This document shows positions 1-64,000 of a DNA stretch of 64,000 nucleotides, one piece after another. The DNA is taken from NCBI GenBank assembly GCA_022825235.1, contig JAJDYI010000066.1, positions 1 to 64,000 on the forward strand. Reading direction: 5' to 3'. The notes beneath the pieces were generated by a model, which searched no databases, was not told where the DNA came from, and was given only the letters and a program-made list of their open reading frames with translations. The stretch comes from Alphaproteobacteria bacterium (GTDB lineage Bacteria > Pseudomonadota > Alphaproteobacteria > TMED109). The position numbers and the translations under genes were made by a program. Within the stretch, counting starts at the first letter, position 1. Each line of letters begins with the position of its first letter.

Positions 1-592
1 ATCCTGCCGGAACACCGCAGTCATGTCAAGCCTATATCCGCGTATTACATGGGAACATATGGACTCACTGCGCGCACCCTTTGACCATGCGGAACCGCAC
101 CTTACCGGCAAATCTGATGCTTACACGGCCGGGAACTTCGGGTTAACTGGCCCAAGGCCCAGAATGTCGTGAACTGCCACGGGACTCTTGAGATATATCC
201 ATGCCCGGTCAGCGCACAGGATGCAGTGGACACAGACTAAGGTCCCCGGATGAACGCACGGGATCCCAACGTGGGCGTGCCGGCGCGCCAACGAAGAAGC
301 TTCACTATTCCGACAAGGTCGCATTGCCCGGTGCGCCTCGGCCCGGGTGAGTGGTGGTTCGAACGAACGGAGCCGGGTTCACAGGCGGGGGCCCACAGCG
401 ACGGTTGCACCTACGACGACTGAATCGTCACGTTGCGTGCGGTTTGATCTCCGGTTTGAGTTTGCAACACACCTTGCGTTCGGCGTTATCCGGATCGTAA
501 TACGGGTGCGGGACTTGCTTCTGAACGCCAGCGTCGTGCTGAAGCGTTCCCAACGAGGTTGATGGCGCCAAGGCGGCAGCGTACTGCTGTCG
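1..592. other. Left-end region without a supportable gene
   Basis: No reading frame here has a convincing start, ribosome binding site and recognisable protein. A frame open from base 1 to the stop at 82-84 could be the tail of a gene lying left of the window, but the peptide is too short to identify. On the minus strand, about 420-590 contains a protein-like stretch of some 55 codons with no ATG, ending in a TGA; its identity is unknown. I see no terminator, tRNA or repeat. Confidence 0.4.
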
Positions 593-1615
593 CTATGACG
601 CAGCCGTGAAGCTGTTGAGCAGGTCTTCCGCCCGCCTCCGCTTCTTGTCATCGGGATCACGCTGCACGATGCGGAGCAACGTGTCACGCGCCGCCAGGTC
701 GCCCCGCTCGGCCATGTCGAAGGCCATCTCATCCCGGCGCTCGTAGTAGCGGTTGTCGAACGGCACGATCTTCGGCGACAACGCCTGCCAGTAGTACTGC
801 TCCTCGTCGGACGACCAGCTCGCATAGACCTCTTCCCATGTCCCGCACCCGGCATAGGTGCAGAGGTTCTTTTCGGTAGTCGGCTGGCTGGCCGGCTGAT
901 ACCGGGCATCGAACGACTGCCGGAGCATGGCCGAGCGATTGGGCAGCGCGCAGTGCACCGTGGTGTCCGTAAAGACCAGGGCGTCACCCGCATCGAAGGA
1001 GCCGGTGACCCACTCGCCGGGAATCGGAACGCAGATATCCATGCCGCCCGCCCCATTGCCGACCTTGGTGTCCAGCACGCCGGAGCGATGCGACCCTGCC
1101 GATACCGCCAGTGGCCCGTTAACCCGCCGGCAATCGCCCAGCGGCACCCACATCGCGTAGTTGGTGGCGCCGCCAATGTGCACCTTGTCCTGGTGCGCCC
1201 CAGTCGTGAAGTCGAAGCTCTCGCTCTGGGGAAATATGTTCCGCTGGACGAACATCGGATGGACGAGGACCGGCTCGCCAAAGATCCGCTCGAACAATGC
1301 CAGCACTTCGGGCCGGGTCCGAAGCCGGTGCAGCTCCTCGTCGGCCCAGATGTCGCGAAACACCTTCATGTACGGCTCTTCCGGGTCCTTGCAGGCCGCG
1401 GCAGGATCGGCGACCGCATGGTCGACCGGATGGTCGGGATCAAGCCAGCCGCCAGCCGCCGCTTTCTCCAGCAGGCGGCGACGGACGTTCATCACTGCCT
1501 CGCGCGGGAGCAGGCCCCGGAGGAACAGGTAGCCGTCGCGCTCCAGCCGCTCGGCCAATGCGGGACCATCGTTCATGAGGTCGGTCGAATCGAGAAATTC
1601 CCGCATCGCGTCCAT
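593..1615 (-). CDS. Phytanoyl-CoA dioxygenase (PhyH) family protein
   Basis: This is a 340-residue Fe(II)/2-oxoglutarate-dependent oxygenase of the PhyH family, which hydroxylates organic substrates in the cytoplasm using oxygen and 2-oxoglutarate. The iron triad is visible: His141 and Asp143 in the HxD motif (GAHQDKVH) and a distal His221 (TTVHCALPN), followed by an arginine near 232-238 suited to binding the 2-oxoglutarate carboxylate. Length fits the family. The ATG has a strong GGAGG site seven bases upstream. It is the last of three minus-strand genes, but a gap of about 290 bases separates it from the AHSA1-like gene, so it probably has its own promoter. The substrate cannot be read from sequence; bacterial PhyH proteins act on many small molecules besides phytanoyl-CoA. 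Confidence 0.88.
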   Translation of the reverse strand: MDAMREFLDSTDLMNDGPALAERLERDGYLFLRGLLPREAVMNVRRRLLEKAAAGGWLDPDHPVDHAVADPAAACKDPEEPYMKVFRDIWADEELHRLRTRPEVLALFERIFGEPVLVHPMFVQRNIFPQSESFDFTTGAHQDKVHIGGATNYAMWVPLGDCRRVNGPLAVSAGSHRSGVLDTKVGNGAGGMDICVPIPGEWVTGSFDAGDALVFTDTTVHCALPNRSAMLRQSFDARYQPASQPTTEKNLCTYAGCGTWEEVYASWSSDEEQYYWQALSPKIVPFDNRYYERRDEMAFDMAERGDLAARDTLLRIVQRDPDDKKRRRAEDLLNSFTAAS

Positions 1616-1838
1616 CTCGGTTCCTCCATTTCAGGACAGGAGAGTGCGGCAGCGGGACCCGCAGCGTCAAGCCGCGCCCGGCCAGCTTCCGGCGCTCCCG
1701 TGACGCAGCCGGGCATCAGGGGCGGCGTGCAGCGAGTTTCGTGTTTCCGGGGAGCCGCTGAACTGGATGGCGCTGGGACGCGGCACATGCAGCTGGACGC
1801 CGGTCCCGGAGGATCCTTGCCCGGCCGCGATCCGTCAG

Positions 1839-1852
1839 CCAGTTGCAACTGG
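1839..1852. promoter_or_regulatory. 14-bp perfect palindrome, possible operator
   Basis: CCAGTTGCAACTGG is a perfect palindrome in the gap between the AHSA1-like and PhyH-like genes, about 225 bases before the PhyH start codon. Its size suits a dimeric repressor, but no local regulator gene is an obvious partner. It could be chance or a short hairpin. Confidence 0.25.
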
Positions 1853-1906
1853 TTACAGGGGACTTCTCCGGGCGGGCTGTTACGGCTGCGGTGCCCTGGC
1901 CCGCGA

Positions 1907-2404
1907 CTATGCCTGCAGTTCGACGAGCAGCTCCGCGAGCAACTCCATACCAACGCTCCAACCCTTCCCCATGCCCTCCATCGCCGCCGAAAAACAGGCG
2001 AGCTCGGCGTCGTTCGCCTCGTGCGGCACCCAGGTGAGTCGCATCGTCGTGCGCTGGTCAGCTTCCTCGAAGGTCACGGTCGTCAGGAGCACCCTCGGCC
2101 AGTCAGCCATCATGGGCTCGGGAACCACGTTCCATTGCCCGTCGGCGACCGAATGCAGCCAGACCAGCCGTTCGGGCCGGGTGACCTCCGTGTACTCGAC
2201 CCGCTGATAGCTGGCATTGCCGTTCCACCGCATTTCCACGAGCCAGAGTCCACCCGGCTTGAGATCCAATTGGTGGATGATCGTCTCCACCCGAGGTCCG
2301 TACCAACGCGGCAGCAGTTCAGGATCGGTCCACGCCCTCCATACGAGTGCGCGCGGCGCGTCGAACTCCCGGTCAATGACCAACGTCGGCAGATCACGCA
2401 TCAT
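1907..2404 (-). CDS. SRPBCC / AHSA1-like domain protein
   Basis: This protein of about 165 residues has the helix-grip START-like fold of the AHSA1 family. The N-terminus after the chosen start runs into the family hallmark (REFDAPRALVWRAWTDPE, then a WYGP motif), and the C-terminus has the usual GM.KGW..G.E.LA pattern. These proteins bind hydrophobic ligands or act as co-chaperone-like or stress-linked factors; the exact role is unknown. I chose the ATG at 2404 because GGAG lies about five bases upstream; an in-frame ATG at 2464 would overlap the acetamidase stop codon. It follows the acetamidase-like gene by about 40 bases on the same strand, so co-transcription is likely. Confidence 0.82.
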   Translation of the reverse strand: MMRDLPTLVIDREFDAPRALVWRAWTDPELLPRWYGPRVETIIHQLDLKPGGLWLVEMRWNGNASYQRVEYTEVTRPERLVWLHSVADGQWNVVPEPMMADWPRVLLTTVTFEEADQRTTMRLTWVPHEANDAELACFSAAMEGMGKGWSVGMELLAELLVELQA

Positions 2405-2444
2405 CGGCTCCAGTGCTCGCCGCTGAGCAATGCCAGTGCCCACC

Positions 2445-3347
2445 TCATGCCGTGACGGGCCCACTCCAGCCGGTCTGCATCAGGGTCTCGCGCGGGACGA
2501 TCAGGCGCGCCGCCATGATGGGTCGCGGCGATGTGCCAATACGCAGCTCGCCGACGATGCTCAGCAGCATGTAGGCTTCCTCGCGGCCGAGGTCGGTATT
2601 CGCCGCGACATAGGCGACCGCGTGTTCCGCCGCGGCCTCCGTCGCGGCCTCCACCGACGGCCCAGTCCCCACAAACTGGATCGTGTTCCCGTACTCGATG
2701 ACGGGATGATCCACGCGATGATCACTCACCAGGGTGATCCGAGCCGTGACCGTCGCGGTGCACTCGACACCGGTGCCGGTGATGATGCCGTCACTGATCG
2801 CCGCATGCGGATCCGCGAAGAAGACCATGGCCCCTGGCACCATGACCGGCAAATGGATGCGACTCCCAACGGCGGCATCCTTCTGATCGAAATCCCCGCC
2901 GTAGGCCCCCGCATACGATGGCTTGTAACCCTCCGGAGGCATCGTCGAGACCGTGCCGAGGTTCGGATTCAATGGCACCGGGATACGATCGGCGAACCAC
3001 GCCTTGCCGTCGCGCACCGGGCAATGCAGGAGCTTCGGGTCGCCAAACTCTTGCCGCAGCACGCCGAAGTCCCGGAGAATCGCGGTCATACCGTCCTCGT
3101 GGACGTCCATCTTCAGGATATCGATGAGAACTGCATCACCGGGTTTCGCGCCGTTGACCCGGATCGGTCCGGAGACCGGCGCCAGCGGATGCCCGTCGCA
3201 CTCGGGGGTGAATGGTGTCGGGACATTGCGAATGTCCTCGACGTCGGCGAACGCCCCGCGGACGACGAGCGATACCTCCGCACCGGAATCGATCGTTTCG
3301 ACTGGCGGCGTGTCCGGGGTAACGGAAAACAAGTAGACGGAACTCAT
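2445..3347 (-). CDS. Acetamidase/formamidase family protein
   Basis: This 300-residue protein belongs to the FmdA/AmdA family, which hydrolyses formamide or short aliphatic amides to ammonia and the carboxylate. Family features include an acidic N-terminal strand region, the segment GAKPGDAVLIDILKMD near residue 65, the glycine-rich YAGAYGGDFD segment with an Asp, and GAMVFFADPHAAISDG with the conserved D-x-H. The size equals the short single-domain bacterial form. The start at 3347 has a GGGAGG site six to seven bases upstream; in-frame codons further upstream have no such site. It likely leads the AHSA1-like gene. It would give the cell nitrogen from amides, but substrate preference is not readable. 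Confidence 0.87.
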   Translation of the reverse strand: MSSVYLFSVTPDTPPVETIDSGAEVSLVVRGAFADVEDIRNVPTPFTPECDGHPLAPVSGPIRVNGAKPGDAVLIDILKMDVHEDGMTAILRDFGVLRQEFGDPKLLHCPVRDGKAWFADRIPVPLNPNLGTVSTMPPEGYKPSYAGAYGGDFDQKDAAVGSRIHLPVMVPGAMVFFADPHAAISDGIITGTGVECTATVTARITLVSDHRVDHPVIEYGNTIQFVGTGPSVEAATEAAAEHAVAYVAANTDLGREEAYMLLSIVGELRIGTSPRPIMAARLIVPRETLMQTGWSGPVTA

Positions 3348-3698
3348 CGCAACCTCCCGAGCCGGGATGCCCCCGGCCAAACCGGCCATCCGCCCCGACG
3401 CCTGCCAGCACTTCACGCGCTGCCGCTGGATCCACGGAGGAGTCAGATGGCGTGAAAGGGAACCATGCGGTGCCGGCGGTTTCAAGCGGCCGGACGGCGG
3501 CGCTGGCCAAGTCCCTCTCTGCCGGACACCGGCGGCCGGCACCGGGTGCTCTCCTGCCGAGCGCTGCGCAGCCGGGGTCCGGACCCGTGCGCTCGCGGCT
3601 CGAAAGTCGCTATCGCATTCCGATTGCGCCGGGCCCCTCCCATCGATTGGCAGGGGCAGGCACCCATCCGGTCGCCCCGTCCGCAAAGGCACCAAGCG
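3348..3698. other. Intergenic stretch, nothing recognised
   Basis: This stretch lies upstream of the acetamidase-like gene and downstream of the small membrane protein gene on the same strand. It should hold the acetamidase promoter, but I cannot point to convincing -35/-10 hexamers. No repeats or RNA genes are seen. Confidence 0.4.
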
Positions 3699-4100
3699 TC
3701 ATGCGCGCGGGCGGCGGCGCGCGAGCCACCAGGCCGCGATCCACACCGGTGCGCTGAGCACGAGCGCATACGCCAGTATGCCGATGGGCCCGAGGAGGCC
3801 CGCCACCAGCGAGGCAGCCACGGTGACGGCGCCGAGACCGATCCCTGATGCCCATGCGGCCCGCCCGTAACCCAATCTCCACAGCCAGCGGCAAGCCAGG
3901 GCCAGGGGAAGTCCGCAGGGAGCCACGAAGATCAGCGATTGCAGCGACATCATCGCCATGGTGATCCACGAGGCAGATTCCGTCTCCGGCCCAGTGCCAG
4001 CTCCGAAGCGCGCGACCGCCGTCGCCAGGATCCCGGCCGGGAGCCAAAGAAGCGCCAGCAGCCAAAACCCGAGGCGCCCGAAGTTTCCACGCTGTTCCAT
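3699..4100 (-). CDS. Small hydrophobic membrane protein, function unknown
   Basis: This 133-residue protein has about four predicted membrane segments: near residues 10-30, 45-68, 80-103 and 105-127. A basic tail (ARRRPRA) follows the last segment, and a few charged residues separate the helices. I do not recognise a named family. The ATG at 4100 lacks a strong ribosome binding site. The gene stands alone: the next gene downstream on this strand is about 350 bases away, and the upstream neighbour (gamma-glutamyltransferase) is divergent. Amino-acid composition and membrane topology look like a real coding sequence rather than a shadow. Confidence 0.6.
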   Translation of the reverse strand: MEQRGNFGRLGFWLLALLWLPAGILATAVARFGAGTGPETESASWITMAMMSLQSLIFVAPCGLPLALACRWLWRLGYGRAAWASGIGLGAVTVAASLVAGLLGPIGILAYALVLSAPVWIAAWWLARRRPRA

Positions 4101-4336
4101 GGATCCAGACTAGGGCGGATTTTTCCTCCAACGGCAACCGGTCCGGCTGCCGAGCGCCCGGGCTACGGCGCACCCCCGAGCTCATGGTCAGCGGCCCATG
4201 GTTTGCTGCTGCGGCGGCGCACCCGCGTCGCCCGCTCAATCGCAATGACCCCCGGCAAGCCGCCCCTTCCTGCCGCAATACCGAGTTCGAGCGCTGCTCC
4301 ACCCGCCATGCTCTCACGCGTAGTACGCTTGGGAGC

Positions 4337-6091
4337 ATGGCCCGCACGATACGCGTATCACTGACCGCACTGGCGCTCCTGTTCGTCGGCGACGCCGTCC
4401 GCGCCGACCACCACGAGCGTGCGGAACCCGAGGCGGCGAGCGCAACCGGCGCGACGGCCTTCGCGATTGGTGACGAAGGCATGGCCGTCGCCGCTGACCC
4501 GCGAGCCGTGGACGCTGCCCTCCGTGTCCTCCGCGAAGGCGGCTCGGCCACCGACGCGGCCATTGCCGCACAGATGGTGCTCGCGCTGGTTGAACCGCAG
4601 TCTTCCGGAATTGGTGGCGGGGGTTTCCTGGTGCGGCGCGACGGCGCGACCGGAGACGTCCACACGCTCGACGGCCGCGAGACCGCCCCGGCGGGCGCGG
4701 GCCCCGATCTGTTCCTGGACGCTGCCGCTACGCCGCTTCCGTTCTTCGAAGCTGTCGCCGGCGGGCTGTCTGTGGGCGTGCCGGGGCTCATGCACATGCT
4801 GCAGACGGCCCACACAAAGTTCGGCCACCGCCCGTGGGACACACTCTTCGAGCCCGCACTGGCCCTCGCAAGGGACGGTTTCGTCGTTCAGCCCCGGCTG
4901 CACAGCCTGCTGACCCGGGCCCGCCACGTTGGACGCGACCCCGATGCGCGCGCGTATTTCTTCGACGTCGACGGCAATCCGCGCCCAGTCGGACATCGAC
5001 TGCAGAACCCCAAGCTTTTTCAGACGCTTCAACGTCTCGCCCTGGACGGCGGGACCGCCCTCTATCACGGCGAGATCGCCCAGGCCATTGCGCGGAAAGT
5101 GAACCTCGACCCGGAACGACCGGGCACGCTCTCGGTGTCCGACTTCGAGCGGTACAGCTCGCGGTTCCGCGAGCCGGTGTGCGGGACGTACCGCGCCTAC
5201 CGCGTGTGCGGGATGGGCCCTCCAAGCTCGGGGGCAACGACCGTGCTGGCAATTCTCGGCATGCTCGAAACCTTCGATCTCGGAAGCATGGACCCGGAGA
5301 CCGCGGAACCCTGGCACCTCTTCGCGGAAGCTTCCCGCCTCGCCTATGCCGACCGCGACCGCTACGTGGCCGATCCCGACGTGGTCCCGGTACCGACGGC
5401 GGGACTGGTGAATCCGGGATACCTTACGCAGCGGTCGAGGGGCATCGATCCGGACGCTGCGGCACCGGGGCCGGCCGTTCCCGGCGAGCCGCCGGGCGCA
5501 CCCTCGGGCCAGCGTGACGGCCGCTCGTCCGAGCAGCCGTCGACAACCCATCTGTCGGTGGTCGACAGTGCCGGAAACGCCGTGGCGCTGACCTCCAGCA
5601 TCGAGACTGCCTTCGGCTCCGGCCTCATGGTCGAGGGGTTTCTCCTCAACAACCAGCTGACCGATTTCGCGTTTGTGCCGAAACGACCGGATGGCCTGGT
5701 CGCCAACCGCGTTGCAGCAGGCAAACGGCCCCGAAGTTCCATGGCCCCCACCATCGTGACCGATGCCGACGGGCGCCTCCGGGCTGTGCTGGGCTCGCCT
5801 GGAGGCTCCCGCATCATCTGCTACGTCGCCCAGGCAATCGTGCTTTCGGTTGACTGGAAGCTGGACGCCGCCTCCGTGGTCAGTTTTCCCCACATCTGCA
5901 ACCGTGGCCGGACCACGGAAATCGAGGCGGACACCCGCTTTGCCGCTCTCGAGCAACCTCTCTCCGCCATGGGCCACACGGTCGCGGCGCGATCCATGAC
6001 GAGCGGCCTCAATGTCATCCTCGTCGGCGCAGACGGCAAGCTCTCGGGAGCAGCCGACCCCCGACGCGAGGGCATTGCGGGCGTCCCTTAG
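4337..6091 (+). CDS. ggt: Gamma-glutamyltransferase
   Basis: This 584-residue secreted enzyme cleaves the gamma-glutamyl bond of glutathione and transfers or hydrolyses the glutamyl group in the periplasm. The precursor autocleaves before the nucleophile Thr403 in the PSTTHLSVVD motif, giving large and small subunits. Other hallmarks are SGIGGGGFLV, the substrate-binding GRETAP arginine, GPPSSGATT, and GKRPRSSMAPT in the small subunit. A cleavable signal peptide (ARTIRVSLTALALLFVG, then A-x-A at about 24) fixes the ATG at 4337, although the GGGAG upstream is very close to the codon; an in-frame ATG at 4184 would disrupt the signal peptide. The gene is divergent from the small membrane protein and convergent with the amidohydrolase. 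Glutathione salvage is the likely role. Confidence 0.93.
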   Translation: MARTIRVSLTALALLFVGDAVRADHHERAEPEAASATGATAFAIGDEGMAVAADPRAVDAALRVLREGGSATDAAIAAQMVLALVEPQSSGIGGGGFLVRRDGATGDVHTLDGRETAPAGAGPDLFLDAAATPLPFFEAVAGGLSVGVPGLMHMLQTAHTKFGHRPWDTLFEPALALARDGFVVQPRLHSLLTRARHVGRDPDARAYFFDVDGNPRPVGHRLQNPKLFQTLQRLALDGGTALYHGEIAQAIARKVNLDPERPGTLSVSDFERYSSRFREPVCGTYRAYRVCGMGPPSSGATTVLAILGMLETFDLGSMDPETAEPWHLFAEASRLAYADRDRYVADPDVVPVPTAGLVNPGYLTQRSRGIDPDAAAPGPAVPGEPPGAPSGQRDGRSSEQPSTTHLSVVDSAGNAVALTSSIETAFGSGLMVEGFLLNNQLTDFAFVPKRPDGLVANRVAAGKRPRSSMAPTIVTDADGRLRAVLGSPGGSRIICYVAQAIVLSVDWKLDAASVVSFPHICNRGRTTEIEADTRFAALEQPLSAMGHTVAARSMTSGLNVILVGADGKLSGAADPRREGIAGVP

Positions 6092-6232
6092 GCTCCCCGG
6101 ATCGAGCAGGGCGCGCCGCGCCCCAAGGGCGGCAGTCGCCGGCAGGGGATCGATGCCTCCTGCAACAAGCCCGGGCGGTCGCCGGGCGCGCACGCCTGCC
6201 GAGCCGACGGCTTTGAAACGACGGCGGCACCG

Positions 6233-7501
6233 TCACGCGCCTTCCATGAGATCGTCGAGTTCAGCGTAGGCCGGGAGACGTCGCTCGATCGGTCGGCCAT
6301 CCCGCATGACGATGCGGTCGGCCTGCGGACGGGCAAAGAGCTCGCTCCAGTTCCTCGCGCTGCAGATCACCAGGTCGGCAGGGGCACCAGCGGAAAGCGA
6401 CGGGGCCGCGAATCCGGCCGCGGCCGCCGGGTTGGCCAGGAAGGAGTGAATCCAGTCCGTGTCGGAATGGTCGAGGTGCCCGATCCGGGTCGCCTCCCGC
6501 ATGACCTCCAGCATGTCCAGGTCGCCGTAGGCATGGAACGGGTCGCGCGTGTTGTCGGAGGCGAACGCCACGCGGATGCCGCGGGCCTTCATCTCGTGGA
6601 CGAGGGTAATTCCGCGCCAGCGAGGCGTCCGTCCCGGGACCCGGTCCTGCAGGTAAACGTTGCACATGGGCAGGCTCACGACGTGCAGTCCAGCCCGCGC
6701 GACGAGATCCAGCGTCGCCAGCGCTTGAGGCTCCGGCTGCACCGCAAGCGAGCAACAGTGGCCAACCATCACCGGCGCGCCGAAACCCGTGTCCAGAACG
6801 GTCTGGGCGACCTCGCGGAGGGTGGCAACGGAGGCATCCCCCGTTTCATCGACGTGCAGGTCGGCAGCCAGCCCACGCCTCTCCGCGGTGGCAAAGAAGA
6901 AGCGAAGCCATGCGCGCAGTTCGCGGTTCGGCCGGACGACCGCGCCCAGGACGCCGCCCGAAGCAGCCACCTCGTCAGCAATCTCATTGAAGGCACGCCG
7001 GTCAGCCACCTGTTCGATACCGCACAGGTTGGCCGCCTGAAGTTCAATTCGACCTGCCCACTCGGCCCGCAACTCGCGAAACACCCCGAACGAGACACGA
7101 TGCTGACGGGCCACGGAGTCGAGATGCGTGCGGATGGCCCGGGTACCGTGCGCCCAGGCGGTGCGCAGCGCGAAGTCCATCCGCCGGCCCACGTCACGGG
7201 CGTCCCAGCGCTCTGCCCGATCTGCGGCCGTGGCGGTGAGCGCACCGCCGAAGGTGCCGTCGGGGTTGGGGCAACGCGGCTGAATGTGACCCTTGTCAAG
7301 ATGGGTGTGCACGTCGACGAACGCGGGAAAGACCATGGCGCGCCGCATGTCCACGGGGATGCCCGGATCCGCAGTGATCCGACCTCCCTCGATCATGAGA
7401 TCGGTCGTTACCAGGTCGCCCGGCTGATCGAGCAGGCACGCCGGCACCGTCACGTTCTTCAGCGTCAGCTTGGGGATCTCCGGGAGTTGCATGAAGTTCA
7501 T
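6233..7501 (-). CDS. Cytosine-deaminase-like amidohydrolase
   Basis: This amidohydrolase-superfamily protein of about 422 residues most resembles the cytosine deaminase group (COG0402). Metal-site motifs are seen in order: the HTH pair in FVDVHTHLDKGH, a catalytic LHVDET, a His in VGHCCSL, and the Asp in ASDNTRDPF. The SDN-x-RDPF motif is typical of cytosine or isoguanine deaminases. The enzyme should deaminate or hydrolyse a cyclic nitrogen compound in the cytoplasm; the natural substrate is uncertain. The chosen ATG at 7501 has AGGA six to eight bases upstream; an in-frame start up to 7579 is possible. It is convergent with ggt and divergent from the glutamine amidotransferase. Confidence 0.85.
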   Translation of the reverse strand: MNFMQLPEIPKLTLKNVTVPACLLDQPGDLVTTDLMIEGGRITADPGIPVDMRRAMVFPAFVDVHTHLDKGHIQPRCPNPDGTFGGALTATAADRAERWDARDVGRRMDFALRTAWAHGTRAIRTHLDSVARQHRVSFGVFRELRAEWAGRIELQAANLCGIEQVADRRAFNEIADEVAASGGVLGAVVRPNRELRAWLRFFFATAERRGLAADLHVDETGDASVATLREVAQTVLDTGFGAPVMVGHCCSLAVQPEPQALATLDLVARAGLHVVSLPMCNVYLQDRVPGRTPRWRGITLVHEMKARGIRVAFASDNTRDPFHAYGDLDMLEVMREATRIGHLDHSDTDWIHSFLANPAAAAGFAAPSLSAGAPADLVICSARNWSELFARPQADRIVMRDGRPIERRLPAYAELDDLMEGA

Positions 7502-7787
7502 CGGCAATCCTAGCTCGCGGGCTTGCGGCGGCGGCGGGCCCGGCACGGTGTCATGTGATGACATACATCTGATGCGCAATCATCACGACGAGTGACTGAC
7601 CGTTTGCAGCGTCGCCCTCCTGGCAGCGGGCGGGTCGTGGCCGGCACTCACAAGCGGAAGCTTGGTCCGCTGCGAGAACCGGCGCTGGGTGCAGACAGGT
7701 TCAGCATCCCCCGGCGGTCCGATAAGCGCACCCAATCCCGTCAAGTCGATATGGTACGCGGTGCCGCCCACGCCACGGAAACCCGCC

Positions 7788-8522
7788 ATGTCCGCCGCCA
7801 AGCCCAGGTTCGTCGTCTTCCAGCATCTCGCCATCGAACACCCCGGGGTATTCCGGGACTTCCTCAGCGAGGATGGGATCGAGTGGGCGACGGTCGAACT
7901 GGACGCCGGGGACCCGATTCCGGACCTGCGTCCTTTCGACGCCCTGTGGGTCATGGGCGGCCCGATGGACGTCTGGGAGGACGATACCCACCCTTGGCTG
8001 GAGCCGGAGCGTGCTGCCATTCGCGAAGCGGTTGTGGCCCGCAAGTTACCGTTCCTCGGCTTCTGCCTCGGGCATCAGCTCCTCGCGCAGGCGCTCGGCG
8101 GCGATGTCGGACCCGCCGCCACGCCGGAAATCGGCATTCTCGATGTCGCTCTCACGGAAGCGGGACGCGCGAGCCCAATCTTCGAAGGGCTGCCGGCGAC
8201 CCACGCCTGCCTGCAGTGGCACGGTGCGGAGGTGAGGCAGGCACCGCCAGGGACACGGACACTCGCGTCGTCCAGGGACTGCGCCATCCAGGCGCTGGCG
8301 TGTGGCGACCATGCCTTCAGCGTCCAGTACCATGTCGAGATCACCGGTGACACCGTGCGCGAATGGGGCGCGGTCCCCGAGTACGAGCAGGAACTCGAGC
8401 GAGCGCTTGGAGCAGGCGCGCTCGCCGCGTTCGAAGCGGATACGGCGGCCCACCTCGACGAGTTCAATCGATACGCTCGCCGGATCTACGAGAACTTCAT
8501 GGGCATCGTGCGGCAATCCTAA
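7788..8522 (+). CDS. Class I glutamine amidotransferase-like protein
   Basis: This 244-residue protein has a single GATase1 domain. The nucleophile elbow is present (FLGFCLGHQLL, Cys near residue 92), as are the partner histidine (QYHVEIT) and a nearby glutamate. The oxyanion strand reads WVMGGPMDVWEDD. Such free-standing proteins, related to GMP synthase amidotransferase domains, hydrolyse glutamine or gamma-glutamyl amides; no synthase partner lies nearby. The start at 7788 follows a weak GGAA and begins just before the first beta-strand (PRFVVFQH). A gamma-glutamyl-compound hydrolase role would fit the neighbouring ggt, but that link is my inference. Confidence 0.85.
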   Translation: MSAAKPRFVVFQHLAIEHPGVFRDFLSEDGIEWATVELDAGDPIPDLRPFDALWVMGGPMDVWEDDTHPWLEPERAAIREAVVARKLPFLGFCLGHQLLAQALGGDVGPAATPEIGILDVALTEAGRASPIFEGLPATHACLQWHGAEVRQAPPGTRTLASSRDCAIQALACGDHAFSVQYHVEITGDTVREWGAVPEYEQELERALGAGALAAFEADTAAHLDEFNRYARRIYENFMGIVRQS

Positions 8523-8931
8523 AGCGGACTTCGAGCACGTGGATCGGAGCTGCGAGAAGGCCAATCGCCCGCAGAGGCAGGGGCGCGTGACAGATGCCAA
8601 GACCGACGTCGTAGCGACGGCGGATCGCCATGACCCGACCGTTCGTCGGAGGCCCTGCACGTGCAATTGGTGGCGGCGGAAGATGGCGGCGCGATCCGTG
8701 CGCCGGATGGGCAGTTTGGAATGAGCCGGGCCCCGGTCGGCCAGATCCATCGGCACTGGCTGGCACACATGAGGCGGATGCGCCTGGCAAACGTGAGAAC
8801 CACAACGGGGGCCTGGCCGTCAGGACAGCTCCGTCGCGGGTGCGGTCACGTTGGAGCCTGAACCGGCCACTGCCGGCGCTATTGCCTGAACCGGCCGTGC
8901 CGCAAGGAGGCGCGCGTGCGGGGGCGTTCCC
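8523..8931. other. Intergenic stretch with a short direct repeat
   Basis: No supportable gene lies between the two convergent units. A 13-base direct repeat (GCCTGAACCGGCC) occurs at 8856 and 8884. I see no terminator with a T-tract. Confidence 0.4.
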
Positions 8932-9354
8932 TCACCGGATGCCGTTCGCCCGCTGGAGTTCGCGGACATAGGCCACGATCGCCGCCACGTCGTCCCGGGT
9001 CAGCCCCTCGACCGGCGGCATGTCCCCGAAAGTCCAGTGGTGGGCCCGTACACCCCGGGCCACTGCGCGCTGGAACGATTCGTCGTCATGATGCCCGGGC
9101 TCGTAGAGGACGTGGACCAGCGGCGGCGCAATCCCGTCCTGCCCGGCGGCGTTCCGGCCGTGGCAGGACACGCAGTTGGCTTCGTAGGACCTCTGCCCGA
9201 GTTGCGCGTCGGCCGAAAGGGCGTCGGGGACATTGACGGTCACGATGGGCGGCCCGCTGCCGGCGCTGTCGGCGGCGGCGCCGACATGGGAGTGGGCAGC
9301 CACGCCGATGGCGGCAGTCAGGACGACCGGGATTGTGGCCCGCCTCAGTGACAT
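8932..9354 (-). CDS. Monohaem c-type cytochrome, copper-module partner
   Basis: This 140-residue exported cytochrome c has a signal peptide (residues 1-27 ending in VGAAA), a haem motif CVSCH at 61-65 and a probable axial Met112 in GDMPPV. Two unusual His pairs flank the haem fold: EPGHHDD at 86-91 and VRAHHW at 102-107. Its start overlaps the last ten bases of the DUF4396 gene, so the two are translationally coupled and share the CueR-type promoter. It should act in the periplasm as an electron carrier. Because it is controlled with a copper-type regulator, a role in copper oxidation or in supporting respiration under copper stress is plausible, but that is inference. Confidence 0.85.
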   Translation of the reverse strand: MSLRRATIPVVLTAAIGVAAHSHVGAAADSAGSGPPIVTVNVPDALSADAQLGQRSYEANCVSCHGRNAAGQDGIAPPLVHVLYEPGHHDDESFQRAVARGVRAHHWTFGDMPPVEGLTRDDVAAIVAYVRELQRANGIR

Positions 9355-9791
9355 GCCTTGCCGAGTGCCTTCAGCCGCCAGTAATTGTAGGGAAGCGGGG
9401 TGATGAAGCCGGCGGCCAACATGATCGGCACGACCCACCACGTCAGCACCGCACCGCCGGTCAGCGCCCAGTCCACTGCGTTCATCATGGTCTCCATGGC
9501 GACCATCGCGATGAAGGACATACCGATTGCCGTGCGAAACGCGGGCCACAGATCCATCTGGCGAGCCAGAATCACGGTCTCGAGGGCGATCGAGGTCAGG
9601 AGTCCGTTGAAGATCGCGAGAACCATGATTGCCGGGGTTGGCCACGGAATCCCGGTGAACTGGAAGAAGGCGATGGTGCCGAAGTCGCCGACGGCGCAGC
9701 CGAGCAGGCACCAGGCCGTGTTCCTCGAAGCCCGGCGCCACGTGTGGCGGCAGTACCAGTCGATAGCGAACCTCGCGGTGACGGCGACCAT
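9345..9791 (-). CDS. DUF4396 domain membrane protein
   Basis: This membrane protein of about 148 residues matches the DUF4396 family, with a GDFGTIAFFQ segment, a Met-rich helix (AMVAMETMMNAVDW) and the family's ending (LPYNYWRLKALGKACH). About four membrane helices are visible. DUF4396 has no settled biochemical role, but members often sit by copper-handling genes; the Met, His and Cys side chains in the helices and tail could bind soft metals (inference). I prefer the ATG at 9791, with AAGGGA eight bases upstream, over an in-frame TTG at 9797. It is the first gene after the MerR-type promoter and overlaps the cytochrome c gene. Confidence 0.82.
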   Translation of the reverse strand: MVAVTARFAIDWYCRHTWRRASRNTAWCLLGCAVGDFGTIAFFQFTGIPWPTPAIMVLAIFNGLLTSIALETVILARQMDLWPAFRTAIGMSFIAMVAMETMMNAVDWALTGGAVLTWWVVPIMLAAGFITPLPYNYWRLKALGKACH

Positions 9792-9821
9792 GGCCAAGTC
9801 CCTTGCCTCGTCTTCGCCGGT

Positions 9822-9852
9822 AACCTAGTGTCTCCAGTAACTGGAGAGTCAA
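9822..9852 (-). promoter_or_regulatory. MerR/CueR-type promoter with 19-bp spacer
   Basis: Read on the minus strand, a TTGACT -35 (9847-9852) and a TAGGTT -10 (9822-9827) are separated by exactly 19 bases. The spacer holds a perfect dyad, TCTCCAG-TAA-CTGGAGA (9831-9847), overlapping the last -35 base. The overlong spacer with a central dyad is the signature of promoters untwisted by metal-bound MerR activators. It points at the DUF4396/cytochrome c pair and lies 10 bases before the regulator's own start codon. Confidence 0.9.
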
Positions 9853-9862
9853 TAGGCGGGAA

Positions 9863-10264
9863 ATGAACATTGCCGCTGCATCGAGTGCCGCCGGTCTGCC
9901 GGTGAAGACAGTCCGCTATTACGCGGATATCGGACTGGTGTCGGCGTCCTCGCGGACGGCCTCGGGATACAGAATCTATGACGAAGGCGCCGTGCGAAAG
10001 CTCGTCTTCATCCGCCGGGCGCGGGAATTCGGGTTCTCGATCGACGAATGCCGGGAACTGCTGAGCCTCTACGAGGACCAGCACCGCTCCAGTGCCGACG
10101 TGAAACGTATCGCGTCCAAGCGTCTGGGAGAGATCGCGAAGAAGCAGCGGGAACTGCAGTCGCTGCACGACGAACTCGCCCACCTGGTCGATGCCTGCAG
10201 GGGCGACGACCGGCCGGACTGTCCGATCATCGACGGCCTGGGCCACCGGCACGCCGATATGTGA
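9863..10264 (+). CDS. cueR: CueR/HmrR-type copper-responsive MerR regulator
   Basis: This 133-residue MerR-family activator has an N-terminal winged helix-turn-helix (VKTVRYYADIGLVSAS), a long dimerisation helix (about residues 75-110) and a metal loop with Cys112 and Cys120, spaced C-x7-C. The Cys numbers and the following PII are those of E. coli CueR, which binds Cu(I), Ag(I) or Au(I). GGCGGGAA precedes the ATG. It is divergent from, and shares its promoter region with, the DUF4396/cytochrome c operon, which is its probable target. No copper ATPase is seen in the window, so its regulon either lies elsewhere too or is specialised here. Confidence 0.93.
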   Translation: MNIAAASSAAGLPVKTVRYYADIGLVSASSRTASGYRIYDEGAVRKLVFIRRAREFGFSIDECRELLSLYEDQHRSSADVKRIASKRLGEIAKKQRELQSLHDELAHLVDACRGDDRPDCPIIDGLGHRHADM

Positions 10265-10521
10265 TGGCGTTCTCGTCGGCGACTCCCTGACCGCGGAACT
10301 CCTGCCACAGTCGCCGCCATCGGGCGGCATCGCGGGTCGACTGTTTGCTTCCCGGCGTCACTCGCCCGGCGGGGACAGTGCGTGCGGCGGCCTCGCGCAG
10401 CCGTGCCTCCCGCTTGGCGGACGGCTGCTCGGTCGGGCTCGGGTCAGGGCAGCAGAACGGCCGGCGGACGAGCCCGGGCGCACGCCACGAGCCTTCTTCC
10501 AGGCGGGCCGGGTCCGGTGCC

Positions 10522-10539
10522 GGTAGCCGCCCGGCTACC
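10522..10539. terminator. Possible hairpin terminator after the histidine kinase gene
   Basis: GGTAGCC and GGCTACC form a 7-bp stem with a 4-base loop, six bases past the minus-strand kinase stop codon. No T-tract follows, so it may be an RNA 3' end stabiliser rather than an intrinsic terminator. Confidence 0.35.
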
Positions 10540-10545
10540 TCCGGG

Positions 10546-11934
10546 TCAGACCGACAGCTTCAGCAGGAAGCGCGTGCCGGACGGCGAGGTACTCCCAAGC
10601 TCGAATGTGCCGCCGTGTGCAGCCATGATCTCCCGGACGATGATCAAGCCCAATCCGTGCGCGTTCACCACCGTGTCCGCAAACGGCCGTTCGAAGAACG
10701 CTCGGACCTCTTCCTGCAGGCCGGGACCATTGTCTTCGACCTCGATCAGAACGTGGTTCGGCCGCCGGCGGGCCCGCACAGAAACCTTGCCGCCATCGGG
10801 CATCGCGTCGGTGGCGTTCTGCGCCAGGTTGAGCAGTGCGCGGAACAGCTCCGCCTGATCGGCTTCGACGACCAAGTCGCCGGGTACATCGATCAGGAAG
10901 TCGACACGTCCCTCGTGGATGGCTGCTACCGAATCCCCCACTTCCACGGCGATTTCGCGCAATCGCGTCGGGGCCAGCGTGATCGGCGTGCCGCCGAAGC
11001 GGTGATAATCGAGCGTACGGGTGCAGATCTGAACTGCACGTTCCACGGCCTTGACCAGCAGCGGGACCAATTTCCGGACGCCCGGATCCTGAGCCGCCTT
11101 GATCTGGTCCGACGCCACCGCGGCGGTCTGCAGGACGTTGCGCAGGTCATGGTTGATCCGGCTCACGGACGCTCCGAGGGCGGCTTCACGATCACGGCGG
11201 TGCAGCAACGCTCGCAGACTGCTCTGCATCGAAAGCACCCCGCGCTCCAGGTCACCGATTTCGTCACGCCGGTCCGACGTCTTGACTGTCGTGTCCACGT
11301 CGTCCGGATTACGCGCGAACCAGGCCAGCCGTTCGATAATCGCGGTGACGGGCCGGACGAACTGGTGTTGCAGGACGAAGAATAGGAGGACGCCCACGGC
11401 AATGAATGGGGCAATTGCGCTGGCGCCAATCCTGAGCGAATGCTGCCACATGGCTTCTGCGAGCGGCGCCTCAGGTGCAACCACCTCGATCACGACGCTC
11501 GGGTACTGCTCGGCCGGGCCCACGATCCGGAGGATTCGCCCGCGGCCGTTGATCAGCGTGTCGAATGCGTGGCGCACGCGGCCTGGCCACGAGATGGCGG
11601 CCGGCCGCACTGTCTTGTCGACGGCCGTCGGCGTGGAGCCGATGACCAGCGTCGATGTGTCTCCGGTCCGAAGAATCACGGCCTGCGTCTCTGTGAACGC
11701 GAGCAAGCGCTGCCGCAAGTCGGGGTCGAGTTCGCCCTCGGATACGACCTGGACGACCCTGACCGTGTCATACGCACCGCGAAGCTGATCCTCGATCTCC
11801 GACAACCAGAACGCCGACACCGACGTCACGTACGACGCCGCCGCCCATAGCGCCGCGAAGGCCAGCGTGTGCTGGAGAACCCGCGCTGTCAGCGACCGAC
11901 GTGCGCGGCGCCGGCCGCCCGTCCCCGTCGCCAC
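10546..11934 (-). CDS. Orphan sensor histidine kinase
   Basis: This membrane sensor kinase of about 462 residues has a first membrane helix near residues 20-45, a periplasmic sensing domain to about 170, a second helix (about 172-192), a HAMP-like linker, and a phosphoacceptor helix with the histidine in RINHDLRNVL near 262. The catalytic domain follows, with N box (NLAQNATDA), G1 (DNGPGL) and G2 (GLGLIIVREI). The HDLRN H-box is less common than HELRTP. No response regulator adjoins it. I use the GTG one base after the upstream stop codon; a TTG at 11943 would overlap that gene. Tight coupling to the disulfide reductase hints at a redox or metal cue, but the ligand is unknown. Confidence 0.85.
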   Translation of the reverse strand: MATGTGGRRRARRSLTARVLQHTLAFAALWAAASYVTSVSAFWLSEIEDQLRGAYDTVRVVQVVSEGELDPDLRQRLLAFTETQAVILRTGDTSTLVIGSTPTAVDKTVRPAAISWPGRVRHAFDTLINGRGRILRIVGPAEQYPSVVIEVVAPEAPLAEAMWQHSLRIGASAIAPFIAVGVLLFFVLQHQFVRPVTAIIERLAWFARNPDDVDTTVKTSDRRDEIGDLERGVLSMQSSLRALLHRRDREAALGASVSRINHDLRNVLQTAAVASDQIKAAQDPGVRKLVPLLVKAVERAVQICTRTLDYHRFGGTPITLAPTRLREIAVEVGDSVAAIHEGRVDFLIDVPGDLVVEADQAELFRALLNLAQNATDAMPDGGKVSVRARRRPNHVLIEVEDNGPGLQEEVRAFFERPFADTVVNAHGLGLIIVREIMAAHGGTFELGSTSPSGTRFLLKLSV

Positions 11935-11935
11935 T

Positions 11936-13369
11936 TCACCCAAGGCGCGTCAGGAGGCCCACGATCTTCCGGGTGCGCGGTCCGAACAGCGCCGGCGTGA
12001 AGTACGACCCGGCAACCTGCTTGCTGATCTCGCCGCGGGTAGGGTACGGCAGGATGGCGCTGGTCATCTGCCCGATCTTCATCCGGTGGGTCGCCATCAG
12101 GCACCAGGGCTGAATCAGTTCGCCGGCGTGGGCACCGACCATGCTCGCCCCGACCACGCGACCGCGGTGCACGATGACCTTGATCAGGCCCTCGGTCTCG
12201 CGCTCCGCCCGGAATCGATCGTTGCCGCCCACCGGCATCTCCACCACCCGCACCCGGTCACCGAACCGCTCGCGAGCGGCCGGTTCGTTGAGTCCGACCT
12301 GAGCGATCTCGGGGTCGGTGTAGGTGACCCAGGGCGCTGCCGCCTCGTTGACCCGCGCGGGCAGCCGGAACAGGGCCCGGCGCACGACGATGCCGGCGTG
12401 ATACCCCGCGATGTGGGTGAACTGCAGTCGGCCGATCACGTCACCGATCGCGTAGACACGCCGATTGGACGTGCGCAACCCGTCGTCGACCTCGATTCCC
12501 CTCCGATGGCATCGAATTCCCGCTGCATCGAGATTCAGGTCCCCGACGTTGGCGCGCCGGCCGGCCGCCACCAGCAGATGGGTACCGGTCACCTCGCGGG
12601 TGCTGTCCGCATCCTCCACGGTGAGACGAATTCCACCCTCCGCCCTCGCTACCGACGTCACGGCAGCGCCTTCGATGACCGTGATGCCTTCCTGCTCAAA
12701 CCGCCGCGCCACGACCTGGGCCAGATCGGGATCGTCGCGGTGCAGCAGCCGGGCACGCTCCACCACCGTCACCTCGCAGCCGAGGCGTCGGTGCGCCTGC
12801 GCCAGCTCGCAGCCGATGGGGCCGCCGCCCAGTACCAGCAGGTGATCCGGGCGCACGTCATTGTCGAAAATGGTCTCGTTCGTGAAGTACGGCACCTCGT
12901 CCAAACCCGGCACGGGAGGAACGATCGGCGAGGAGCCCGTCGCGATAACGAACCGCTTCGCGCGGATCCGGATCGGCCCCGCCTGCACCTGATCCCGCCC
13001 CGTGAAGGCCGCCGTCTCCCGTAGCACGGTCGCGCCGAGACCTTCGAAACGCTCCTGCGAATCGTGTGGCGCGATGTCGGCGATGACGCCCTGCACGTGA
13101 TCTCGGACGCGCGGGAAGTCGGCGTTCGGGGCCCCTGCAGCGACCCCGAACCTGGCGGCGTGGCGGGCGGCATGCGCGGCATGCGCCGCCGCGATCAGGG
13201 ACTTGGATGGCACGCAGCCGTAGTTGAGGCAATCGCCACCCATCCTGCCGCGCTCGATCAGGACGGTATCGACGCCAAGCTGGGCAGCAGCGGCCGCCAC
13301 GCTCAAACCGCCTGAGCCCGCGCCGATGATGCACAGGTACGGGTACAACGTCGTATCGGAAGAAGTCAT
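11936..13369 (-). CDS. FAD-dependent pyridine nucleotide-disulfide oxidoreductase (MerA/Lpd-like)
   Basis: This 477-residue flavoenzyme belongs to the group containing dihydrolipoyl dehydrogenase, glutathione reductase and mercuric reductase. It has an FAD motif GAGSGG near residue 15, the redox disulfide GGDCLNYGCVPSK near 45, an NAD(P) motif VLGGGPIGCE, an ATG motif (IATGSSP), the second FAD site (YAIGDVIG) and a C-terminal dimerisation domain. Instead of the His-Glu pair of Lpd it shows PYPTRGE, as in the MerA-like YkgC/RclA group, so it is unlikely to serve a dehydrogenase complex. The MerA N-terminal metal domain and C-terminal Cys pair are absent. Either ATG 13369 or 13381 could start it. 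The kinase gene follows directly. Confidence 0.87.
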   Translation of the reverse strand: MTSSDTTLYPYLCIIGAGSGGLSVAAAAAQLGVDTVLIERGRMGGDCLNYGCVPSKSLIAAAHAAHAARHAARFGVAAGAPNADFPRVRDHVQGVIADIAPHDSQERFEGLGATVLRETAAFTGRDQVQAGPIRIRAKRFVIATGSSPIVPPVPGLDEVPYFTNETIFDNDVRPDHLLVLGGGPIGCELAQAHRRLGCEVTVVERARLLHRDDPDLAQVVARRFEQEGITVIEGAAVTSVARAEGGIRLTVEDADSTREVTGTHLLVAAGRRANVGDLNLDAAGIRCHRRGIEVDDGLRTSNRRVYAIGDVIGRLQFTHIAGYHAGIVVRRALFRLPARVNEAAAPWVTYTDPEIAQVGLNEPAARERFGDRVRVVEMPVGGNDRFRAERETEGLIKVIVHRGRVVGASMVGAHAGELIQPWCLMATHRMKIGQMTSAILPYPTRGEISKQVAGSYFTPALFGPRTRKIVGLLTRLG

Positions 13370-13796
13370 CACACTCAGCATGTCCAATTGGCTATGTGAT
13401 CGCGCTCCCTCGCACCATAATCCCGGCCCACGCATCGCGCGATTCCTGAGAACGTCGTGTCATCCGTCATCGGTCAGGGAACACGTCATTCCACAAGACG
13501 TAGTGCTTTCCATGAACGAAGGCCAAGGTGCGGTCGCGACAGCTGGAATGCGCAGCCTGGATAGCGGTCCACGTACCGGCGCCGGCCCGATGCGGGGCTG
13601 GGGGCCGGCCACAGTGCGCATCCGTTCCGACGTCCGCACCGCAACGGCTCCGCCCGTTGAAATTCCGGTCAGGCAGCCGAATCGCGGCCGCGCGGGCCAC
13701 CGTCAGGTCAGGGCGAATTACCGGCTCCTATACTGCCGGACGCGCGCTGGAACCCGCGCCGACCCCCATGTCCCGTTCATTCCGAGGAAGGCAACC
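13370..13796. other. Divergent intergenic region
   Basis: This region separates the divergent flavoprotein and aldehyde dehydrogenase genes and must hold both promoters, but I cannot assign reliable hexamers or operators. An open frame running in from 13224 lacks a ribosome binding site and family similarity before base 13797, so it is not counted as coding. Confidence 0.4.
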
Positions 13797-15284
13797 ATGG
13801 CCGAGCTTCAGAAATACCAGATGCACGTTGGAGGCGAATGGGTGGATCCTCTGTCGGGCGAGTGGCTGGAAACCGATAACCCGTTTGACGGCAAGCCCTG
13901 GGCGTTGATCCCCCGGGGCAACGCGGACGACGCGAACCGCGCGGTTGCCGCGGCACGGAGCGCGTTCACGGACGGCGAGTGGCCGCGCATGAATGCGACG
14001 GAGCGCGGCCACCTGCTCCGTCGGCTCGGCGACCTCATCGCCCGCGATGCCGACCGGCTCGCCGCGACCGAGGTGCAGGACAACGGCAAGCTGATCGCCG
14101 AAATGCGGGGCCAGCTCCGGTACGTGCCCCAGTGGTACTACTACTTCGGCGGACTCGCCGACAAGGTGGAAGGCGCCGTGATCCCGTCCGACAAACCCGA
14201 CATGTTCAATTACACCCGCCACGAACCGCTCGGCGTGGTGGTCGCAATCACGGCCTGGAATTCCCCGCTGCTGCTCACCGCCTACAAGCTGGCACCCGCC
14301 CTTGCGGCCGGCAACACGGTCGTTTTGAAGCCCTCCGAATTCACCTCTGCCTCCGCACTCGAGTTCGTCAAGCTCGTGGAAGAAGCCGGGTTTCCGCCCG
14401 GCGTCGTCAACGTGGCCACCGGCTACGGTCGCGAGGTCGGCGAAGCGCTCATCTCGCACCCCGATGTCGCAAAGGTCGCCTTCACGGGCGGCAGCACCAC
14501 TGGGCGACATGTCTACGAGACCGCCGCGGGCGGGCTCAAGCGTGTCACGCTGGAACTCGGCGGGAAGTCGCCGAACATCGTCTTCGAGGACGCGGATATC
14601 GAGGATGCTGTCAAGGGGGCCATTTCCGGAATCTTTGCTGCCTCTGGCCAGACCTGTGTTGCAGGCTCTCGCCTGCTGCTGCAGGAGCGGGTCCACGACG
14701 AGTTCGTCGACCGGCTCCTGGAGACTGCCAAGACCGCGCGCATGGGAAACCCAATGGACATGGACACCCAGGTCGGTCCCGTGACGACTCCGCCACAGTT
14801 CGACAAGGTGCTGAATTACATTGCGATCGCCAAGGACGAAGGGGCCAGCTGCCTGCTGGGCGGGCGGGCCGCCCAGCGGCCGGAATGCGGGGACGGCTGG
14901 TTCGTGGAGCCCACGATCTTCGACGACGTCACCAACGACATGCGCATCGCGCAGGAAGAGGTCTTCGGGCCTGTACTCTCCATCCTCCGCTTCAGCGACG
15001 AAGACGAGGCCGTCGCGATCGCAAACGACGTCATGTATGGCCTCGCGGCCGGTATCTGGACCCAGAACGTCCGGCGGTCGATTACCGTCGCCGAGCGCCT
15101 CCAGGCCGGTACTGTCTGGGTCAACACGTACCGTGCCGTCAGCTTCATGTCGCCCTTCGGGGGGTACAAGATGAGCGGTCTCGGGCGGGAGAATGGTGCC
15201 GACGCCATTCGCGAGTACCTGCAGACGAAGAGCATCTGGATCAGCACGGCGAGCGAAGTTCCCAATCCTTTCGTGCTGCGCTGA
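13797..15284 (+). CDS. NAD(P)-dependent aldehyde dehydrogenase
   Basis: This 495-residue aldehyde dehydrogenase oxidises an aldehyde to the acid in the cytoplasm. The oxyanion asparagine lies in TAWNSPLLL, the general base Glu253 in LELGGKSPN, and the nucleophile Cys287 in GQTCVAGSR. The Rossmann segment FTGGSTTGRHV and the late FGGYKMSGLGRENG are also present. AGGAAGG stands five to six bases before the ATG, which settles the start. It resembles broad-specificity ALDH-type enzymes (betaine, hydroxymuconic or carnitine-related aldehydes); the substrate is not determined. It converges on the decayed ABC ATPase. Confidence 0.93.
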   Translation: MAELQKYQMHVGGEWVDPLSGEWLETDNPFDGKPWALIPRGNADDANRAVAAARSAFTDGEWPRMNATERGHLLRRLGDLIARDADRLAATEVQDNGKLIAEMRGQLRYVPQWYYYFGGLADKVEGAVIPSDKPDMFNYTRHEPLGVVVAITAWNSPLLLTAYKLAPALAAGNTVVLKPSEFTSASALEFVKLVEEAGFPPGVVNVATGYGREVGEALISHPDVAKVAFTGGSTTGRHVYETAAGGLKRVTLELGGKSPNIVFEDADIEDAVKGAISGIFAASGQTCVAGSRLLLQERVHDEFVDRLLETAKTARMGNPMDMDTQVGPVTTPPQFDKVLNYIAIAKDEGASCLLGGRAAQRPECGDGWFVEPTIFDDVTNDMRIAQEEVFGPVLSILRFSDEDEAVAIANDVMYGLAAGIWTQNVRRSITVAERLQAGTVWVNTYRAVSFMSPFGGYKMSGLGRENGADAIREYLQTKSIWISTASEVPNPFVLR

Positions 15285-15434
15285 GTCGGGGCGAAGCAGA
15301 TTCCCCGCAACCGGCCGGCGCCGCACGGAGCGCATGATCCGGCATGCTCGTGGGCCTTGCCGCTGGAGCCGTCGTCACGGCGGGCGGAGCCGCCGCGCCG
15401 CCATCAGTGCCGTGAATTCGGACCCCGTGGCCTC

Positions 15435-16075
15435 CGCAGTGCGGCGATGGGCAAGGCCGCACCGTCGCGCATGATGGAAGCCCGGTCGGTCACCGCAATG
15501 ACCTCCGACTGCTCGTGCGTGATCAGGATGGCCGCCTTGGCCCGCCGGGCGAGCCTGCGGAGCACGCGGCACAACCTTCGGCTTGTCCTGGAGTAGGCAC
15601 GCTGGTCGGTTCGTCCAGGACCTCGGCCCCGCGATACAGAGCCTTCAGGATCCCCACCCGTTACCGCGGGCCGACAGGCAATCCTCCGGGGGAACTGTCC
15701 ATAGGCACCTGCAGGGCGAACTCGCGCGCGAGCATTGCCAATTGCCGCCGGACCCGGGGCACCCCACCCCGCAGCGTGCCGGCCGCCTGTGTCCATATCA
15801 CGTTGTCGATCGCCTTCCACGTCTCCACCAACAAGAAGTGTGGAGGATCATGCCGGTCCCGGCAGCGATTGCATCCGCGCGGCACGTCGGGGCGATCACG
15901 CGGCCCGACATCAGGACCCGGCCTCGATCGGCGCGCTGAAATCCGTACAAGATGTTCATCAGGGTGGTCTTGCTGGCGCCGATCTCGCCAACCAGACCGT
16001 GCTCGGTCCCGGGCAACACGCCCGAATGCAAGCCGCGGCTGGAATGCGGGCGGCCAAACCACTTGTTCATGGCGC
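15435..16075 (-). pseudogene. Decayed BMP-type ABC transporter ATPase
   Basis: Pieces of one sugar/nucleoside-type ABC ATPase lie in successive frames. Near 15955-16010 a Walker A reads GEIGASKTTLMN, where the family has GENGAGKSTLMN. The frame then shifts near 15840 to a Q-loop-region fragment (LLVETWKAIDNVIW). A signature region (LPVGPR, stop, RVGILKALYRG) is broken by a TAA at 15661-15663, and Walker B is shortened to EVLDEPTS. After another shift near 15585 a switch-region fragment (AAILITHEQSEVIAVTDR) follows. The second ATPase half and both permeases are absent. It sits directly downstream of an intact BMP binding protein gene on the same strand, its natural operon partner. Several independent lesions argue against sequencing error. 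Confidence 0.88.
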
Positions 16076-16143
16076 GCCACTCGACGGCGGGCGCGCCCTC
16101 CCGCCGCAGCCACCGCTCTGTCTTGCGAGTGTGGGCAGTACCG

Positions 16144-17145
16144 CTACCGCGCGGGACAGGTAGCGTGGGCGACGTAGTCGTGGACCCGTATCTCTCCGCT
16201 CCTGATCGCCACCACTGCCCGCTCCGCGGCAGCCTGCATCGCGGAAGAGATTAGCGCGCGGTTGAATTCGTCCAACGCCCACCCGATGCCGCCTTCGTCG
16301 AGCCCGAGCGCACGGGTGCCTGCCCGCCAGACACCCTGGCGTGCGGCATCGAAGACGTCGTAGGCCGCCACATCGACGCGCTTCAGCATCGAGGTCAGCA
16401 CGTGGCCGGGATGCAGGTGATTCTGGTTCGAATCGACCCCGATCCCCAGCCTGCCAGCGTCCGCCGCCGCCTGCAGCACGCCGAGACCGGTGGTACCTGC
16501 GGCATGGAAGACGACGTCAGCCCCCCGATCAAACTGAGACCTCGCCAGTTCCGCCCCCTTGACGGGGTCGTTCCACGCGGCGGCGGTGGTGCCGGTCATA
16601 TTCTGGAAGACCTGAACGCCGGGTCTCGCATACTGGGCTCCCATCACGTAACCGCACGCAAATCTACGGATGAGCGGAACATCCATGCCGCCGACAAATC
16701 CCACCTTGCCAGTCTGACTGGCCATGGCCGCCAGAATGCCCACAACAAAGGCGCCTTCGTGTTCCCTGAACACGATGGACTGCACATTCGGCTGGTCTAC
16801 CACCGCATCGATGATGGCAAACCGGGTCTCCGGGAACTGGGGGGCCACCTCTTCCATGGCGGGCGCGTACTGGAATCCAACCGCCAGAACCGGGTCGAAA
16901 CCCTGACGGGCAAAGGTCCGCAAGGCCTGTGCCCGCTGAGACTCGGTCTTGGCCTCAAAGTCTCGGAACTCGATGCCTGTATCGGCGGTGAACTGCCGGG
17001 CGCCGTTCCAGACACCTTCATTGAACGACTTGTCGAATTTGCCGCCGAGGTCATAGAGGACTCCCGGCTTGATGTCGGCGGCATGGATCGGAGAGCAGGC
17101 CAGTACCAGTGTCAGTACGAGCCCGGCTAGACCTTGATAATTCAC
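16144..17145 (-). CDS. BMP-family ABC transporter substrate-binding protein (orphaned)
   Basis: This exported binding protein of 333 residues belongs to the BMP/Med (PnrA-like) family, which delivers nucleosides or related compounds to an ABC importer. The mature start shows the family signature LYDLGGKFDKSFNEGVWNGA, and later GFVGGMDVPLIRRFACGY and an IGVDSNQN motif are visible. The GTG at 17145 is chosen because GGGGG precedes it and a signal peptide follows at once. The peptide ends either at an imperfect lipobox (VLAC) or at an IHA-AD site. The frame is intact although its ATPase is a pseudogene and permeases are missing, so it may be newly orphaned or serve a transporter elsewhere. Confidence 0.88.
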   Translation of the reverse strand: MNYQGLAGLVLTLVLACSPIHAADIKPGVLYDLGGKFDKSFNEGVWNGARQFTADTGIEFRDFEAKTESQRAQALRTFARQGFDPVLAVGFQYAPAMEEVAPQFPETRFAIIDAVVDQPNVQSIVFREHEGAFVVGILAAMASQTGKVGFVGGMDVPLIRRFACGYVMGAQYARPGVQVFQNMTGTTAAAWNDPVKGAELARSQFDRGADVVFHAAGTTGLGVLQAAADAGRLGIGVDSNQNHLHPGHVLTSMLKRVDVAAYDVFDAARQGVWRAGTRALGLDEGGIGWALDEFNRALISSAMQAAAERAVVAIRSGEIRVHDYVAHATCPAR

Positions 17146-18525
17146 AGCCGTTCCCCCTTCGAGCCGGCACGCAGCGACGCGGGTGCTGACGTGGACGCCA
17201 AGTTCGGGGCGGGCCAGTCCCACGGCGGCATTATGGCAACGCTCCCGCGAATTCTTAAGCGTTGTCGGACAAAAACATCCGTGTCATCCGAACGATGCGT
17301 GCAGATCCCGTGGTCGCCTCCTCCGGATCGAGTTGAGCCTGCGGGCGACGGAGCGATTCCTCCGTTCTCCGGGCGGCGCCGAAGCTCATAACGATAGTGC
17401 AGGCGACCAGGTTGGGAGCCTTCCGCGATCACCCGCGCACCACCTCCAGCCAGACCCGCAGAGCCCCGTGAGTCGGATACCAATCCGACCTATCACGGTA
17501 CCGGAGTTCAAGGTGCTTCCCCCGGTATGGACAGCCCACTTGTCTTGTCAGGCCGGCCGGGCCTCTCGTTGCCGCCAGCACGCCCCTGACCCGGTCTCGA
17601 TCGCTCCCGCCCACGGCAGCCAAGGCCAGGCGTGTGGGCCCGATAAAATCGCCGGCGGCGGCCGAGCCGCCGCCTGCCCGACCGCCGGGCACCGCCCGCC
17701 AGCGAGCTGCGAACGCGGATGCGCACACAATGCCATGTGCTACCCGCCTAGCACCTCCGTGCGCCCATGAGGCCAAGAAAGCTACGCCACCTTGGCGCCC
17801 GCCGGCGGACGCGGCCTACGGCAGCTTTCGTGCCTAGGCAGCCGCCTCGGACGCGGACGCTCCAGGATCACTCGGCCACCCCGACTGCGCCCGCGACGCG
17901 TCCACTTGAGACACGTACATGGCTTGCGGCGGGCATTTTTCCCGCGGGCAGGGGAGTATCGTACTGACCCCATTTCGTTTCGGGCACAACGCCGCCCGGC
18001 GGCAGCATCCGAAGTCACTGTTTTTGCTTTGAACCGCGGCACCACCGGGACATGCGCGAATTTCGACAAGGAACCCAGGGCAACGACTAACGCAGCCACA
18101 TCTCGGTACCATTGCGGTTTGTGCATCTTCAGTTGGCGGCTCTTTTCTTTACCTAAACAGATATATAGCTGGTGTCAGGTTTTGATTGGCAAGGGTCTTG
18201 CAAGGATGCACTCTTGAATGTTTGACAATCGAGAAATACATACTACATTGCGCATGATGCAGGTAAAGTTATCTAGTCTCTGGTCTTTCGTGGCTCGAAC
18301 TTATGGAATGTCCTCGTTCTGCTGCGCCGCGTCGCCGGGCGAGGGTCGCGTGACACCAGTTGACTTCCAGGTCCGCGCGGCCGTGCCTGTCAAGTACCAG
18401 GCGTACTGCCGTTTGGGCCCGGCAGACCTTGACGGCGGACCGGGATTGCGACCGCGGGCTGAGGATCTGCTCCCGGCCTGGAGCGGTCACGCACCCCTGC
18501 ACCAGGGTGCTTTGGAGAGAGGCGT
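17146..18525. other. 1.4-kb gene-poor region with an AT-rich core
   Basis: No convincing gene is found on either strand. The first 800 bases are GC-rich and lack recognisable domains; a minus-strand frame (17429-17776) holds a faint resemblance to a FecCD-like permease segment that I do not trust. From about 17990 to 18330 the composition becomes clearly AT-rich compared with the surroundings, and a good sigma-70 promoter points toward the HTH gene at 18526. Such a composition change suggests acquired DNA, an untranslated leader or a small RNA. No transposase or terminal repeats are seen. Confidence 0.5.
18222..18249 (+). promoter_or_regulatory. Candidate sigma-70 promoter
   Basis: A perfect TTGACA (18222-18227) and TACATT (18244-18249) are separated by 16 bases in the AT-rich segment. 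Transcription would start near 18256, leaving a leader of about 270 bases before the HTH gene, unless it drives an unannotated RNA. Confidence 0.5.
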
Positions 18526-19140
18526 ATGATTCCGGAACACCTGACGATCCGCAGCTTGCGATCGACCGTGCGGCGGGTTGTTTCGGCGGTCCTTGGTGAG
18601 CTCCGACAGATCGCGGACGAAGAGGCCCGACCCACTAAACGACGACCCGCCCCCGACCGCAAGGTCGACATGCTCAACGCCTACCGGGAAGGGGCCTCGC
18701 TGCGGGCGGTGGGCGAGCAGTTCGGAGTCTCGGGTTCACGAGTACAGCAGATCCTCAAATCCATGCCCGACTACCAGGCCGCCAGAGATTCGGCGAAATC
18801 AATCCGGAGGAGCAGGTCGGCCGGGGCACGGTCGGCGCGTCAACAGTCGTTGCACAAGACCACGATAGCCCGCGAGGTGCGGCGGTCGTGGAAGGAGGTA
18901 TCCGAACGCGATGACGTGTTCGAACGCCTCTATGAAATGCGTGCCGCAGGGAAGAAATGGAAGGACCTGGCGGAAGCGGTCGGCCGCCCGCCCGACCGCA
19001 GCAATGCCCACTCCACCATGCTGCACATGAAACGCCAGGCGAGAGCCAGGGGACGCCCCTGGCCGATCCGGCAGGTTAATGGCGCGGCGCGCCCATCCGG
19101 CACGACGTCACTCGACGGCGAGGCGCCTCCGACCGAGTAG
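18526..19140 (+). CDS. Unknown protein with sigma-70 region 4-like helix-turn-helix
   Basis: This 204-residue basic protein has a helix-turn-helix near residues 48-80 (LNAYREGASLRAVGEQFG, then VSGSRVQQILK), like sigma factor region 4 or a resolvase-type HTH. A second helical motif (LYEMRAAGKKWKDLAEAVG, about 142-160) may be another HTH. The long, Arg/Lys/Ser-rich linker suggests nucleic acid binding. GGAGAGAGG precedes the ATG closely. No family name can be assigned. Its neighbour upstream is the AT-rich gene-poor stretch, so it may belong to an acquired element; it reads as a DNA-binding regulator rather than a sigma factor because region 2 is lacking. Confidence 0.65.
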   Translation: MIPEHLTIRSLRSTVRRVVSAVLGELRQIADEEARPTKRRPAPDRKVDMLNAYREGASLRAVGEQFGVSGSRVQQILKSMPDYQAARDSAKSIRRSRSAGARSARQQSLHKTTIAREVRRSWKEVSERDDVFERLYEMRAAGKKWKDLAEAVGRPPDRSNAHSTMLHMKRQARARGRPWPIRQVNGAARPSGTTSLDGEAPPTE

Positions 19141-19278
19141 CCCCACTCGAAGCGGGACGCCGGCCGGCCTCGCCGCCGCCGGCCGCTACTCCGGAACCCG
19201 GCGCGCGACGGTTGCCAATCACCGGGCTTTCTGCCAATACCATCTTGATCGGCATAGGCGAACTGGGGAGCGGCCGTC

Positions 19279-20334
19279 GTGCGTGGACTCTACTTTCTTG
19301 GCAACCGCGAGCTGGACCTGCGCGAGATTCCTGACCCGACCCCCGGCCCCGGCGAGGTCGTGCTCAGGATCAAGGCCTCGGGCATGTGTGGCAGCGATCT
19401 CAAGTTCTATCGGCCGCCGCCCGGCGAGGCCCAGCGGGCACTCGGTCTCGGCGAGAACGTGCCACCGATCATCGGGGGGCACGAGCCTTGCGGCGTGGTC
19501 GCGGAGCGGGGCGCCGGGGTAGCACCGGATGCCGCCCCGATCGATGCGCGTGTGATGAATCACCACTACGCGGGATGCGGGCTGTGCGATTCCTGCCGTG
19601 TCGGCTGGAGCCAGATGTGCGAGACCGGCGCGATCAAGGTCTTCGGGGTAACCGCCAACGGCGCGCATGCCGACTACATTGTGGTACCGGCCACCAGTCT
19701 CGTTCCATTGCCCGAGGAACTCAGTTTCGCCGCGGGATCGGCGATCGCCTGCGGTACCGGTACCGCGTACGGCGCCCTCTGTCGCCTGCCCCGGCTGGGC
19801 GGTTCGACCCTCGCGGTGTTCGGCCTTGGACCCGTGGGCCTTAGTGCGGCGCTGCTGGGCAATGCCATGGGCGCACGGGTGATCGCCATTGAAGTCGGCC
19901 AGGAGCGACTCGCGCTCGCGACTGAATTCGGCGCCGACACGACCGTCGATGCGTCCGCCGTCGATCCGGTCGAGGCGCTGATGGACCTGACCGGGGGGCG
20001 CGGGGTGGATCTGGCCGTCGACTGCAGCGGTGCCACTGCCGCGCGCTCGGCGGCGGTGCGATCAGCGAAGCGGTGGGGCACGGTGTGCTTTGTCGGAGAA
20101 GGCGGCGACGTCACGATCGACGTGAGCCGCGACATGATCCGCAAGCAGCTCTCGATCATCGGGTCCTGGACGTTCAGTGCGACCGGGCAAGCCGAATGCG
20201 CCCGCTTCATCGCTGATCGCAAGATCCCGCTGGAGAAGATCTTCACCCACCGTTACATGCTCGACCAGGCCGAGGAGGCCTATCGTTTGTTCGATACGCA
20301 GACCACGGGGAAGGGCGTGTTCCTCTTCGACTGA
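19279..20334 (+). CDS. Zinc-dependent alcohol dehydrogenase family protein
   Basis: This 351-residue medium-chain dehydrogenase/reductase should oxidise an alcohol or polyol with NAD(P). Catalytic zinc ligands are Cys37 (GMCGSD), His68 and Glu69 (GGHEP). The structural zinc site is complete, with Cys100, Cys103, Cys106 and Cys114. The nucleotide fold shows FGLGPVGLSA and a following acidic residue (IAIEVGQER) that favours NAD. The gene begins with GTG preceded by GGGGAG. The group includes sorbitol, threonine and L-idonate dehydrogenases; the exact substrate is open. The convergent gene downstream is RraA-like. Confidence 0.92.
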   Translation: MRGLYFLGNRELDLREIPDPTPGPGEVVLRIKASGMCGSDLKFYRPPPGEAQRALGLGENVPPIIGGHEPCGVVAERGAGVAPDAAPIDARVMNHHYAGCGLCDSCRVGWSQMCETGAIKVFGVTANGAHADYIVVPATSLVPLPEELSFAAGSAIACGTGTAYGALCRLPRLGGSTLAVFGLGPVGLSAALLGNAMGARVIAIEVGQERLALATEFGADTTVDASAVDPVEALMDLTGGRGVDLAVDCSGATAARSAAVRSAKRWGTVCFVGEGGDVTIDVSRDMIRKQLSIIGSWTFSATGQAECARFIADRKIPLEKIFTHRYMLDQAEEAYRLFDTQTTGKGVFLFD

Positions 20335-20381
20335 CGCCGGGCCGCACCCAGCCCGACCTCACGGCGAGGGGCCTGCATTCC

Positions 20382-21083
20382 CTAGTGGATGTCGCTGGCG
20401 TCCGACATGGCACGCCGAAGTTTCTCGATGCCAAAATCAGGCTGACGGGCGCACTCCAGAATCACGGCCTCGCGCCTGGTCAGGAGATCCACTGCGGCAG
20501 GAAGCTCCCGGACCGCCTCCGGCGGAATGACGACCGCGCCGTGACGGTCGGCATGGATGATGGCGTCATGCTCGACCGCCATCCCGTGCACATCGACCGG
20601 ACAGCCCGTCTCCACGACGTGCACGTATGCATGGCTGGGACCCACCAGGCCCGCAAGCAACTGAAATCCAGGCGCACAGGCGTCGAGGTCACGGATCGAG
20701 CCGTTGGTGACGACCCCCAGCACGCCGAGGCCCTTGTGCACCGCCGTGTTCACTTCGCCCCAGAAAGCGCCGTACCCGGGATCGGGATCGAGGTCCTGGA
20801 TCACCGCGACGGCAGGCCTCGCACCAGATGCCACGTACTCGTAGTACCCGATCCGGTTGCGCTGTAGCTGAGCGGCGGCGACCCCGGGCGGAGTACTTCC
20901 ACGAATCGTGGCCGTGCGAGCCCAGCCAACGATGGGCCTGAGCGCGGGGTCCGCACAAACGAACGGCCGCACCGTGAATCCGGTGGCTCGCCGATCCGGC
21001 ACGACCAGCTCGAGGGCGTTGCAGATGGTGGGAGTGTCCCAAGCCGCGAGGCGCTCAAGATCATGCGCAGTAACGGTGGTCAT
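20382..21083 (-). CDS. RraA-like family protein (HMG aldolase/demethylmenaquinone methyltransferase group)
   Basis: This 233-residue protein belongs to the RraA/DlpA family. The central motif GVLGVVTNGSIRDLD contains the Arg-Asp pair that binds metal and oxo-acid in 4-hydroxy-4-methyl-2-oxoglutarate aldolases, though the usual VTDG aspartate is Asn here. The segments GPSHAYVHVV, PVDVHGM and HADRHGAVVIP are family hallmarks. Class II pyruvate aldolase or oxaloacetate decarboxylase activity is the most likely function; it is larger than the RNase E inhibitor RraA (about 160 residues), so the name should not imply RNA work. GAGGAATT lies seven bases before the ATG. Confidence 0.87.
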   Translation of the reverse strand: MTTVTAHDLERLAAWDTPTICNALELVVPDRRATGFTVRPFVCADPALRPIVGWARTATIRGSTPPGVAAAQLQRNRIGYYEYVASGARPAVAVIQDLDPDPGYGAFWGEVNTAVHKGLGVLGVVTNGSIRDLDACAPGFQLLAGLVGPSHAYVHVVETGCPVDVHGMAVEHDAIIHADRHGAVVIPPEAVRELPAAVDLLTRREAVILECARQPDFGIEKLRRAMSDASDIH

Positions 21084-21361
21084 GAGAATTCCTCAACAAG
21101 TTGACGGTACCAGTGGGACCGGATCGCGGCTTTGATGGAGACGCTTTCAACCACGGGCAAGCGGCGTAACAGTCCAGAATGCGACAAGGTTAGAGCAGTC
21201 GCCGCCGATGGCGCAGCATCGATGGCGCCGGGCCGGATTGCTGTCGCCGCCGTCTCTGCCGCGAAGCCTGGCCTTGCGGAACCGCCGTCCCTGCCAAAAC
21301 CGGCATCAGATTGACACTCCTCCTAGTATCATCAATCCGACAGTGGCCACTGAGGGAGCCC

Positions 21362-21637
21362 ATGGCAGTCCAGCATCGAGGAGCGCTTCAGAACTCCTTC
21401 CTAAATCGGCTCCGCAAGTCGCGCACCCAAACCACCGTTCACCTCATGAACGGCGTGCGTCTTCGCGGAACCGTCGCCGCGTTTGACGAGTTCTGCATCT
21501 GGCTGTCGACCTCCGGCAATCAGCAGCTGGTCTTCAAGCACGCGATCTCCACGATTGTTCCCAGCAAACCGATCAGCCTCGGGGAATCAGGCGACCCGGA
21601 GCCGCGTGAACCCAAACCGGAATCGCCGAACGCGTGA
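21362..21637 (+). CDS. hfq: RNA chaperone Hfq
   Basis: This 91-residue Sm-like protein forms a hexamer that pairs small RNAs with messenger RNAs. The Sm1 region (LQNSFLNRLRKSRTQTTVHL, near residues 8-27) and the Sm2 motif (LVFKHAISTIVPSK, ending about 70) match the family; Sm2 is the classic YKHA site with Phe in place of Tyr. A short Pro/Glu-rich tail follows. The ATG at 21362 has GAGGGAG five bases before it; the upstream in-frame TTG is actually part of a TTGACA hexamer. It overlaps hflX by four bases, the common hfq-hflX arrangement. Confidence 0.96.
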   Translation: MAVQHRGALQNSFLNRLRKSRTQTTVHLMNGVRLRGTVAAFDEFCIWLSTSGNQQLVFKHAISTIVPSKPISLGESGDPEPREPKPESPNA

Positions 21638-22944
21638 GTGCGTCACCGACGCCCTCGATCCCGGTCTGGGTCGTCCACCCGGTGATCCGGGGAGATGACC
21701 CACCGCTCCGAACGCAGGCCAGTCGGCTGGACGAAGCCTGTTCGCTGGCCGATTCCATCGGGCTTCGCGTCAAGCGTGCCGAACAGTTCACGGTCCGCCG
21801 GCCGCGGCCGGCTACCCTGCTCGGGCTCGGGGTCCTGGAAGCTCTACAGTCGGAAATCACCCGCGCCGCGGAAGCGCCGAAACTGGTCCTGTTCAACGTC
21901 GACCTGACACCGGTCCAGCAGCGCAACCTAGAAGACCTGCTCCGGACGAAAGTCCTCGACCGGACCTCGCTCATCCTGGAAATCTTCGGCGCCCGCGCTG
22001 CCACCCGTGAAGGCCGACTGCAGGTGGAACTTGCGCATCTGGAATGGCAGCGGAGCCGCCTGGTGCGGTCCTGGACCCACCTGGAGCGCCAGCGCGGCGG
22101 CTTCGGTTTTCTCGGCGGCCCGGGCGAATCCCAGATCGAGCTCGATCGCCGACTCATCACCGGACGTGTCGCCCGGATTCGCAAGGAACTCGACCACGTC
22201 CGCCAACGACGCGGACTTCACCGACGTCGCCGCACCCACCCAACCGTGGCCTTGGTCGGCTATGCCAATGCCGGCAAGTCCACGCTGTTCAGTCAGCTCA
22301 CCGGACAATCCACGGACGCCCGAAACCTGCCCTTCACCACGCTCGATCCGCTCATGCGCGCGTGTGCTCTCCCCTCGGGCCGGACCGCGGTCATTTCCGA
22401 TACCGTGGGGTTCGTCTCGGACCTCCCGACCCTCTTGATCGCGGCGTTTCGTGCCACGCTCGAGGAGGCGGTGCACGCCGACCTCCTCGTTCACGTGCGC
22501 GATATCACGCACCCGGAGACGGCAGCTCAGCGACTCGATGTCATCAGTGTTCTGACCACCCTGGGCGCGCTGTCCGACGGTGCCGAGACCCAACTCGAGG
22601 TCCTCAACAAAATCGATCGGTTCAGCGAGGAGGACGTTCGGCGACTGCGCGACCAGCAGCCGCGCGCGATCCTGGCGTCCGGCCTTCGCGGGACCGGGAT
22701 GCGGGAACTGCTGGAAGCCGTGGATCGCTGTCTCGGGCAGAGCCGCTCGGAATTCGATGTCGAGCTTGCCCTGGCGGACACGTCGACCCTGGCATGGCTC
22801 CACCGGAAGGGGGCCGTGGTCCGTCAACGGGCGGACGCCAGTTCGCTGCACGTCCGCGTTGCGCTGGACCCAGCGGATCGGGGCCGTCTCAATGCCCGGC
22901 TCGCCAAGGCGTCTCCGACCAACACGTCCGGCCTGCAGACTTGA
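21634..22944 (+). CDS. hflX: Ribosome-associated GTPase HflX
   Basis: This 436-residue GTPase rescues or splits stalled ribosomes, notably after heat stress. The N-terminal HflX domain (about 1-130) has the glycine-rich segment LLGLGVLEAL, followed by a coiled-coil linker (GFGFLGGPGESQIELDRR), then the G domain with G1 GYANAGKST near residue 209, G3 DTVGFV and G4 NKID. It starts with a GTG inside the hfq stop region (GTGA overlap), so the pair is translationally coupled. The heat-shock operon groESL follows on the same strand but has its own promoter. Confidence 0.95.
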   Translation: MSASPTPSIPVWVVHPVIRGDDPPLRTQASRLDEACSLADSIGLRVKRAEQFTVRRPRPATLLGLGVLEALQSEITRAAEAPKLVLFNVDLTPVQQRNLEDLLRTKVLDRTSLILEIFGARAATREGRLQVELAHLEWQRSRLVRSWTHLERQRGGFGFLGGPGESQIELDRRLITGRVARIRKELDHVRQRRGLHRRRRTHPTVALVGYANAGKSTLFSQLTGQSTDARNLPFTTLDPLMRACALPSGRTAVISDTVGFVSDLPTLLIAAFRATLEEAVHADLLVHVRDITHPETAAQRLDVISVLTTLGALSDGAETQLEVLNKIDRFSEEDVRRLRDQQPRAILASGLRGTGMRELLEAVDRCLGQSRSEFDVELALADTSTLAWLHRKGAVVRQRADASSLHVRVALDPADRGRLNARLAKASPTNTSGLQT

Positions 22945-23004
22945 GGCCGCACCGATCGCGCACGCGTCCCGCTCCGCCTCCGGCCGGTCGCTCCCTTTCC
23001 CCCT

Positions 23005-23033
23005 CTTGACATTACGGGCTCGCGCCCCCACTT
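23005..23033 (+). promoter_or_regulatory. RpoH (sigma-32)-like promoter of groESL
   Basis: CTTGAC (23005-23010) is followed after 15 bases by CCCCACTT (23026-23033), close to the heat-shock consensus CTTGAA/CCCCATNT. It lies just upstream of the CIRCE operator and about 115 bases before groES. TTGACA could also serve the housekeeping sigma factor. Confidence 0.7.
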
Positions 23034-23051
23034 CTACACGCGAACGGTTTC

Positions 23052-23076
23052 TGGCACTCTAGCCCTTAGAGTGCCA
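23052..23076. promoter_or_regulatory. CIRCE operator for HrcA
   Basis: TGGCACTC, nine bases and GAGTGCCA form a perfect inverted repeat. This matches the CIRCE element (TTAGCACTC-N9-GAGTGCTAA) bound by the HrcA repressor. It sits between the RpoH-like promoter and groES. No hrcA gene is within the window. Confidence 0.92.
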
Positions 23077-23149
23077 ACTCACGTTTTGGGCGCCTTGCGG
23101 ACGCTCCGTACGCCCAGCACCCCCTTTCCAATCTGAGAGGCATGGAAGC

Positions 23150-23437
23150 ATGAAATTCAGGCCGTTGCATGACCGCGTCATGGTCAAGCGCGAAGACGAC
23201 GACGAGCGCACGCCAGGCGGCATCATCATACCGGACACCGCGAAGGAGAAGCCCATGAAGGGCAAGGTCATCGCGGTCGGATCGGGCATCCGGAGCGAAG
23301 ATGGCAAGATTACGCCCCTGGATGTGCAAAAGGGCGACACCGTCCTGATCGGCAAGTGGTCGGGCACTGAAGTCAAGATGGATGGCGAGGAATACGTCAT
23401 CGTCAAAGAGTCCGACGTCATGGGAATCCTGGCCTAA
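23150..23437 (+). CDS. groES: Co-chaperonin GroES
   Basis: This 95-residue protein forms the heptameric lid of the GroEL folding chamber. The opening [13 protein letters not shown], the mobile-loop glycine cluster ([15 protein letters not shown], about 24-38) and the end motif [14 protein letters not shown] match the family, and the length is normal. The ATG follows a GGAAG site. It is the first gene of the groESL operon, controlled by the heat-shock promoter and CIRCE, with 39 bases to groEL. Confidence 0.98.
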
Positions 23438-25123
<1,686 letters not shown>

Positions 25124-25152
25124 CAGCCTCCACTCAACCTTCTACGAGTGCC

Positions 25153-25183
25153 AGGGGGCCGCGCTCTGCGCGGCCCCCTTTTT
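25153..25183 (+). terminator. Rho-independent terminator of groESL
   Basis: An 11-bp perfect stem (GGGGGCCGCGC with GCGCGGCCCCC, plus a flanking A-T pair), a three-base TCT loop and a TTTTT tract form a textbook intrinsic terminator. Confidence 0.95.
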
Positions 25184-25712
25184 CTTGCCGGCATCGACGG
25201 ACCGGTGATTGTCCGTCGACATCACGCATGCGTTGCCAAGGCATTGCCCAACGCCGACAGCCCGCCGGAGCGACTGCGATGCTGCAAGAAGCCTACGCCC
25301 GGCCGGGCACGCGGGCCGACGATTTCGATGAGGGCCGGCTTCGGTACACGGCCAGGGAAGGTGGCCGGCGGCGGTACGCCGATTTGAAAATCAACCGCTT
25401 GCCCTGGACCGAGGGCCCGAGCGGCGACGGGGGATCGAGGGGCAGCCCGCCGACGCGTTCGGCGGTGGCATGCTGGGCCGATGGCTGGAATTCCCTGGCG
25501 TTCGCTGCGTCCCGACCAATTTTCCGGCCTGTCTTCCTGCCTTGCGATCCCGCTCTCAGCGTCCACCGCCACGTCAACTGCACGTACCAGCGTCAATCCC
25601 CCCCCGCACAGGTCGACAAGCGCGTAGCCGGCTGCGTCGGGACGTGGACACTTCGTAGTGCGACAATTCGAAACGTGCTGCCGCACGTCACGTACCGCCA
25701 GTCGCGTTTGCC
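25184..25712. other. Intergenic region after groEL, nothing recognised
   Basis: This stretch lies between the groESL terminator and the stop codon of the convergent DUF4189-like gene. Open frames here have no family resemblance or ribosome binding sites. No RNA gene or repeat was found. Confidence 0.4.
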
Positions 25713-26621
25713 TCACGAGCTGTGCTCCTGACAAGGCTTTTTTGCCTCGCTCCAGCTGGCCACCGGGTAGGTAATGGCTTCGCATCTCTGCCAGTGATCA
25801 ACGATCCATTCACCGTCGCGGCTGCCATTCACGTACAGCCCCTCTTCACGGGTATGTCCGCGTGCAGTCGATCTGGTCTCCACCCACCGGCCGTGTTTCT
25901 TCCCTTTTGACAGGTGCCCGGCGTGCGAAACCGACCACCTGAAATCCCGGTTGGACGCCCCCGTCAGCACGCCCTCACCGTCTGCCACACCATCGCGGCA
26001 CGCTCCTGACCAACTAGCGCTCTCGTGGGTCGGATAGCCGATCCAGCGGGTCCAATCCGAGTACCAGAAGTAGCAGCCGGGTTGGTTTGAGAGTTCGGTC
26101 CAGCAATTGAACCAGACTGGTTGGCCGAATTCGCTGATCCCCGGGCAGATTCCGTCCTGAGCCACTACAGCGGGGACGTCTGCTCCGACGGACTTTGCCA
26201 ATTCGCCCGCGCCGCCGAAATTGCCTGACCCACTTGCATATTGTGGTGCCCAGCAGTGTGCAAACTCAACCCGGCACCTAGCAGCGCCTGCCCGGCACTG
26301 CACGAGCGCGTCTCGGATCGCCACGCCGCGTGTCGCACCCCCAGCGGCGCTGACGTCGCCGTCACTGCGGATCACCAGCGCACCGCAGGACTCGCGGAAC
26401 GCCGCTGCCTCCTGGCAGGCTTCGCCGCCGTGGGCTCGGCACTCCTCGAGCGACTCAGCTCTCGCCGCCGTGGCGCCGTCGGCGTTCCATGCGATTCCCC
26501 AGGCGTAGCTGCCGGCGGCCTCGTGCGAAAAGGCGATGGAGCCGTAGAGGTCCTCGGCGTGCAGCGGGGCGGACGCCCCGATCACCACAGCAGCGAGGGT
26601 GCAAGTCCGAAGCTTCTTCAT
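25713..26621 (-). CDS. Secreted DUF4189 protein with MORN-like C-terminal repeats
   Basis: This 302-residue exported protein has a signal peptide (KKLRTCTLAAVVIGASAPLHA, cleaved near 22), then a DUF4189 domain (about 25-125) with the usual YGSIAFSHEAAGSYAWG opening and paired cysteines (EECRAHGGEACQ, CRAGAARCRVEFAHC). The second half carries MORN_2-like Gly-Glu motifs (DGVADGEGVLTG, KGKKHGRWVE, NGSRDGEWIVD). It holds at least ten cysteines, probably disulfide-bonded in the periplasm. The ATG has GAGGAAG upstream. DUF4189 proteins are generally of unknown role; fusion with MORN-like repeats suggests envelope or surface binding, which is inference. Confidence 0.8.
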   Translation of the reverse strand: MKKLRTCTLAAVVIGASAPLHAEDLYGSIAFSHEAAGSYAWGIAWNADGATAARAESLEECRAHGGEACQEAAAFRESCGALVIRSDGDVSAAGGATRGVAIRDALVQCRAGAARCRVEFAHCWAPQYASGSGNFGGAGELAKSVGADVPAVVAQDGICPGISEFGQPVWFNCWTELSNQPGCYFWYSDWTRWIGYPTHESASWSGACRDGVADGEGVLTGASNRDFRWSVSHAGHLSKGKKHGRWVETRSTARGHTREEGLYVNGSRDGEWIVDHWQRCEAITYPVASWSEAKKPCQEHSS

Positions 26622-27254
26622 GGCGCTTCCTCACGGGTCCTTGGAAGGCAGATCGGCATCACGACGCCCGAAGCCCGCAGGATAGCCAGCCGCTGGTCGT
26701 GTCGCATGCGGAAGGAATGGCCCGTCGCTCCTGTGCGCCACCGCGGGACTGGCGCCCCATCTGCAGATTCCGAAGAGGTAAGCCGAGGAAGGGTCCGGCT
26801 GAAAATTCGCAAATCCTCGACGATGCGCCCGATGCGCCAGCGACGTCTTGGGCGACGCTGACACGAACGGTTCACGGCATCCCGGTCCTGCCGTGGCCGC
26901 CACGTGGGCACGGGCCGACACGCAAGCGCCCGCCTCGGTGGCTGGGCTTCCCGTCGCGAGAAGACTGCCTGTGCGCACGGCGCCATGAGCAGTGCCGGTG
27001 AAGCGGGCTGTGGCACGGGCCCCAGCCCGGTGGTCCGCCCCGGTCTCCAGATCGGGGCGGCCACGCTGGAAACGCCGCTGCGCCGGACGGACGGCCAGCT
27101 TGTGCGCATCGTTCGCCAACCGTTGTATACAGGCCGTCGTGACGCGGTGGACGGAAGCGACACTAACCACCAGTCATTCCATCCACGCCGAAATCGACGT
27201 CCTGTCACGCAGACCGTGCGGGATCGCCGTCTCATCACTGGAGAAGCCGAGGCA
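26622..27254. other. Long divergent intergenic region
   Basis: About 630 bases separate the divergent DUF4189-like and hydroxyisobutyrate-dehydrogenase-like genes. Open frames on both strands are arginine-rich shadow-like translations without family similarity. The only notable site is the TGTATACA palindrome at 27124. Confidence 0.4.
27124..27131. promoter_or_regulatory. TGTATACA palindrome, possible GntR-type operator
   Basis: TGTATACA is a perfect 8-bp palindrome within TTGTATACAG, resembling operators of some GntR-family repressors. It lies about 125 bases before the dehydrogenase start. A short site such as this can arise by chance, and no GntR gene is nearby. Confidence 0.25.
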
Positions 27255-28133
27255 ATGGCCAACTCGCAACGCACCGCTTTCCTGGGTCTTGGAGTCATGG
27301 GCTACCCCATGGCGGGCCATCTTGCAGCAGCCGGCCACGAGGTCGTGGTTTACAACCGAACACAAGCCCGGGCTGATGCCTGGACCGAGCGACATGGCGG
27401 CACATCGCGTCCGACGCCCGCCGCGGCGGCCGACGGCGCCGACACGGTGTTCGTGTGCGTGGGCAACGATGACGATCTCCGGAGCGTCGTCACCGGAGAG
27501 GCCGGGGCACTGGCCGGAATGGCGGCAGGCTCAGTTCTGGTCGATCACACGACGGCATCCGCTGGCATCGCCCGGGAACTGGCTGCTGCCAGCGCCGACG
27601 CAGGCGTCGGATTTCTCGACGCGCCGGTTTCCGGAGGCCAGGCAGGAGCGGAAAACGGCCAGCTCACGGTCATGGTGGGCGGCGAGCCCAACATCTTCAA
27701 GCAAGCGCGCGACCTGATCGACTGCTACGCCCGCGCCACCACGTTGATGGGGCCTGCCGGCTCCGGTCAGCTCACGAAAATGGTCAATCAAATCTGTATT
27801 GCCGGCTTGCTTCAGGGCCTTTCCGAAGGCATGAACTTCGCCAGTCGCGCGGGGCTTGATGGCCAGCAGGTGCTCGACGTCATCTCCAAGGGCGCTGCAC
27901 AGTCCTGGCAAATGGAAAACCGCGCCATCACCATGCTGCAAGGGGAGTTCGATTTCGGGTTTGCCGTCCAGTGGATGCGGAAAGACCTCGCCATCTGCCT
28001 AGAGGAATCAAAGCGCAACAACGCCAGGCTCCCGGTGACCGCGCTCATCGACCAGCTCTACGCACAGGTGGAGGCACGCGGCGGCAAACGGTGGGACACG
28101 TCCAGTCTTATTCACCTGCTGCAAAACGACTAG
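27255..28133 (+). CDS. 3-hydroxyisobutyrate dehydrogenase family protein
   Basis: This 292-residue beta-hydroxyacid dehydrogenase should interconvert a 3-hydroxy acid and its semialdehyde with NAD(P). The N-terminal Rossmann motif is [13 protein letters not shown], with YNRTQARAD after strand two favouring NADP (Asn-Arg-Thr). The substrate-binding [14 protein letters not shown] and the catalytic lysine region [11 protein letters not shown] are both clear. GAGG precedes the ATG. Relatives act on 3-hydroxyisobutyrate, tartronate semialdehyde or succinic semialdehyde; [10 protein letters not shown] near the end is typical of the tartronate/succinic semialdehyde reductase subgroup. It stands alone. 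Confidence 0.9.
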
Positions 28134-28403
28134 CAGCGAATTCGGACGAGAGGGCTGCTGCCGCGCGGCCCGGTCACGTCACGCTGGAAGCCGATCGAGC
28201 CGCACGTACCGGGTCTCCCCCACGCTGTTGCCCGCCAGGGGTCCGGGAAGGGACGGCGCCGGGCGCGTATCTGCGGCCGACCGAAGTGAAGCGGACATCG
28301 ATCGCGGCGGTCGGTGCCGACCGCACGCGGTATCGAAATACCCCGGGAAGCGGCGTGGACACGATTGGCGGCCGCGGTCGAAACGACAGGACCAGCGGTG
28401 ACG

Positions 28404-29234
28404 CTAGCGGCTGCTCCAGACACTCTCGTACTGTTCTGGAGACGCATCCCGAAGTGTTTTTCGGTCGCGATGCAGCACCTGCTCAAGCTGGGAGACGCGT
28501 TCCTGAAACCGGGCGTTGGCATCGTCCAGGGCTGCTTCCGCGTCAACCCCGCTGGTGCGCGACAGGCGCACTAGCGCGAACATCGCATCCCCGATGGCCC
28601 GGCGCGCAGCGGCTGGTTCGGGCGCAACCGGGTGCAGCCGTTCGAGTGATCGCTGCGCCTCAGCTGCCGGCTCGGCCGTTGAAGCAGCTTCCGCCTGGGT
28701 CGTGCGACTGACCGCATCCTGCAGCTTGCGCGCCCGTACCAGCGCCGGGCCCGATCGCAGCACGCCCTCCAGAACACCCATGCCGCCGGCGGCCGGTGCT
28801 TTCTCCGCAGCCTTGATGCGCTCCCAGTTACGCATTACGGCTTCCGAATCTACGGCGGCATCGTCAGCGAATACGTGAGGATGCCTGCGCACGAGTTTGT
28901 CCTGGAGGGCATCGATCACTTCGGCGACACCGAAGGCTCCGGCCTCCTCCGCCATGCGGGCGTGGTAGATGACCTGCAGCAGCAGATCGCCGAGCTCGTC
29001 GCACAATGCCTCCATGTCGCCCGCCCGGATGGCGTCAACCACCTCGTAGACCTCCTCGATCGTGTACGGAACAATCGTCTCGAACGTTTGCGCCCGCGTC
29101 CACGGGCACCCACGTACCGGATCCCGAAGTTCAGCCATCAGACCAAGCAAGCGTTGAAACGCGGAACCGGCGCCGGCGCTGGCCTCGGGAGTCCGTGTCC
29201 GGACATCTTCGTTCGTTCGACGGCGTTCGTGCAT
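28404..29234 (-). CDS. mazG: Nucleoside triphosphate pyrophosphohydrolase MazG
   Basis: This protein of about 276 residues hydrolyses NTPs to NMP and pyrophosphate, limiting aberrant nucleotides. The N-terminal MazG domain is complete: GCPWTRAQTFETIVPYTIEE, and the Mg-binding EExxE ... ELGD pattern (EEVYEVVDA, DELGDLLLQV). In the C-terminal copy the family's EELGDLLFA is replaced by RRAIGDAMFALVRLSR, losing acidic metal ligands, so that half is probably inactive. A low-complexity Ala/Glu linker (about 180-215) joins the halves. The start at 29234 has GGGAG six bases upstream. Confidence 0.93.
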   Translation of the reverse strand: MHERRRTNEDVRTRTPEASAGAGSAFQRLLGLMAELRDPVRGCPWTRAQTFETIVPYTIEEVYEVVDAIRAGDMEALCDELGDLLLQVIYHARMAEEAGAFGVAEVIDALQDKLVRRHPHVFADDAAVDSEAVMRNWERIKAAEKAPAAGGMGVLEGVLRSGPALVRARKLQDAVSRTTQAEAASTAEPAAEAQRSLERLHPVAPEPAAARRAIGDAMFALVRLSRTSGVDAEAALDDANARFQERVSQLEQVLHRDRKTLRDASPEQYESVWSSR

Positions 29235-29322
29235 GGACAACTCCCGCTTGCGCTTGCGGTAACCTCGATTAACAGGCGCCGCCACCATGCCAGTGTAGTA
29301 ACAGAAATTCAGGAGCCGGAAG

Positions 29323-30039
29323 TTGCAATTGCATGATTTTCGGGCACTCAGCTTCGATTGTTACGGCACCCTGATCGATTGGGAATCCGGGATCTGGAAT
29401 GCTCTCGCGCCCCTGCGGCGGGTCGGGTTGACCGATCGCGCAGCGGCACTCTCGGCCTTTGCGAGCCACGAGAGCATGATCCAGAAGGCGCATCCGGGGG
29501 CAAGCTACCCGGACGTGCTGGCGCGGGTGCATCGGCGGATCGCAGACGAATTTGGCCTCGACGCCGAACCGGAGCTCGATGCGCGGTTCGGCCGTTCGCT
29601 TTCCGACTGGCCCCCGTTCCCGGATTCCAGTTCGGCGCTCCGATACCTCGGTGAATACTTCCGGTTGATTGTCCTTTCCAACGTGAACCGGGCAGGTTTC
29701 GCATCCAGCGCCCACTCCCTCGAGGCCCGTTTCGATGCCGTCTATACGGCGGAGGACATTCGCAGCTACAAACCTGATCCACGAAACTTTCACTATCTGG
29801 TTGCGCACTGCGAGCAGGACTTCGGCATCCGGAAGACGGAACTTCTGCACGTGGCACAGAGCCTGTACCACGATCACGTGCCGGCTCGAGCTGCCGGCCT
29901 CTCCACCGCATGGATTGACCGCCAGCGGGGGCTGGATGGTGCGACCAAGCCCGTAACCGAACAACCCGACGTGACTTTCGTGTTTCCTGATCTGGCCTCG
30001 CTCGCAGCGCAGCACAAGGCCGAACTTGCTCGCGCCTAA
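29323..30039 (+). CDS. HAD-superfamily hydrolase, haloacid dehalogenase type II-like
   Basis: This 238-residue HAD enzyme has motif I SFDCYGTLIDW (nucleophile Asp near 11), motif II LSNVNR, motif III lysine in YKPDPRNFHY, and a late LHVAQSLYHDHVPARAAG segment with the acid near the end. The type II dehalogenase group hydrolyses 2-haloacids, but many members with AQSLYHD are general phosphatases or of unknown substrate. A TTG start is inferred from the AGGAG eight bases upstream and the immediate start of the fold. Its last four bases overlap the convergent lipocalin-like gene. Confidence 0.87.
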   Translation: MQLHDFRALSFDCYGTLIDWESGIWNALAPLRRVGLTDRAAALSAFASHESMIQKAHPGASYPDVLARVHRRIADEFGLDAEPELDARFGRSLSDWPPFPDSSSALRYLGEYFRLIVLSNVNRAGFASSAHSLEARFDAVYTAEDIRSYKPDPRNFHYLVAHCEQDFGIRKTELLHVAQSLYHDHVPARAAGLSTAWIDRQRGLDGATKPVTEQPDVTFVFPDLASLAAQHKAELARA

Positions 30040-30452
30040 GGACGCTTCCAGACGATGATGACACGGTGTCCTGGCCCCCCGTACGGGTGCGGGCCGCTGA
30101 ATGTCAGCAACCCGTCCTCCCACACGATGTCGCGTTCCAGGGTTGAGCCGTTCAGCCTCGGGTCGTGGGACAGATGGATGGTGTGTCGCACCCTGGAGCC
30201 AGACAGGACCCACGAACCGAAATAGGCGAAGAACCCGGCCCACGCCTGCGCAGCTGCTGCATCCGGCACCGGATCCTCCGGGAGCGACCGGTCGGAGCCA
30301 GCCAGCATTGCTATCACCGTACGGTCGGACCCGTAGTGAATCAAACCGCTGGGACTATCTCCGAGCAACGGGGTTCGCGCTCCGTCCGGCGCTTCCAAAT
30401 AGGTATCCACCAGGTTCCAACGGCCCAGCAAGTCTTGCTCAAGAATGGCCAT
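30036..30452 (-). CDS. Lipocalin-like domain protein
   Basis: This 138-residue protein opens with LLGRWNLVDTYLE and PSGLIHYGSDR, matching bacterial lipocalin-like (DUF1486-type) proteins: a small beta-barrel that probably binds a hydrophobic ligand in the cytoplasm. No signal peptide is seen. The ATG at 30452 follows GGGGAGG with ideal spacing. It converges on the HAD gene, with which it shares a CTAA stop-to-stop overlap, and diverges from the partner-switching genes. The ligand is unknown. Confidence 0.75.
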   Translation of the reverse strand: MAILEQDLLGRWNLVDTYLEAPDGARTPLLGDSPSGLIHYGSDRTVIAMLAGSDRSLPEDPVPDAAAAQAWAGFFAYFGSWVLSGSRVRHTIHLSHDPRLNGSTLERDIVWEDGLLTFSGPHPYGGPGHRVIIVWKRP

Positions 30453-30477
30453 GAACCTCCCCAAAACAGGCGAAATC

Positions 30478-30486
30478 TGCTATAAT
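30478..30486 (+). promoter_or_regulatory. Extended -10 promoter for the anti-sigma/STAS operon
   Basis: TGCTATAAT is a perfect extended -10 (TG-N-TATAAT), which can function without a good -35; none is evident. It lies about 100 bases before the RsbW-like start codon. Confidence 0.65.
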
Positions 30487-30583
30487 CGCGGCACATGCGC
30501 AACGGGACACGACAACCTTCTGGCTGACCTACTCACTGGCGCCCTTTATTAGTCTACTCGGTAGCAATGACTTGGAGTTTCAC

Positions 30584-31003
30584 ATGGGGCAGTCACTGAA
30601 ACTCGACATCCCGGTTCAAATAAGCGCACTGAGTGATGTGACTACCAGAATCGAAGAGTTTTGTGACGCGGCCGATATTCCCATGGCAAGTGCCTTCAAG
30701 GTCAACCTCGTGATCCAGGAATTGGTTACCAACAGCGTGAATCACGGAGATTTCGGCGGACGGGAGCCGGAGATATCACTGTCCATCAATTGTGACGGCA
30801 GCCAGGTTGAGATGTTGTTTGAAGACAACGCCGCCCCTTTTGACCCTTTCACCGAAACGCCAGCGCCCGATCTCGGCTCCAATGTCAGTGAACGCCCAAT
30901 CGGCGGTCTCGGCATTCACCTGATCCGTTCGTTCTCAGATCAATCCAGCCACGAACACGTGGGTGGCAGGAACCGGATTCGGCTGGTCAGCTCGGTTGAA
31001 TAG
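30584..31003 (+). CDS. RsbW-like anti-sigma factor serine kinase (HATPase_c_2)
   Basis: This 139-residue GHKL-fold kinase resembles RsbW/SpoIIAB-type switch proteins that sequester a sigma factor or other partner and phosphorylate a STAS antagonist. The N box is ELVTNSVNHG (about 47-56), with the ATP lid region FEDNAAPFDP (DNA in place of DxGxG) and GGLGIHLIRS as the G2 box. The ATG at 30584 is set by TTGGAG six bases upstream. A STAS gene follows after 16 bases. No cognate sigma factor or PP2C phosphatase lies in the window. A target other than a sigma factor is possible, as in many proteobacteria. Confidence 0.86.
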   Translation: MGQSLKLDIPVQISALSDVTTRIEEFCDAADIPMASAFKVNLVIQELVTNSVNHGDFGGREPEISLSINCDGSQVEMLFEDNAAPFDPFTETPAPDLGSNVSERPIGGLGIHLIRSFSDQSSHEHVGGRNRIRLVSSVE

Positions 31004-31019
31004 CTGATCCACGAGCCCC

Positions 31020-31358
31020 GTGTCCTTCTTCACGGAGGCCAGGTCTGGGAAGTTTCTCGTGTTTTCCCTCACCGGCCGTATCGAAGGTACGAGAGTGTCG
31101 GAATTCTCGGAACAACTCATGCGGCAAATAGATAGCGGGGAGAATCACATCGTCCTTGATTGCTCGGCCGTCTCCTGCCTCGCCTCACCGGCCCGGAGAG
31201 TCCTTCTCGCTGTGGCTCGCCGGCTGGAATCCCGCGGCGGTCTATTCAAGGTTGCCGGCCTGCGCCCGACCTTGCGAGGCCCCATCTCGGAACTCCGGGG
31301 GCCGGTCGGTCCTCTCCCCCTCTACGCCAGCCTTGCCGAGGCGCTGAACAGCGCGTGA
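31020..31358 (+). CDS. STAS-domain anti-sigma factor antagonist
   Basis: This 112-residue protein is a single STAS domain, the partner of the preceding kinase. It shows the family strand-helix pattern FSLTGRIEGTRVSEFSEQL and the phosphorylation loop DCSAVSCLASPARRVLL, where the Ser in LASPA aligns with the phosphorylated serine of SpoIIAA/RsbV (usually ISSAGL). The final region FKVAGLRPTLRGPISELRG is also typical. GTG start. Its stop codon overlaps the next gene by GTGA. In partner switching, the unphosphorylated form would bind the kinase and free its target. Confidence 0.85.
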   Translation: MSFFTEARSGKFLVFSLTGRIEGTRVSEFSEQLMRQIDSGENHIVLDCSAVSCLASPARRVLLAVARRLESRGGLFKVAGLRPTLRGPISELRGPVGPLPLYASLAEALNSA

Positions 31359-32116
31359 CCCAGTACTACAACGGCTTCCGGCCCTTCGAGCACATCAATC
31401 CCCGTGGCCGCTTCCCGGCCCTCCTCGTGTGCGACCACGCGGTGAACACCGTGCCTGAGGAGTTAGGCGACCTGGGCCTGGATGCCCGCGAGCTCGACCG
31501 GCACATTGCCTGGGATCCGGGCGCACGGGCTGTCACACTGGAACTCGCTGCGCGCCTGGACGCACCCGCCCTGCTGGCAGGCTATTCACGTCTCGTCATT
31601 GACCCCAATCGATCGCCGGACTCGGACGCATCGATCCTCGATACCAGCGACGGCACGATCATTCCCGGCAATGTCGGACTGGATAGGGATGAGCGCTCCG
31701 ATCGTATCGCCCGTTGTTTCCGGCCCTATCACGAAGCTATCGATGCCACGCTCGACCAAATGGGGGCGCGCTGCAGTGCCCTCCTGTGCATCCACAGCTT
31801 CACGCCCGCGCTCTTGGCCGGCGACGGAACGTCGCGGCCGTGGCATGCGTCAATCCTCTGGGGAGGCAGGCAAAAGCTGTTCGCCGATCGGATCCGTGCC
31901 GGCCTCAGCCGCGTCACCGGCCTCAATATCGGTGACAATGTGCCTTACGCCCAGACGCCGGAGTTCGGCTACACGGCAGAAGCCCACGGTGAGGTCCGGG
32001 GGCTTCCAAATCTCCTCATCAAGATCCGCCAGGACCTGTTGGAAAGCGCGCACGCGGCACGGGACTGGGCAAACCACTTGGCGGAAGTTCTCGTGGCCGA
32101 GTTGGTGACGGTCTAG
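31355..32116 (+). CDS. N-formylglutamate amidohydrolase family protein
   Basis: This 253-residue protein belongs to the N-formylglutamate amidohydrolase (HutG-like) family. Hallmarks are LLVCDHAVNTVP with the His, DPNRSPDSDASI, a CIHSFTP zinc-site His, and a late GLPNLLIKIRQDLL. These enzymes release formate or hydrolyse N-acyl amino acids with zinc. The GTG start lies within the STAS stop codon (four-base overlap), and the protein fold begins at once, so the three genes form one operon. The link between a partner-switching pair and this hydrolase is unusual; the true substrate is unknown. Confidence 0.88.
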   Translation: MTQYYNGFRPFEHINPRGRFPALLVCDHAVNTVPEELGDLGLDARELDRHIAWDPGARAVTLELAARLDAPALLAGYSRLVIDPNRSPDSDASILDTSDGTIIPGNVGLDRDERSDRIARCFRPYHEAIDATLDQMGARCSALLCIHSFTPALLAGDGTSRPWHASILWGGRQKLFADRIRAGLSRVTGLNIGDNVPYAQTPEFGYTAEAHGEVRGLPNLLIKIRQDLLESAHAARDWANHLAEVLVAELVTV

Positions 32117-32329
32117 CCAACTGCCCTCCGGCTCCGCCCCCAGCCTCGTCCGTTGCTGACTCCCCGTGATGCGGCCACCTACCAGCACGCTCAGCCAGGC
32201 CCGACATGCTTGATGGTCTCTCGGTGCCGACGGTGCGGCACGGACTGCCGTCGCTGCAGCTTGCCGGCGTTGCCCAAGGCCGTTCGCCGACCATATATTG
32301 TCTGCTGAACTTCGGGGAGTAGCTTTCTC

Positions 32330-32914
32330 ATGCGTCTGCCTGCCGCTCTGGCAACGATGCTCTTGGTCTTGCCTGCAACTGCCGAGGACTCCGGCGAGTC
32401 CCTGCTGCAGAAGGTTCTCGGTAACGCCGACGCACCGCACGAAATCATCGAGTACGCCTCGCTCTCGTGCCCGCACTGCGCCACCTTCCACAACGAAGTG
32501 CTCCCTGAAATCAAGGCTCGCTTCATCGACACGGGCCAGGTGCGTCTCGTATTTCGGGACTTCCCGCTGGACCGGCCGGCGCTGACCGGGTCCATGCTTG
32601 CCCACTGCCAGCCCGACGAGCATTTCTTTCCCGTCCTTGAACAGCTGTTCGCGCACCAGAGCCGGTGGGCTGCGGCCGAGGCACCGAAGGACGTCCTCAA
32701 GAACATGTTCCTGCAATTTGGTATCAGTGCTGATGAGGTCGATGCGTGCTTCGCTGACACCGAAGCGAACCGGGCCCGCCTGAATCGTATCCTTCGGACC
32801 CGAATGGACGGTCAGGACCGTATGGACGTGGATTCGACACCGACTTTCTTCGTAAACGGATCGAAAGTGGCCGGACAGTTTGATGCTGATGCGCTCGCGG
32901 AAATCATCGAGTAG
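32330..32914 (+). CDS. Periplasmic DsbA/DsbG-like thiol-disulfide oxidoreductase
   Basis: This 194-residue exported thioredoxin-fold protein has a signal peptide (RLPAALATMLLVLPATA), the active site SCPHC at Cys47-Cys50, and the cis-proline loop STPTFFVNG near the end with an inserted helical domain between. The CPHC dipeptide is that of DsbA, an oxidant of new disulfides; related proteins of this short type also act as reductases for cytochrome c assembly. GGGGAG is ten bases upstream of the ATG. It is free-standing, with no DsbB partner here. Confidence 0.9.
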   Translation: MRLPAALATMLLVLPATAEDSGESLLQKVLGNADAPHEIIEYASLSCPHCATFHNEVLPEIKARFIDTGQVRLVFRDFPLDRPALTGSMLAHCQPDEHFFPVLEQLFAHQSRWAAAEAPKDVLKNMFLQFGISADEVDACFADTEANRARLNRILRTRMDGQDRMDVDSTPTFFVNGSKVAGQFDADALAEIIE

Positions 32915-33196
32915 GAACCAGGGGCTCCGTCGGCGGGCGTGACGGCGGGATCAGACCGTTCTCTGGCGTTTCGGAACGTTCGCATCCGATAGACGAATCG
33001 GTCAGCTATGTTGGTTTAGTAGGTTCTTATGACGAAGAGTTATGCACTATCGCTCGCCTGTGAACGGCACCAAGATAGCGACGGCGTGCGCCGCTTGAGG
33101 CCGAAATATCCCGATTGCAGGGTGCTTGGCCAGTCACGTTCAGCGGCTGGCCTGCTACTCTATTATGCGATTGTAAGCCTGAAGGGGGCGTAGACG

Positions 33197-33847
33197 ATGA
33201 TTCATCCCTCTCGCTTGATGTTGGTGCTCCTGCTGGGCGTGCTACCTGCTGCCACGGCCACGGCCGAAAACATCGTCGATCCGATGGTGCGCTATTGGAC
33301 GGACTTCGACGGTCGCGAGCATCACCTGAGCATCACTGCGACATCAACCCGCGTGACCACGCCGGACCAGGTCTTTCGGGTTTCCACCCGCCTCGTGCTG
33401 AAGTATGACTGCCATGAAGTCGCGCCCCTGCACCCGGGCAGGCTCCTCAAGGTAGACGCCTGGCATTTCCGCCTGCCGGTGGAAGCAAAGGCTGCGGTCT
33501 CGGTCGAATCGCCGGCCAACTTCCTGGCGGATTTCCTCAGCCTCGAGCCGCCGCCCTTCGTTCGCACGGGCGGCACGCTGCGGGTGACCGATCTTGGCAC
33601 AGGCGGCTTCGTCGAGACCGCCGCCACCGTCATTCGATCCGGTCACGGTTTCTCCCGCGATACGGTGTACGAGACGCAATTCGATTCGGCTGTGCTCGCG
33701 CCGGACCGGTTACTTCGCGCCTTTAACGCCGGACATTCCGTCGGGGTCGACCTCGATTCCCCGGAATTCGCCCTCAGCGCGGTGGTGTCGCTGACCGCCG
33801 AGCAGGCAGCTCCGCTGGCCACCCTCGCGGCCCGCTGTCCGCAGTGA
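33197..33847 (+). CDS. Secreted protein of unknown function
   Basis: This 216-residue protein has a clear signal peptide (PSRLMLVLLLGVLPAATATA, cleaved near residue 23) and a soluble, mostly beta-stranded remainder. Only two cysteines remain, at YDCHEV and at AARCPQ by the C-terminus, so one disulfide is possible. No family is recognised. AGGGGG precedes the ATG by eight bases. It stands between a DsbA-like gene and a hydratase gene on the same strand, with gaps above 150 bases either side, so it is probably its own unit. Confidence 0.7.
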   Translation: MIHPSRLMLVLLLGVLPAATATAENIVDPMVRYWTDFDGREHHLSITATSTRVTTPDQVFRVSTRLVLKYDCHEVAPLHPGRLLKVDAWHFRLPVEAKAAVSVESPANFLADFLSLEPPPFVRTGGTLRVTDLGTGGFVETAATVIRSGHGFSRDTVYETQFDSAVLAPDRLLRAFNAGHSVGVDLDSPEFALSAVVSLTAEQAAPLATLAARCPQ

Positions 33848-33999
33848 GGGCTGCCGACTTCGCATAGGAGCCAATCGGTCGACACGCTGACGAGCGCCGT
33901 CGTCGCAGCCGGCCCAGGCCTCCTACCCGTTGGCGGACCGGTGCTGAGGGGCCGGTACCGGTCGTCCACCCATCTGAGCAGGCGGAGAGAACCGCGGCC

Positions 34000-34785
34000 A
34001 TGAACGCGATCCAGGCCCGCGAAGCCGGGCGAATCATCCACCGGTGCTGGGATGACGGTACCGTGATCGACGGGTTGCCCGAAAGATGTCGACCGGCGAC
34101 GCCGGCTGCCGGTTACGAGATTCAGCAGGCTTTCGTCCGACATTCGGGCGACGCGGTCGCCGGCTGGAAGATTGCGGCGACGAGCCGCGCCGGCCAGCGT
34201 CACATCAATGTGGACGGCCCCATTGCCGGGCGTCTCCTCAAGGGCCGAGTCCACGACAGCCCGGGCAGAATTCACCTCGGCCTGAACCGAATGGGAGTCG
34301 CCGAGGCTGAGTTCGCATTCGTCCTGGGCCGGGCGCTCCCGGCCCGCGCGACCCCCTACACGGAAGCGGAAGCCTTCGCCGCAGTGGCAGACGTCCACCC
34401 GGCCATTGAAATCCCCGATTCCCGATATCTTGACTTCACACGCGCTGGCGGCCCGCAACTGATTGCAGACAACGCCTGTGCAAGCCAGTTCATCCTCGGT
34501 CCAGCGGCCTCGCCCGACCTGCGGTCAATGGACTTTGCCGCCCATCCGGTGCGCTTGATCGTCGACGGCGTGGAAGTCACCAGCGGCACCGGCGCCGATG
34601 CGCTCGGCGACCCGCGGACCGCCCTCGCCTGGATCGCCAACAATCACGCGCAGCAGGGAACGTCGCTGGACGCGGGCGACATCATCACGACCGGGGTGTG
34701 CGGCCAGCCGAGCGCTATCGAGCCGGGGAACCGCGTCGTCGCCGACTTCGGCGTGCTGGGAACCGTGGAAACGACGCTGGTCTGA
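34000..34785 (+). CDS. 2-keto-4-pentenoate hydratase family protein
   Basis: This 261-residue protein is of the MhpD/fumarylacetoacetase-fold family, which hydrates 2-hydroxypentadienoates or decarboxylates oxo-acids in meta-cleavage pathways. The metal-binding acids appear in VAEAEFAFVLG (Glu pair) and HPAIEIPDSR, with a lysine in GWKIAATS near 57. The C-terminal TTGVCGQP and GNRVVADFGVLGTV are typical. GGAGAG lies upstream of the ATG. No ring-cleavage dioxygenase is nearby, so its pathway cannot be deduced. It converges on thiC. Confidence 0.88.
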   Translation: MNAIQAREAGRIIHRCWDDGTVIDGLPERCRPATPAAGYEIQQAFVRHSGDAVAGWKIAATSRAGQRHINVDGPIAGRLLKGRVHDSPGRIHLGLNRMGVAEAEFAFVLGRALPARATPYTEAEAFAAVADVHPAIEIPDSRYLDFTRAGGPQLIADNACASQFILGPAASPDLRSMDFAAHPVRLIVDGVEVTSGTGADALGDPRTALAWIANNHAQQGTSLDAGDIITTGVCGQPSAIEPGNRVVADFGVLGTVETTLV

Positions 34786-34923
34786 TCGGGGAGATCGGCC
34801 CGCCGACCCGGTTGGCGAGCGTCCCGGGTGACCGGTCCGCCCCCGGCGGGGAGCGGCGGTGCCGGAACCGCCCGCTCGACCGGCCAACAAGGGCGCGCGG
34901 AGTCTCCCCCGGGGCGCGCATGC

Positions 34924-36894
<1,971 letters not shown>

Positions 36895-37148
36895 CAACGT
36901 AAGGTGAAGTTTGCGTCGAACCGCCGCTGACGTCAATCCGCCACGAACCTGCACCGGTGCGGTCGTTGGGAATGCCGTTGCGCGCACGCCGTCCGGCCGT
37001 AGACTGTCCCGCACCACACGGCCTGGCCTCCAGACGTTGGTGCGCCGCCGGGTCCAGGATCCGCAGCCAGGGGCGCTGCCTTCGTCAGCGCCGGCGCGGG
37101 CCGAGCATCCCGGCCGGCTCCCTGTCATCGCGTTACAGTTGGTGTCCT

Positions 37149-37943
37149 GTGCCCCGATTCGCCCTGCCGACCCTCGCGTTTCTCCTTTATTTCACTGCAC
37201 CTCACTCCCACGCGGTGCCTCCCTCGGCGCCCGCCGTTCCGTCGTTCGCCCTGACCGGCTCCGCCTATGTCGGCGGGTTCCACGCCGGCGATGCGGTGCT
37301 GCACTTCAACGTCCGGGACGACAGCTATTCCGTACGCTTCAACGCCGAATCGCAGGGGCTGATCCGACTGCTGTTCCAGTGGGGATTCGAACTGGAGGTG
37401 GAGGGTACGCTCGCAGCCGAACAGGTGTCCGGGTTGCAGCCGGCGGTGTACCAGTCGAGACGCTACCACCGGGACGGACATGTCGAGCGGCACGTGCGGT
37501 TCCGCGCCGGAATGGCCGAGACGATCCTTCCCGAGGGGGCGGAGCCGTATCCCATTCCGGTACCGTCCGAGGAACGGCGCCACGTGCTCGACCCGGCGAG
37601 CGCGCTGCTCTCCGCAGGGCTGGTCCTGGCCCGCACCGGAAGCTGCGACCAGATGATTCGCGTGTTCGACGGGAAGACGCGAAGCAATCTGGTCCTGACC
37701 GACCCCGGTGATGACCTGGCAGTGGACCCCCAGCGAGTGGATCCGGGGCCGGTTGATGCCAAGCGATGTGCGTTTCAAAGCCTCCGCGTGGCCGGGTTCA
37801 GCGAGCGTCACCTCCGCAAGCCCCCCATGGAGGGAGAAATCTGGTTCCGCGCCTATGGTGACGCTCTCATGGTGCCGGTACGCCTGCAGACGCCCACCCG
37901 GATCGGGATGGCAATCTTCCACTTCGAGCTTCCTGCCGGCTAG
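37149..37943 (+). CDS. DUF3108 domain-containing exported protein
   Basis: This protein of about 264 residues carries a signal peptide (VPRFALPTLAFLLYFTAPHSHA) and a DUF3108 domain, seen in the pattern of GDDSYSVRFNAESQGLIRLL-like strands, YQSRRYHRDGHVERHVRF, the DPASALLSAGL motif, RVFDGKTRSNLVL and a closing EIWF..YGDALMVPVRL. A GTG at 37149 is taken as the start because the signal peptide begins there, though its ribosome binding site is weak. DUF3108 proteins are periplasmic beta-barrels of unknown function with a lipid- or envelope-related fold. Confidence 0.8.
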   Translation: MPRFALPTLAFLLYFTAPHSHAVPPSAPAVPSFALTGSAYVGGFHAGDAVLHFNVRDDSYSVRFNAESQGLIRLLFQWGFELEVEGTLAAEQVSGLQPAVYQSRRYHRDGHVERHVRFRAGMAETILPEGAEPYPIPVPSEERRHVLDPASALLSAGLVLARTGSCDQMIRVFDGKTRSNLVLTDPGDDLAVDPQRVDPGPVDAKRCAFQSLRVAGFSERHLRKPPMEGEIWFRAYGDALMVPVRLQTPTRIGMAIFHFELPAG

Positions 37944-38047
37944 CTGCCGCGCCCACGCTGCCGGTCCGCTCTGCCGCGACGCCGGCCACTCGGGAGCAGC
38001 GCCCCTGCCCGTTCCGTTCCCAACACCTCTTGCCGTCGCGAGGTCCC

Positions 38048-39031
38048 ATGAAAGCTGTCCTCTGCCACGCCTTTGGCCCCATCGAGTCGCTGACGGTCGG
38101 TGACGTCAGCTCGCCGGTACCTGCCGCCGACGAGGTCCGGATCCGCGTCCACGCGGCCGGCGTGAATTTCCCGGACATCCTGATCGTCGAAGGCAAGTAC
38201 CAGATCCGTCCTGACTTCCCGTTCACGCCGGGCTCCGAATGTGCGGGCGAAGTGATCGAAGTCGGCCGGGACGTCGTGGACCTGGCCCCGGGCGACCGGG
38301 TGATGGCCCCAGCCAGCCACGGTGCGTTCGCGGAGGAAGTCTGCGCCCCGGCCCGCAAGGCGGTCAAGCTGCCGGACCAACTGGACTACCAGGTCGCGGC
38401 GACGCTGCTGCTGACCTACGGAACCTCCGCCCATGCGCTGATCCAGCGCGCCGGCCTCCAGGCCGGAGAGACGCTCCTGGTGCACGGTGCCGCCGGTGGC
38501 GTCGGCCTGGCCGCCGTCGAAATCGGCAAGGCCCTCGGAGCCCGGGTGATCGCCACTGCGGGAACGGACGCCAAACTGGCCTTCGCCCGCGCCCACGGCG
38601 CCGACGACGGCATCAACTACGCCGACGGCCCCTTCAGGGACCGCGTCAAGGAGCTGACCGGCGGCCACGGTGCTGACGTCATCTACGACCCGGTCGGGGG
38701 CGACGTCTTCGATCAGTCGCTTCGCTGCATCAACTGGAACGGGCGGCTCCTCGTGATCGGGTTCACCTCGGGGACGATTCCCTCGGCGCCCGCGAATCTT
38801 CCGCTGCTCAAGGGCTGTTCGATCGTGGGCGTGTTCTGGGGGGCCTGGGTCGAACGCGACCCGGCCGCCCATCGGGTCAACATGGAACGCCTGCTGGCCT
38901 GGCAGGCCGAAGGTGTCATCCGTCCGCATGTGGAACTCACCGTGCCACTGACCGGCGTGCCGGATGCCCTGCGGGCCCTGCGCAATCGTGAGGTCAGGGG
39001 CAAGGCCGTGGTTACGGTCCGGGAGAACTGA
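38048..39031 (+). CDS. NADPH:quinone oxidoreductase (zinc-free MDR family)
   Basis: This 327-residue medium-chain reductase lacks the zinc-ligand cysteines of alcohol dehydrogenases and has the quinone oxidoreductase pattern VNFPDILIVEGKYQ, followed by FTPGSECAGEVIEVG and the nucleotide-binding LVHGAAGGVGLAAVEIGKA. It should reduce quinones or conjugated ketones with NADPH in the cytoplasm. The late DPVGGDVFDQSLRCI is typical of the group. GAGG lies before the ATG. It is a single gene before the SAM-II/metY unit. Confidence 0.92.
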   Translation: MKAVLCHAFGPIESLTVGDVSSPVPAADEVRIRVHAAGVNFPDILIVEGKYQIRPDFPFTPGSECAGEVIEVGRDVVDLAPGDRVMAPASHGAFAEEVCAPARKAVKLPDQLDYQVAATLLLTYGTSAHALIQRAGLQAGETLLVHGAAGGVGLAAVEIGKALGARVIATAGTDAKLAFARAHGADDGINYADGPFRDRVKELTGGHGADVIYDPVGGDVFDQSLRCINWNGRLLVIGFTSGTIPSAPANLPLLKGCSIVGVFWGAWVERDPAAHRVNMERLLAWQAEGVIRPHVELTVPLTGVPDALRALRNREVRGKAVVTVREN

Positions 39032-39090
39032 CCGGGTCGTCGTCGACCCCTCTCTTGTCCCGGTCGCGCCGACCCACTATGGTCAACCCA

Positions 39091-39142
39091 GCGCCGATTT
39101 GAGTTCCAGCTTGCGGGCGCTTAACAAATCCGGCTAAAGCGG
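39091..39142 (+). promoter_or_regulatory. SAM-II riboswitch of metY
   Basis: P1 pairs GCGCC (39091-39095) with GGCGC (39116-39120). The pseudoknot pairs GATTT (39096-39100) with AAATC (39126-39130), and the element ends in the invariant GGCTAAAGC. This matches the compact SAM-II fold known mainly from Alphaproteobacteria. It stands 145 bases before metY and should shut it off when S-adenosylmethionine is high. Confidence 0.93.
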
Positions 39143-39286
39143 TGGCAGGGAGAAGCCGCCGAAGAGAGCCCGGGCGGTCGAATCTGCTGCCGAACTCTCC
39201 TCCGTGAAACTCCCCCCGCGCACCTCCAAGTGCTGGAACGTCGGACCGTCGGCGCGCCAGCGCCGGGCGGGCCAAGGGGAGACACG

Positions 39287-40624
39287 ATGTCGAACTCCAA
39301 CGGCGGCGTACCCGCCAGTTCTCACGCAGCAACCCAAGTGCTGCACATCGGCCACCGGGCCGATCCCACGACCGGTTCCGTGGCCGTCCCAATCCACCAG
39401 ACCACGTCGTATCAGTTCCGTGACACGGAGCATGCCGCCAACCTGTTCGCGCTCAGCGAACTCGGCAACATCTACTCGCGGATCATGAACCCGACCTGCG
39501 ATGTCCTCGAGCAGCGGATCGCGGCCCTGGAAGGCGGGGCGGCGGCGCTCGCGCTCGCCTCGGGGCAGGCCGCCTCCGCGTTTGCCCTCCAGAACGTCGC
39601 GCGGGCGGGCGACAACGTGGTGAGTTCCACCGACCTGTACGGCGGCACCTGGAACCTGTTCGCCAACACGCTCCAGGACCAGGGACTGGAGATCCGTTTC
39701 GTGGATCCGGCGGATCCGGAGGCGTTCCGGCGGGCCACCGACGACCGGACCCGGGCCTACTACGCGGAAACGCTGCCCAACCCGAAGCTCAATGTCTTCC
39801 CGATCCGCGAAGTTGCGGACATCGGGCGCGAATTCGGAATTCCGCTCGTCATGGACAACACCGCCTGCCCGGTTCTCTGCAAGCCGTTCGAGCACGGGGC
39901 CGCGGTCGTGGTGCACTCCGCGACCAAGTACATCGGCGGACACGGCAATTCCATCGGCGGCCTCCTGGTCGACGGCGGCAACTTCGACTGGTCGGCGCAT
40001 CCCGAACGCCAGCCGACCCTGAACTCGCCTGACCCGAGCTACCACGGCGCCGTCTGGGCGGAGGCCGCCAAACCGCTCGGGCCGATCGCCTACATCCTGA
40101 AGGCCCGGACCACCCTGCTGCGCGATCTGGGAGCCCCCCTGAGCCCGTTCAACGCCTTCCTCATCCTGCAGGGCCTGGAGACGCTGCCGCTACGCATCCG
40201 CGAACACTGCCGGAACGCCACACAGGTCGCCGAGTTCCTGAGCGATGCGCCGGGCGTCACGCACGTGATCCATCCGAGCCTGATGACGGGCGAGGCCCGC
40301 CGGCGCGCCGACACCTACCTGACCGGAGGGCTCGGCGGTCTCGTCGGGTTCGAGCTGGCCGGGGGGCGAGCCGCCGGGCGGGCCTTCATCGACGCCCTGC
40401 AGCTGCACTACCACCTCGCCAACATCGGCGATGCGCGCAGCCTGGCCATTCACCCGGCGACGACGACCCACTCGCAGCTGTCGCCTGAGGATCAGCTGAA
40501 GACCGGCGTGACCGATGGCTACGTCCGGCTCTCCGTCGGCATCGAGCACATCGACGACATTCTCGCCGACCTGCGGCAAGCGCTGACGGCCGCCGCGGGC
40601 GCGGTGACCGCCGCCGCCGCCTAA
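39287..40624 (+). CDS. metY: O-acetylhomoserine sulfhydrylase-type aminocarboxypropyltransferase
   Basis: This 445-residue PLP enzyme joins O-acetyl- or O-succinylhomoserine with sulfide to make homocysteine. Family marks are IHQTTSYQF, YSRIMNPT, the glycine loop SGQAASAFAL, the active-site Lys in HSATKYIGGHGN, and the insert EAAKPLGPIAYILKAR, which distinguishes MetY from cystathionine synthases. The ending LKTGVTDGYVRLSVGIEH is standard. GGGGAG lies six bases before the ATG. Control by the SAM-II riboswitch upstream supports a role in methionine synthesis. Confidence 0.95.
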   Translation: MSNSNGGVPASSHAATQVLHIGHRADPTTGSVAVPIHQTTSYQFRDTEHAANLFALSELGNIYSRIMNPTCDVLEQRIAALEGGAAALALASGQAASAFALQNVARAGDNVVSSTDLYGGTWNLFANTLQDQGLEIRFVDPADPEAFRRATDDRTRAYYAETLPNPKLNVFPIREVADIGREFGIPLVMDNTACPVLCKPFEHGAAVVVHSATKYIGGHGNSIGGLLVDGGNFDWSAHPERQPTLNSPDPSYHGAVWAEAAKPLGPIAYILKARTTLLRDLGAPLSPFNAFLILQGLETLPLRIREHCRNATQVAEFLSDAPGVTHVIHPSLMTGEARRRADTYLTGGLGGLVGFELAGGRAAGRAFIDALQLHYHLANIGDARSLAIHPATTTHSQLSPEDQLKTGVTDGYVRLSVGIEHIDDILADLRQALTAAAGAVTAAAA

Positions 40625-40631
40625 CCCGGCA

Positions 40632-40670
40632 GGCCCCCGCGGTCGCGTTGCGGACGACACCGCGGGGGCC
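40632..40670. terminator. Strong hairpin after metY
   Basis: GGCCCCCGCGGT pairs perfectly with ACCGCGGGGGCC over 12 bp with a 15-base loop, eight bases after the metY stop. No T-tract follows, so efficiency as an intrinsic terminator is uncertain; it may instead stabilise the transcript end. Confidence 0.6.
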
Positions 40671-40710
40671 ATAATGCGGACGCGCGCATCACTGCCAGGG
40701 AGGCCCAACG

Positions 40711-41676
40711 ATGCTGGATCGTTTTTCCGTGAACGGCAACGCGTGGTCGGGCCGGATTCTCGTCACCGGGTCCGGGGGCTGCATCGGAGCCTGGGCCCTG
40801 GCGCTCCTGGTACGTGCCGGCGTCGACGTCACCGGTTTCGATCTGGATCCGGCTCCGCGCCGGCCCGGGTTGCTGATGACGGAGGAAGAGCTGGGCCGGG
40901 TGAGCTGGGTCGCCGGCGACATCGCTGATCCAGACGCCGTCCGGGAGGCAGCCGCCGGCTGCCAGGCCATCATCCACCTCGCCGCCCTGCAGGTACCCTT
41001 CTGCAAGGCCGACCCCATCGGCGGGGCCAGGGTCAACGTGGTCGGGACCGCCAACGTGTTCGAGGCCGCCCGCCAAGAAGGGATCCGGCGCGTCGGTTAC
41101 GCGAGTTCCATCGCCGCCCACAGCTTCTTTCCCGACAGCCCCTACCTCAAGACCTTGTACGGCGCCTACAAGACGTGCGGTGAGCAGATCGCGGCGGTCT
41201 ACTGGCAGGACTGGCAGGTCCCGAGCGTCGGCCTGCGCCCGAGTGTCGTCCAGGGCGTCGGCCGCGATCAGGGCGTGACCTCGAAGACGACGGTCGCCAT
41301 CCAGGCGGCCGCCCTCGGGGTGCCCTACACCGTCCCCTTCCGCGGCCCGGTCTCCTTCCTGCACGCCGGCGAGGTGGCATCCGCGTTCATCCAGATCGCA
41401 GCGCGCGACGGCGACGGCGCGCCGGTCTTCGACATCAACGGACCGTCCACCACGGTGGAAGCGATCGTGAATCAGGTGCGGACGCTGGCGCCCGACTCGA
41501 ACATCGCCATCGACGGCGATCCGCTCCCGTTCCCGGCGGACCTCTCGGACGATCCCGTCCGGGCCCACCTAGGGGACTACGGCTCGGTCGCTCCCGCCGA
41601 AGGCGTCGAGGGCACGTTCCTCGCATTTCGGGCACTCGCCGAGGAGGGCCGCATGGTGGCCTCGGACATCCGCTGA
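40711..41676 (+). CDS. NAD-dependent epimerase/dehydratase family protein
   Basis: This 321-residue extended short-chain dehydrogenase has the nucleotide motif VTGSGGCIGAWAL and an Asp after strand two (FDLDP) favouring NAD. The catalytic Tyr and Lys lie in YGAYKTCGE, and a Ser pair stands in YASSIAA. Such proteins epimerise or oxidise nucleotide sugars or related compounds; the substrate cannot be assigned. GGGAGG precedes the ATG. It follows the metY hairpin and leads the rpiB-glyA block with a 46-base gap, so it might be transcribed with it. Confidence 0.87.
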   Translation: MLDRFSVNGNAWSGRILVTGSGGCIGAWALALLVRAGVDVTGFDLDPAPRRPGLLMTEEELGRVSWVAGDIADPDAVREAAAGCQAIIHLAALQVPFCKADPIGGARVNVVGTANVFEAARQEGIRRVGYASSIAAHSFFPDSPYLKTLYGAYKTCGEQIAAVYWQDWQVPSVGLRPSVVQGVGRDQGVTSKTTVAIQAAALGVPYTVPFRGPVSFLHAGEVASAFIQIAARDGDGAPVFDINGPSTTVEAIVNQVRTLAPDSNIAIDGDPLPFPADLSDDPVRAHLGDYGSVAPAEGVEGTFLAFRALAEEGRMVASDIR

Positions 41677-41722
41677 ACGGCCCCTGCGCCGCGACGGCAG
41701 GTCCCTCTCCGGGGTCAGGCAG

Positions 41723-42169
41723 ATGAACCTTCACCACGACAAGGGCCCCGTCGCGTTCGCGGCCGACCACGCTGGTTACGCGCTCAAGGAGCAGTTGCGC
41801 GGCCGGCTCGCCGATACCGGGACGCCGGTGCTGGACCTGGGTACGAACTCCGAGCAGTCGGTGGACTATCCCGACTTCGGAAACGGCCTGGCCGACGTCC
41901 TGCTGCGCGGCGACGCGTGGCGCGGGGTGGCGATCTGCGGCACCGGGCTTGGTATCAGCATGGCGGCGAACCGGCATCCCGGCATCCGTTGCGCCCCCAG
42001 CCACGACGTCGACACCGCCCGGCTGGCCCGCGCCCACAACGACGCCAACGTGCTGGCCCTCGGGGCAAGGATCATCGATCCGGAAACCGCCTGGCAGTGC
42101 CTGCAGACGTTTCTCGCGACCGATTTCGAGGCCGGGCGTCACGCGGCCCGTATCCGCAAGCTCGGTTGA
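41723..42169 (+). CDS. rpiB: Ribose-5-phosphate isomerase B
   Basis: This 148-residue protein interconverts ribose 5-phosphate and ribulose 5-phosphate. The N-terminal [13 protein letters not shown], the active-site cysteine loop [14 protein letters not shown] and the substrate-binding [17 protein letters not shown] are diagnostic. The length is normal. In alphaproteobacteria rpiB often precedes glyA, as here (about 26 bases). Ribulose 5-phosphate is also a substrate of the RibB-type enzyme encoded four genes further on. Confidence 0.96.
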
Positions 42170-42195
42170 CCGGCACGTTGACCGGACATCCCGAC

Positions 42196-43509
42196 GTGCA
42201 ACCCCGACCGCTGCCCGGTGCGGCCCGGCCGCTCGCAGGTGACCCCGAGGTCATGGCCGGGCTGCGCCTTGAGCTCGAACGCCAGCGCGCCACGATTGAA
42301 CTGATTGCCTCGGAGAACTTCACCAGCGCGGCGGTGCTCGCCGCGCAGGGATCGGTGCTGACCAACAAGTACGCCGAAGGCTACCCGGGCCGTCGCTACT
42401 ACGGCGGATGCGCGGCCGTCGACGTGGTCGAGGACCTCGCCATCCGCCGCGCGCGCGAACTGTTCAACTGCGCCCACGCGAACGTGCAACCGCATTCGGG
42501 ATCGGCAGCCAACCAGGCCGCCTTCCTGGCGTTGATCAAGCCGGGTGACGCGGTCCTCGGCATGAGCCTCGCCGCCGGCGGGCACCTGACCCACGGCAAC
42601 GCGCCCAACCTGTCCGGCCGCTGGTTCCGGACGGCCTTCTACGGCCTCGGCAGCGATGATCGCATCGACTACGCGGAGGTCGCCGCCCGCGCCGAGGAGG
42701 CGCGCCCGCAGCTGATCATCGCCGGCGCTTCCGCCTACAGCCGGACGATCGACTTCGGCCGCTTCCGGGCCATTGCCGATTCCGTCGGCGCCTTTCTGAT
42801 GGCGGATGTCGCCCACTACGCCGGTCTGATCGCCGTGGGGCGCTACCCGTCGCCGTTGCCGCACGCCCACATCGTCTCGACCACGACCCACAAGACCCTG
42901 CGGGGGCCGCGCGGAGGCATGCTCCTCACCGACGATCCCGACATGGGGAAGCGGATCGACCGGGCCGTGTTTCCGGGCCTGCAGGGCGGCCCGCTGATGC
43001 ACGTGATCGCCGGGAAGGCGGTTGCCCTCGGGGAGGCCCTGCAGCCGGACTTCCGCACCTACATCGATCGCGTCTGCGCCAACGCCGCGGCGTTGGCCCG
43101 CGTCCTGCAGGCGCGCGGCTTCGCCATCGTCTCGGGCGGCACCGACACGCACATCGTGCTGGTGGACCTGCGCGGCCATGACGTCACCGGGCGCGATGCC
43201 GAGCAGGCGCTGGAGCGGGCCGGGCTCACCTGCAACAAGAACGCCGTGCCGAACGACCCGCGGCCGCCGCTGGTGACCTCGGGGATTCGGCTGGGTTCGC
43301 CCGCCGCCACCACGCGCGGCTTCGGCGTGCCGGAGTTCGAGACCGTCGGGCACCTCATCGCGGACGTCCTCGAGGGCCTCCGCGCGAATGGCGCCACGGG
43401 CGACGCCAACGCCGCCGTCGAAACGGAGGCGCGGCGACGGGTGGAGGAACTGACCGGCAGGTTTCCGCTGTACCCCGAACTTGGCAGTGAGTCGCCGGGA
43501 GGGCCCTGA
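42196..43509 (+). CDS. glyA: Serine hydroxymethyltransferase
   Basis: This enzyme of 437 residues interconverts serine and glycine, charging tetrahydrofolate with one-carbon units. Clear motifs are [27 protein letters not shown], the active-site Lys in [14 protein letters not shown], and [12 protein letters not shown] near the end. The start is uncertain: the GTG at 42196 and the TTG at 42178 both lack a good ribosome binding site, and the extra 12-18 residues precede the normal start of homology. Its stop codon overlaps the nrdR ATG by one base. Confidence 0.95.
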
Positions 43510-43973
43510 TGCGCTGTCCGTTCTGCGGTGCCGACGAAACGCGGGTAACCGATTCGCGCCCCGACGAAAACAAGACGGTGACCCGCCGTCGCCGCACCTG
43601 CGAGGGATGCGGGCTGCGATTCACCACGTATGAGCGCGTTCACCTCAGGGAGCTGATGATCATCAAGCGCAGCGGTGAGCGGGTTCCGTTCAACCGGGAC
43701 AAGCTGGTCCGCTCCATGGAGATCGCGCTGCGCAAACGCGACGTGGGGCCGGACCGAATCGAGCAGGCGGTCAACGGCATCGTGCGGCGGCTCGAGACCT
43801 CGGGCCAGTCCGAATTCCGCTCCACCGAGATCGGCGGTCTGGTGATGCAGACCCTGAAGCAGATCGACGAGGTTGCATACGTGCGGTACGCGTCGGTCTA
43901 CCGCGACTTCCGGGAGGTCGAGGAATTCGAGAGAGCGGTCGAAAGCCTCCGGGATGGTGACCCGATCTCCTGA
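43509..43973 (+). CDS. nrdR: Transcriptional repressor NrdR
   Basis: This 154-residue repressor of ribonucleotide reductase genes has the N-terminal zinc ribbon (Cys3, Cys6, Cys31, Cys34) with its basic RRRRTCEGC stretch, and an ATP-cone domain (about 49-139) containing [17 protein letters not shown] that senses ATP or dATP. The length is normal. The gene lies between glyA and ribD, overlapping both, the standard alphaproteobacterial order. Confidence 0.97.
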
Positions 43974-45063
43974 TTCGGCGCACATGCGCACGGCCCTCGC
44001 ACTGGGTCGGCAGGCCCTCGGCACCACCTGGCCCAACCCGGCGGTGGGCTGTGTCCTCGTGGCGGCGAACGGCCTCGTCGCTGCCCACGGCGTGACCGGC
44101 GCCGGCGGCCGGCCCCACGCCGAAACCCAGGCCCTCGCGCAGGTCGGGAACCGGGCGCCCGGCGGCACGGCGTACGTCACGCTCGAACCCTGTGCGCACG
44201 ACGGCGCCACTCCCAGCTGTGCACGGAAGCTCGCGGAAGCCGGAATCGGGCGCGTGGTGGTCGGCGCGCGCGATCCGGACCCGCGGACCGATGGTGCCGG
44301 CGCAGCCCTGCTCGCGGACGCCGGCGTGCGCGTCACCCACGGTCCCCACGAGGACGATGCCAGGCGCCTGCATGCCGGGCACCTGTGCCGTGTGCGCCTG
44401 GGCCGCCCGCAGGTCACGCTCAAGCTCGCGGCCTCGCTCGACGGCCAGATCGCGACGGCCGCGGGGACCAGCCAGTGGCTGACGGGCCCCCTGGCCCGCC
44501 AGCATGCACATCTGCTCCGCGCCCGCCACGACGCGATTCTCGTGGGGGCCGGAACCGTACTGCGCGATGATCCCGAGCTCACCTGCAGGCTCCCGGGCCT
44601 CGCCGATCGTTCCCCGGTCCGCGTCGTCATGATCGGGGCCGAGACGCCGCTGCCCTCCGGTCGCCTGGTAGCGACGCTCGGCAACGCCCCGCTCTGGCTC
44701 CTGGTCACCGCCGCGCGGCGGCCGGACACCCGGGAGCTTCAGGCCGCGGGGGCGCAGGTTGTCGAGGTGGCTGCCGACTCCCGCGGGCGCCCGTCCCTAG
44801 GACCGGCCCTCGCAACCCTGGGGGCACGCGGCCTGACGTCCGTGCTCGTCGAAGGCGGCCAGGCGATCGCCACCGCGCTGCTTTGGCACCGGCAGGTCGA
44901 CGCCCTGGTGTGGTACGGCACCGACGCGGTCGTCGGCGGCGACGGGCTCGCCGCGGTCGGCGCGCTGGGCCGTACCGCGCTCGCCGAGACGACGGATTTT
45001 CGGACCGTCCGCGCCCGCCGCCTCGGGCCCGACCATGTCCGCTTCCTGGAGCGGGCTCCCTGA
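43954..45063 (+). CDS. ribD: Bifunctional pyrimidine deaminase/reductase RibD
   Basis: This 369-residue enzyme performs the deamination and side-chain reduction steps of riboflavin synthesis. The deaminase domain (about 10-150) carries the zinc ligands in PHAETQAL and [12 protein letters not shown]. The reductase domain has [12 protein letters not shown], the NADPH region [15 protein letters not shown] and [15 protein letters not shown] start at 43954, overlapping nrdR by 20 bases, because the family begins with a short acidic lead before the Met-Arg-x-Ala helix; the ATG at 43984 would trim it. Confidence 0.95.
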
Positions 45064-45137
45064 CCATGGGCGGCACAAACGGGGCCTTTTCCGACTACAC
45101 TCGCCCGATCGTCGCCGACGGCAGTACCAATCAAGCA

Positions 45138-45743
45138 ATGTTCACCGGGATCGTCGTCGACACAGGTACCGTCGCGGGGACATCGGGACCGGCTGCGCGT
45201 TCGTTCCGGATCGAACCGACCCGCATGCCCGACGGGCTGCGGGTCGGCGCCTCCATCGCGTGCGCAGGTGTCTGCCTCACCGCGACCACCCTGGACCCGG
45301 CCGGCTTCACCGTCGACGTGTCCCCGGAGACCCGGGCGCGAACCACGGCGGGCGCCTGGCAGGCCGGCACCCGGATCAACCTGGAATACGCCCTGCGGGC
45401 GGGGGATGCACTGGATGGCCACATCGTCACGGGCCATGTCGACGCGGTCGCCAGGGTCCTCGACGTGACGGCGTCCGAGGACAGCCGCATCGTGCGGATT
45501 GGCCTGCCCGACGCCATCGCCGCCATGGTCGCTCCCAAGGGGTCCATTGCCGTTGACGGCACATCGCTGACCGTCAACGCCGTGGACCGTGACGGGTTCG
45601 CCGTCACGCTGATCCCGCACACGAGCCAGGTCACCACGCTCAGCGCCCTGACTGCCGGCGCCATGGTCAACCTCGAGGCGGACGTCCTCGCGCGGTACGT
45701 GGCCCGGTCCCTGGGCCGGCTCGGTCCCGGAGACGTCCGTTGA
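45138..45743 (+). CDS. ribE: Riboflavin synthase alpha subunit
   Basis: This 201-residue enzyme dismutates two 6,7-dimethyl-8-ribityllumazine molecules to riboflavin. The characteristic MFTGIV start fixes the initiation codon. Two similar beta-barrel halves are visible, with [14 protein letters not shown] in the first and [14 protein letters not shown] in the second, plus GHIVTGHVD and [10 protein letters not shown]. The 74-base gap from ribD is the longest within the riboflavin run. It overlaps the next gene by four bases. Confidence 0.96.
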
Positions 45744-46870
45744 CATCGCCCCAGGCGCGGCCAAGGGAGGTCTTCGCTTCGGTGGACACGCTGATCGACG
45801 ACGCCCGCAACGGCCGGATGTTCGTACTGGTGGACGACGAGGGCCGGGAGAACGAAGGGGATCTCGTCATTCCGGCCCAGATGGCGACCCCGGACGCCAT
45901 CAACTTCATGGCCACCCACGGGCGCGGGCTGATCTGCCTGGCCCTGACCAGCGAGCGCACCCGTCAGCTCGGTCTCGAACCCCTCGATCGGCGCAATCCG
46001 GGCCCGAGGGACACTGCGTTCACGCTGCCGATCGAGGCGCGTGAAGGCGTGACGACCGGAATCTCGGCCGCCGACCGGGCCCGCACCATCCAGGTGGCCA
46101 TCGACCCCGGCAGTGCCGCCGACGACCTGCGCACGCCCGGCCATGTCTTTCCGCTCGCCGCCCGGGACGGGGGCGTGCTCCTGCGGGCCGGCCACACCGA
46201 AGCGGCCGTCGACCTTGCCCGTCTCGCCGGCCTCGTGCCGGCCGCAGTCATCTGCGAGATCATGAAGGCGGACGGCACGATGGCGCGACTCGACGACCTC
46301 GTGCCGTTCGTCGAGCGCCATCGCCTCCATCTGGGTGCCATCGAGGACCTCATTGCCTGGCGTGTGCGGCACGATCCGATCGTGACGCGCGTACTGGAAT
46401 CCGACTTCCTCTCCGACGGAGCCGGCGCCTTCAAGCTGTACATCTATCGAAACACCGTGCTCGATGTGGAGCACGTGGCCCTGGTCAAGGGCGGCATCGA
46501 CGACGGCCGGCCGGTTCCGGTCCGCGTCCATGCATTGGATGTCCTCGCCGATGTACTCGGCGGCGGCACGGACGCCGCGGGACTCGAGCGCGCGGGCACC
46601 CTTCGCGCTGCCATGCGGACGGTCGATGCCCTCGGACGCGGTGTCATCGTCCTGATCCGCGAATCGGTGACCTCGGGCCTCGCGCGCCGGCTCAGTGTCG
46701 GCGAGGGACCCCCGGGCGACCTCCGCGAGCACGGTGTCGGCGCCCAGATCCTGCGCGACCTCGGCGTCCGCGACATGATCCTGCTGACGCACACGCAACG
46801 GCCGATCGTGGGGCTCGAGGGGTTCGATCTCCGGGTGGTGGAGCGACGTCCCCCGGATGAAGCCGCATGA
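45740..46870 (+). CDS. ribB: RibB with degenerate GTP cyclohydrolase II domain (RibBX-like)
   Basis: This 376-residue protein has an intact N-terminal 3,4-dihydroxy-2-butanone 4-phosphate synthase domain (about 1-215): [40 protein letters not shown] and [16 protein letters not shown]. The C-terminal RibA-like domain lacks the three zinc cysteines (the family's RVHSEC-type site reads RVHALD, and no C-x-C follows), so GTP cyclohydrolase II activity is very unlikely. Such hybrids are known as RibBX. A TTG start overlapping ribE (TTGA) has GGAG seven bases upstream. It overlaps ribH by ATGA. Confidence 0.93.
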
Positions 46871-47301
46871 GGGGGGATGCCTTTCTGATCGTCCGGTCGA
46901 CCTTCTACCCGGACATCGCCGGCATGCTGAGCGATGGCGCGACCGCGGCGCTCGGCGCGGCCGGGCGGCAGTGGGACACGGTCGAGGTCCCGGGCGCGTT
47001 CGAGATCCCGGGCGCGATCGCGCAGGCCGCCCGCGGCGCCGGCTTCGCGGGCTACATCGCCCTGGGCTGCGTCATCCGCGGTGAGACCACCCATTACGAC
47101 TACATCTGCAGCGAGAGCGCCCGCGGGCTGATGGCGCTCGCCACGCGGGACCGGCTGGCCATCGGCTACGGGATCCTCACCTGCGAGACGCGGGCTCAGG
47201 CTGTCGAACGCGCGGATCCGGAACAGGGCAACAAGGGCGCCGATGCAGCGGCCGCCGCCCTGGCCCTTGCCGCGCTCGGCGACCGGTTCGCCGCGTCGTG
47301 A
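46867..47301 (+). CDS. ribH: 6,7-dimethyl-8-ribityllumazine synthase
   Basis: This 144-residue enzyme condenses the ribityl pyrimidine and dihydroxybutanone phosphate. Marks are VEVPGAFEIPGAI, the catalytic His in IRGETTHYDYICSES and the late EQGNKGADAAAAAL. It is slightly short at the N-terminus: the first strand begins within five residues of the start, but the FY aromatic of the lumazine site (STFYPDI) is retained. It is coupled to ribB and nusB by four-base overlaps. Confidence 0.96.
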   Translation: MRGDAFLIVRSTFYPDIAGMLSDGATAALGAAGRQWDTVEVPGAFEIPGAIAQAARGAGFAGYIALGCVIRGETTHYDYICSESARGLMALATRDRLAIGYGILTCETRAQAVERADPEQGNKGADAAAAALALAALGDRFAAS

Positions 47302-47753
47302 GCACCACTGCCCGGCCGAAAAGAACCCAGCGGACCTCTGCACGGGAGGCGGCGGTGCAGGCACTGTTCCAGATCACCGTCACTGGGGCGTCGGCTGACC
47401 GGGTCATCGACGAGTTTCTCGTGCGCCCGGTCACCGATTCGCACGTGGCGCACAAGCCCCTGTTCCGGCGCATCGTCGCTGGTGCCACCGGACGACTGGC
47501 GGAACTCGATGCGACCATCGACCCGCTGCTCGGCGAACACTGGTCTCTGAAGCGCCTGGACATCACGCTGCTCTGCGTGCTCCGCTGCGCCATCTGGGAA
47601 CTGCTCCACGCTTCCCCGGCGGCCCCCGCACGGGTGGTCATCGCCGAATATCTGAAGATCGCCCGTGGCTTCGCCGAGGACGGGGAGATCAAGTTCGCCA
47701 ACGCCCTGCTCGATCGGGTCGCGCGGTCAGGTCGCGTCAGCGAGTTCGCCTGA
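47298..47753 (+). CDS. nusB: Transcription antitermination protein NusB
   Basis: This 151-residue all-helical protein binds boxA RNA with S10 and supports rRNA antitermination. The opening TSAREAAVQALFQ, central WSLKRLDITLLCVLRCAIWELL and VVIAEYLKIARGFAEDGEIKFANALLDRVAR are standard. GTG start overlapping ribH. In related genomes thiL follows directly; here a divergent metal module lies between. Confidence 0.97.
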   Translation: MSTTARPKRTQRTSAREAAVQALFQITVTGASADRVIDEFLVRPVTDSHVAHKPLFRRIVAGATGRLAELDATIDPLLGEHWSLKRLDITLLCVLRCAIWELLHASPAAPARVVIAEYLKIARGFAEDGEIKFANALLDRVARSGRVSEFA

Positions 47754-47970
47754 CTCCATGCGCCTTAGCGCCGCGGGGACGCACGTCAGGCCGGCGAAGC
47801 GAGCACATCGATCCATGAAGCCGGGCCGAGCGGGCGCCCGGACGACCACGGCCATCCGGCTCTGATTCCGAACGGGACCTCCGCCGCACCGCCTGGCAGG
47901 CGGCGCCACGACCCCGGCCCGGCGCCGGCCCGGATCTCTCCCGTGATGACTCCGCCGGCCGGCACCGCAG

Positions 47971-48606
47971 TCAAGGATTGCCTTCCGCGACGAGGTCGCC
48001 GCGCTGGCGATACTCGCGCAGCGCCTGAAGGATGATGAGCGCGGCGGACCAGAGGAACAGACCCGCCATTGCCGCGGCCACCGCCAGGTCGGGCCAGGCG
48101 GTGCCGGACGCCCACACGCCGCTCGCGGCCAAAATGACCGCGACATTGCCGATGGCGTCGTTCCGGCTGCATAGCCAGACGGAGCGAACGTTGGCCTCGC
48201 CGTTGCGGAACCGCAGGAGCAGGAGCACGCTGGTGAGGTTCGCCGCCAGCGCCAGGAAGCCAACCAGCCCCATGACCTCCGCTTGCGGAACCCCGAGGAC
48301 CAGTACCGCATAGAGAGTGTCGCCGAACACCCAGAGCCCCATCAGGGCCAGGGTCACGCCCTTGAACAATGCAGCCGCGGTCCGCGCACGCAGCGACTTG
48401 CCGATGACGTAGAGGCTGATCCCGTACGTCAGGGTGTCGCCGAGAAAGTCGAGCGCATCGGCCTGAAGCGCCTGCGAGCCCGCCATCATCCCGGCCGTCA
48501 TCTCGATACCGAACATGGCGGCGTTGATCGCGATGACGGCCCATAGCACACGCTTGTAGACGGGCGACATTCCGTCGAACTTGTACTCTTGCGGACAGCA
48601 GCTCAC
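47971..48606 (-). CDS. CDF-like cation transporter under MerR control
   Basis: This 211-residue membrane protein resembles short cation-diffusion-facilitator-type metal exporters. It starts with a vicinal Cys pair (SCCPQEYKFDG) typical of this subgroup, has about six membrane helices, and carries acidic metal-site residues in QADALDFLGDTLTYG (helix 2) and SRNDAIGNVAV (helix 5). The usual cytoplasmic C-terminal domain is absent. GTG at 48606 is preferred since the Cys pair is conserved in the family; ATG at 48570 would remove it. Its promoter is the 19-bp-spacer MerR type shared with the divergent regulator. Metal (Zn, Cd, Co) is not determined. Confidence 0.82.
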   Translation of the reverse strand: MSCCPQEYKFDGMSPVYKRVLWAVIAINAAMFGIEMTAGMMAGSQALQADALDFLGDTLTYGISLYVIGKSLRARTAAALFKGVTLALMGLWVFGDTLYAVLVLGVPQAEVMGLVGFLALAANLTSVLLLLRFRNGEANVRSVWLCSRNDAIGNVAVILAASGVWASGTAWPDLAVAAAMAGLFLWSAALIILQALREYRQRGDLVAEGNP

Positions 48607-48650
48607 GCTAATCGCTCGCTTCCAAGTTGACCGAGAGCCGGGTCGATGCA

Positions 48651-48681
48651 AACCTAACACCTACAGTAGCTGTAGGTTCAA
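48651..48681 (-). promoter_or_regulatory. MerR-type promoter with 19-bp spacer
   Basis: On the minus strand, TTGAAC (48676-48681) and TAGGTT (48651-48656) flank a 19-base spacer holding the dyad ACCTACAG-TAG-CTGTAGGT (48659-48677), whose right arm runs into the -35. This is the metal-activated MerR promoter design, aimed at the CDF-like transporter. Confidence 0.9.
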
Positions 48682-48691
48682 GGGGAAATTA

Positions 48692-49147
48692 ATGGCGACA
48701 AGATTGACGATCGGTCGCGCCGCGGAAGCGGCGGGCTGCAAGGTACAAACCATCCGGTACTACGAGCAGATCGGGCTCCTTCACCGCCCACCCCGCTCGG
48801 AAGGCAACCAGCGACTGTTTGCGCACGAGGACATCCGCCGCTTGGCGTTCATCCGGCACGCCCGGGCCCTTGGCTTCCCCCTGCAGGCCATCCGTGACCT
48901 GCTGAGTCTCGGTGACGAGCCGGACCAGCCCTGCGAGGCTGTAGACGCCATTGCAAGGGCGCAGCTGGGAGACGTGGAACAGCGGATCACGTACCTGCAG
49001 GCATTGCGCTCTGAACTCAAACGCATGGTCGAACAATGCAGGGGCGGGCGCATCGCCGATTGTCGGGTCATCGAGGTCCTGAGCGACCACACGCGGCGCG
49101 AAATGTTCGACCATGCAGTGCCCCGTTCCGGCGTCGGATCGCCGTAG
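48692..49147 (+). CDS. MerR-family metal-responsive regulator (ZntR/CadR/PbrR-like)
   Basis: This 151-residue activator has the MerR winged helix (VQTIRYYEQIGLLHRP), a dimerisation helix (about 85-115) and metal cysteines at 81, 116 and 124. An extra Cys near 80 (DQPCEAVD) together with the C-x7-C loop is the pattern of divalent-metal sensors (Zn, Cd, Pb) rather than CueR. AGGGGAAAT precedes the ATG. It is divergent from the CDF-like transporter and co-directional with thiL, from which about 170 bases separate it. Confidence 0.9.
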   Translation: MATRLTIGRAAEAAGCKVQTIRYYEQIGLLHRPPRSEGNQRLFAHEDIRRLAFIRHARALGFPLQAIRDLLSLGDEPDQPCEAVDAIARAQLGDVEQRITYLQALRSELKRMVEQCRGGRIADCRVIEVLSDHTRREMFDHAVPRSGVGSP

Positions 49148-49316
49148 CCACCGGGCGCGCCGCGGCCCCTGTCACGGCCATCAGATGGCCTTCCGGCACC
49201 GCACCAGACAACGCCCGGGAAGAGGAGGACGCCAAGTGGCAGACGTGTCGACCGGACGGCTGACCGCACCGGCCCGCGTTCGCACGCCGGACTCGGTGGC
49301 ATCTGCGTGAACCACA

Positions 49317-50297
49317 GTGGATGAGCACGACATCCTGACGCGCCATCTGCGTCCGCTAGCGGCTGACTTCGCGCCCGCACGCGGGTTGCTGGACGATGCG
49401 GCGGTCGTGCGCAGCCACGAAGCGCTTGCAATCAGCACGGACACGCTGGTGGAAGGCGTGCACTTCCCATCGGGCGCCCTGTCTGCGGAGCAGGTCGCAA
49501 GGCGGTCGCTCCGCGTCAACTTGTCCGACCTGGCAGCCTCTGGCGCGACGCCGCTGTGCTACCTCCTGTCCCTCCAATTGCCCCCGACCACCGACGCAGA
49601 CTGGATGGCGGCATTTGCTGCCGGCCTTCGGCAGGACCAGGAACAGTTCGGCCTGCACCTTGCCGGCGGCGACACGGTCGGGACGCCGGGACCGCTGGCC
49701 GTCTCCATTACGGTGATGGGCCGAGTTGCGCTTGGCGATGCCATGCCGCGAGCGGGGGCCAAGACGGGCGATACCCTGCTGGTGACCGGGACCATCGGCG
49801 ACGCGCATATCGGCCGCCTCCAGCTGGAAGGCCGGCTCCCGGCTGATGCCGGCGCCGAGGCACTTGCCGAACGCTTCCTCCTGCCCACGCCCCGGCTCGA
49901 GGTCGGTCGGAAACTTGCCGCGCTGGCCCACGCCGCCGTCGACATCTCCGATGGCCTGACAGCGGATGTGCGGAACCTTTGCGTTGCCGCCGGGAAAGGA
50001 GCGCGGCTCCGGCTGGCCGAGGTTCCGCTGTCGGCAAGTGCCCGAAGCGTCGTGAACGGAGGGCATCTCACGCTCGAGGAGCTGGCGAACAGCGGTGACG
50101 ACTACGAGATCCTGTTCAGCGTGCCACAGCATGCCGTGCGGGAAGCGATCGAAACTGCGACCGAGTCCGCGGTCACGATGACCGCGATTGGCGAAGTGAC
50201 TGACGGCGAGGACGTGACAATGGTTGCGCCCGAGGGTGGCGCGCCGCGCACTGCTCACGGTGGCTACTTGCATACGTGGGCCAAACCCACCGGTTGA
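49317..50297 (+). CDS. thiL: Thiamine-monophosphate kinase
   Basis: This 326-residue enzyme phosphorylates thiamine monophosphate to thiamine pyrophosphate. The ATP/Mg region LDDAAVV and STDTLVEGVHF, SLRVNLSDLAASGATP, HLAGGDTVG, AAVDISDGLTADV and NSGDDYEILF are all diagnostic of the PurM-like fold. GTG start. It normally follows nusB; here it resumes the block after the metal module and is followed by hppA. Confidence 0.95.
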   Translation: MDEHDILTRHLRPLAADFAPARGLLDDAAVVRSHEALAISTDTLVEGVHFPSGALSAEQVARRSLRVNLSDLAASGATPLCYLLSLQLPPTTDADWMAAFAAGLRQDQEQFGLHLAGGDTVGTPGPLAVSITVMGRVALGDAMPRAGAKTGDTLLVTGTIGDAHIGRLQLEGRLPADAGAEALAERFLLPTPRLEVGRKLAALAHAAVDISDGLTADVRNLCVAAGKGARLRLAEVPLSASARSVVNGGHLTLEELANSGDDYEILFSVPQHAVREAIETATESAVTMTAIGEVTDGEDVTMVAPEGGAPRTAHGGYLHTWAKPTG

Positions 50298-50459
50298 GCC
50301 GGGTCGCGAGTGGCCCTTCCGTTTGCGTCCGATGGCGACAGTTTTTATCTTCTGACGCGGCTTGAGCTAGTCGCCAGCCCACATTCTTTCCCCATCGCAG
50401 GACACGCCCGGACATACTGAGTCCGGGCCTCGCCGAATCCCCCTGAGGAACGTCAGCTC

Positions 50460-52568
50460 ATGAGCATGGAACTCTGGTTTGCAGTCGCGTGCGGCGCACT
50501 CGCTCTCGTCTATGGCCTCTTCACCGCCCGGGCCGTGCTTCGGGCCAGTGCCGGTGAAACCCAGATGCAGGACATCTCCAACGCCATCCAGGTGGGTGCC
50601 GCGGCGTACCTCAACCGGCAGTACCGTACGGTGGCGGTGGTCGGCGTCGTGATCTTCGTGATCCTGGCGCTCGTGCTCGAAATCCCGGTGGCGATCGGCT
50701 TTCTCATCGGTGCGGCGCTGTCCGGGGCCGCCGGCTACATCGGCATGGTGGTCTCGACACGCGCGAACGTGCGCACGGCCGAGGCCGCCCGGACGGGACT
50801 CGCCGAAGGGCTGTCGCTCGCCTTTCGCTCCGGCGCCGTGACCGGCATGCTCGTCGCCGGGCTCGCCCTCCTCGCTGTCACCGTCTACTACATGATCCTG
50901 CTCGAAGCGGGCGCCACCGGCCGGAGCCTGATCGACCCGCTGGTGGCGCTGGGCTTCGGCGCCTCCCTGATCTCGATTTTTGCGCGGCTCGGCGGCGGCA
51001 TCTTCACGAAGGGGGCCGACGTGGGCGCCGACCTCGTCGGCAAGGTCGAGGCGGGCATTCCGGAGGACGACCCGAGGAACCCGGCAGTCATCGCGGACAA
51101 TGTTGGCGACAACGTCGGTGATTGCGCCGGGATGGCGGCCGACCTCTTCGAAACCTACGCCGTGACCGTCGTCGCGACGATGGTGCTGGCCTCGATCTAC
51201 TTCACCGGCGCGGACATGTCGACGATGATGGCCTTGCCGCTGGTGATCGGCGGCGTGTGCGTCATCGCCTCCATCCTTGGCACCTATTTCGTCAAGCTCG
51301 GGGCCAGCGGCTCCATCATGGGCGCGCTGTACCGGGGCTTCGTGGTGGCGGCGGTCCTGTCGCTGTTCGGCATCGCCGTCGCGATCGAGTGGCTGATCGG
51401 TTTTGCCGGCAGCATCGGGACGGCCGGCGAGTCACTCTCCGGCGGCGCATTGTTCGGCTGCGCGGTCATCGGCCTCGTCGTAACCGGGCTGCTGATCTGG
51501 GTCACCGAGTACTACACCGGCACGGAGTACCGCCCGGTACGCGCCGTGGCGAAGGCCTCCGAAACCGGCCACGCCACGAACGTAATCCAGGGCCTGGCGG
51601 TCTCCATGGAGGCCACCGCGGTCCCGGCCGTGATCATCTGCGCGGCCATCATTGCGAGCTATCTGTTTGCCGGCCTGTTCGGGATCGCCATCGCCGTCAC
51701 CAGCATGCTGGCGCTGGCCGGGATGGTGGTCGCGCTGGATGCCTACGGACCCGTGACCGACAACGCCGGCGGGATCGCCGAGATGGCGAACCTACCGACC
51801 GACGTGCGGAAGACGACCGACGCGCTCGACGCCGTCGGCAACACCACGAAGGCGGTCACCAAGGGCTATGCGATCGGCTCGGCCGGTCTCGGCGCGCTGG
51901 TGCTGTTCACCGCCTACACGGCCGATCTCGAGTTCTTCGGCGGTCATCCGGAAACCTACCCGTATTTCGCGGGACTCACGCTCGATTTCTCCCTCGCCAA
52001 CCCCTACGTGGTGGTGGGTCTCTTGTTGGGCGGCCTCATGCCGTACCTGTTCGGCGCGCTGTCCATGATGGCCGTGGGCCGGGCGGCCGGCGCGGTGGTG
52101 CTCGAAGTCCGCCGCCAGTTCCGGGACATCGCCGGCATCATGGAGGGGACCGCCAAGCCGGACTACGGGCGCGCCGTCGACATGCTGACCCGCCGGGCGA
52201 TTCGGGAGATGATCATCCCGTCGCTGCTGCCGGTCCTCATGCCGATCGTATTTTTTGTGCTGGTCAACCTGATCGCTGATAAGGCCGCGGCGTTCTCCGC
52301 GCTAGGTGCGATGCTGCTCGGCGTCATCGTCACCGGGCTGTTCGTCGCCGTCAGCATGACCGCCGGCGGCGGCGCCTGGGACAACGCGAAGAAGTACATC
52401 GAAGACGGAAACCTTGGCGGCAAGGGCTCCGAGACGCACAAGGCGGCCGTCACCGGGGACACGGTCGGCGACCCTTACAAGGACACCGCGGGTCCGGCCG
52501 TCAACCCGATGATCAAGATCACCAACATCGTGGCGCTCCTGCTACTCGCGGTGCTCGCGCACGCGTAA
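50460..52568 (+). CDS. hppA: Membrane H+-translocating pyrophosphatase
   Basis: This 702-residue integral membrane enzyme hydrolyses pyrophosphate and pumps protons across the inner membrane. It has about 16 membrane helices. The substrate site motifs [15 protein letters not shown] and [19 protein letters not shown] are intact, as are the C-terminal acidic motifs ([18 protein letters not shown]). The diagnostic GNTTKA has Lys where potassium-dependent enzymes have Ala, so it should be the potassium-independent proton pump. It follows thiL on the same strand with a 162-base gap. Confidence 0.97.
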
Positions 52569-53090
52569 CTCCCAGTCAACCGGGCTGCGTTCCCACCGGC
52601 CGCCGGAGCTGCTTCCGGCCGGCCGGAGGCCGAGGTGGGCGATCTGCGGGGGGCGCACCTCTGCATCGGCGCCGCGACGTCGGACAGTCGTGGCCGGCAG
52701 TCCGGGGCCGCCTGCAGGGTCATACGGACGCCTGCATGCGCCGTTCGCGCGACGTGAGTTCGCCCGGGCACGCGCGCCGGTCGAACCGTTCACGAGGGTG
52801 CACCGTGACGTCGGCCCGACTGACCGCCGCCCACGGCAGTACCTGCATTGACCGAAACTGGTCCGACGGGCCGCCAAGCCGCACGGGGCCCCGAACCCGT
52901 CCGCGACCGAAACGCCGGCGCCGGCGGAACCGGCCGCCCGACGCTCTTTCCCGGTGATGTCCGTCAGGACCGCCGTGACGGCGCGGAGCGCCCATTTGGA
53001 GCCCTGAACGGAACCCTCTACGCTTCGCACGCGTCCGGTCTGTGCGGACGTGAAGCATCGGACGGAGGCAACCGGCTACCGGAGGAACGC
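52569..53090. other. Intergenic region after hppA
   Basis: No gene is supportable here. A GC-rich hairpin (GCCGGA/TCCGGC, 52602-52619) about 33 bases after the hppA stop could end transcription, though no T-tract follows. The rest has no recognised motifs. Confidence 0.4.
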
Positions 53091-53519
53091 ATGGCGTGCA
53101 TTCGTGACATCCTGATGGAAAAAGGCGTTGAAGTCACCACGGTCGACCCGGAACAAACCGTCCAAGAGGCAGCGTCCATCCTCTCCCGCCTCGGCATCGG
53201 CGCCCTGCCGGTCCTCCAAGACGGCGCGCTTGTCGGCATTATCTCGGAGCGGGACATTGCCTATTCGGTGGGCGTCAAGGGAGTCCGCACCTCCACGCGC
53301 AAGGTGCGCGAACTGATGTCCGGCAATCCCAGGACGTGTACGGCCGAGGAATCCGTGGAGGAGGTGCTCGAGCGCATGAACCAGCGACGGGTGCGTCACC
53401 TGCCGGTGATGGATGGCGATAGACTCGCCGGCATCGTGAGCATCCGCGACCTCGTCCGGGTCCGCCTTGGCGCGGCGCTGGCGGAAGCCGACCAACTTCG
53501 CGAATACATCCAGAACTAG
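53091..53519 (+). CDS. Tandem CBS-domain protein
   Basis: This 142-residue protein is two CBS domains (about 5-60 and 72-130), a Bateman module that binds adenine nucleotides and senses energy state. The first has LGIGALPVLQDGALVGIISERD, too long to be chance, and the second RRVRHLPVMDGDRLAGIVS. No enzyme or transporter domain is attached. GGAGGAACGC before the ATG fixes the start. It is 121 bases ahead of a PLP lyase gene; a regulatory partner cannot be named. Confidence 0.9.
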   Translation: MACIRDILMEKGVEVTTVDPEQTVQEAASILSRLGIGALPVLQDGALVGIISERDIAYSVGVKGVRTSTRKVRELMSGNPRTCTAEESVEEVLERMNQRRVRHLPVMDGDRLAGIVSIRDLVRVRLGAALAEADQLREYIQN

Positions 53520-53640
53520 GTCAGGGCCGCCGGCCCACGCCGCCCGGGATCGTCATGCCGCCACCACCCGCCGTTCACTCCGAACTCGATCTCGTCGGCA
53601 ACGCCCCGCTCGCCGAGCGCACGCCTTGCGAGACCCGCCA

Positions 53641-54807
53641 ATGAGTGGCCAGAACAACCGCTTCGAAACGCGCGCGATTCATGCGGGGCAGGAGCCGGAT
53701 CCTTCGACCGGCGCCGTGATCACGCCGATCTACGCCACATCGACCTACGTGCAGCGCGAGCCCGCCGTGCACCAGGGCTATGAATATTCGCGCACCGGCA
53801 ATCCCACGCGGGCCGCCTACGAACGGTCCATCGCTGACCTGGAAGGCGGGCGGCACGGGTTCGCGTACGCCTCCGGCATGGCCGCCGCCGACGCCGTGCT
53901 TACCTTGTTGGATTCGAGCAATCACGTCCTCGCCATGGATGACCTCTATGGCGGGACCAGGAGACTGTTCGAGCGGGTTCGCCGCGACGCCTCGAACCTC
54001 CGCTTCTCGTTCGCGGACCTGGCGGACGACGCCGTGCTGGAGCGCACCATCGATTCGGGCGTGCAGATGGTGTGGGTGGAGACGCCCACCAACCCGATGC
54101 TCAAGCTGGTGGACCTGGCCAAGGTGGCGGACTTGGCCCATCGGGTCGGCGCGATCGCGGTCGCCGACAACACCTTTGCCTCTCCCTTTCTCCAGCGTCC
54201 CCTCGAACTCGGCTTCGACATCGTCGTGCATTCGGCGACCAAGTACCTGAACGGCCACTCCGACATCGTGGGCGGCGTCGCCGTCACCCGTGACGACGGC
54301 ATCGCCGAACAGCTCGCGTTCCTCCAGAACGCCGTCGGCGGCATCCAGGGTCCGTTCGACGCCTTTCTGGCCCACCGCGGCCTGAAGACCCTGGCCCTCA
54401 GGATGGAACGGCACGTCGCCAACGCCACGACCATCGCCGCCTGGCTGGAGGCGCGGCCCGAGATCGAAGCTGTGCTCTACCCCGGCCTTCCAAGCCATCC
54501 CCAGCACGCCCTGGCGCGACGCCAGATGCCGTTGGGGGCGGGCGGTATCGTCACTGCGATCGTGCGCGGGGATCTCGACGCCTCGCGCCGCATGCTGGCG
54601 TCCTGCGAGGTCTTCGCATTGGCCGAATCCCTGGGCGGCGTCGAGAGCCTGATCGAGCATCCCGCGCTCATGACGCACGCCTCGGTACCGCCGGCGGTGC
54701 GGGCCGAGCTGGGCATCAGCGACGGGTTGATTCGCCTGTCCGTCGGCATCGAGCACGTGTCCGATCTGATCGCCGACCTGGAACAGGCCCTCGGCCAGGT
54801 CCGCTAG
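53641..54807 (+). CDS. Cystathionine gamma-lyase/synthase-type PLP enzyme
   Basis: This 388-residue enzyme is of the Cys/Met metabolism PLP family. The tyrosine/arginine segment YEYSRTGNPTR, the loop YASGMAAADAVL, and the Schiff-base Lys in HSATKYLNGHSD are clear, as is the late ESLGGVESLIEHPALMTH. It may cleave cystathionine to cysteine or form cystathionine from homoserine esters; sequence alone does not separate these. With metY it offers a trans-sulfuration or direct sulfhydrylation set. It is followed immediately by the SixA-like gene. Confidence 0.93.
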   Translation: MSGQNNRFETRAIHAGQEPDPSTGAVITPIYATSTYVQREPAVHQGYEYSRTGNPTRAAYERSIADLEGGRHGFAYASGMAAADAVLTLLDSSNHVLAMDDLYGGTRRLFERVRRDASNLRFSFADLADDAVLERTIDSGVQMVWVETPTNPMLKLVDLAKVADLAHRVGAIAVADNTFASPFLQRPLELGFDIVVHSATKYLNGHSDIVGGVAVTRDDGIAEQLAFLQNAVGGIQGPFDAFLAHRGLKTLALRMERHVANATTIAAWLEARPEIEAVLYPGLPSHPQHALARRQMPLGAGGIVTAIVRGDLDASRRMLASCEVFALAESLGGVESLIEHPALMTHASVPPAVRAELGISDGLIRLSVGIEHVSDLIADLEQALGQVR

Positions 54808-54809
54808 CC

Positions 54810-55319
54810 TTGCGGACCCTCTATCTCCTGCGGCACGCGAAGTCTTCCTGGGCCCGGCCGCTCCTGCGCGACCACGACCGGCCGCTGGCCCGCCGTGGCC
54901 AAGTCGCCAGCAGGGCCATCGCCGACTACATCGCCGGCAGCCACCCGCTGCCCGATCTCGTCATCAGCTCGACGGCGGTGCGCACGGTCCAGACCGCCCG
55001 GCTGGTCGTGGCACGCTGGAAACCCCGTCCGCCGGTCCTGGAGGACGCCACGCTCTATCTCGGCACGCCGAGCGAGATGCTCAGTTGCATTCACGCGGTC
55101 GTGGGCGCCCCCGTGCTCATGCTGATCGGGCACAATCCGGGAACCGCCGAACTCGGCCGACTGCTGGCCGGCGATCGCGACGCTCTGGGCGGCAAGTTTC
55201 CGACCGCCGGCCTGGCCGTGCTCACGTTTGCGGTCGATGACTGGGCACAGGCCGAACCCGGCGCCGGCCATCTGCAGGCCTTCGTGCAGCCGCGCAGCCT
55301 CCACGCCACGGTCCGCTGA
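54810..55319 (+). CDS. SixA-like histidine phosphatase
   Basis: This 169-residue phosphatase of the histidine phosphatase superfamily has the catalytic RHG-like motif LLRHAKSSW and the second His in LIGHNPGTAEL, with an Arg in SSTAVRTVQTA. Family members dephosphorylate phosphohistidine on signalling proteins or small molecules. A TTG start three bases after the preceding stop suggests translational coupling to the PLP lyase. The substrate is not defined. Confidence 0.86.
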   Translation: MRTLYLLRHAKSSWARPLLRDHDRPLARRGQVASRAIADYIAGSHPLPDLVISSTAVRTVQTARLVVARWKPRPPVLEDATLYLGTPSEMLSCIHAVVGAPVLMLIGHNPGTAELGRLLAGDRDALGGKFPTAGLAVLTFAVDDWAQAEPGAGHLQAFVQPRSLHATVR

Positions 55320-55362
55320 CCCGCCGGGAGCCCCCGGCCCGCCGCCCGGCAACCTGCCGCCG

Positions 55363-56247
55363 CTAGTCCGAGGAGGGCTTCTTCAACGCGTTCCGGACCG
55401 GTGGCAGGGCCTCCAGCCAGGCAACCAGCGCGTCGAGATCCTCGGGCGTCATCTTGCCCGTACTGTGCTCCACGACCAGGGCCATTGCACCGCCCGCGGC
55501 GTCGCCGTCCGGAGTCAGGCCGGTCTGGAGGAAGAAGCGCAGGTCCGTGGCGTCCCAGTCGAGTCCGGTGTCCGGGTCGGGCGTGAGATTGCCGGCGACG
55601 TCACCGTCCCCCAGCCGGGCGCCCGCCATGGCCATGCCGGTCCTGAGCGCGCCAAGCCGGTTTCGGGGGGTATGGCATTCGCCGCAATGTGCCAGCGCGT
55701 TCGCTAGGTAGCCCCCATGCGACGTCGTGTCGAGAGCATCGTCGGAAGGATCGAAGTACAGCAGGCGCCAGGCCCACAGACCAAGGCGCACGGAAAAGGG
55801 AAACGCCAGCTCGTGGCCAAGCGCCGCCTCGGGCACGGGCTCCACCGTGCGGAAAAAGGCGTAGAGATCGCGCGCGTCCCGGTCCGTCATGTGCGCGTAG
55901 CTGACGTACGGAAAGGCGGGGTAGTACGGCTGGCCCCCCGGGCTCACGCCGCGCTTGAGTGCCCGTACGAAATCGTCCTCGCTCCACGTCCCGATACCGT
56001 AGTCCGGATCGAAGGTGATGTTGGGCGCCCGGAAGATCCCGAAATCCGACTTCAGCGCTGGTCCGCCCGCGTAGGGCGGGCCGCGCCCTTCCACGTCGGT
56101 ATGACACGACGCGCATCCCGCAACGGCCGCGAGGTACGCGCCCCGCTCCGGGTCACCCGCGTGGGCCCCGGCCGCAACAAGTACCGTTGCCGCGGCCAGG
56201 GCGACGCGGCGTACTACTCGTCCTTGATCCGGAATGACTTGTGGCAT
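55363..56247 (-). CDS. Dihaem c-type cytochrome
   Basis: This 294-residue exported protein has a signal peptide (VVRRVALAAATVLVAAGAHA) and two haem-binding motifs, CASCH at 45-49 and CGECH near 188-192, each with a following Met-containing stretch. The layout resembles the cytochrome subunits of alcohol or aldehyde dehydrogenases, in particular their N-terminal two domains (YPAFPYVSYAHMTDRDARDLYAFF). No dehydrogenase partner is adjacent. Its ATG lies within the end of the cytochrome c-prime gene on the same strand, sharing 34 bases in another frame. Confidence 0.87.
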   Translation of the reverse strand: MPQVIPDQGRVVRRVALAAATVLVAAGAHAGDPERGAYLAAVAGCASCHTDVEGRGPPYAGGPALKSDFGIFRAPNITFDPDYGIGTWSEDDFVRALKRGVSPGGQPYYPAFPYVSYAHMTDRDARDLYAFFRTVEPVPEAALGHELAFPFSVRLGLWAWRLLYFDPSDDALDTTSHGGYLANALAHCGECHTPRNRLGALRTGMAMAGARLGDGDVAGNLTPDPDTGLDWDATDLRFFLQTGLTPDGDAAGGAMALVVEHSTGKMTPEDLDALVAWLEALPPVRNALKKPSSD

Positions 56248-56672
56248 GCGCCGCAGCTCTTGCCGAGCGTGCCCAACGCAGCGCCCACCGCCGCCATGTC
56301 ACCGCCTTCGGCCGCCGTGACGAGCGCCCGGGCCTTGCCAATCGTGTCCTCGAGTGCGGCGTCGAACTTGGCACGATCCTGCCAGATCTCGGGCCGGGCC
56401 TTGGTCTTGCCCTCGGCCGTGCCCTCCGGGAACGCGATACCGGCGTTCCCCAGCAGGTCGACGATCGCCTGCGTGTCCGTGACCAGACCGTCAGAGAAAT
56501 CCACCTGCCCCTTCACCAACAGGGCCACGTTGCCGATATGCCCGCCAACCGCCTTCATCAGGTTCTGGCGGTACTTGATCACGTGCTCAGGGGCGTTGGC
56601 GGCAGCGGCCGCTCCTCCCGCAACGGCGGCCGCCAGGACCGCCGCCAAGGCGACACGGACGAAGTGCTGCAT
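56214..56672 (-). CDS. Cytochrome c-prime/c-556 family protein
   Basis: This 152-residue exported four-helix-bundle cytochrome has a signal peptide (ending AVAGGAAAA) and the C-terminal haem motif CGACHKSFR near residues 141-149, the c-prime pattern. The N-terminal YRQNLMKAVGGHIGNV holds the probable axial Met. Such cytochromes bind NO or pass electrons. AAGGAGAGG before the ATG is strong. It leads the dihaem cytochrome gene with a 34-base overlap, so the two form an operon. Confidence 0.9.
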   Translation of the reverse strand: MQHFVRVALAAVLAAAVAGGAAAAANAPEHVIKYRQNLMKAVGGHIGNVALLVKGQVDFSDGLVTDTQAIVDLLGNAGIAFPEGTAEGKTKARPEIWQDRAKFDAALEDTIGKARALVTAAEGGDMAAVGAALGTLGKSCGACHKSFRIKDE

Positions 56673-56903
56673 GACCCTCTCCTTCCAGGAGTGTTTCGGT
56701 TACCGGTAAGTGTGTGGCGTTTTGGAGGTCAGGGCAAGCCGGGCCGCGCTCTCCGGGCGCACGCGTGCACCTGATGCGCCACCCACCACGCGCGTATGTC
56801 GCGGGCCGGTCGCGGGCGCGACCCGCAGGCGCCGTGGCGACGGGGCCTTCGCTAGACTGCCGGCCCCCACTTGCGCCGCGCGGCGCACCCGAGACGCGCG
56901 TTC

Positions 56904-58460
56904 ATGCTGAATTTGGCCACCGTCCTCGAATCCAGCGCCCGCAAGAGTCCGGGCGCCACCGCCATCACGTTCCCGGGCCGTTCCGTCACGTACGGCGAAA
57001 CCGACGCCCTGGCGCAACAGGTGGCGGCGGGCCTGCGGGCGGCGGGCATCCAGCCGGGCCAACGGATCGCCCTCTGCTCGCCCAACCTCCCGGAGTTCAT
57101 CTTCGTGTACTTCGGCATCCTCAAGGCGGGCTGCGTCGTCGTCCCCTTCAACGTCCTGTTGGCCGAGGACGAGTTCGCCTACATCCTCGAGGATTCCGGT
57201 GCGGTCGGATTCTTCTGCTTCGAGGGCACGGAGGAACTCCCCGTCGGCGAGACTGGCCGCAAGGCCTTCGCCCGGACCGAGGGCTGTCGCTGGTTCTGGT
57301 CCATCGCCCTCGACCCGCAGGCACCCGCCCCGTTCCAGGGCGCGAGCACGTTCCGCGCACTCCTGCGCGACGCCGCCGACAGCTTCGACACGGTGGATCG
57401 TTCGGGCGAGGACACTGCCGTCATCCTCTATACCTCCGGGACCACCGGGCGCCCGAAGGGCGCGGAACTCACGCACACGAACCTGGTGCTCAACACCGTC
57501 GTCCTGGCGGAGCTGACGATCCTGTCGGAGCAGGATCGGATTCTGGTGGTCCTCCCGCTGTTCCACGTGTTCGGGCAGGTGGTCCTGATGCTGGCGGGCT
57601 TCCTCGCGCGCAGCCGCCTGGTCGTCATGGCGCGGTTCGAACCGGCCGACGTGTTCGAACGGATCGCGGCGGAGGAGGTCACCGTCCTGGCGGGTGTCCC
57701 CACGATGTACTGGGGTCTGTTGACCTACGTCGAATCCCAGCCCGACCTCGACGCCAAGGGTCTGCTTGAAACGGTCCGGATCTGCGCCACCGGCGGGGCC
57801 GCCATGCCCCTCGAGGTCCTCCGGGCCGTGGAAGACCGCTTCGACGTCACCGTGCTGGAAGGGTACGGCCTCTCGGAAACCTCGCCGGTCGTGAGCTTCA
57901 ACAACCTCGATGCGGAACGCCGGGCCGGGTCGGCCGGACGGGCGGTCTGGGGTGTGGAAATGCGCATCGTCGATCCGGACGACAACCCGCTCCCGGCGGG
58001 GGAGACCGGCGAAGTCGTCGTACGCGGACACTGCGTGATGAAGGGCTACCTGAACCGCCCCGAGGCAACGGCGGAGGCCATGCGCGGCGGCTGGTTCCAC
58101 ACCGGCGATCTGGGCTACATGGACGCGGAGGGCTATCTTTACATCGTGGACCGGCTCAAGGACATGGTGATCCGGGGCGGCTACAACGTGTACCCACGGG
58201 AGGTGGAGGAAGTACTGATCGAGCACCCCGAGGTGTCGCTGTGCGCCGTCATCGGCGTTCCGCACGAGCAGTACGGCGAGGAATTGAAGGCATTTATCGT
58301 CCGTGAACCGGGCTCGGACCTCGACACCGAGACCATCACCGCGTTCACGCGGGAACGGATCGCTGCGTACAAGTATCCTAGGATCATCGAGTTCTGCGAT
58401 TCTCTGCCCATGAATGCCACCGGCAAGATCCTGAAGACCCACCTCCGGAGGCAGCCGTGA
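56904..58460 (+). CDS. Long-chain-fatty-acid-CoA ligase
   Basis: This 518-residue ANL-superfamily ligase activates a carboxylic acid as acyl-AMP and then acyl-CoA. The phosphate loop YTSGTTGRPKGAEL, the adenine motif EGYGLSETSP, the hinge motif HTGDLGYMDAEGYLYIVDR and the catalytic C-terminal Lys in NATGKILK are all present. Chain-length preference is unknown; relatives serve fatty acids or aromatic acids. The start at 56904 fits the family. It overlaps ispH by four bases (GTGA), so both are likely co-transcribed. Confidence 0.93.
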   Translation: MLNLATVLESSARKSPGATAITFPGRSVTYGETDALAQQVAAGLRAAGIQPGQRIALCSPNLPEFIFVYFGILKAGCVVVPFNVLLAEDEFAYILEDSGAVGFFCFEGTEELPVGETGRKAFARTEGCRWFWSIALDPQAPAPFQGASTFRALLRDAADSFDTVDRSGEDTAVILYTSGTTGRPKGAELTHTNLVLNTVVLAELTILSEQDRILVVLPLFHVFGQVVLMLAGFLARSRLVVMARFEPADVFERIAAEEVTVLAGVPTMYWGLLTYVESQPDLDAKGLLETVRICATGGAAMPLEVLRAVEDRFDVTVLEGYGLSETSPVVSFNNLDAERRAGSAGRAVWGVEMRIVDPDDNPLPAGETGEVVVRGHCVMKGYLNRPEATAEAMRGGWFHTGDLGYMDAEGYLYIVDRLKDMVIRGGYNVYPREVEEVLIEHPEVSLCAVIGVPHEQYGEELKAFIVREPGSDLDTETITAFTRERIAAYKYPRIIEFCDSLPMNATGKILKTHLRRQP

Positions 58461-59404
58461 AGCGAATTGTGCTGGCCAATCCGCGGGGATTCTGCGCCGG
58501 CGTCGAGCGCGCGATCGAGGTGGTCGAACGGGCGGTCGATACCTATGGGCCGCCGGTCTACGTCCGGCACGCGATCGTCCACAACGAACACGTGGTCGCA
58601 ACGCTCCGCGACCGGGGCGTCGTGTTCGTCGACGAGGTAGACGAGATCCCCGTCGATGCCATCGCCGTGTTCAGCGCCCACGGCGTGGCCAAGAGTGTGG
58701 AGGACGCCGCCGGGGAACGCGGCCTCAGGGTGATCGACGCGACCTGCCCGCTGGTGTCCAAGGTGCACAAGGAGGCCGTCCGCTACCACGAAGCCGGATA
58801 CGAGGTGCTGCTGGTCGGTCACCGCGGCCACCCCGAGGTCATCGGGACGACCGGTCGCGTCAAGAGCGACATCCACGTCATCGAGACGGTCGCCGATGCC
58901 GAAGGGTTCGTGCCGCGCGATCCGGAACAGCTGGCCTACGTCACCCAGACCACCCTCTCGATGGACGACACCCGCGAGATGATCGACGCGCTGAAGGCAC
59001 GGTTCCCGGGTATCAGGGGGCCTGATCTTCGCGACATCTGCTACGCCACCCGGAACCGCCAGCAGGCCGTTCGGATCCTGGCCGAGCAGGCGGACGTCAT
59101 CATCGTGGTCGGCGGCTCCATGAGTTCCAATTCCGCCCGACTGCGGGAAATCGGCGAGCAGGCGGGCGTCCCGAGCTACCGAATCCAGCATGCCGACCAG
59201 CTCGAGGTCGCATGGTTCGAGGGCGCAGCCACGGTCGGGGTCACCGCGGGCGCGTCCACGCCCGACGTTCTGGTCGATACCGTCGTCGAGCGCATCCAGG
59301 CCATCGCCGGCCTTGCCGTCGCCGTCCAGGAACTCGAGGCCAAGCCTGAGAACACCCGGTTCCGGCTGCCCGACCAGTGGCCCGAGGCCAGGCCCGCATC
59401 GTAA
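58457..59404 (+). CDS. ispH: 4-hydroxy-3-methylbut-2-enyl diphosphate reductase
   Basis: This 315-residue iron-sulfur enzyme makes the last step of the MEP isoprenoid pathway. The three cluster cysteines are visible: Cys13 in RGFCAGVERA, one near 96 in DATCPLVSKVHKEA, and one near 197 in DICYATRNRQQAV. The EXTQTTLS-type motif (VTQTTLSMDD) and SSNSARLREI are typical. GTG start overlaps the acyl-CoA ligase stop. The GC-rich hairpin after the stop may end transcription. Confidence 0.97.
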   Translation: MKRIVLANPRGFCAGVERAIEVVERAVDTYGPPVYVRHAIVHNEHVVATLRDRGVVFVDEVDEIPVDAIAVFSAHGVAKSVEDAAGERGLRVIDATCPLVSKVHKEAVRYHEAGYEVLLVGHRGHPEVIGTTGRVKSDIHVIETVADAEGFVPRDPEQLAYVTQTTLSMDDTREMIDALKARFPGIRGPDLRDICYATRNRQQAVRILAEQADVIIVVGGSMSSNSARLREIGEQAGVPSYRIQHADQLEVAWFEGAATVGVTAGASTPDVLVDTVVERIQAIAGLAVAVQELEAKPENTRFRLPDQWPEARPAS

Positions 59405-59580
59405 CCCGCGCTGCCCCGCGCCCGGGGCGCGGGCGCATTGGGCCCGCACCGGCGCGGAGTTCCCTGGCGCGACCGGCCCCGCCGCCAATCCTGACCACGA
59501 CCGGCGGGTGCATACGCACCGGACACGGCATTCCCGCGCCCGCGACGACGGCGCGACCTCCGGATGACGGCAGTCCCCCT

Positions 59581-59608
59581 GCTATGCTCCGCGTCCTTTC
59601 CAGGTCAG
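59581..59608 (+). repeat. 28-base upstream element, copy 1
   Basis: This sequence matches the element at 62668-62695 at 26 of 28 positions and lies 23 bases before the first binding-protein gene, as copy 2 does before the third. It could be part of the duplicated promoter or leader. Confidence 0.7.
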
Positions 59609-59631
59609 AACGGGCCGAGAAAGGAAAACCG

Positions 59632-60984
59632 ATGGCCACGAAGGCGACTTCGCGCCGAATCTTCATGCAGTCTGCGGGCGCCGCCGCGGCGGGGGCGCTA
59701 GCCGCCCCCTACGTCAAGACCGCAGCGTCCGCCGGCAGGCTGAAGCTCGGTGTGCTGGACCACTGGGTGCCGGGCACGAATCAGGCGCTGCGTCGGATCC
59801 TGACCCGATGGGGCGAAGCCAACGGGGTCGAGGTCACGGTGGACTTCATCACGTCCCTCGGCAACAAGCCGCTGCTGACCGCGCAAGCGGAGGCGCGCGC
59901 CGGAGCCGGGCATGACATTTTCATGCATTCCTCCGCCATGGTCCCGCTGTTCAAGCACCGGCTCGTCTCCCTTGATGACGTGGTGGAGGACATCCTCTCC
60001 GCCCAGGGCCCGATCGCCGACGTCTTCCGATACGCCGGCCACCTCGACGGCTCCTGGCGGGTGAGCCCCGCCCCGACCGGCACCAATTGCTATGCGACCG
60101 TGGCGCGGCGGGACCTGTTCAGGGAGCACGCCGGCGTCGACCTGACGGAGTTGTTTCCGGCGAACGGCGCGCGCGACCCGGCCAAGGTAGCGAGCTGGAA
60201 CTGGGAGACCTTCCGAGACGCGGCGGGCGCGCTGCACGCCGCGGGCGTCCCCGTCGGGGCCCCGGTCGCCCCCATCCCCGACAGCACCGGTTGGCTGACC
60301 CAGCTGTTCGCCGCCTACGGTGCGGCCGTGGTCGACGAGCACGGCGACATCGCCGTCGATTCCGACCCGGTCCGGGAAGTGCTCGAGTACGTCGTCCGGC
60401 TCATGGAATTCCTGCCGGACAGCGTGTACGCGTGGGATGATGCGGGCAACAACCGCTGGATCATCTCTGGCTCGGGGAGCGCCATATTCAATCCGCCGAG
60501 CGCGTGGGCGTTGGCCAGACGTGACCATCCGGACGTGGCCCGCCACATCTGGCACTGCGACGTCCCCAGGGGACCGGCCGGCCGGTTCCGCACGTTCAAC
60601 ACGATCTTCTGGGGACTCTGGGATTTCTCCGAGAATCAGTCCGCCGCGCGCGACCTGCTTCGCTATGTGGCCGAGCCCGGCGTGGTCGCGGCCATGCTGG
60701 AAGCTTCACAGGGCTACGATCTCCCCATGGTGCTTTCGCACTACGACCACACGAACGTCTGGGCGCAGGGCCAACCGCCAGCGGGCGGGCTCTACAACTA
60801 CGCCGTGCGGGGCGACGAACGACCGATTGTCGGCGGCTACCCCGCGCCTGCTGAAATCGCAGCCAGCATCACGGTGCAGCGGGTGGTGTCCAATCTCGTC
60901 GCCCGCGTTACCCAGGGCGGGGACAGCCTCGACGAAGGCATCGGCTGGGCCGAGAACGAGCTTGCAGGTGTGCTCCGGGGCTGA
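59632..60984 (+). CDS. ABC transporter solute-binding protein, paralog 1
   Basis: This 450-residue exported protein is of the family 1 extracellular solute-binding type. It has a Tat-like signal (SRRIFMQSAGAAAAGALAAP) and the mature opening LGVLDHWVPGTNQALRR. Mid-protein blocks shared with its two neighbours are FNPPSAWALARRDHPDV, YAWDDAGNNRWIISG and WDFSENQSAARDLLRYVA. The solute is probably a carbohydrate or similar. GAAAGGAAAA precedes the ATG. No permease or ATPase is seen to the left; the partner genes may lie right of the window. Confidence 0.85.
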   Translation: MATKATSRRIFMQSAGAAAAGALAAPYVKTAASAGRLKLGVLDHWVPGTNQALRRILTRWGEANGVEVTVDFITSLGNKPLLTAQAEARAGAGHDIFMHSSAMVPLFKHRLVSLDDVVEDILSAQGPIADVFRYAGHLDGSWRVSPAPTGTNCYATVARRDLFREHAGVDLTELFPANGARDPAKVASWNWETFRDAAGALHAAGVPVGAPVAPIPDSTGWLTQLFAAYGAAVVDEHGDIAVDSDPVREVLEYVVRLMEFLPDSVYAWDDAGNNRWIISGSGSAIFNPPSAWALARRDHPDVARHIWHCDVPRGPAGRFRTFNTIFWGLWDFSENQSAARDLLRYVAEPGVVAAMLEASQGYDLPMVLSHYDHTNVWAQGQPPAGGLYNYAVRGDERPIVGGYPAPAEIAASITVQRVVSNLVARVTQGGDSLDEGIGWAENELAGVLRG

Positions 60985-61147
60985 TGGATGCGGGCGACAG
61001 CTTCAACAGCGGCGGCGCGGGCCAGCCCACAGGAATCGCCGGTATCGGGGAAGACTCCACGCAGGACGGAACCCGCACCCGGCGCGGTGCGCCAGGCCGT
61101 CCCACCGTTCGTGTCCCTCGACATAACGACATGACATGGAAGGACGC

Positions 61148-62503
61148 ATGGCCCTGACCGCAGGCAGGACCCGGCGCAACGTCCTGAAGGCCATCGGTGC
61201 TTCCGCAGCGGGCGCACTCGCAGCGCCGTACGTGAAGACCGCAGGATCGGCCGGCCGGTTGCGACTGGGGGTCATCGACCATTGGGTGCCGGGCACGAAC
61301 GAGGTCCTGCAGCGCATTCTTGCCCGATGGGGCGAAGCCAACAACGTCGAGGTCACGATCGACTTCATCACCACCATCGGCAACAAGCTGCTGCTGACCG
61401 CACAAGCGGAGTCGCGCGCCAGCTCCGGGCACGACATCTATGCGCTCGAGTTTCACATGGTCCCGATGTTCAAGCATCGTCTCGTCGCCGTGGACGAGGT
61501 AGTCGAGGACGTGATCGCGACGCACGGGCCGATCGCGGACATCTCCCGGCAGGCCGCCTTCCTGGACGGCGCGTGGAGAGGGGGCCCCGCCCCCGCGATG
61601 AATGCCTCGGCTGCGACCGTGGCCCGGCGCGACCTGTTCCTGGAGCATGCCGGAATCGATCTGACCGAGTTGTTTCCGGCCAGCGATGCCCGCGATCCCG
61701 CCAAAGTCGATCGTTGGAGCTGGGAGGCCTTCAGCGACGCGGCCGCCGCGCTCCATGCGGCCGACCGGCCGGTCGGCGCCGCCATCGCCCCGGTTACCGA
61801 CAGCAGCGCCTGGCTGGCCCAGTTGTTCGCCTCCTACGGCGCGGCCGTCGTCGACGAACGCGGCGACATCGCGGCCGATTCGGACGCGGTCCGCGAGGTG
61901 CTCGCCTACCTGACCCGGCTCACGGAATTCATGCCCGACAGCGTCTACGCGTGGGACGACGCGAGCAACAACCGCTGGATCATCTCGGGCGCCGGCAGCG
62001 CCATCTTCAATCCGCCGAGCGCGTGGGCTGTCGCCAAGCGCGACAACCCGGACGTGGCGCAACACCTCTGGCACTGTGACGCTCCGCGTGGCCCGGTCGG
62101 CCGCTTCCGCGCCTTCAACTCGGTGTTCTGGGGGATCTGGGACTTCTCCGAAAACCAGTCGGCGGCACGGGATCTGCTCCGCTACGTGGCGGAACCGGAA
62201 GTGATCGTGGCCATGCTGGAGGCCTCACAAGGCTACGACCTCCCGTTGTTCCGCTCGCATTACGACCGCACGTCGGTGTGGGCGGAAGCCGGACCGCCGG
62301 CGGGCGGGCTCTACAACTACGCCCTGCGCGGGGACGAGCGCACCGTGACCGACGGTTACCCCGCTCCCCCGGAAATCGCGGCCCGGATCAGCATGCAGCG
62401 GATCGTTCCCAACCTCGTGGCCAGGGTGACGCAGGGTGGCGACTCCTTCGACGACGCCATCAGCTGGGCGGAGAACGAACTCGAGGGCGTACTTCGCGGT
62501 TGA
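61148..62503 (+). CDS. ABC transporter solute-binding protein, paralog 2
   Basis: This 451-residue paralog of the preceding gene starts with a Tat-like signal (RTRRNVLKAIGASAAGALAA) and the shared mature opening GVIDHWVPGTNEVLQR. It carries the same conserved blocks, with substitutions concentrated in the middle (FHMVPMFKHRL against SAMVPLFKHRL), which probably adjusts ligand choice. Start 61148 has GAAGGA upstream. The intergenic gaps on both sides (about 160-210 bases) show no terminator, and the 28-base element of copies 1 and 3 is absent here. Confidence 0.85.
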   Translation: MALTAGRTRRNVLKAIGASAAGALAAPYVKTAGSAGRLRLGVIDHWVPGTNEVLQRILARWGEANNVEVTIDFITTIGNKLLLTAQAESRASSGHDIYALEFHMVPMFKHRLVAVDEVVEDVIATHGPIADISRQAAFLDGAWRGGPAPAMNASAATVARRDLFLEHAGIDLTELFPASDARDPAKVDRWSWEAFSDAAAALHAADRPVGAAIAPVTDSSAWLAQLFASYGAAVVDERGDIAADSDAVREVLAYLTRLTEFMPDSVYAWDDASNNRWIISGAGSAIFNPPSAWAVAKRDNPDVAQHLWHCDAPRGPVGRFRAFNSVFWGIWDFSENQSAARDLLRYVAEPEVIVAMLEASQGYDLPLFRSHYDRTSVWAEAGPPAGGLYNYALRGDERTVTDGYPAPPEIAARISMQRIVPNLVARVTQGGDSFDDAISWAENELEGVLRG

Positions 62504-62667
62504 TCGCTGCTTTCGCCGGGGCGCAGGCATCCGCACCCGAGCCGCCGCCGACCCCGGCCTCGCCGGACCCCGACACCTCGCCGCGGCCGCACGGACCGGC
62601 TGTACGCCAGGCTTGAACCGACCACACCAGGGCAGGGCCCAAGGTCAAGCAGACCATAGGGGCTCTT

Positions 62668-62695
62668 GCTATGCTCGGCGTCCTTTCGAGGTCAG
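62668..62695 (+). repeat. 28-base upstream element, copy 2
   Basis: This is the near-identical partner of 59581-59608, placed 22 bases before the third paralog, and ends just ahead of its ribosome binding site. Only two positions differ. Confidence 0.7.
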
Positions 62696-62717
62696 TGGGC
62701 TGCGGAAGGGGGGAACC

Positions 62718-64000
62718 ATGGGCACGAAGGCAACCGCTTCACGCCGGACCTTCATGAAGACTGCGGGAGCCGCAGCGGCAGGGGCGCTCGCCGCTCCCTA
62801 CGTGAAGACCGCACATTCCGCCGGCAAGTTGAAGCTGGGCCTGTGGGACCACTGGGTACCGGGCGCCAACGAGGCGCTGGAGCAGATCCTGACCCGCTGG
62901 GGCGAGGACAACGGCGTCGAGGTCACGATCGACTTCATCACCTCGATCGGGAACAAGCTGCTCCTGACGGCGCAAGCGGAGTCGCGAGCCGGCTCCGGGC
63001 ACGACATCTACTCGCACGCATTCGCGATGGTCCCGCTCTTCAAGCATCGGCTGGTGGCCGTGGACGACGTCGTCGAGGACATCCTCTCCACCCAGGGCCC
63101 GATCGCCGAGATTTCCAGATTTTCCGCCTTCCTCGACGGCGCGTGGAAGGGAAGCCCCTCCCCCACCGGAACCCTCTCGTACCCGACGGTCGCCCGCCGC
63201 GACCTGTTTCTGGAACACGCGGGAATCGATCTGACGGAGCTGTTCCCGGCCAGTGACGCGCGGGACCCGGCCAAGGTTGACGGCTGGGACTGGGAGACGT
63301 TCCGCGAAGCAGCGGCGGCGCTCCACGCCGCCGGACATTCGTTCGGCGCCCCGCTGGCGACGACCCCGGACGGCAGCGCATGGCTCGCCCACCTGTTCGC
63401 CTCCTACGGCGCGGCCATGGTGGACGAGCGAGGCGAAGTCGTCGTCAATTCGGACGCCGTGCGCGAGGTGCTCGAGTACCTGATCCGCCTGGCGGAATTC
63501 ATGCCGGACAGCGTCTACGCGTGGGACGACGCCAGCAACAATCGCTGGCTCATCTCGGGCCAGGGTGGCGCCATCTTCAATCCGCCGAGCGCGTGGGCGG
63601 TTGCCAAGCGGGACAACCCGGATGTGGCCAGGCACGTATGGCATTGCGATGTTCCGCGCGGGCCCGCCGGGCGGTTCCGAGCCTTTACGTCGTTCTTCTG
63701 GGGCATCTGGGATTTCTCTGAAAGCCAGTCGGCCGCCCGCGATTTGCTCCGCTACGTGGCGCAGCCGGAAGTGGTAGCCACGATGCTGCGGGCCTCGCAG
63801 GGCTTCGACCTTCCGATGATCCGCTCGCACTACGACCACTCGAACGTCTGGGCGGAAGCCGAGCCGCCGGCGGGCGTGCTCTACAACTACGCGATGCTGG
63901 GGGACGAGCGAACAGTGTTCGCCGGCTACCCGGCTCCCCCGGAGATCGGGGCGCGGATTGCCACACAGCAGATCCTCCCGACCCTGGCCGCCCGGGTGAC
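62718..64000 (+). CDS. ABC transporter solute-binding protein, paralog 3 (cut by window end)
   Basis: This gene is open to the window end, with 427 complete residues visible of roughly 450 expected. It has the Tat-like signal ASRRTFMKTAGAAAAGAL and the opening LGLWDHWVPGANEALEQ. Blocks such as AWDDASNNRWLISG and FNPPSAWAVAKRDNPDVA match paralogs 1 and 2. GGGGGGAACC precedes the ATG. The gene order and shared upstream element show it arose by duplication within this cluster. A downstream permease and ATPase would be the expected continuation. Confidence 0.85.
   Translation, partial: MGTKATASRRTFMKTAGAAAAGALAAPYVKTAHSAGKLKLGLWDHWVPGANEALEQILTRWGEDNGVEVTIDFITSIGNKLLLTAQAESRAGSGHDIYSHAFAMVPLFKHRLVAVDDVVEDILSTQGPIAEISRFSAFLDGAWKGSPSPTGTLSYPTVARRDLFLEHAGIDLTELFPASDARDPAKVDGWDWETFREAAAALHAAGHSFGAPLATTPDGSAWLAHLFASYGAAMVDERGEVVVNSDAVREVLEYLIRLAEFMPDSVYAWDDASNNRWLISGQGGAIFNPPSAWAVAKRDNPDVARHVWHCDVPRGPAGRFRAFTSFFWGIWDFSESQSAARDLLRYVAQPEVVATMLRASQGFDLPMIRSHYDHSNVWAEAEPPAGVLYNYAMLGDERTVFAGYPAPPEIGARIATQQILPTLAARV

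Follow-up and report, generated by a model that had tools for sequence, protein, structure and literature searches.

The Cue system of Escherichia coli consists of CueR, CopA and CueO (PMC5329002). DUF4396 has been mentioned as flanking a 40-gene copper/heavy-metal island in Acidihalobacter, with no function given (PMC7760498). This was the sole paper naming DUF4396 that our literature search found, and none was found that names PF14342. The locus described here contains genes for CueR, a DUF4396 protein and a cytochrome c together with one promoter. It lies in the window, by which we mean the whole analysed stretch of 64,000 nucleotides. The host genome is alphaproteobacterial (3.85 Mb, completeness 96.3%) and its near relatives with names are metagenome bins, for example JAJDZX01 and the sponge-derived FZLR01 'Spongia_Bin9'. 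The features of the locus are the following.

9863 to 10264, plus strand: CueR, Cu(I)-responsive MerR-family regulator, 133 aa (TIGR02044, PDB matches, C112/C120/S77)
9822 to 9852, minus strand: CueR-type promoter of the DUF4396 operon, -35 TTGACT, 19-bp spacer, -10 TAGGTT (register common to 43 relatives)
9832 to 9846, no strand: CueR operator, the perfect dyad CTCCAGT-A-ACTGGAG within the spacer (sequence)
9345 to 9797, minus strand: DUF4396 membrane protein, 150 aa if counted from TTG 9797, probably 148 aa with a start at ATG 9791 (PF14342, 64-sequence alignment, model, hydropathy)
8932 to 9354, minus strand: cytochrome c, 140 aa, with an N-terminal signal or anchor (PF00034, alignment of relatives)

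The DUF4396 and cytochrome c genes are both divergent from the CueR gene. The gap between the CueR and DUF4396 genes is 65 nt, and the ATG end of the cytochrome c gene overlaps the DUF4396 stop by 10 nt. The first-pass annotation had described a regulator divergent from an overlapping pair, and the coordinates agree. Beyond CueR, positions 10546-13435 of the minus strand carry a HAMP/ATPase sensor kinase and a MerA-like FAD disulphide oxidoreductase; these stand beside CueR in only two sister genomes.

Judged by its sequence, the regulator is a true CueR. It passes the TIGR02044 equivalog model (153.0 bits, curated cut-off 147.4), its best PDB matches are the E. coli CueR entries, to which it aligns without gaps, and C112, C120 and S77 are found at the E. 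coli CueR positions, as in the monovalent-metal type. The CueR-numbered cysteines, already pointed out at first pass, are thus real. Assignment to the ZntR, MerR or CadR type was considered and rejected as those models score far below their cut-offs and residue 77 is Ser, not Cys. A second MerR-type regulator is encoded in the window at 48693-49147 on the plus strand, with 108.5 bits to TIGR02044, which is below the cut-off. It has a Cys in the region matching S77 of CueR and a dyad of its own (ACCTACAGTAGCTGTAGGT), and it is divergent from a cation diffusion facilitator-like gene, a partner identified by eye. This regulator is probably a divalent-metal switch.

On the DUF4396 strand the -35 box occupies 9852-9847 and the -10 box 9827-9822. 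A spacer of 19-20 bp combined with a dyad is the anatomy of a CueR promoter, and the hexamers here, 19 nt apart, show it. The dyad has a perfect 7+1+7 structure; a search of the window that tolerates two mismatches finds it one time, where 0.16 occurrences would be expected. A promoter with 19-bp spacer and a perfect dyad between the genes, as first proposed, are therefore present. The CueR box is found in a single register in all 43 gaps of divergent CueR/DUF4396 relatives, a count which uses a consensus composed after looking at these gaps. A fairer test is therefore the search of the seven genomes of the genus with TTGACYYTCCNGTNNCTGGARA. At up to two mismatches every one of the seven has exactly one site, and it always precedes DUF4396. 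In the window genome this sole box precedes neither an ATPase nor a CueO-type oxidase, the canonical Cue outputs.

The first-pass annotation had also proposed to compare DUF4396 neighbourhoods across genomes. We took the best 80 DUF4396 relatives of the genome collection and scanned their loci using models that had been made from the neighbouring genes of these same loci. Pfam searches with representatives confirmed CopC, CopD, Cu-oxidase, cytochrome c, MerR, cupredoxin and the CsoR-type repressor. As the loci include many from related marine lineages, they do not represent 80 independent events. A CueR-type regulator is directly divergent in 43 of the 80 loci. CopC/CopD are nearby in 26, a multicopper oxidase in 21 and a CopI-like cupredoxin or CsoR in six; about 20 loci have none of the searched copper genes. 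A cytochrome c is next to DUF4396 in 32 loci and does not directly follow it in the other 48. The motif C-x7-CP is present in all 45 CueR-like proteins. Fourteen loci have CueR and DUF4396 by themselves, without any other searched copper gene nearby. Some of these have short downstream sequence, and reading nine of them gene by gene we found that unrelated genes come next. We therefore regard DUF4396, not the cytochrome, as the core target.

The CueR-DUF4396 pair is a widespread unit, in relatives often accompanied by CopC/CopD and multicopper oxidase. Amylibacter marinus and Sneathiella sedimenti are examples of cultured bacteria that have it. This company of genes bears out the early reading of the locus as a copper circuit, and it lends good support to the suggestion that DUF4396 itself would have a direct role with copper. 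The output was first described as non-standard; for the window operon, DUF4396 plus cytochrome, this stands, but it is not peculiar to this locus. Likewise, only one half of the proposed output pair is constant, namely DUF4396. We consider it likely that the locus is a copper-tolerance unit run by CueR, with DUF4396 as its copper-handling core. Against this reading count the loci in which no searched copper gene was seen, the genomes that have both CopA and DUF4396, and a second DUF4396 of the window genome that is not linked to CueR.

CopA-type ATPases are regarded as the almost universal means by which bacteria deal with copper in the cytosol. The window genome gave no match with TIGR01511, the model of the copper P-type ATPase, while the same model matches all 14 control genomes. 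An incomplete assembly was rejected as the reason because a match is missing in five of the seven genus genomes, which are 92-97% complete. Across the class the model matches 18 of 42 DUF4396 carriers versus 43 of 60 non-carriers. For genomes with the CueR-type DUF4396 the ratio is 6/29 versus the same 43/60, where this subfamily (n=29) was set post hoc from length and model score after the loci had been seen and clade effects are only partly controlled. With one genome per family and stratification by size, the depletion of the ATPase has a Mantel-Haenszel p of about 2e-4. CopA and DUF4396 do occur together, in the said six of the 29 CueR-type genomes, including the close relative G006. A CueR above the cut-off is found in none of the 17 non-carriers that also have no ATPase. 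As to other copper genes, CopD (PF05425) has no match in any of the seven genus genomes. The search of the window genome for multicopper oxidases gave one weak C-terminal Cu-oxidase_2 (PF07731) match in a frame of about 380 aa, possibly a copper nitrite reductase; a clear copper-tolerance multicopper oxidase was not found there.

The DUF4396 protein matches PF14342 with E 1.7e-35 and 122.9 bits (gathering score 27) over model positions 1-141 of 141. The true start is likely the ATG at 9791 (148 aa) because the sister genomes start there; the residue numbers used here count from TTG 9797. Four membrane helices are predicted from hydropathy, the structure model has a pLDDT of 83, and by the positive-inside rule (positive residues 17-25, 79-88 and 141-147) both ends are predicted to be cytosolic. 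Thiolates and thioethers are soft ligands suited to Cu(I). Among 64 relatives C30, C34, M58, M93, M98, M101, M105, M126 and C149 are invariant, with C30 and C34 close to where helix 1 begins and C149 adjoining the C-terminus. The Met/Cys-rich helix of the first-pass annotation is hence largely conserved, except for M104, which varies. Also invariant are the acidic residues D38, E73, E102 and D109, which could couple protons. The 64-sequence alignment has no invariant or conserved haem-type His pair; the protein is therefore not itself a cytochrome b.

A Foldseek search of the structure model against structure libraries returned no match with E < 0.5. With VIA-align, the Rnf/Nqr subunits RnfA/NqrD appear at Z of about 5-6 (best Z 6.4, with rmsd 4.6 over 125 residues), which is too weak for a helical protein; a Z below 8 may reflect only a shared arrangement of helices. 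No copper transporter was prominent in this comparison. A tblastn search of the plasmid collection with DUF4396 gave no match.

The family is large, one scan having given 584 or more encoding stretches, and other members are found in other settings. The window genome has a second DUF4396, 55% identical, beside or after enolase and convergent with a TorD-like gene, with no link to CueR (L002:1435-1887; L029, G000:C85:17784-18236). In L052 a nitrate-reductase-delta type gene adjoins DUF4396. A His-rich DUF4396 of a distant branch is followed by a DUF305-like protein, recognized by eye from its motif (L111:1451-2402, minus strand), and this neighbour is possibly another copper link.

We suggest the following mode of action. 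Cytosolic Cu(I) would be sensed by CueR via C112/C120. CueR would then remodel the 19-bp-spacer promoter and switch on DUF4396 and cytochrome c, as the regulator family and the promoter anatomy imply; the operon should thus be copper-inducible. The four-helix inner-membrane DUF4396 protein would bind and handle Cu(I) itself. Its likeliest job would be to carry cytosolic Cu(I) outward via the invariant Cys and Met residues, perhaps coupled to protons through buried acidic residues, and it would fill the place of CopA. Since CueR and DUF4396 are paired in many marine bacteria, often without the usual pump, DUF4396 may be a copper exporter of a new kind. Export in place of CopA is plausible. That the protein truly exports Cu(I) we hold to be somewhat less probable than the contrary, and it speaks against export that a 150-residue protein without an ATPase domain would need some driving force. 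The general form of the idea is a shade more tentative still: in many marine and symbiotic alphaproteobacteria DUF4396 might have taken over from CopA as the principal target of CueR, as a small Cu(I) exporter of a new, ATPase-independent class.

Some of the relatives add independent support for the copper link of DUF4396 and also invite another reading. In L112 and L117 DUF4396 is fused in a single open frame with a multicopper oxidase, the linker containing His and Met, and L130 has a multicopper oxidase gene next to DUF4396. A CopI-like cupredoxin immediately precedes DUF4396 in L027, L071, L078 and L091; in L027, from a 1.4-Mb genome, DUF4396 is divergent from CsoR and a cytochrome. Together with the CopC/CopD neighbours, the fusion and these arrangements would fit a copper chaperone or an assembly factor of the membrane that loads periplasmic cuproproteins, the cytochrome being part of that delivery route. 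However, the 14 loci with CueR and DUF4396 have no cuproprotein gene nearby, and the window genome offers no clear copper-tolerance multicopper oxidase as a client. We judge this chaperone function to be unlikely, though it deserves weight, and we prefer Cu(I) export by DUF4396.

The role of the cytochrome has to be weighed separately. It is a class I cytochrome c (PF00034, E 2.7e-13, 51.5 versus 21.3 bits) with the haem motif CVSCH at 61 and, as a candidate for the Met ligand, M112 in the conserved FG(D/N)M. The His pairs that the first reading placed beside the haem are H88-H89 and H105-H106 and are invariant in the nine nearest cytochromes; the other cytochrome type has a comparable GHTWHH motif. 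In L033/L034 DUF4396, cytochrome and a long multicopper oxidase stand in a row. Window-type cytochromes occur also without DUF4396, in a CopC/CopD/multicopper oxidase cluster (L165) and with CopC/CopD (L167). More distant relatives are found in other settings, many of them outside copper loci. These His pairs, the copper neighbours and the 32 loci in which a cytochrome directly follows DUF4396 could point to a redox unit, in which cytochrome c and DUF4396 oxidise Cu(I) and the cytochrome passes the electron to respiration. Yet DUF4396 is retained where the cytochrome is lost, it has no invariant histidine pair and hence no haem site, and many relatives of the cytochrome have no copper context. 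Such a unit thus seems quite improbable to us. For the same loss in relatives where DUF4396 stays, we rejected the cytochrome as primary CueR target. Next to a DUF4396 exporter the cytochrome would rather be an accessory periplasmic electron carrier or redox partner, drawn from a CopC/CopD/multicopper oxidase pathway, which possibly takes up the electrons freed when exported Cu(I) gets oxidised. A direct electron flow from Cu(I) to the cytochrome is possible, its basis being co-occurrence.

Within the genus the CueR-DUF4396 pair is kept in all six other genomes with a protein identity of 82-96%, and the surrounding genes differ in four of the six. The cytochrome is intact in only three of the seven genomes. 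G005 and G001 have remnants of it, and G002 and G004 carry after DUF4396 the C-terminal remnant of a multicopper oxidase and a cytochrome of the second type. In view of this oxidase remnant, the two-gene operon of the window is probably a pared-down form. That it is the decaying and by now nearly functionless rest of a CueR-CopC/CopD/multicopper oxidase cluster, as the remnants in these four genomes might suggest, is very improbable because CueR, its box and DUF4396 are intact in all seven genomes while their surroundings change. In G005 the apparent start of a transposase-type gene, seen by eye at L023:5926-6300, abuts the broken cytochrome. This gene may be the cause of the loss of the remaining copper operon in that genome.

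A CueR regulon whose sole detectable promoter stands at DUF4396, with CopA undetected, provides a hypothesis on function for a large unannotated family. The CueR-DUF4396 unit also bears on the copper survival of abundant ocean lineages.

In comparison with known systems, the DUF4396 protein is a full-length match to a family of unknown function (PF14342). The relatives of the locus share their neighbours with CopC/CopD/multicopper oxidase clusters, in which the window-type cytochrome also appears; these cluster genes are missing from the window operon and CopD was found nowhere in the genome. To CopI copper tolerance there is a link through the cupredoxin beside DUF4396 in relatives, but the window operon has no cupredoxin and the regulator of the CopI-like locus L027 is of the CsoR type, unlike the CueR of the window. 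In contrast to E. coli with its Cue system, the window genome yielded no copA and no clear cueO. Both have a CueR sensor with C112/C120 and a long-spacer promoter with a dyad. Whereas CueR of E. coli drives copA and cueO, the CueR promoter of the window serves DUF4396 and cytochrome c.
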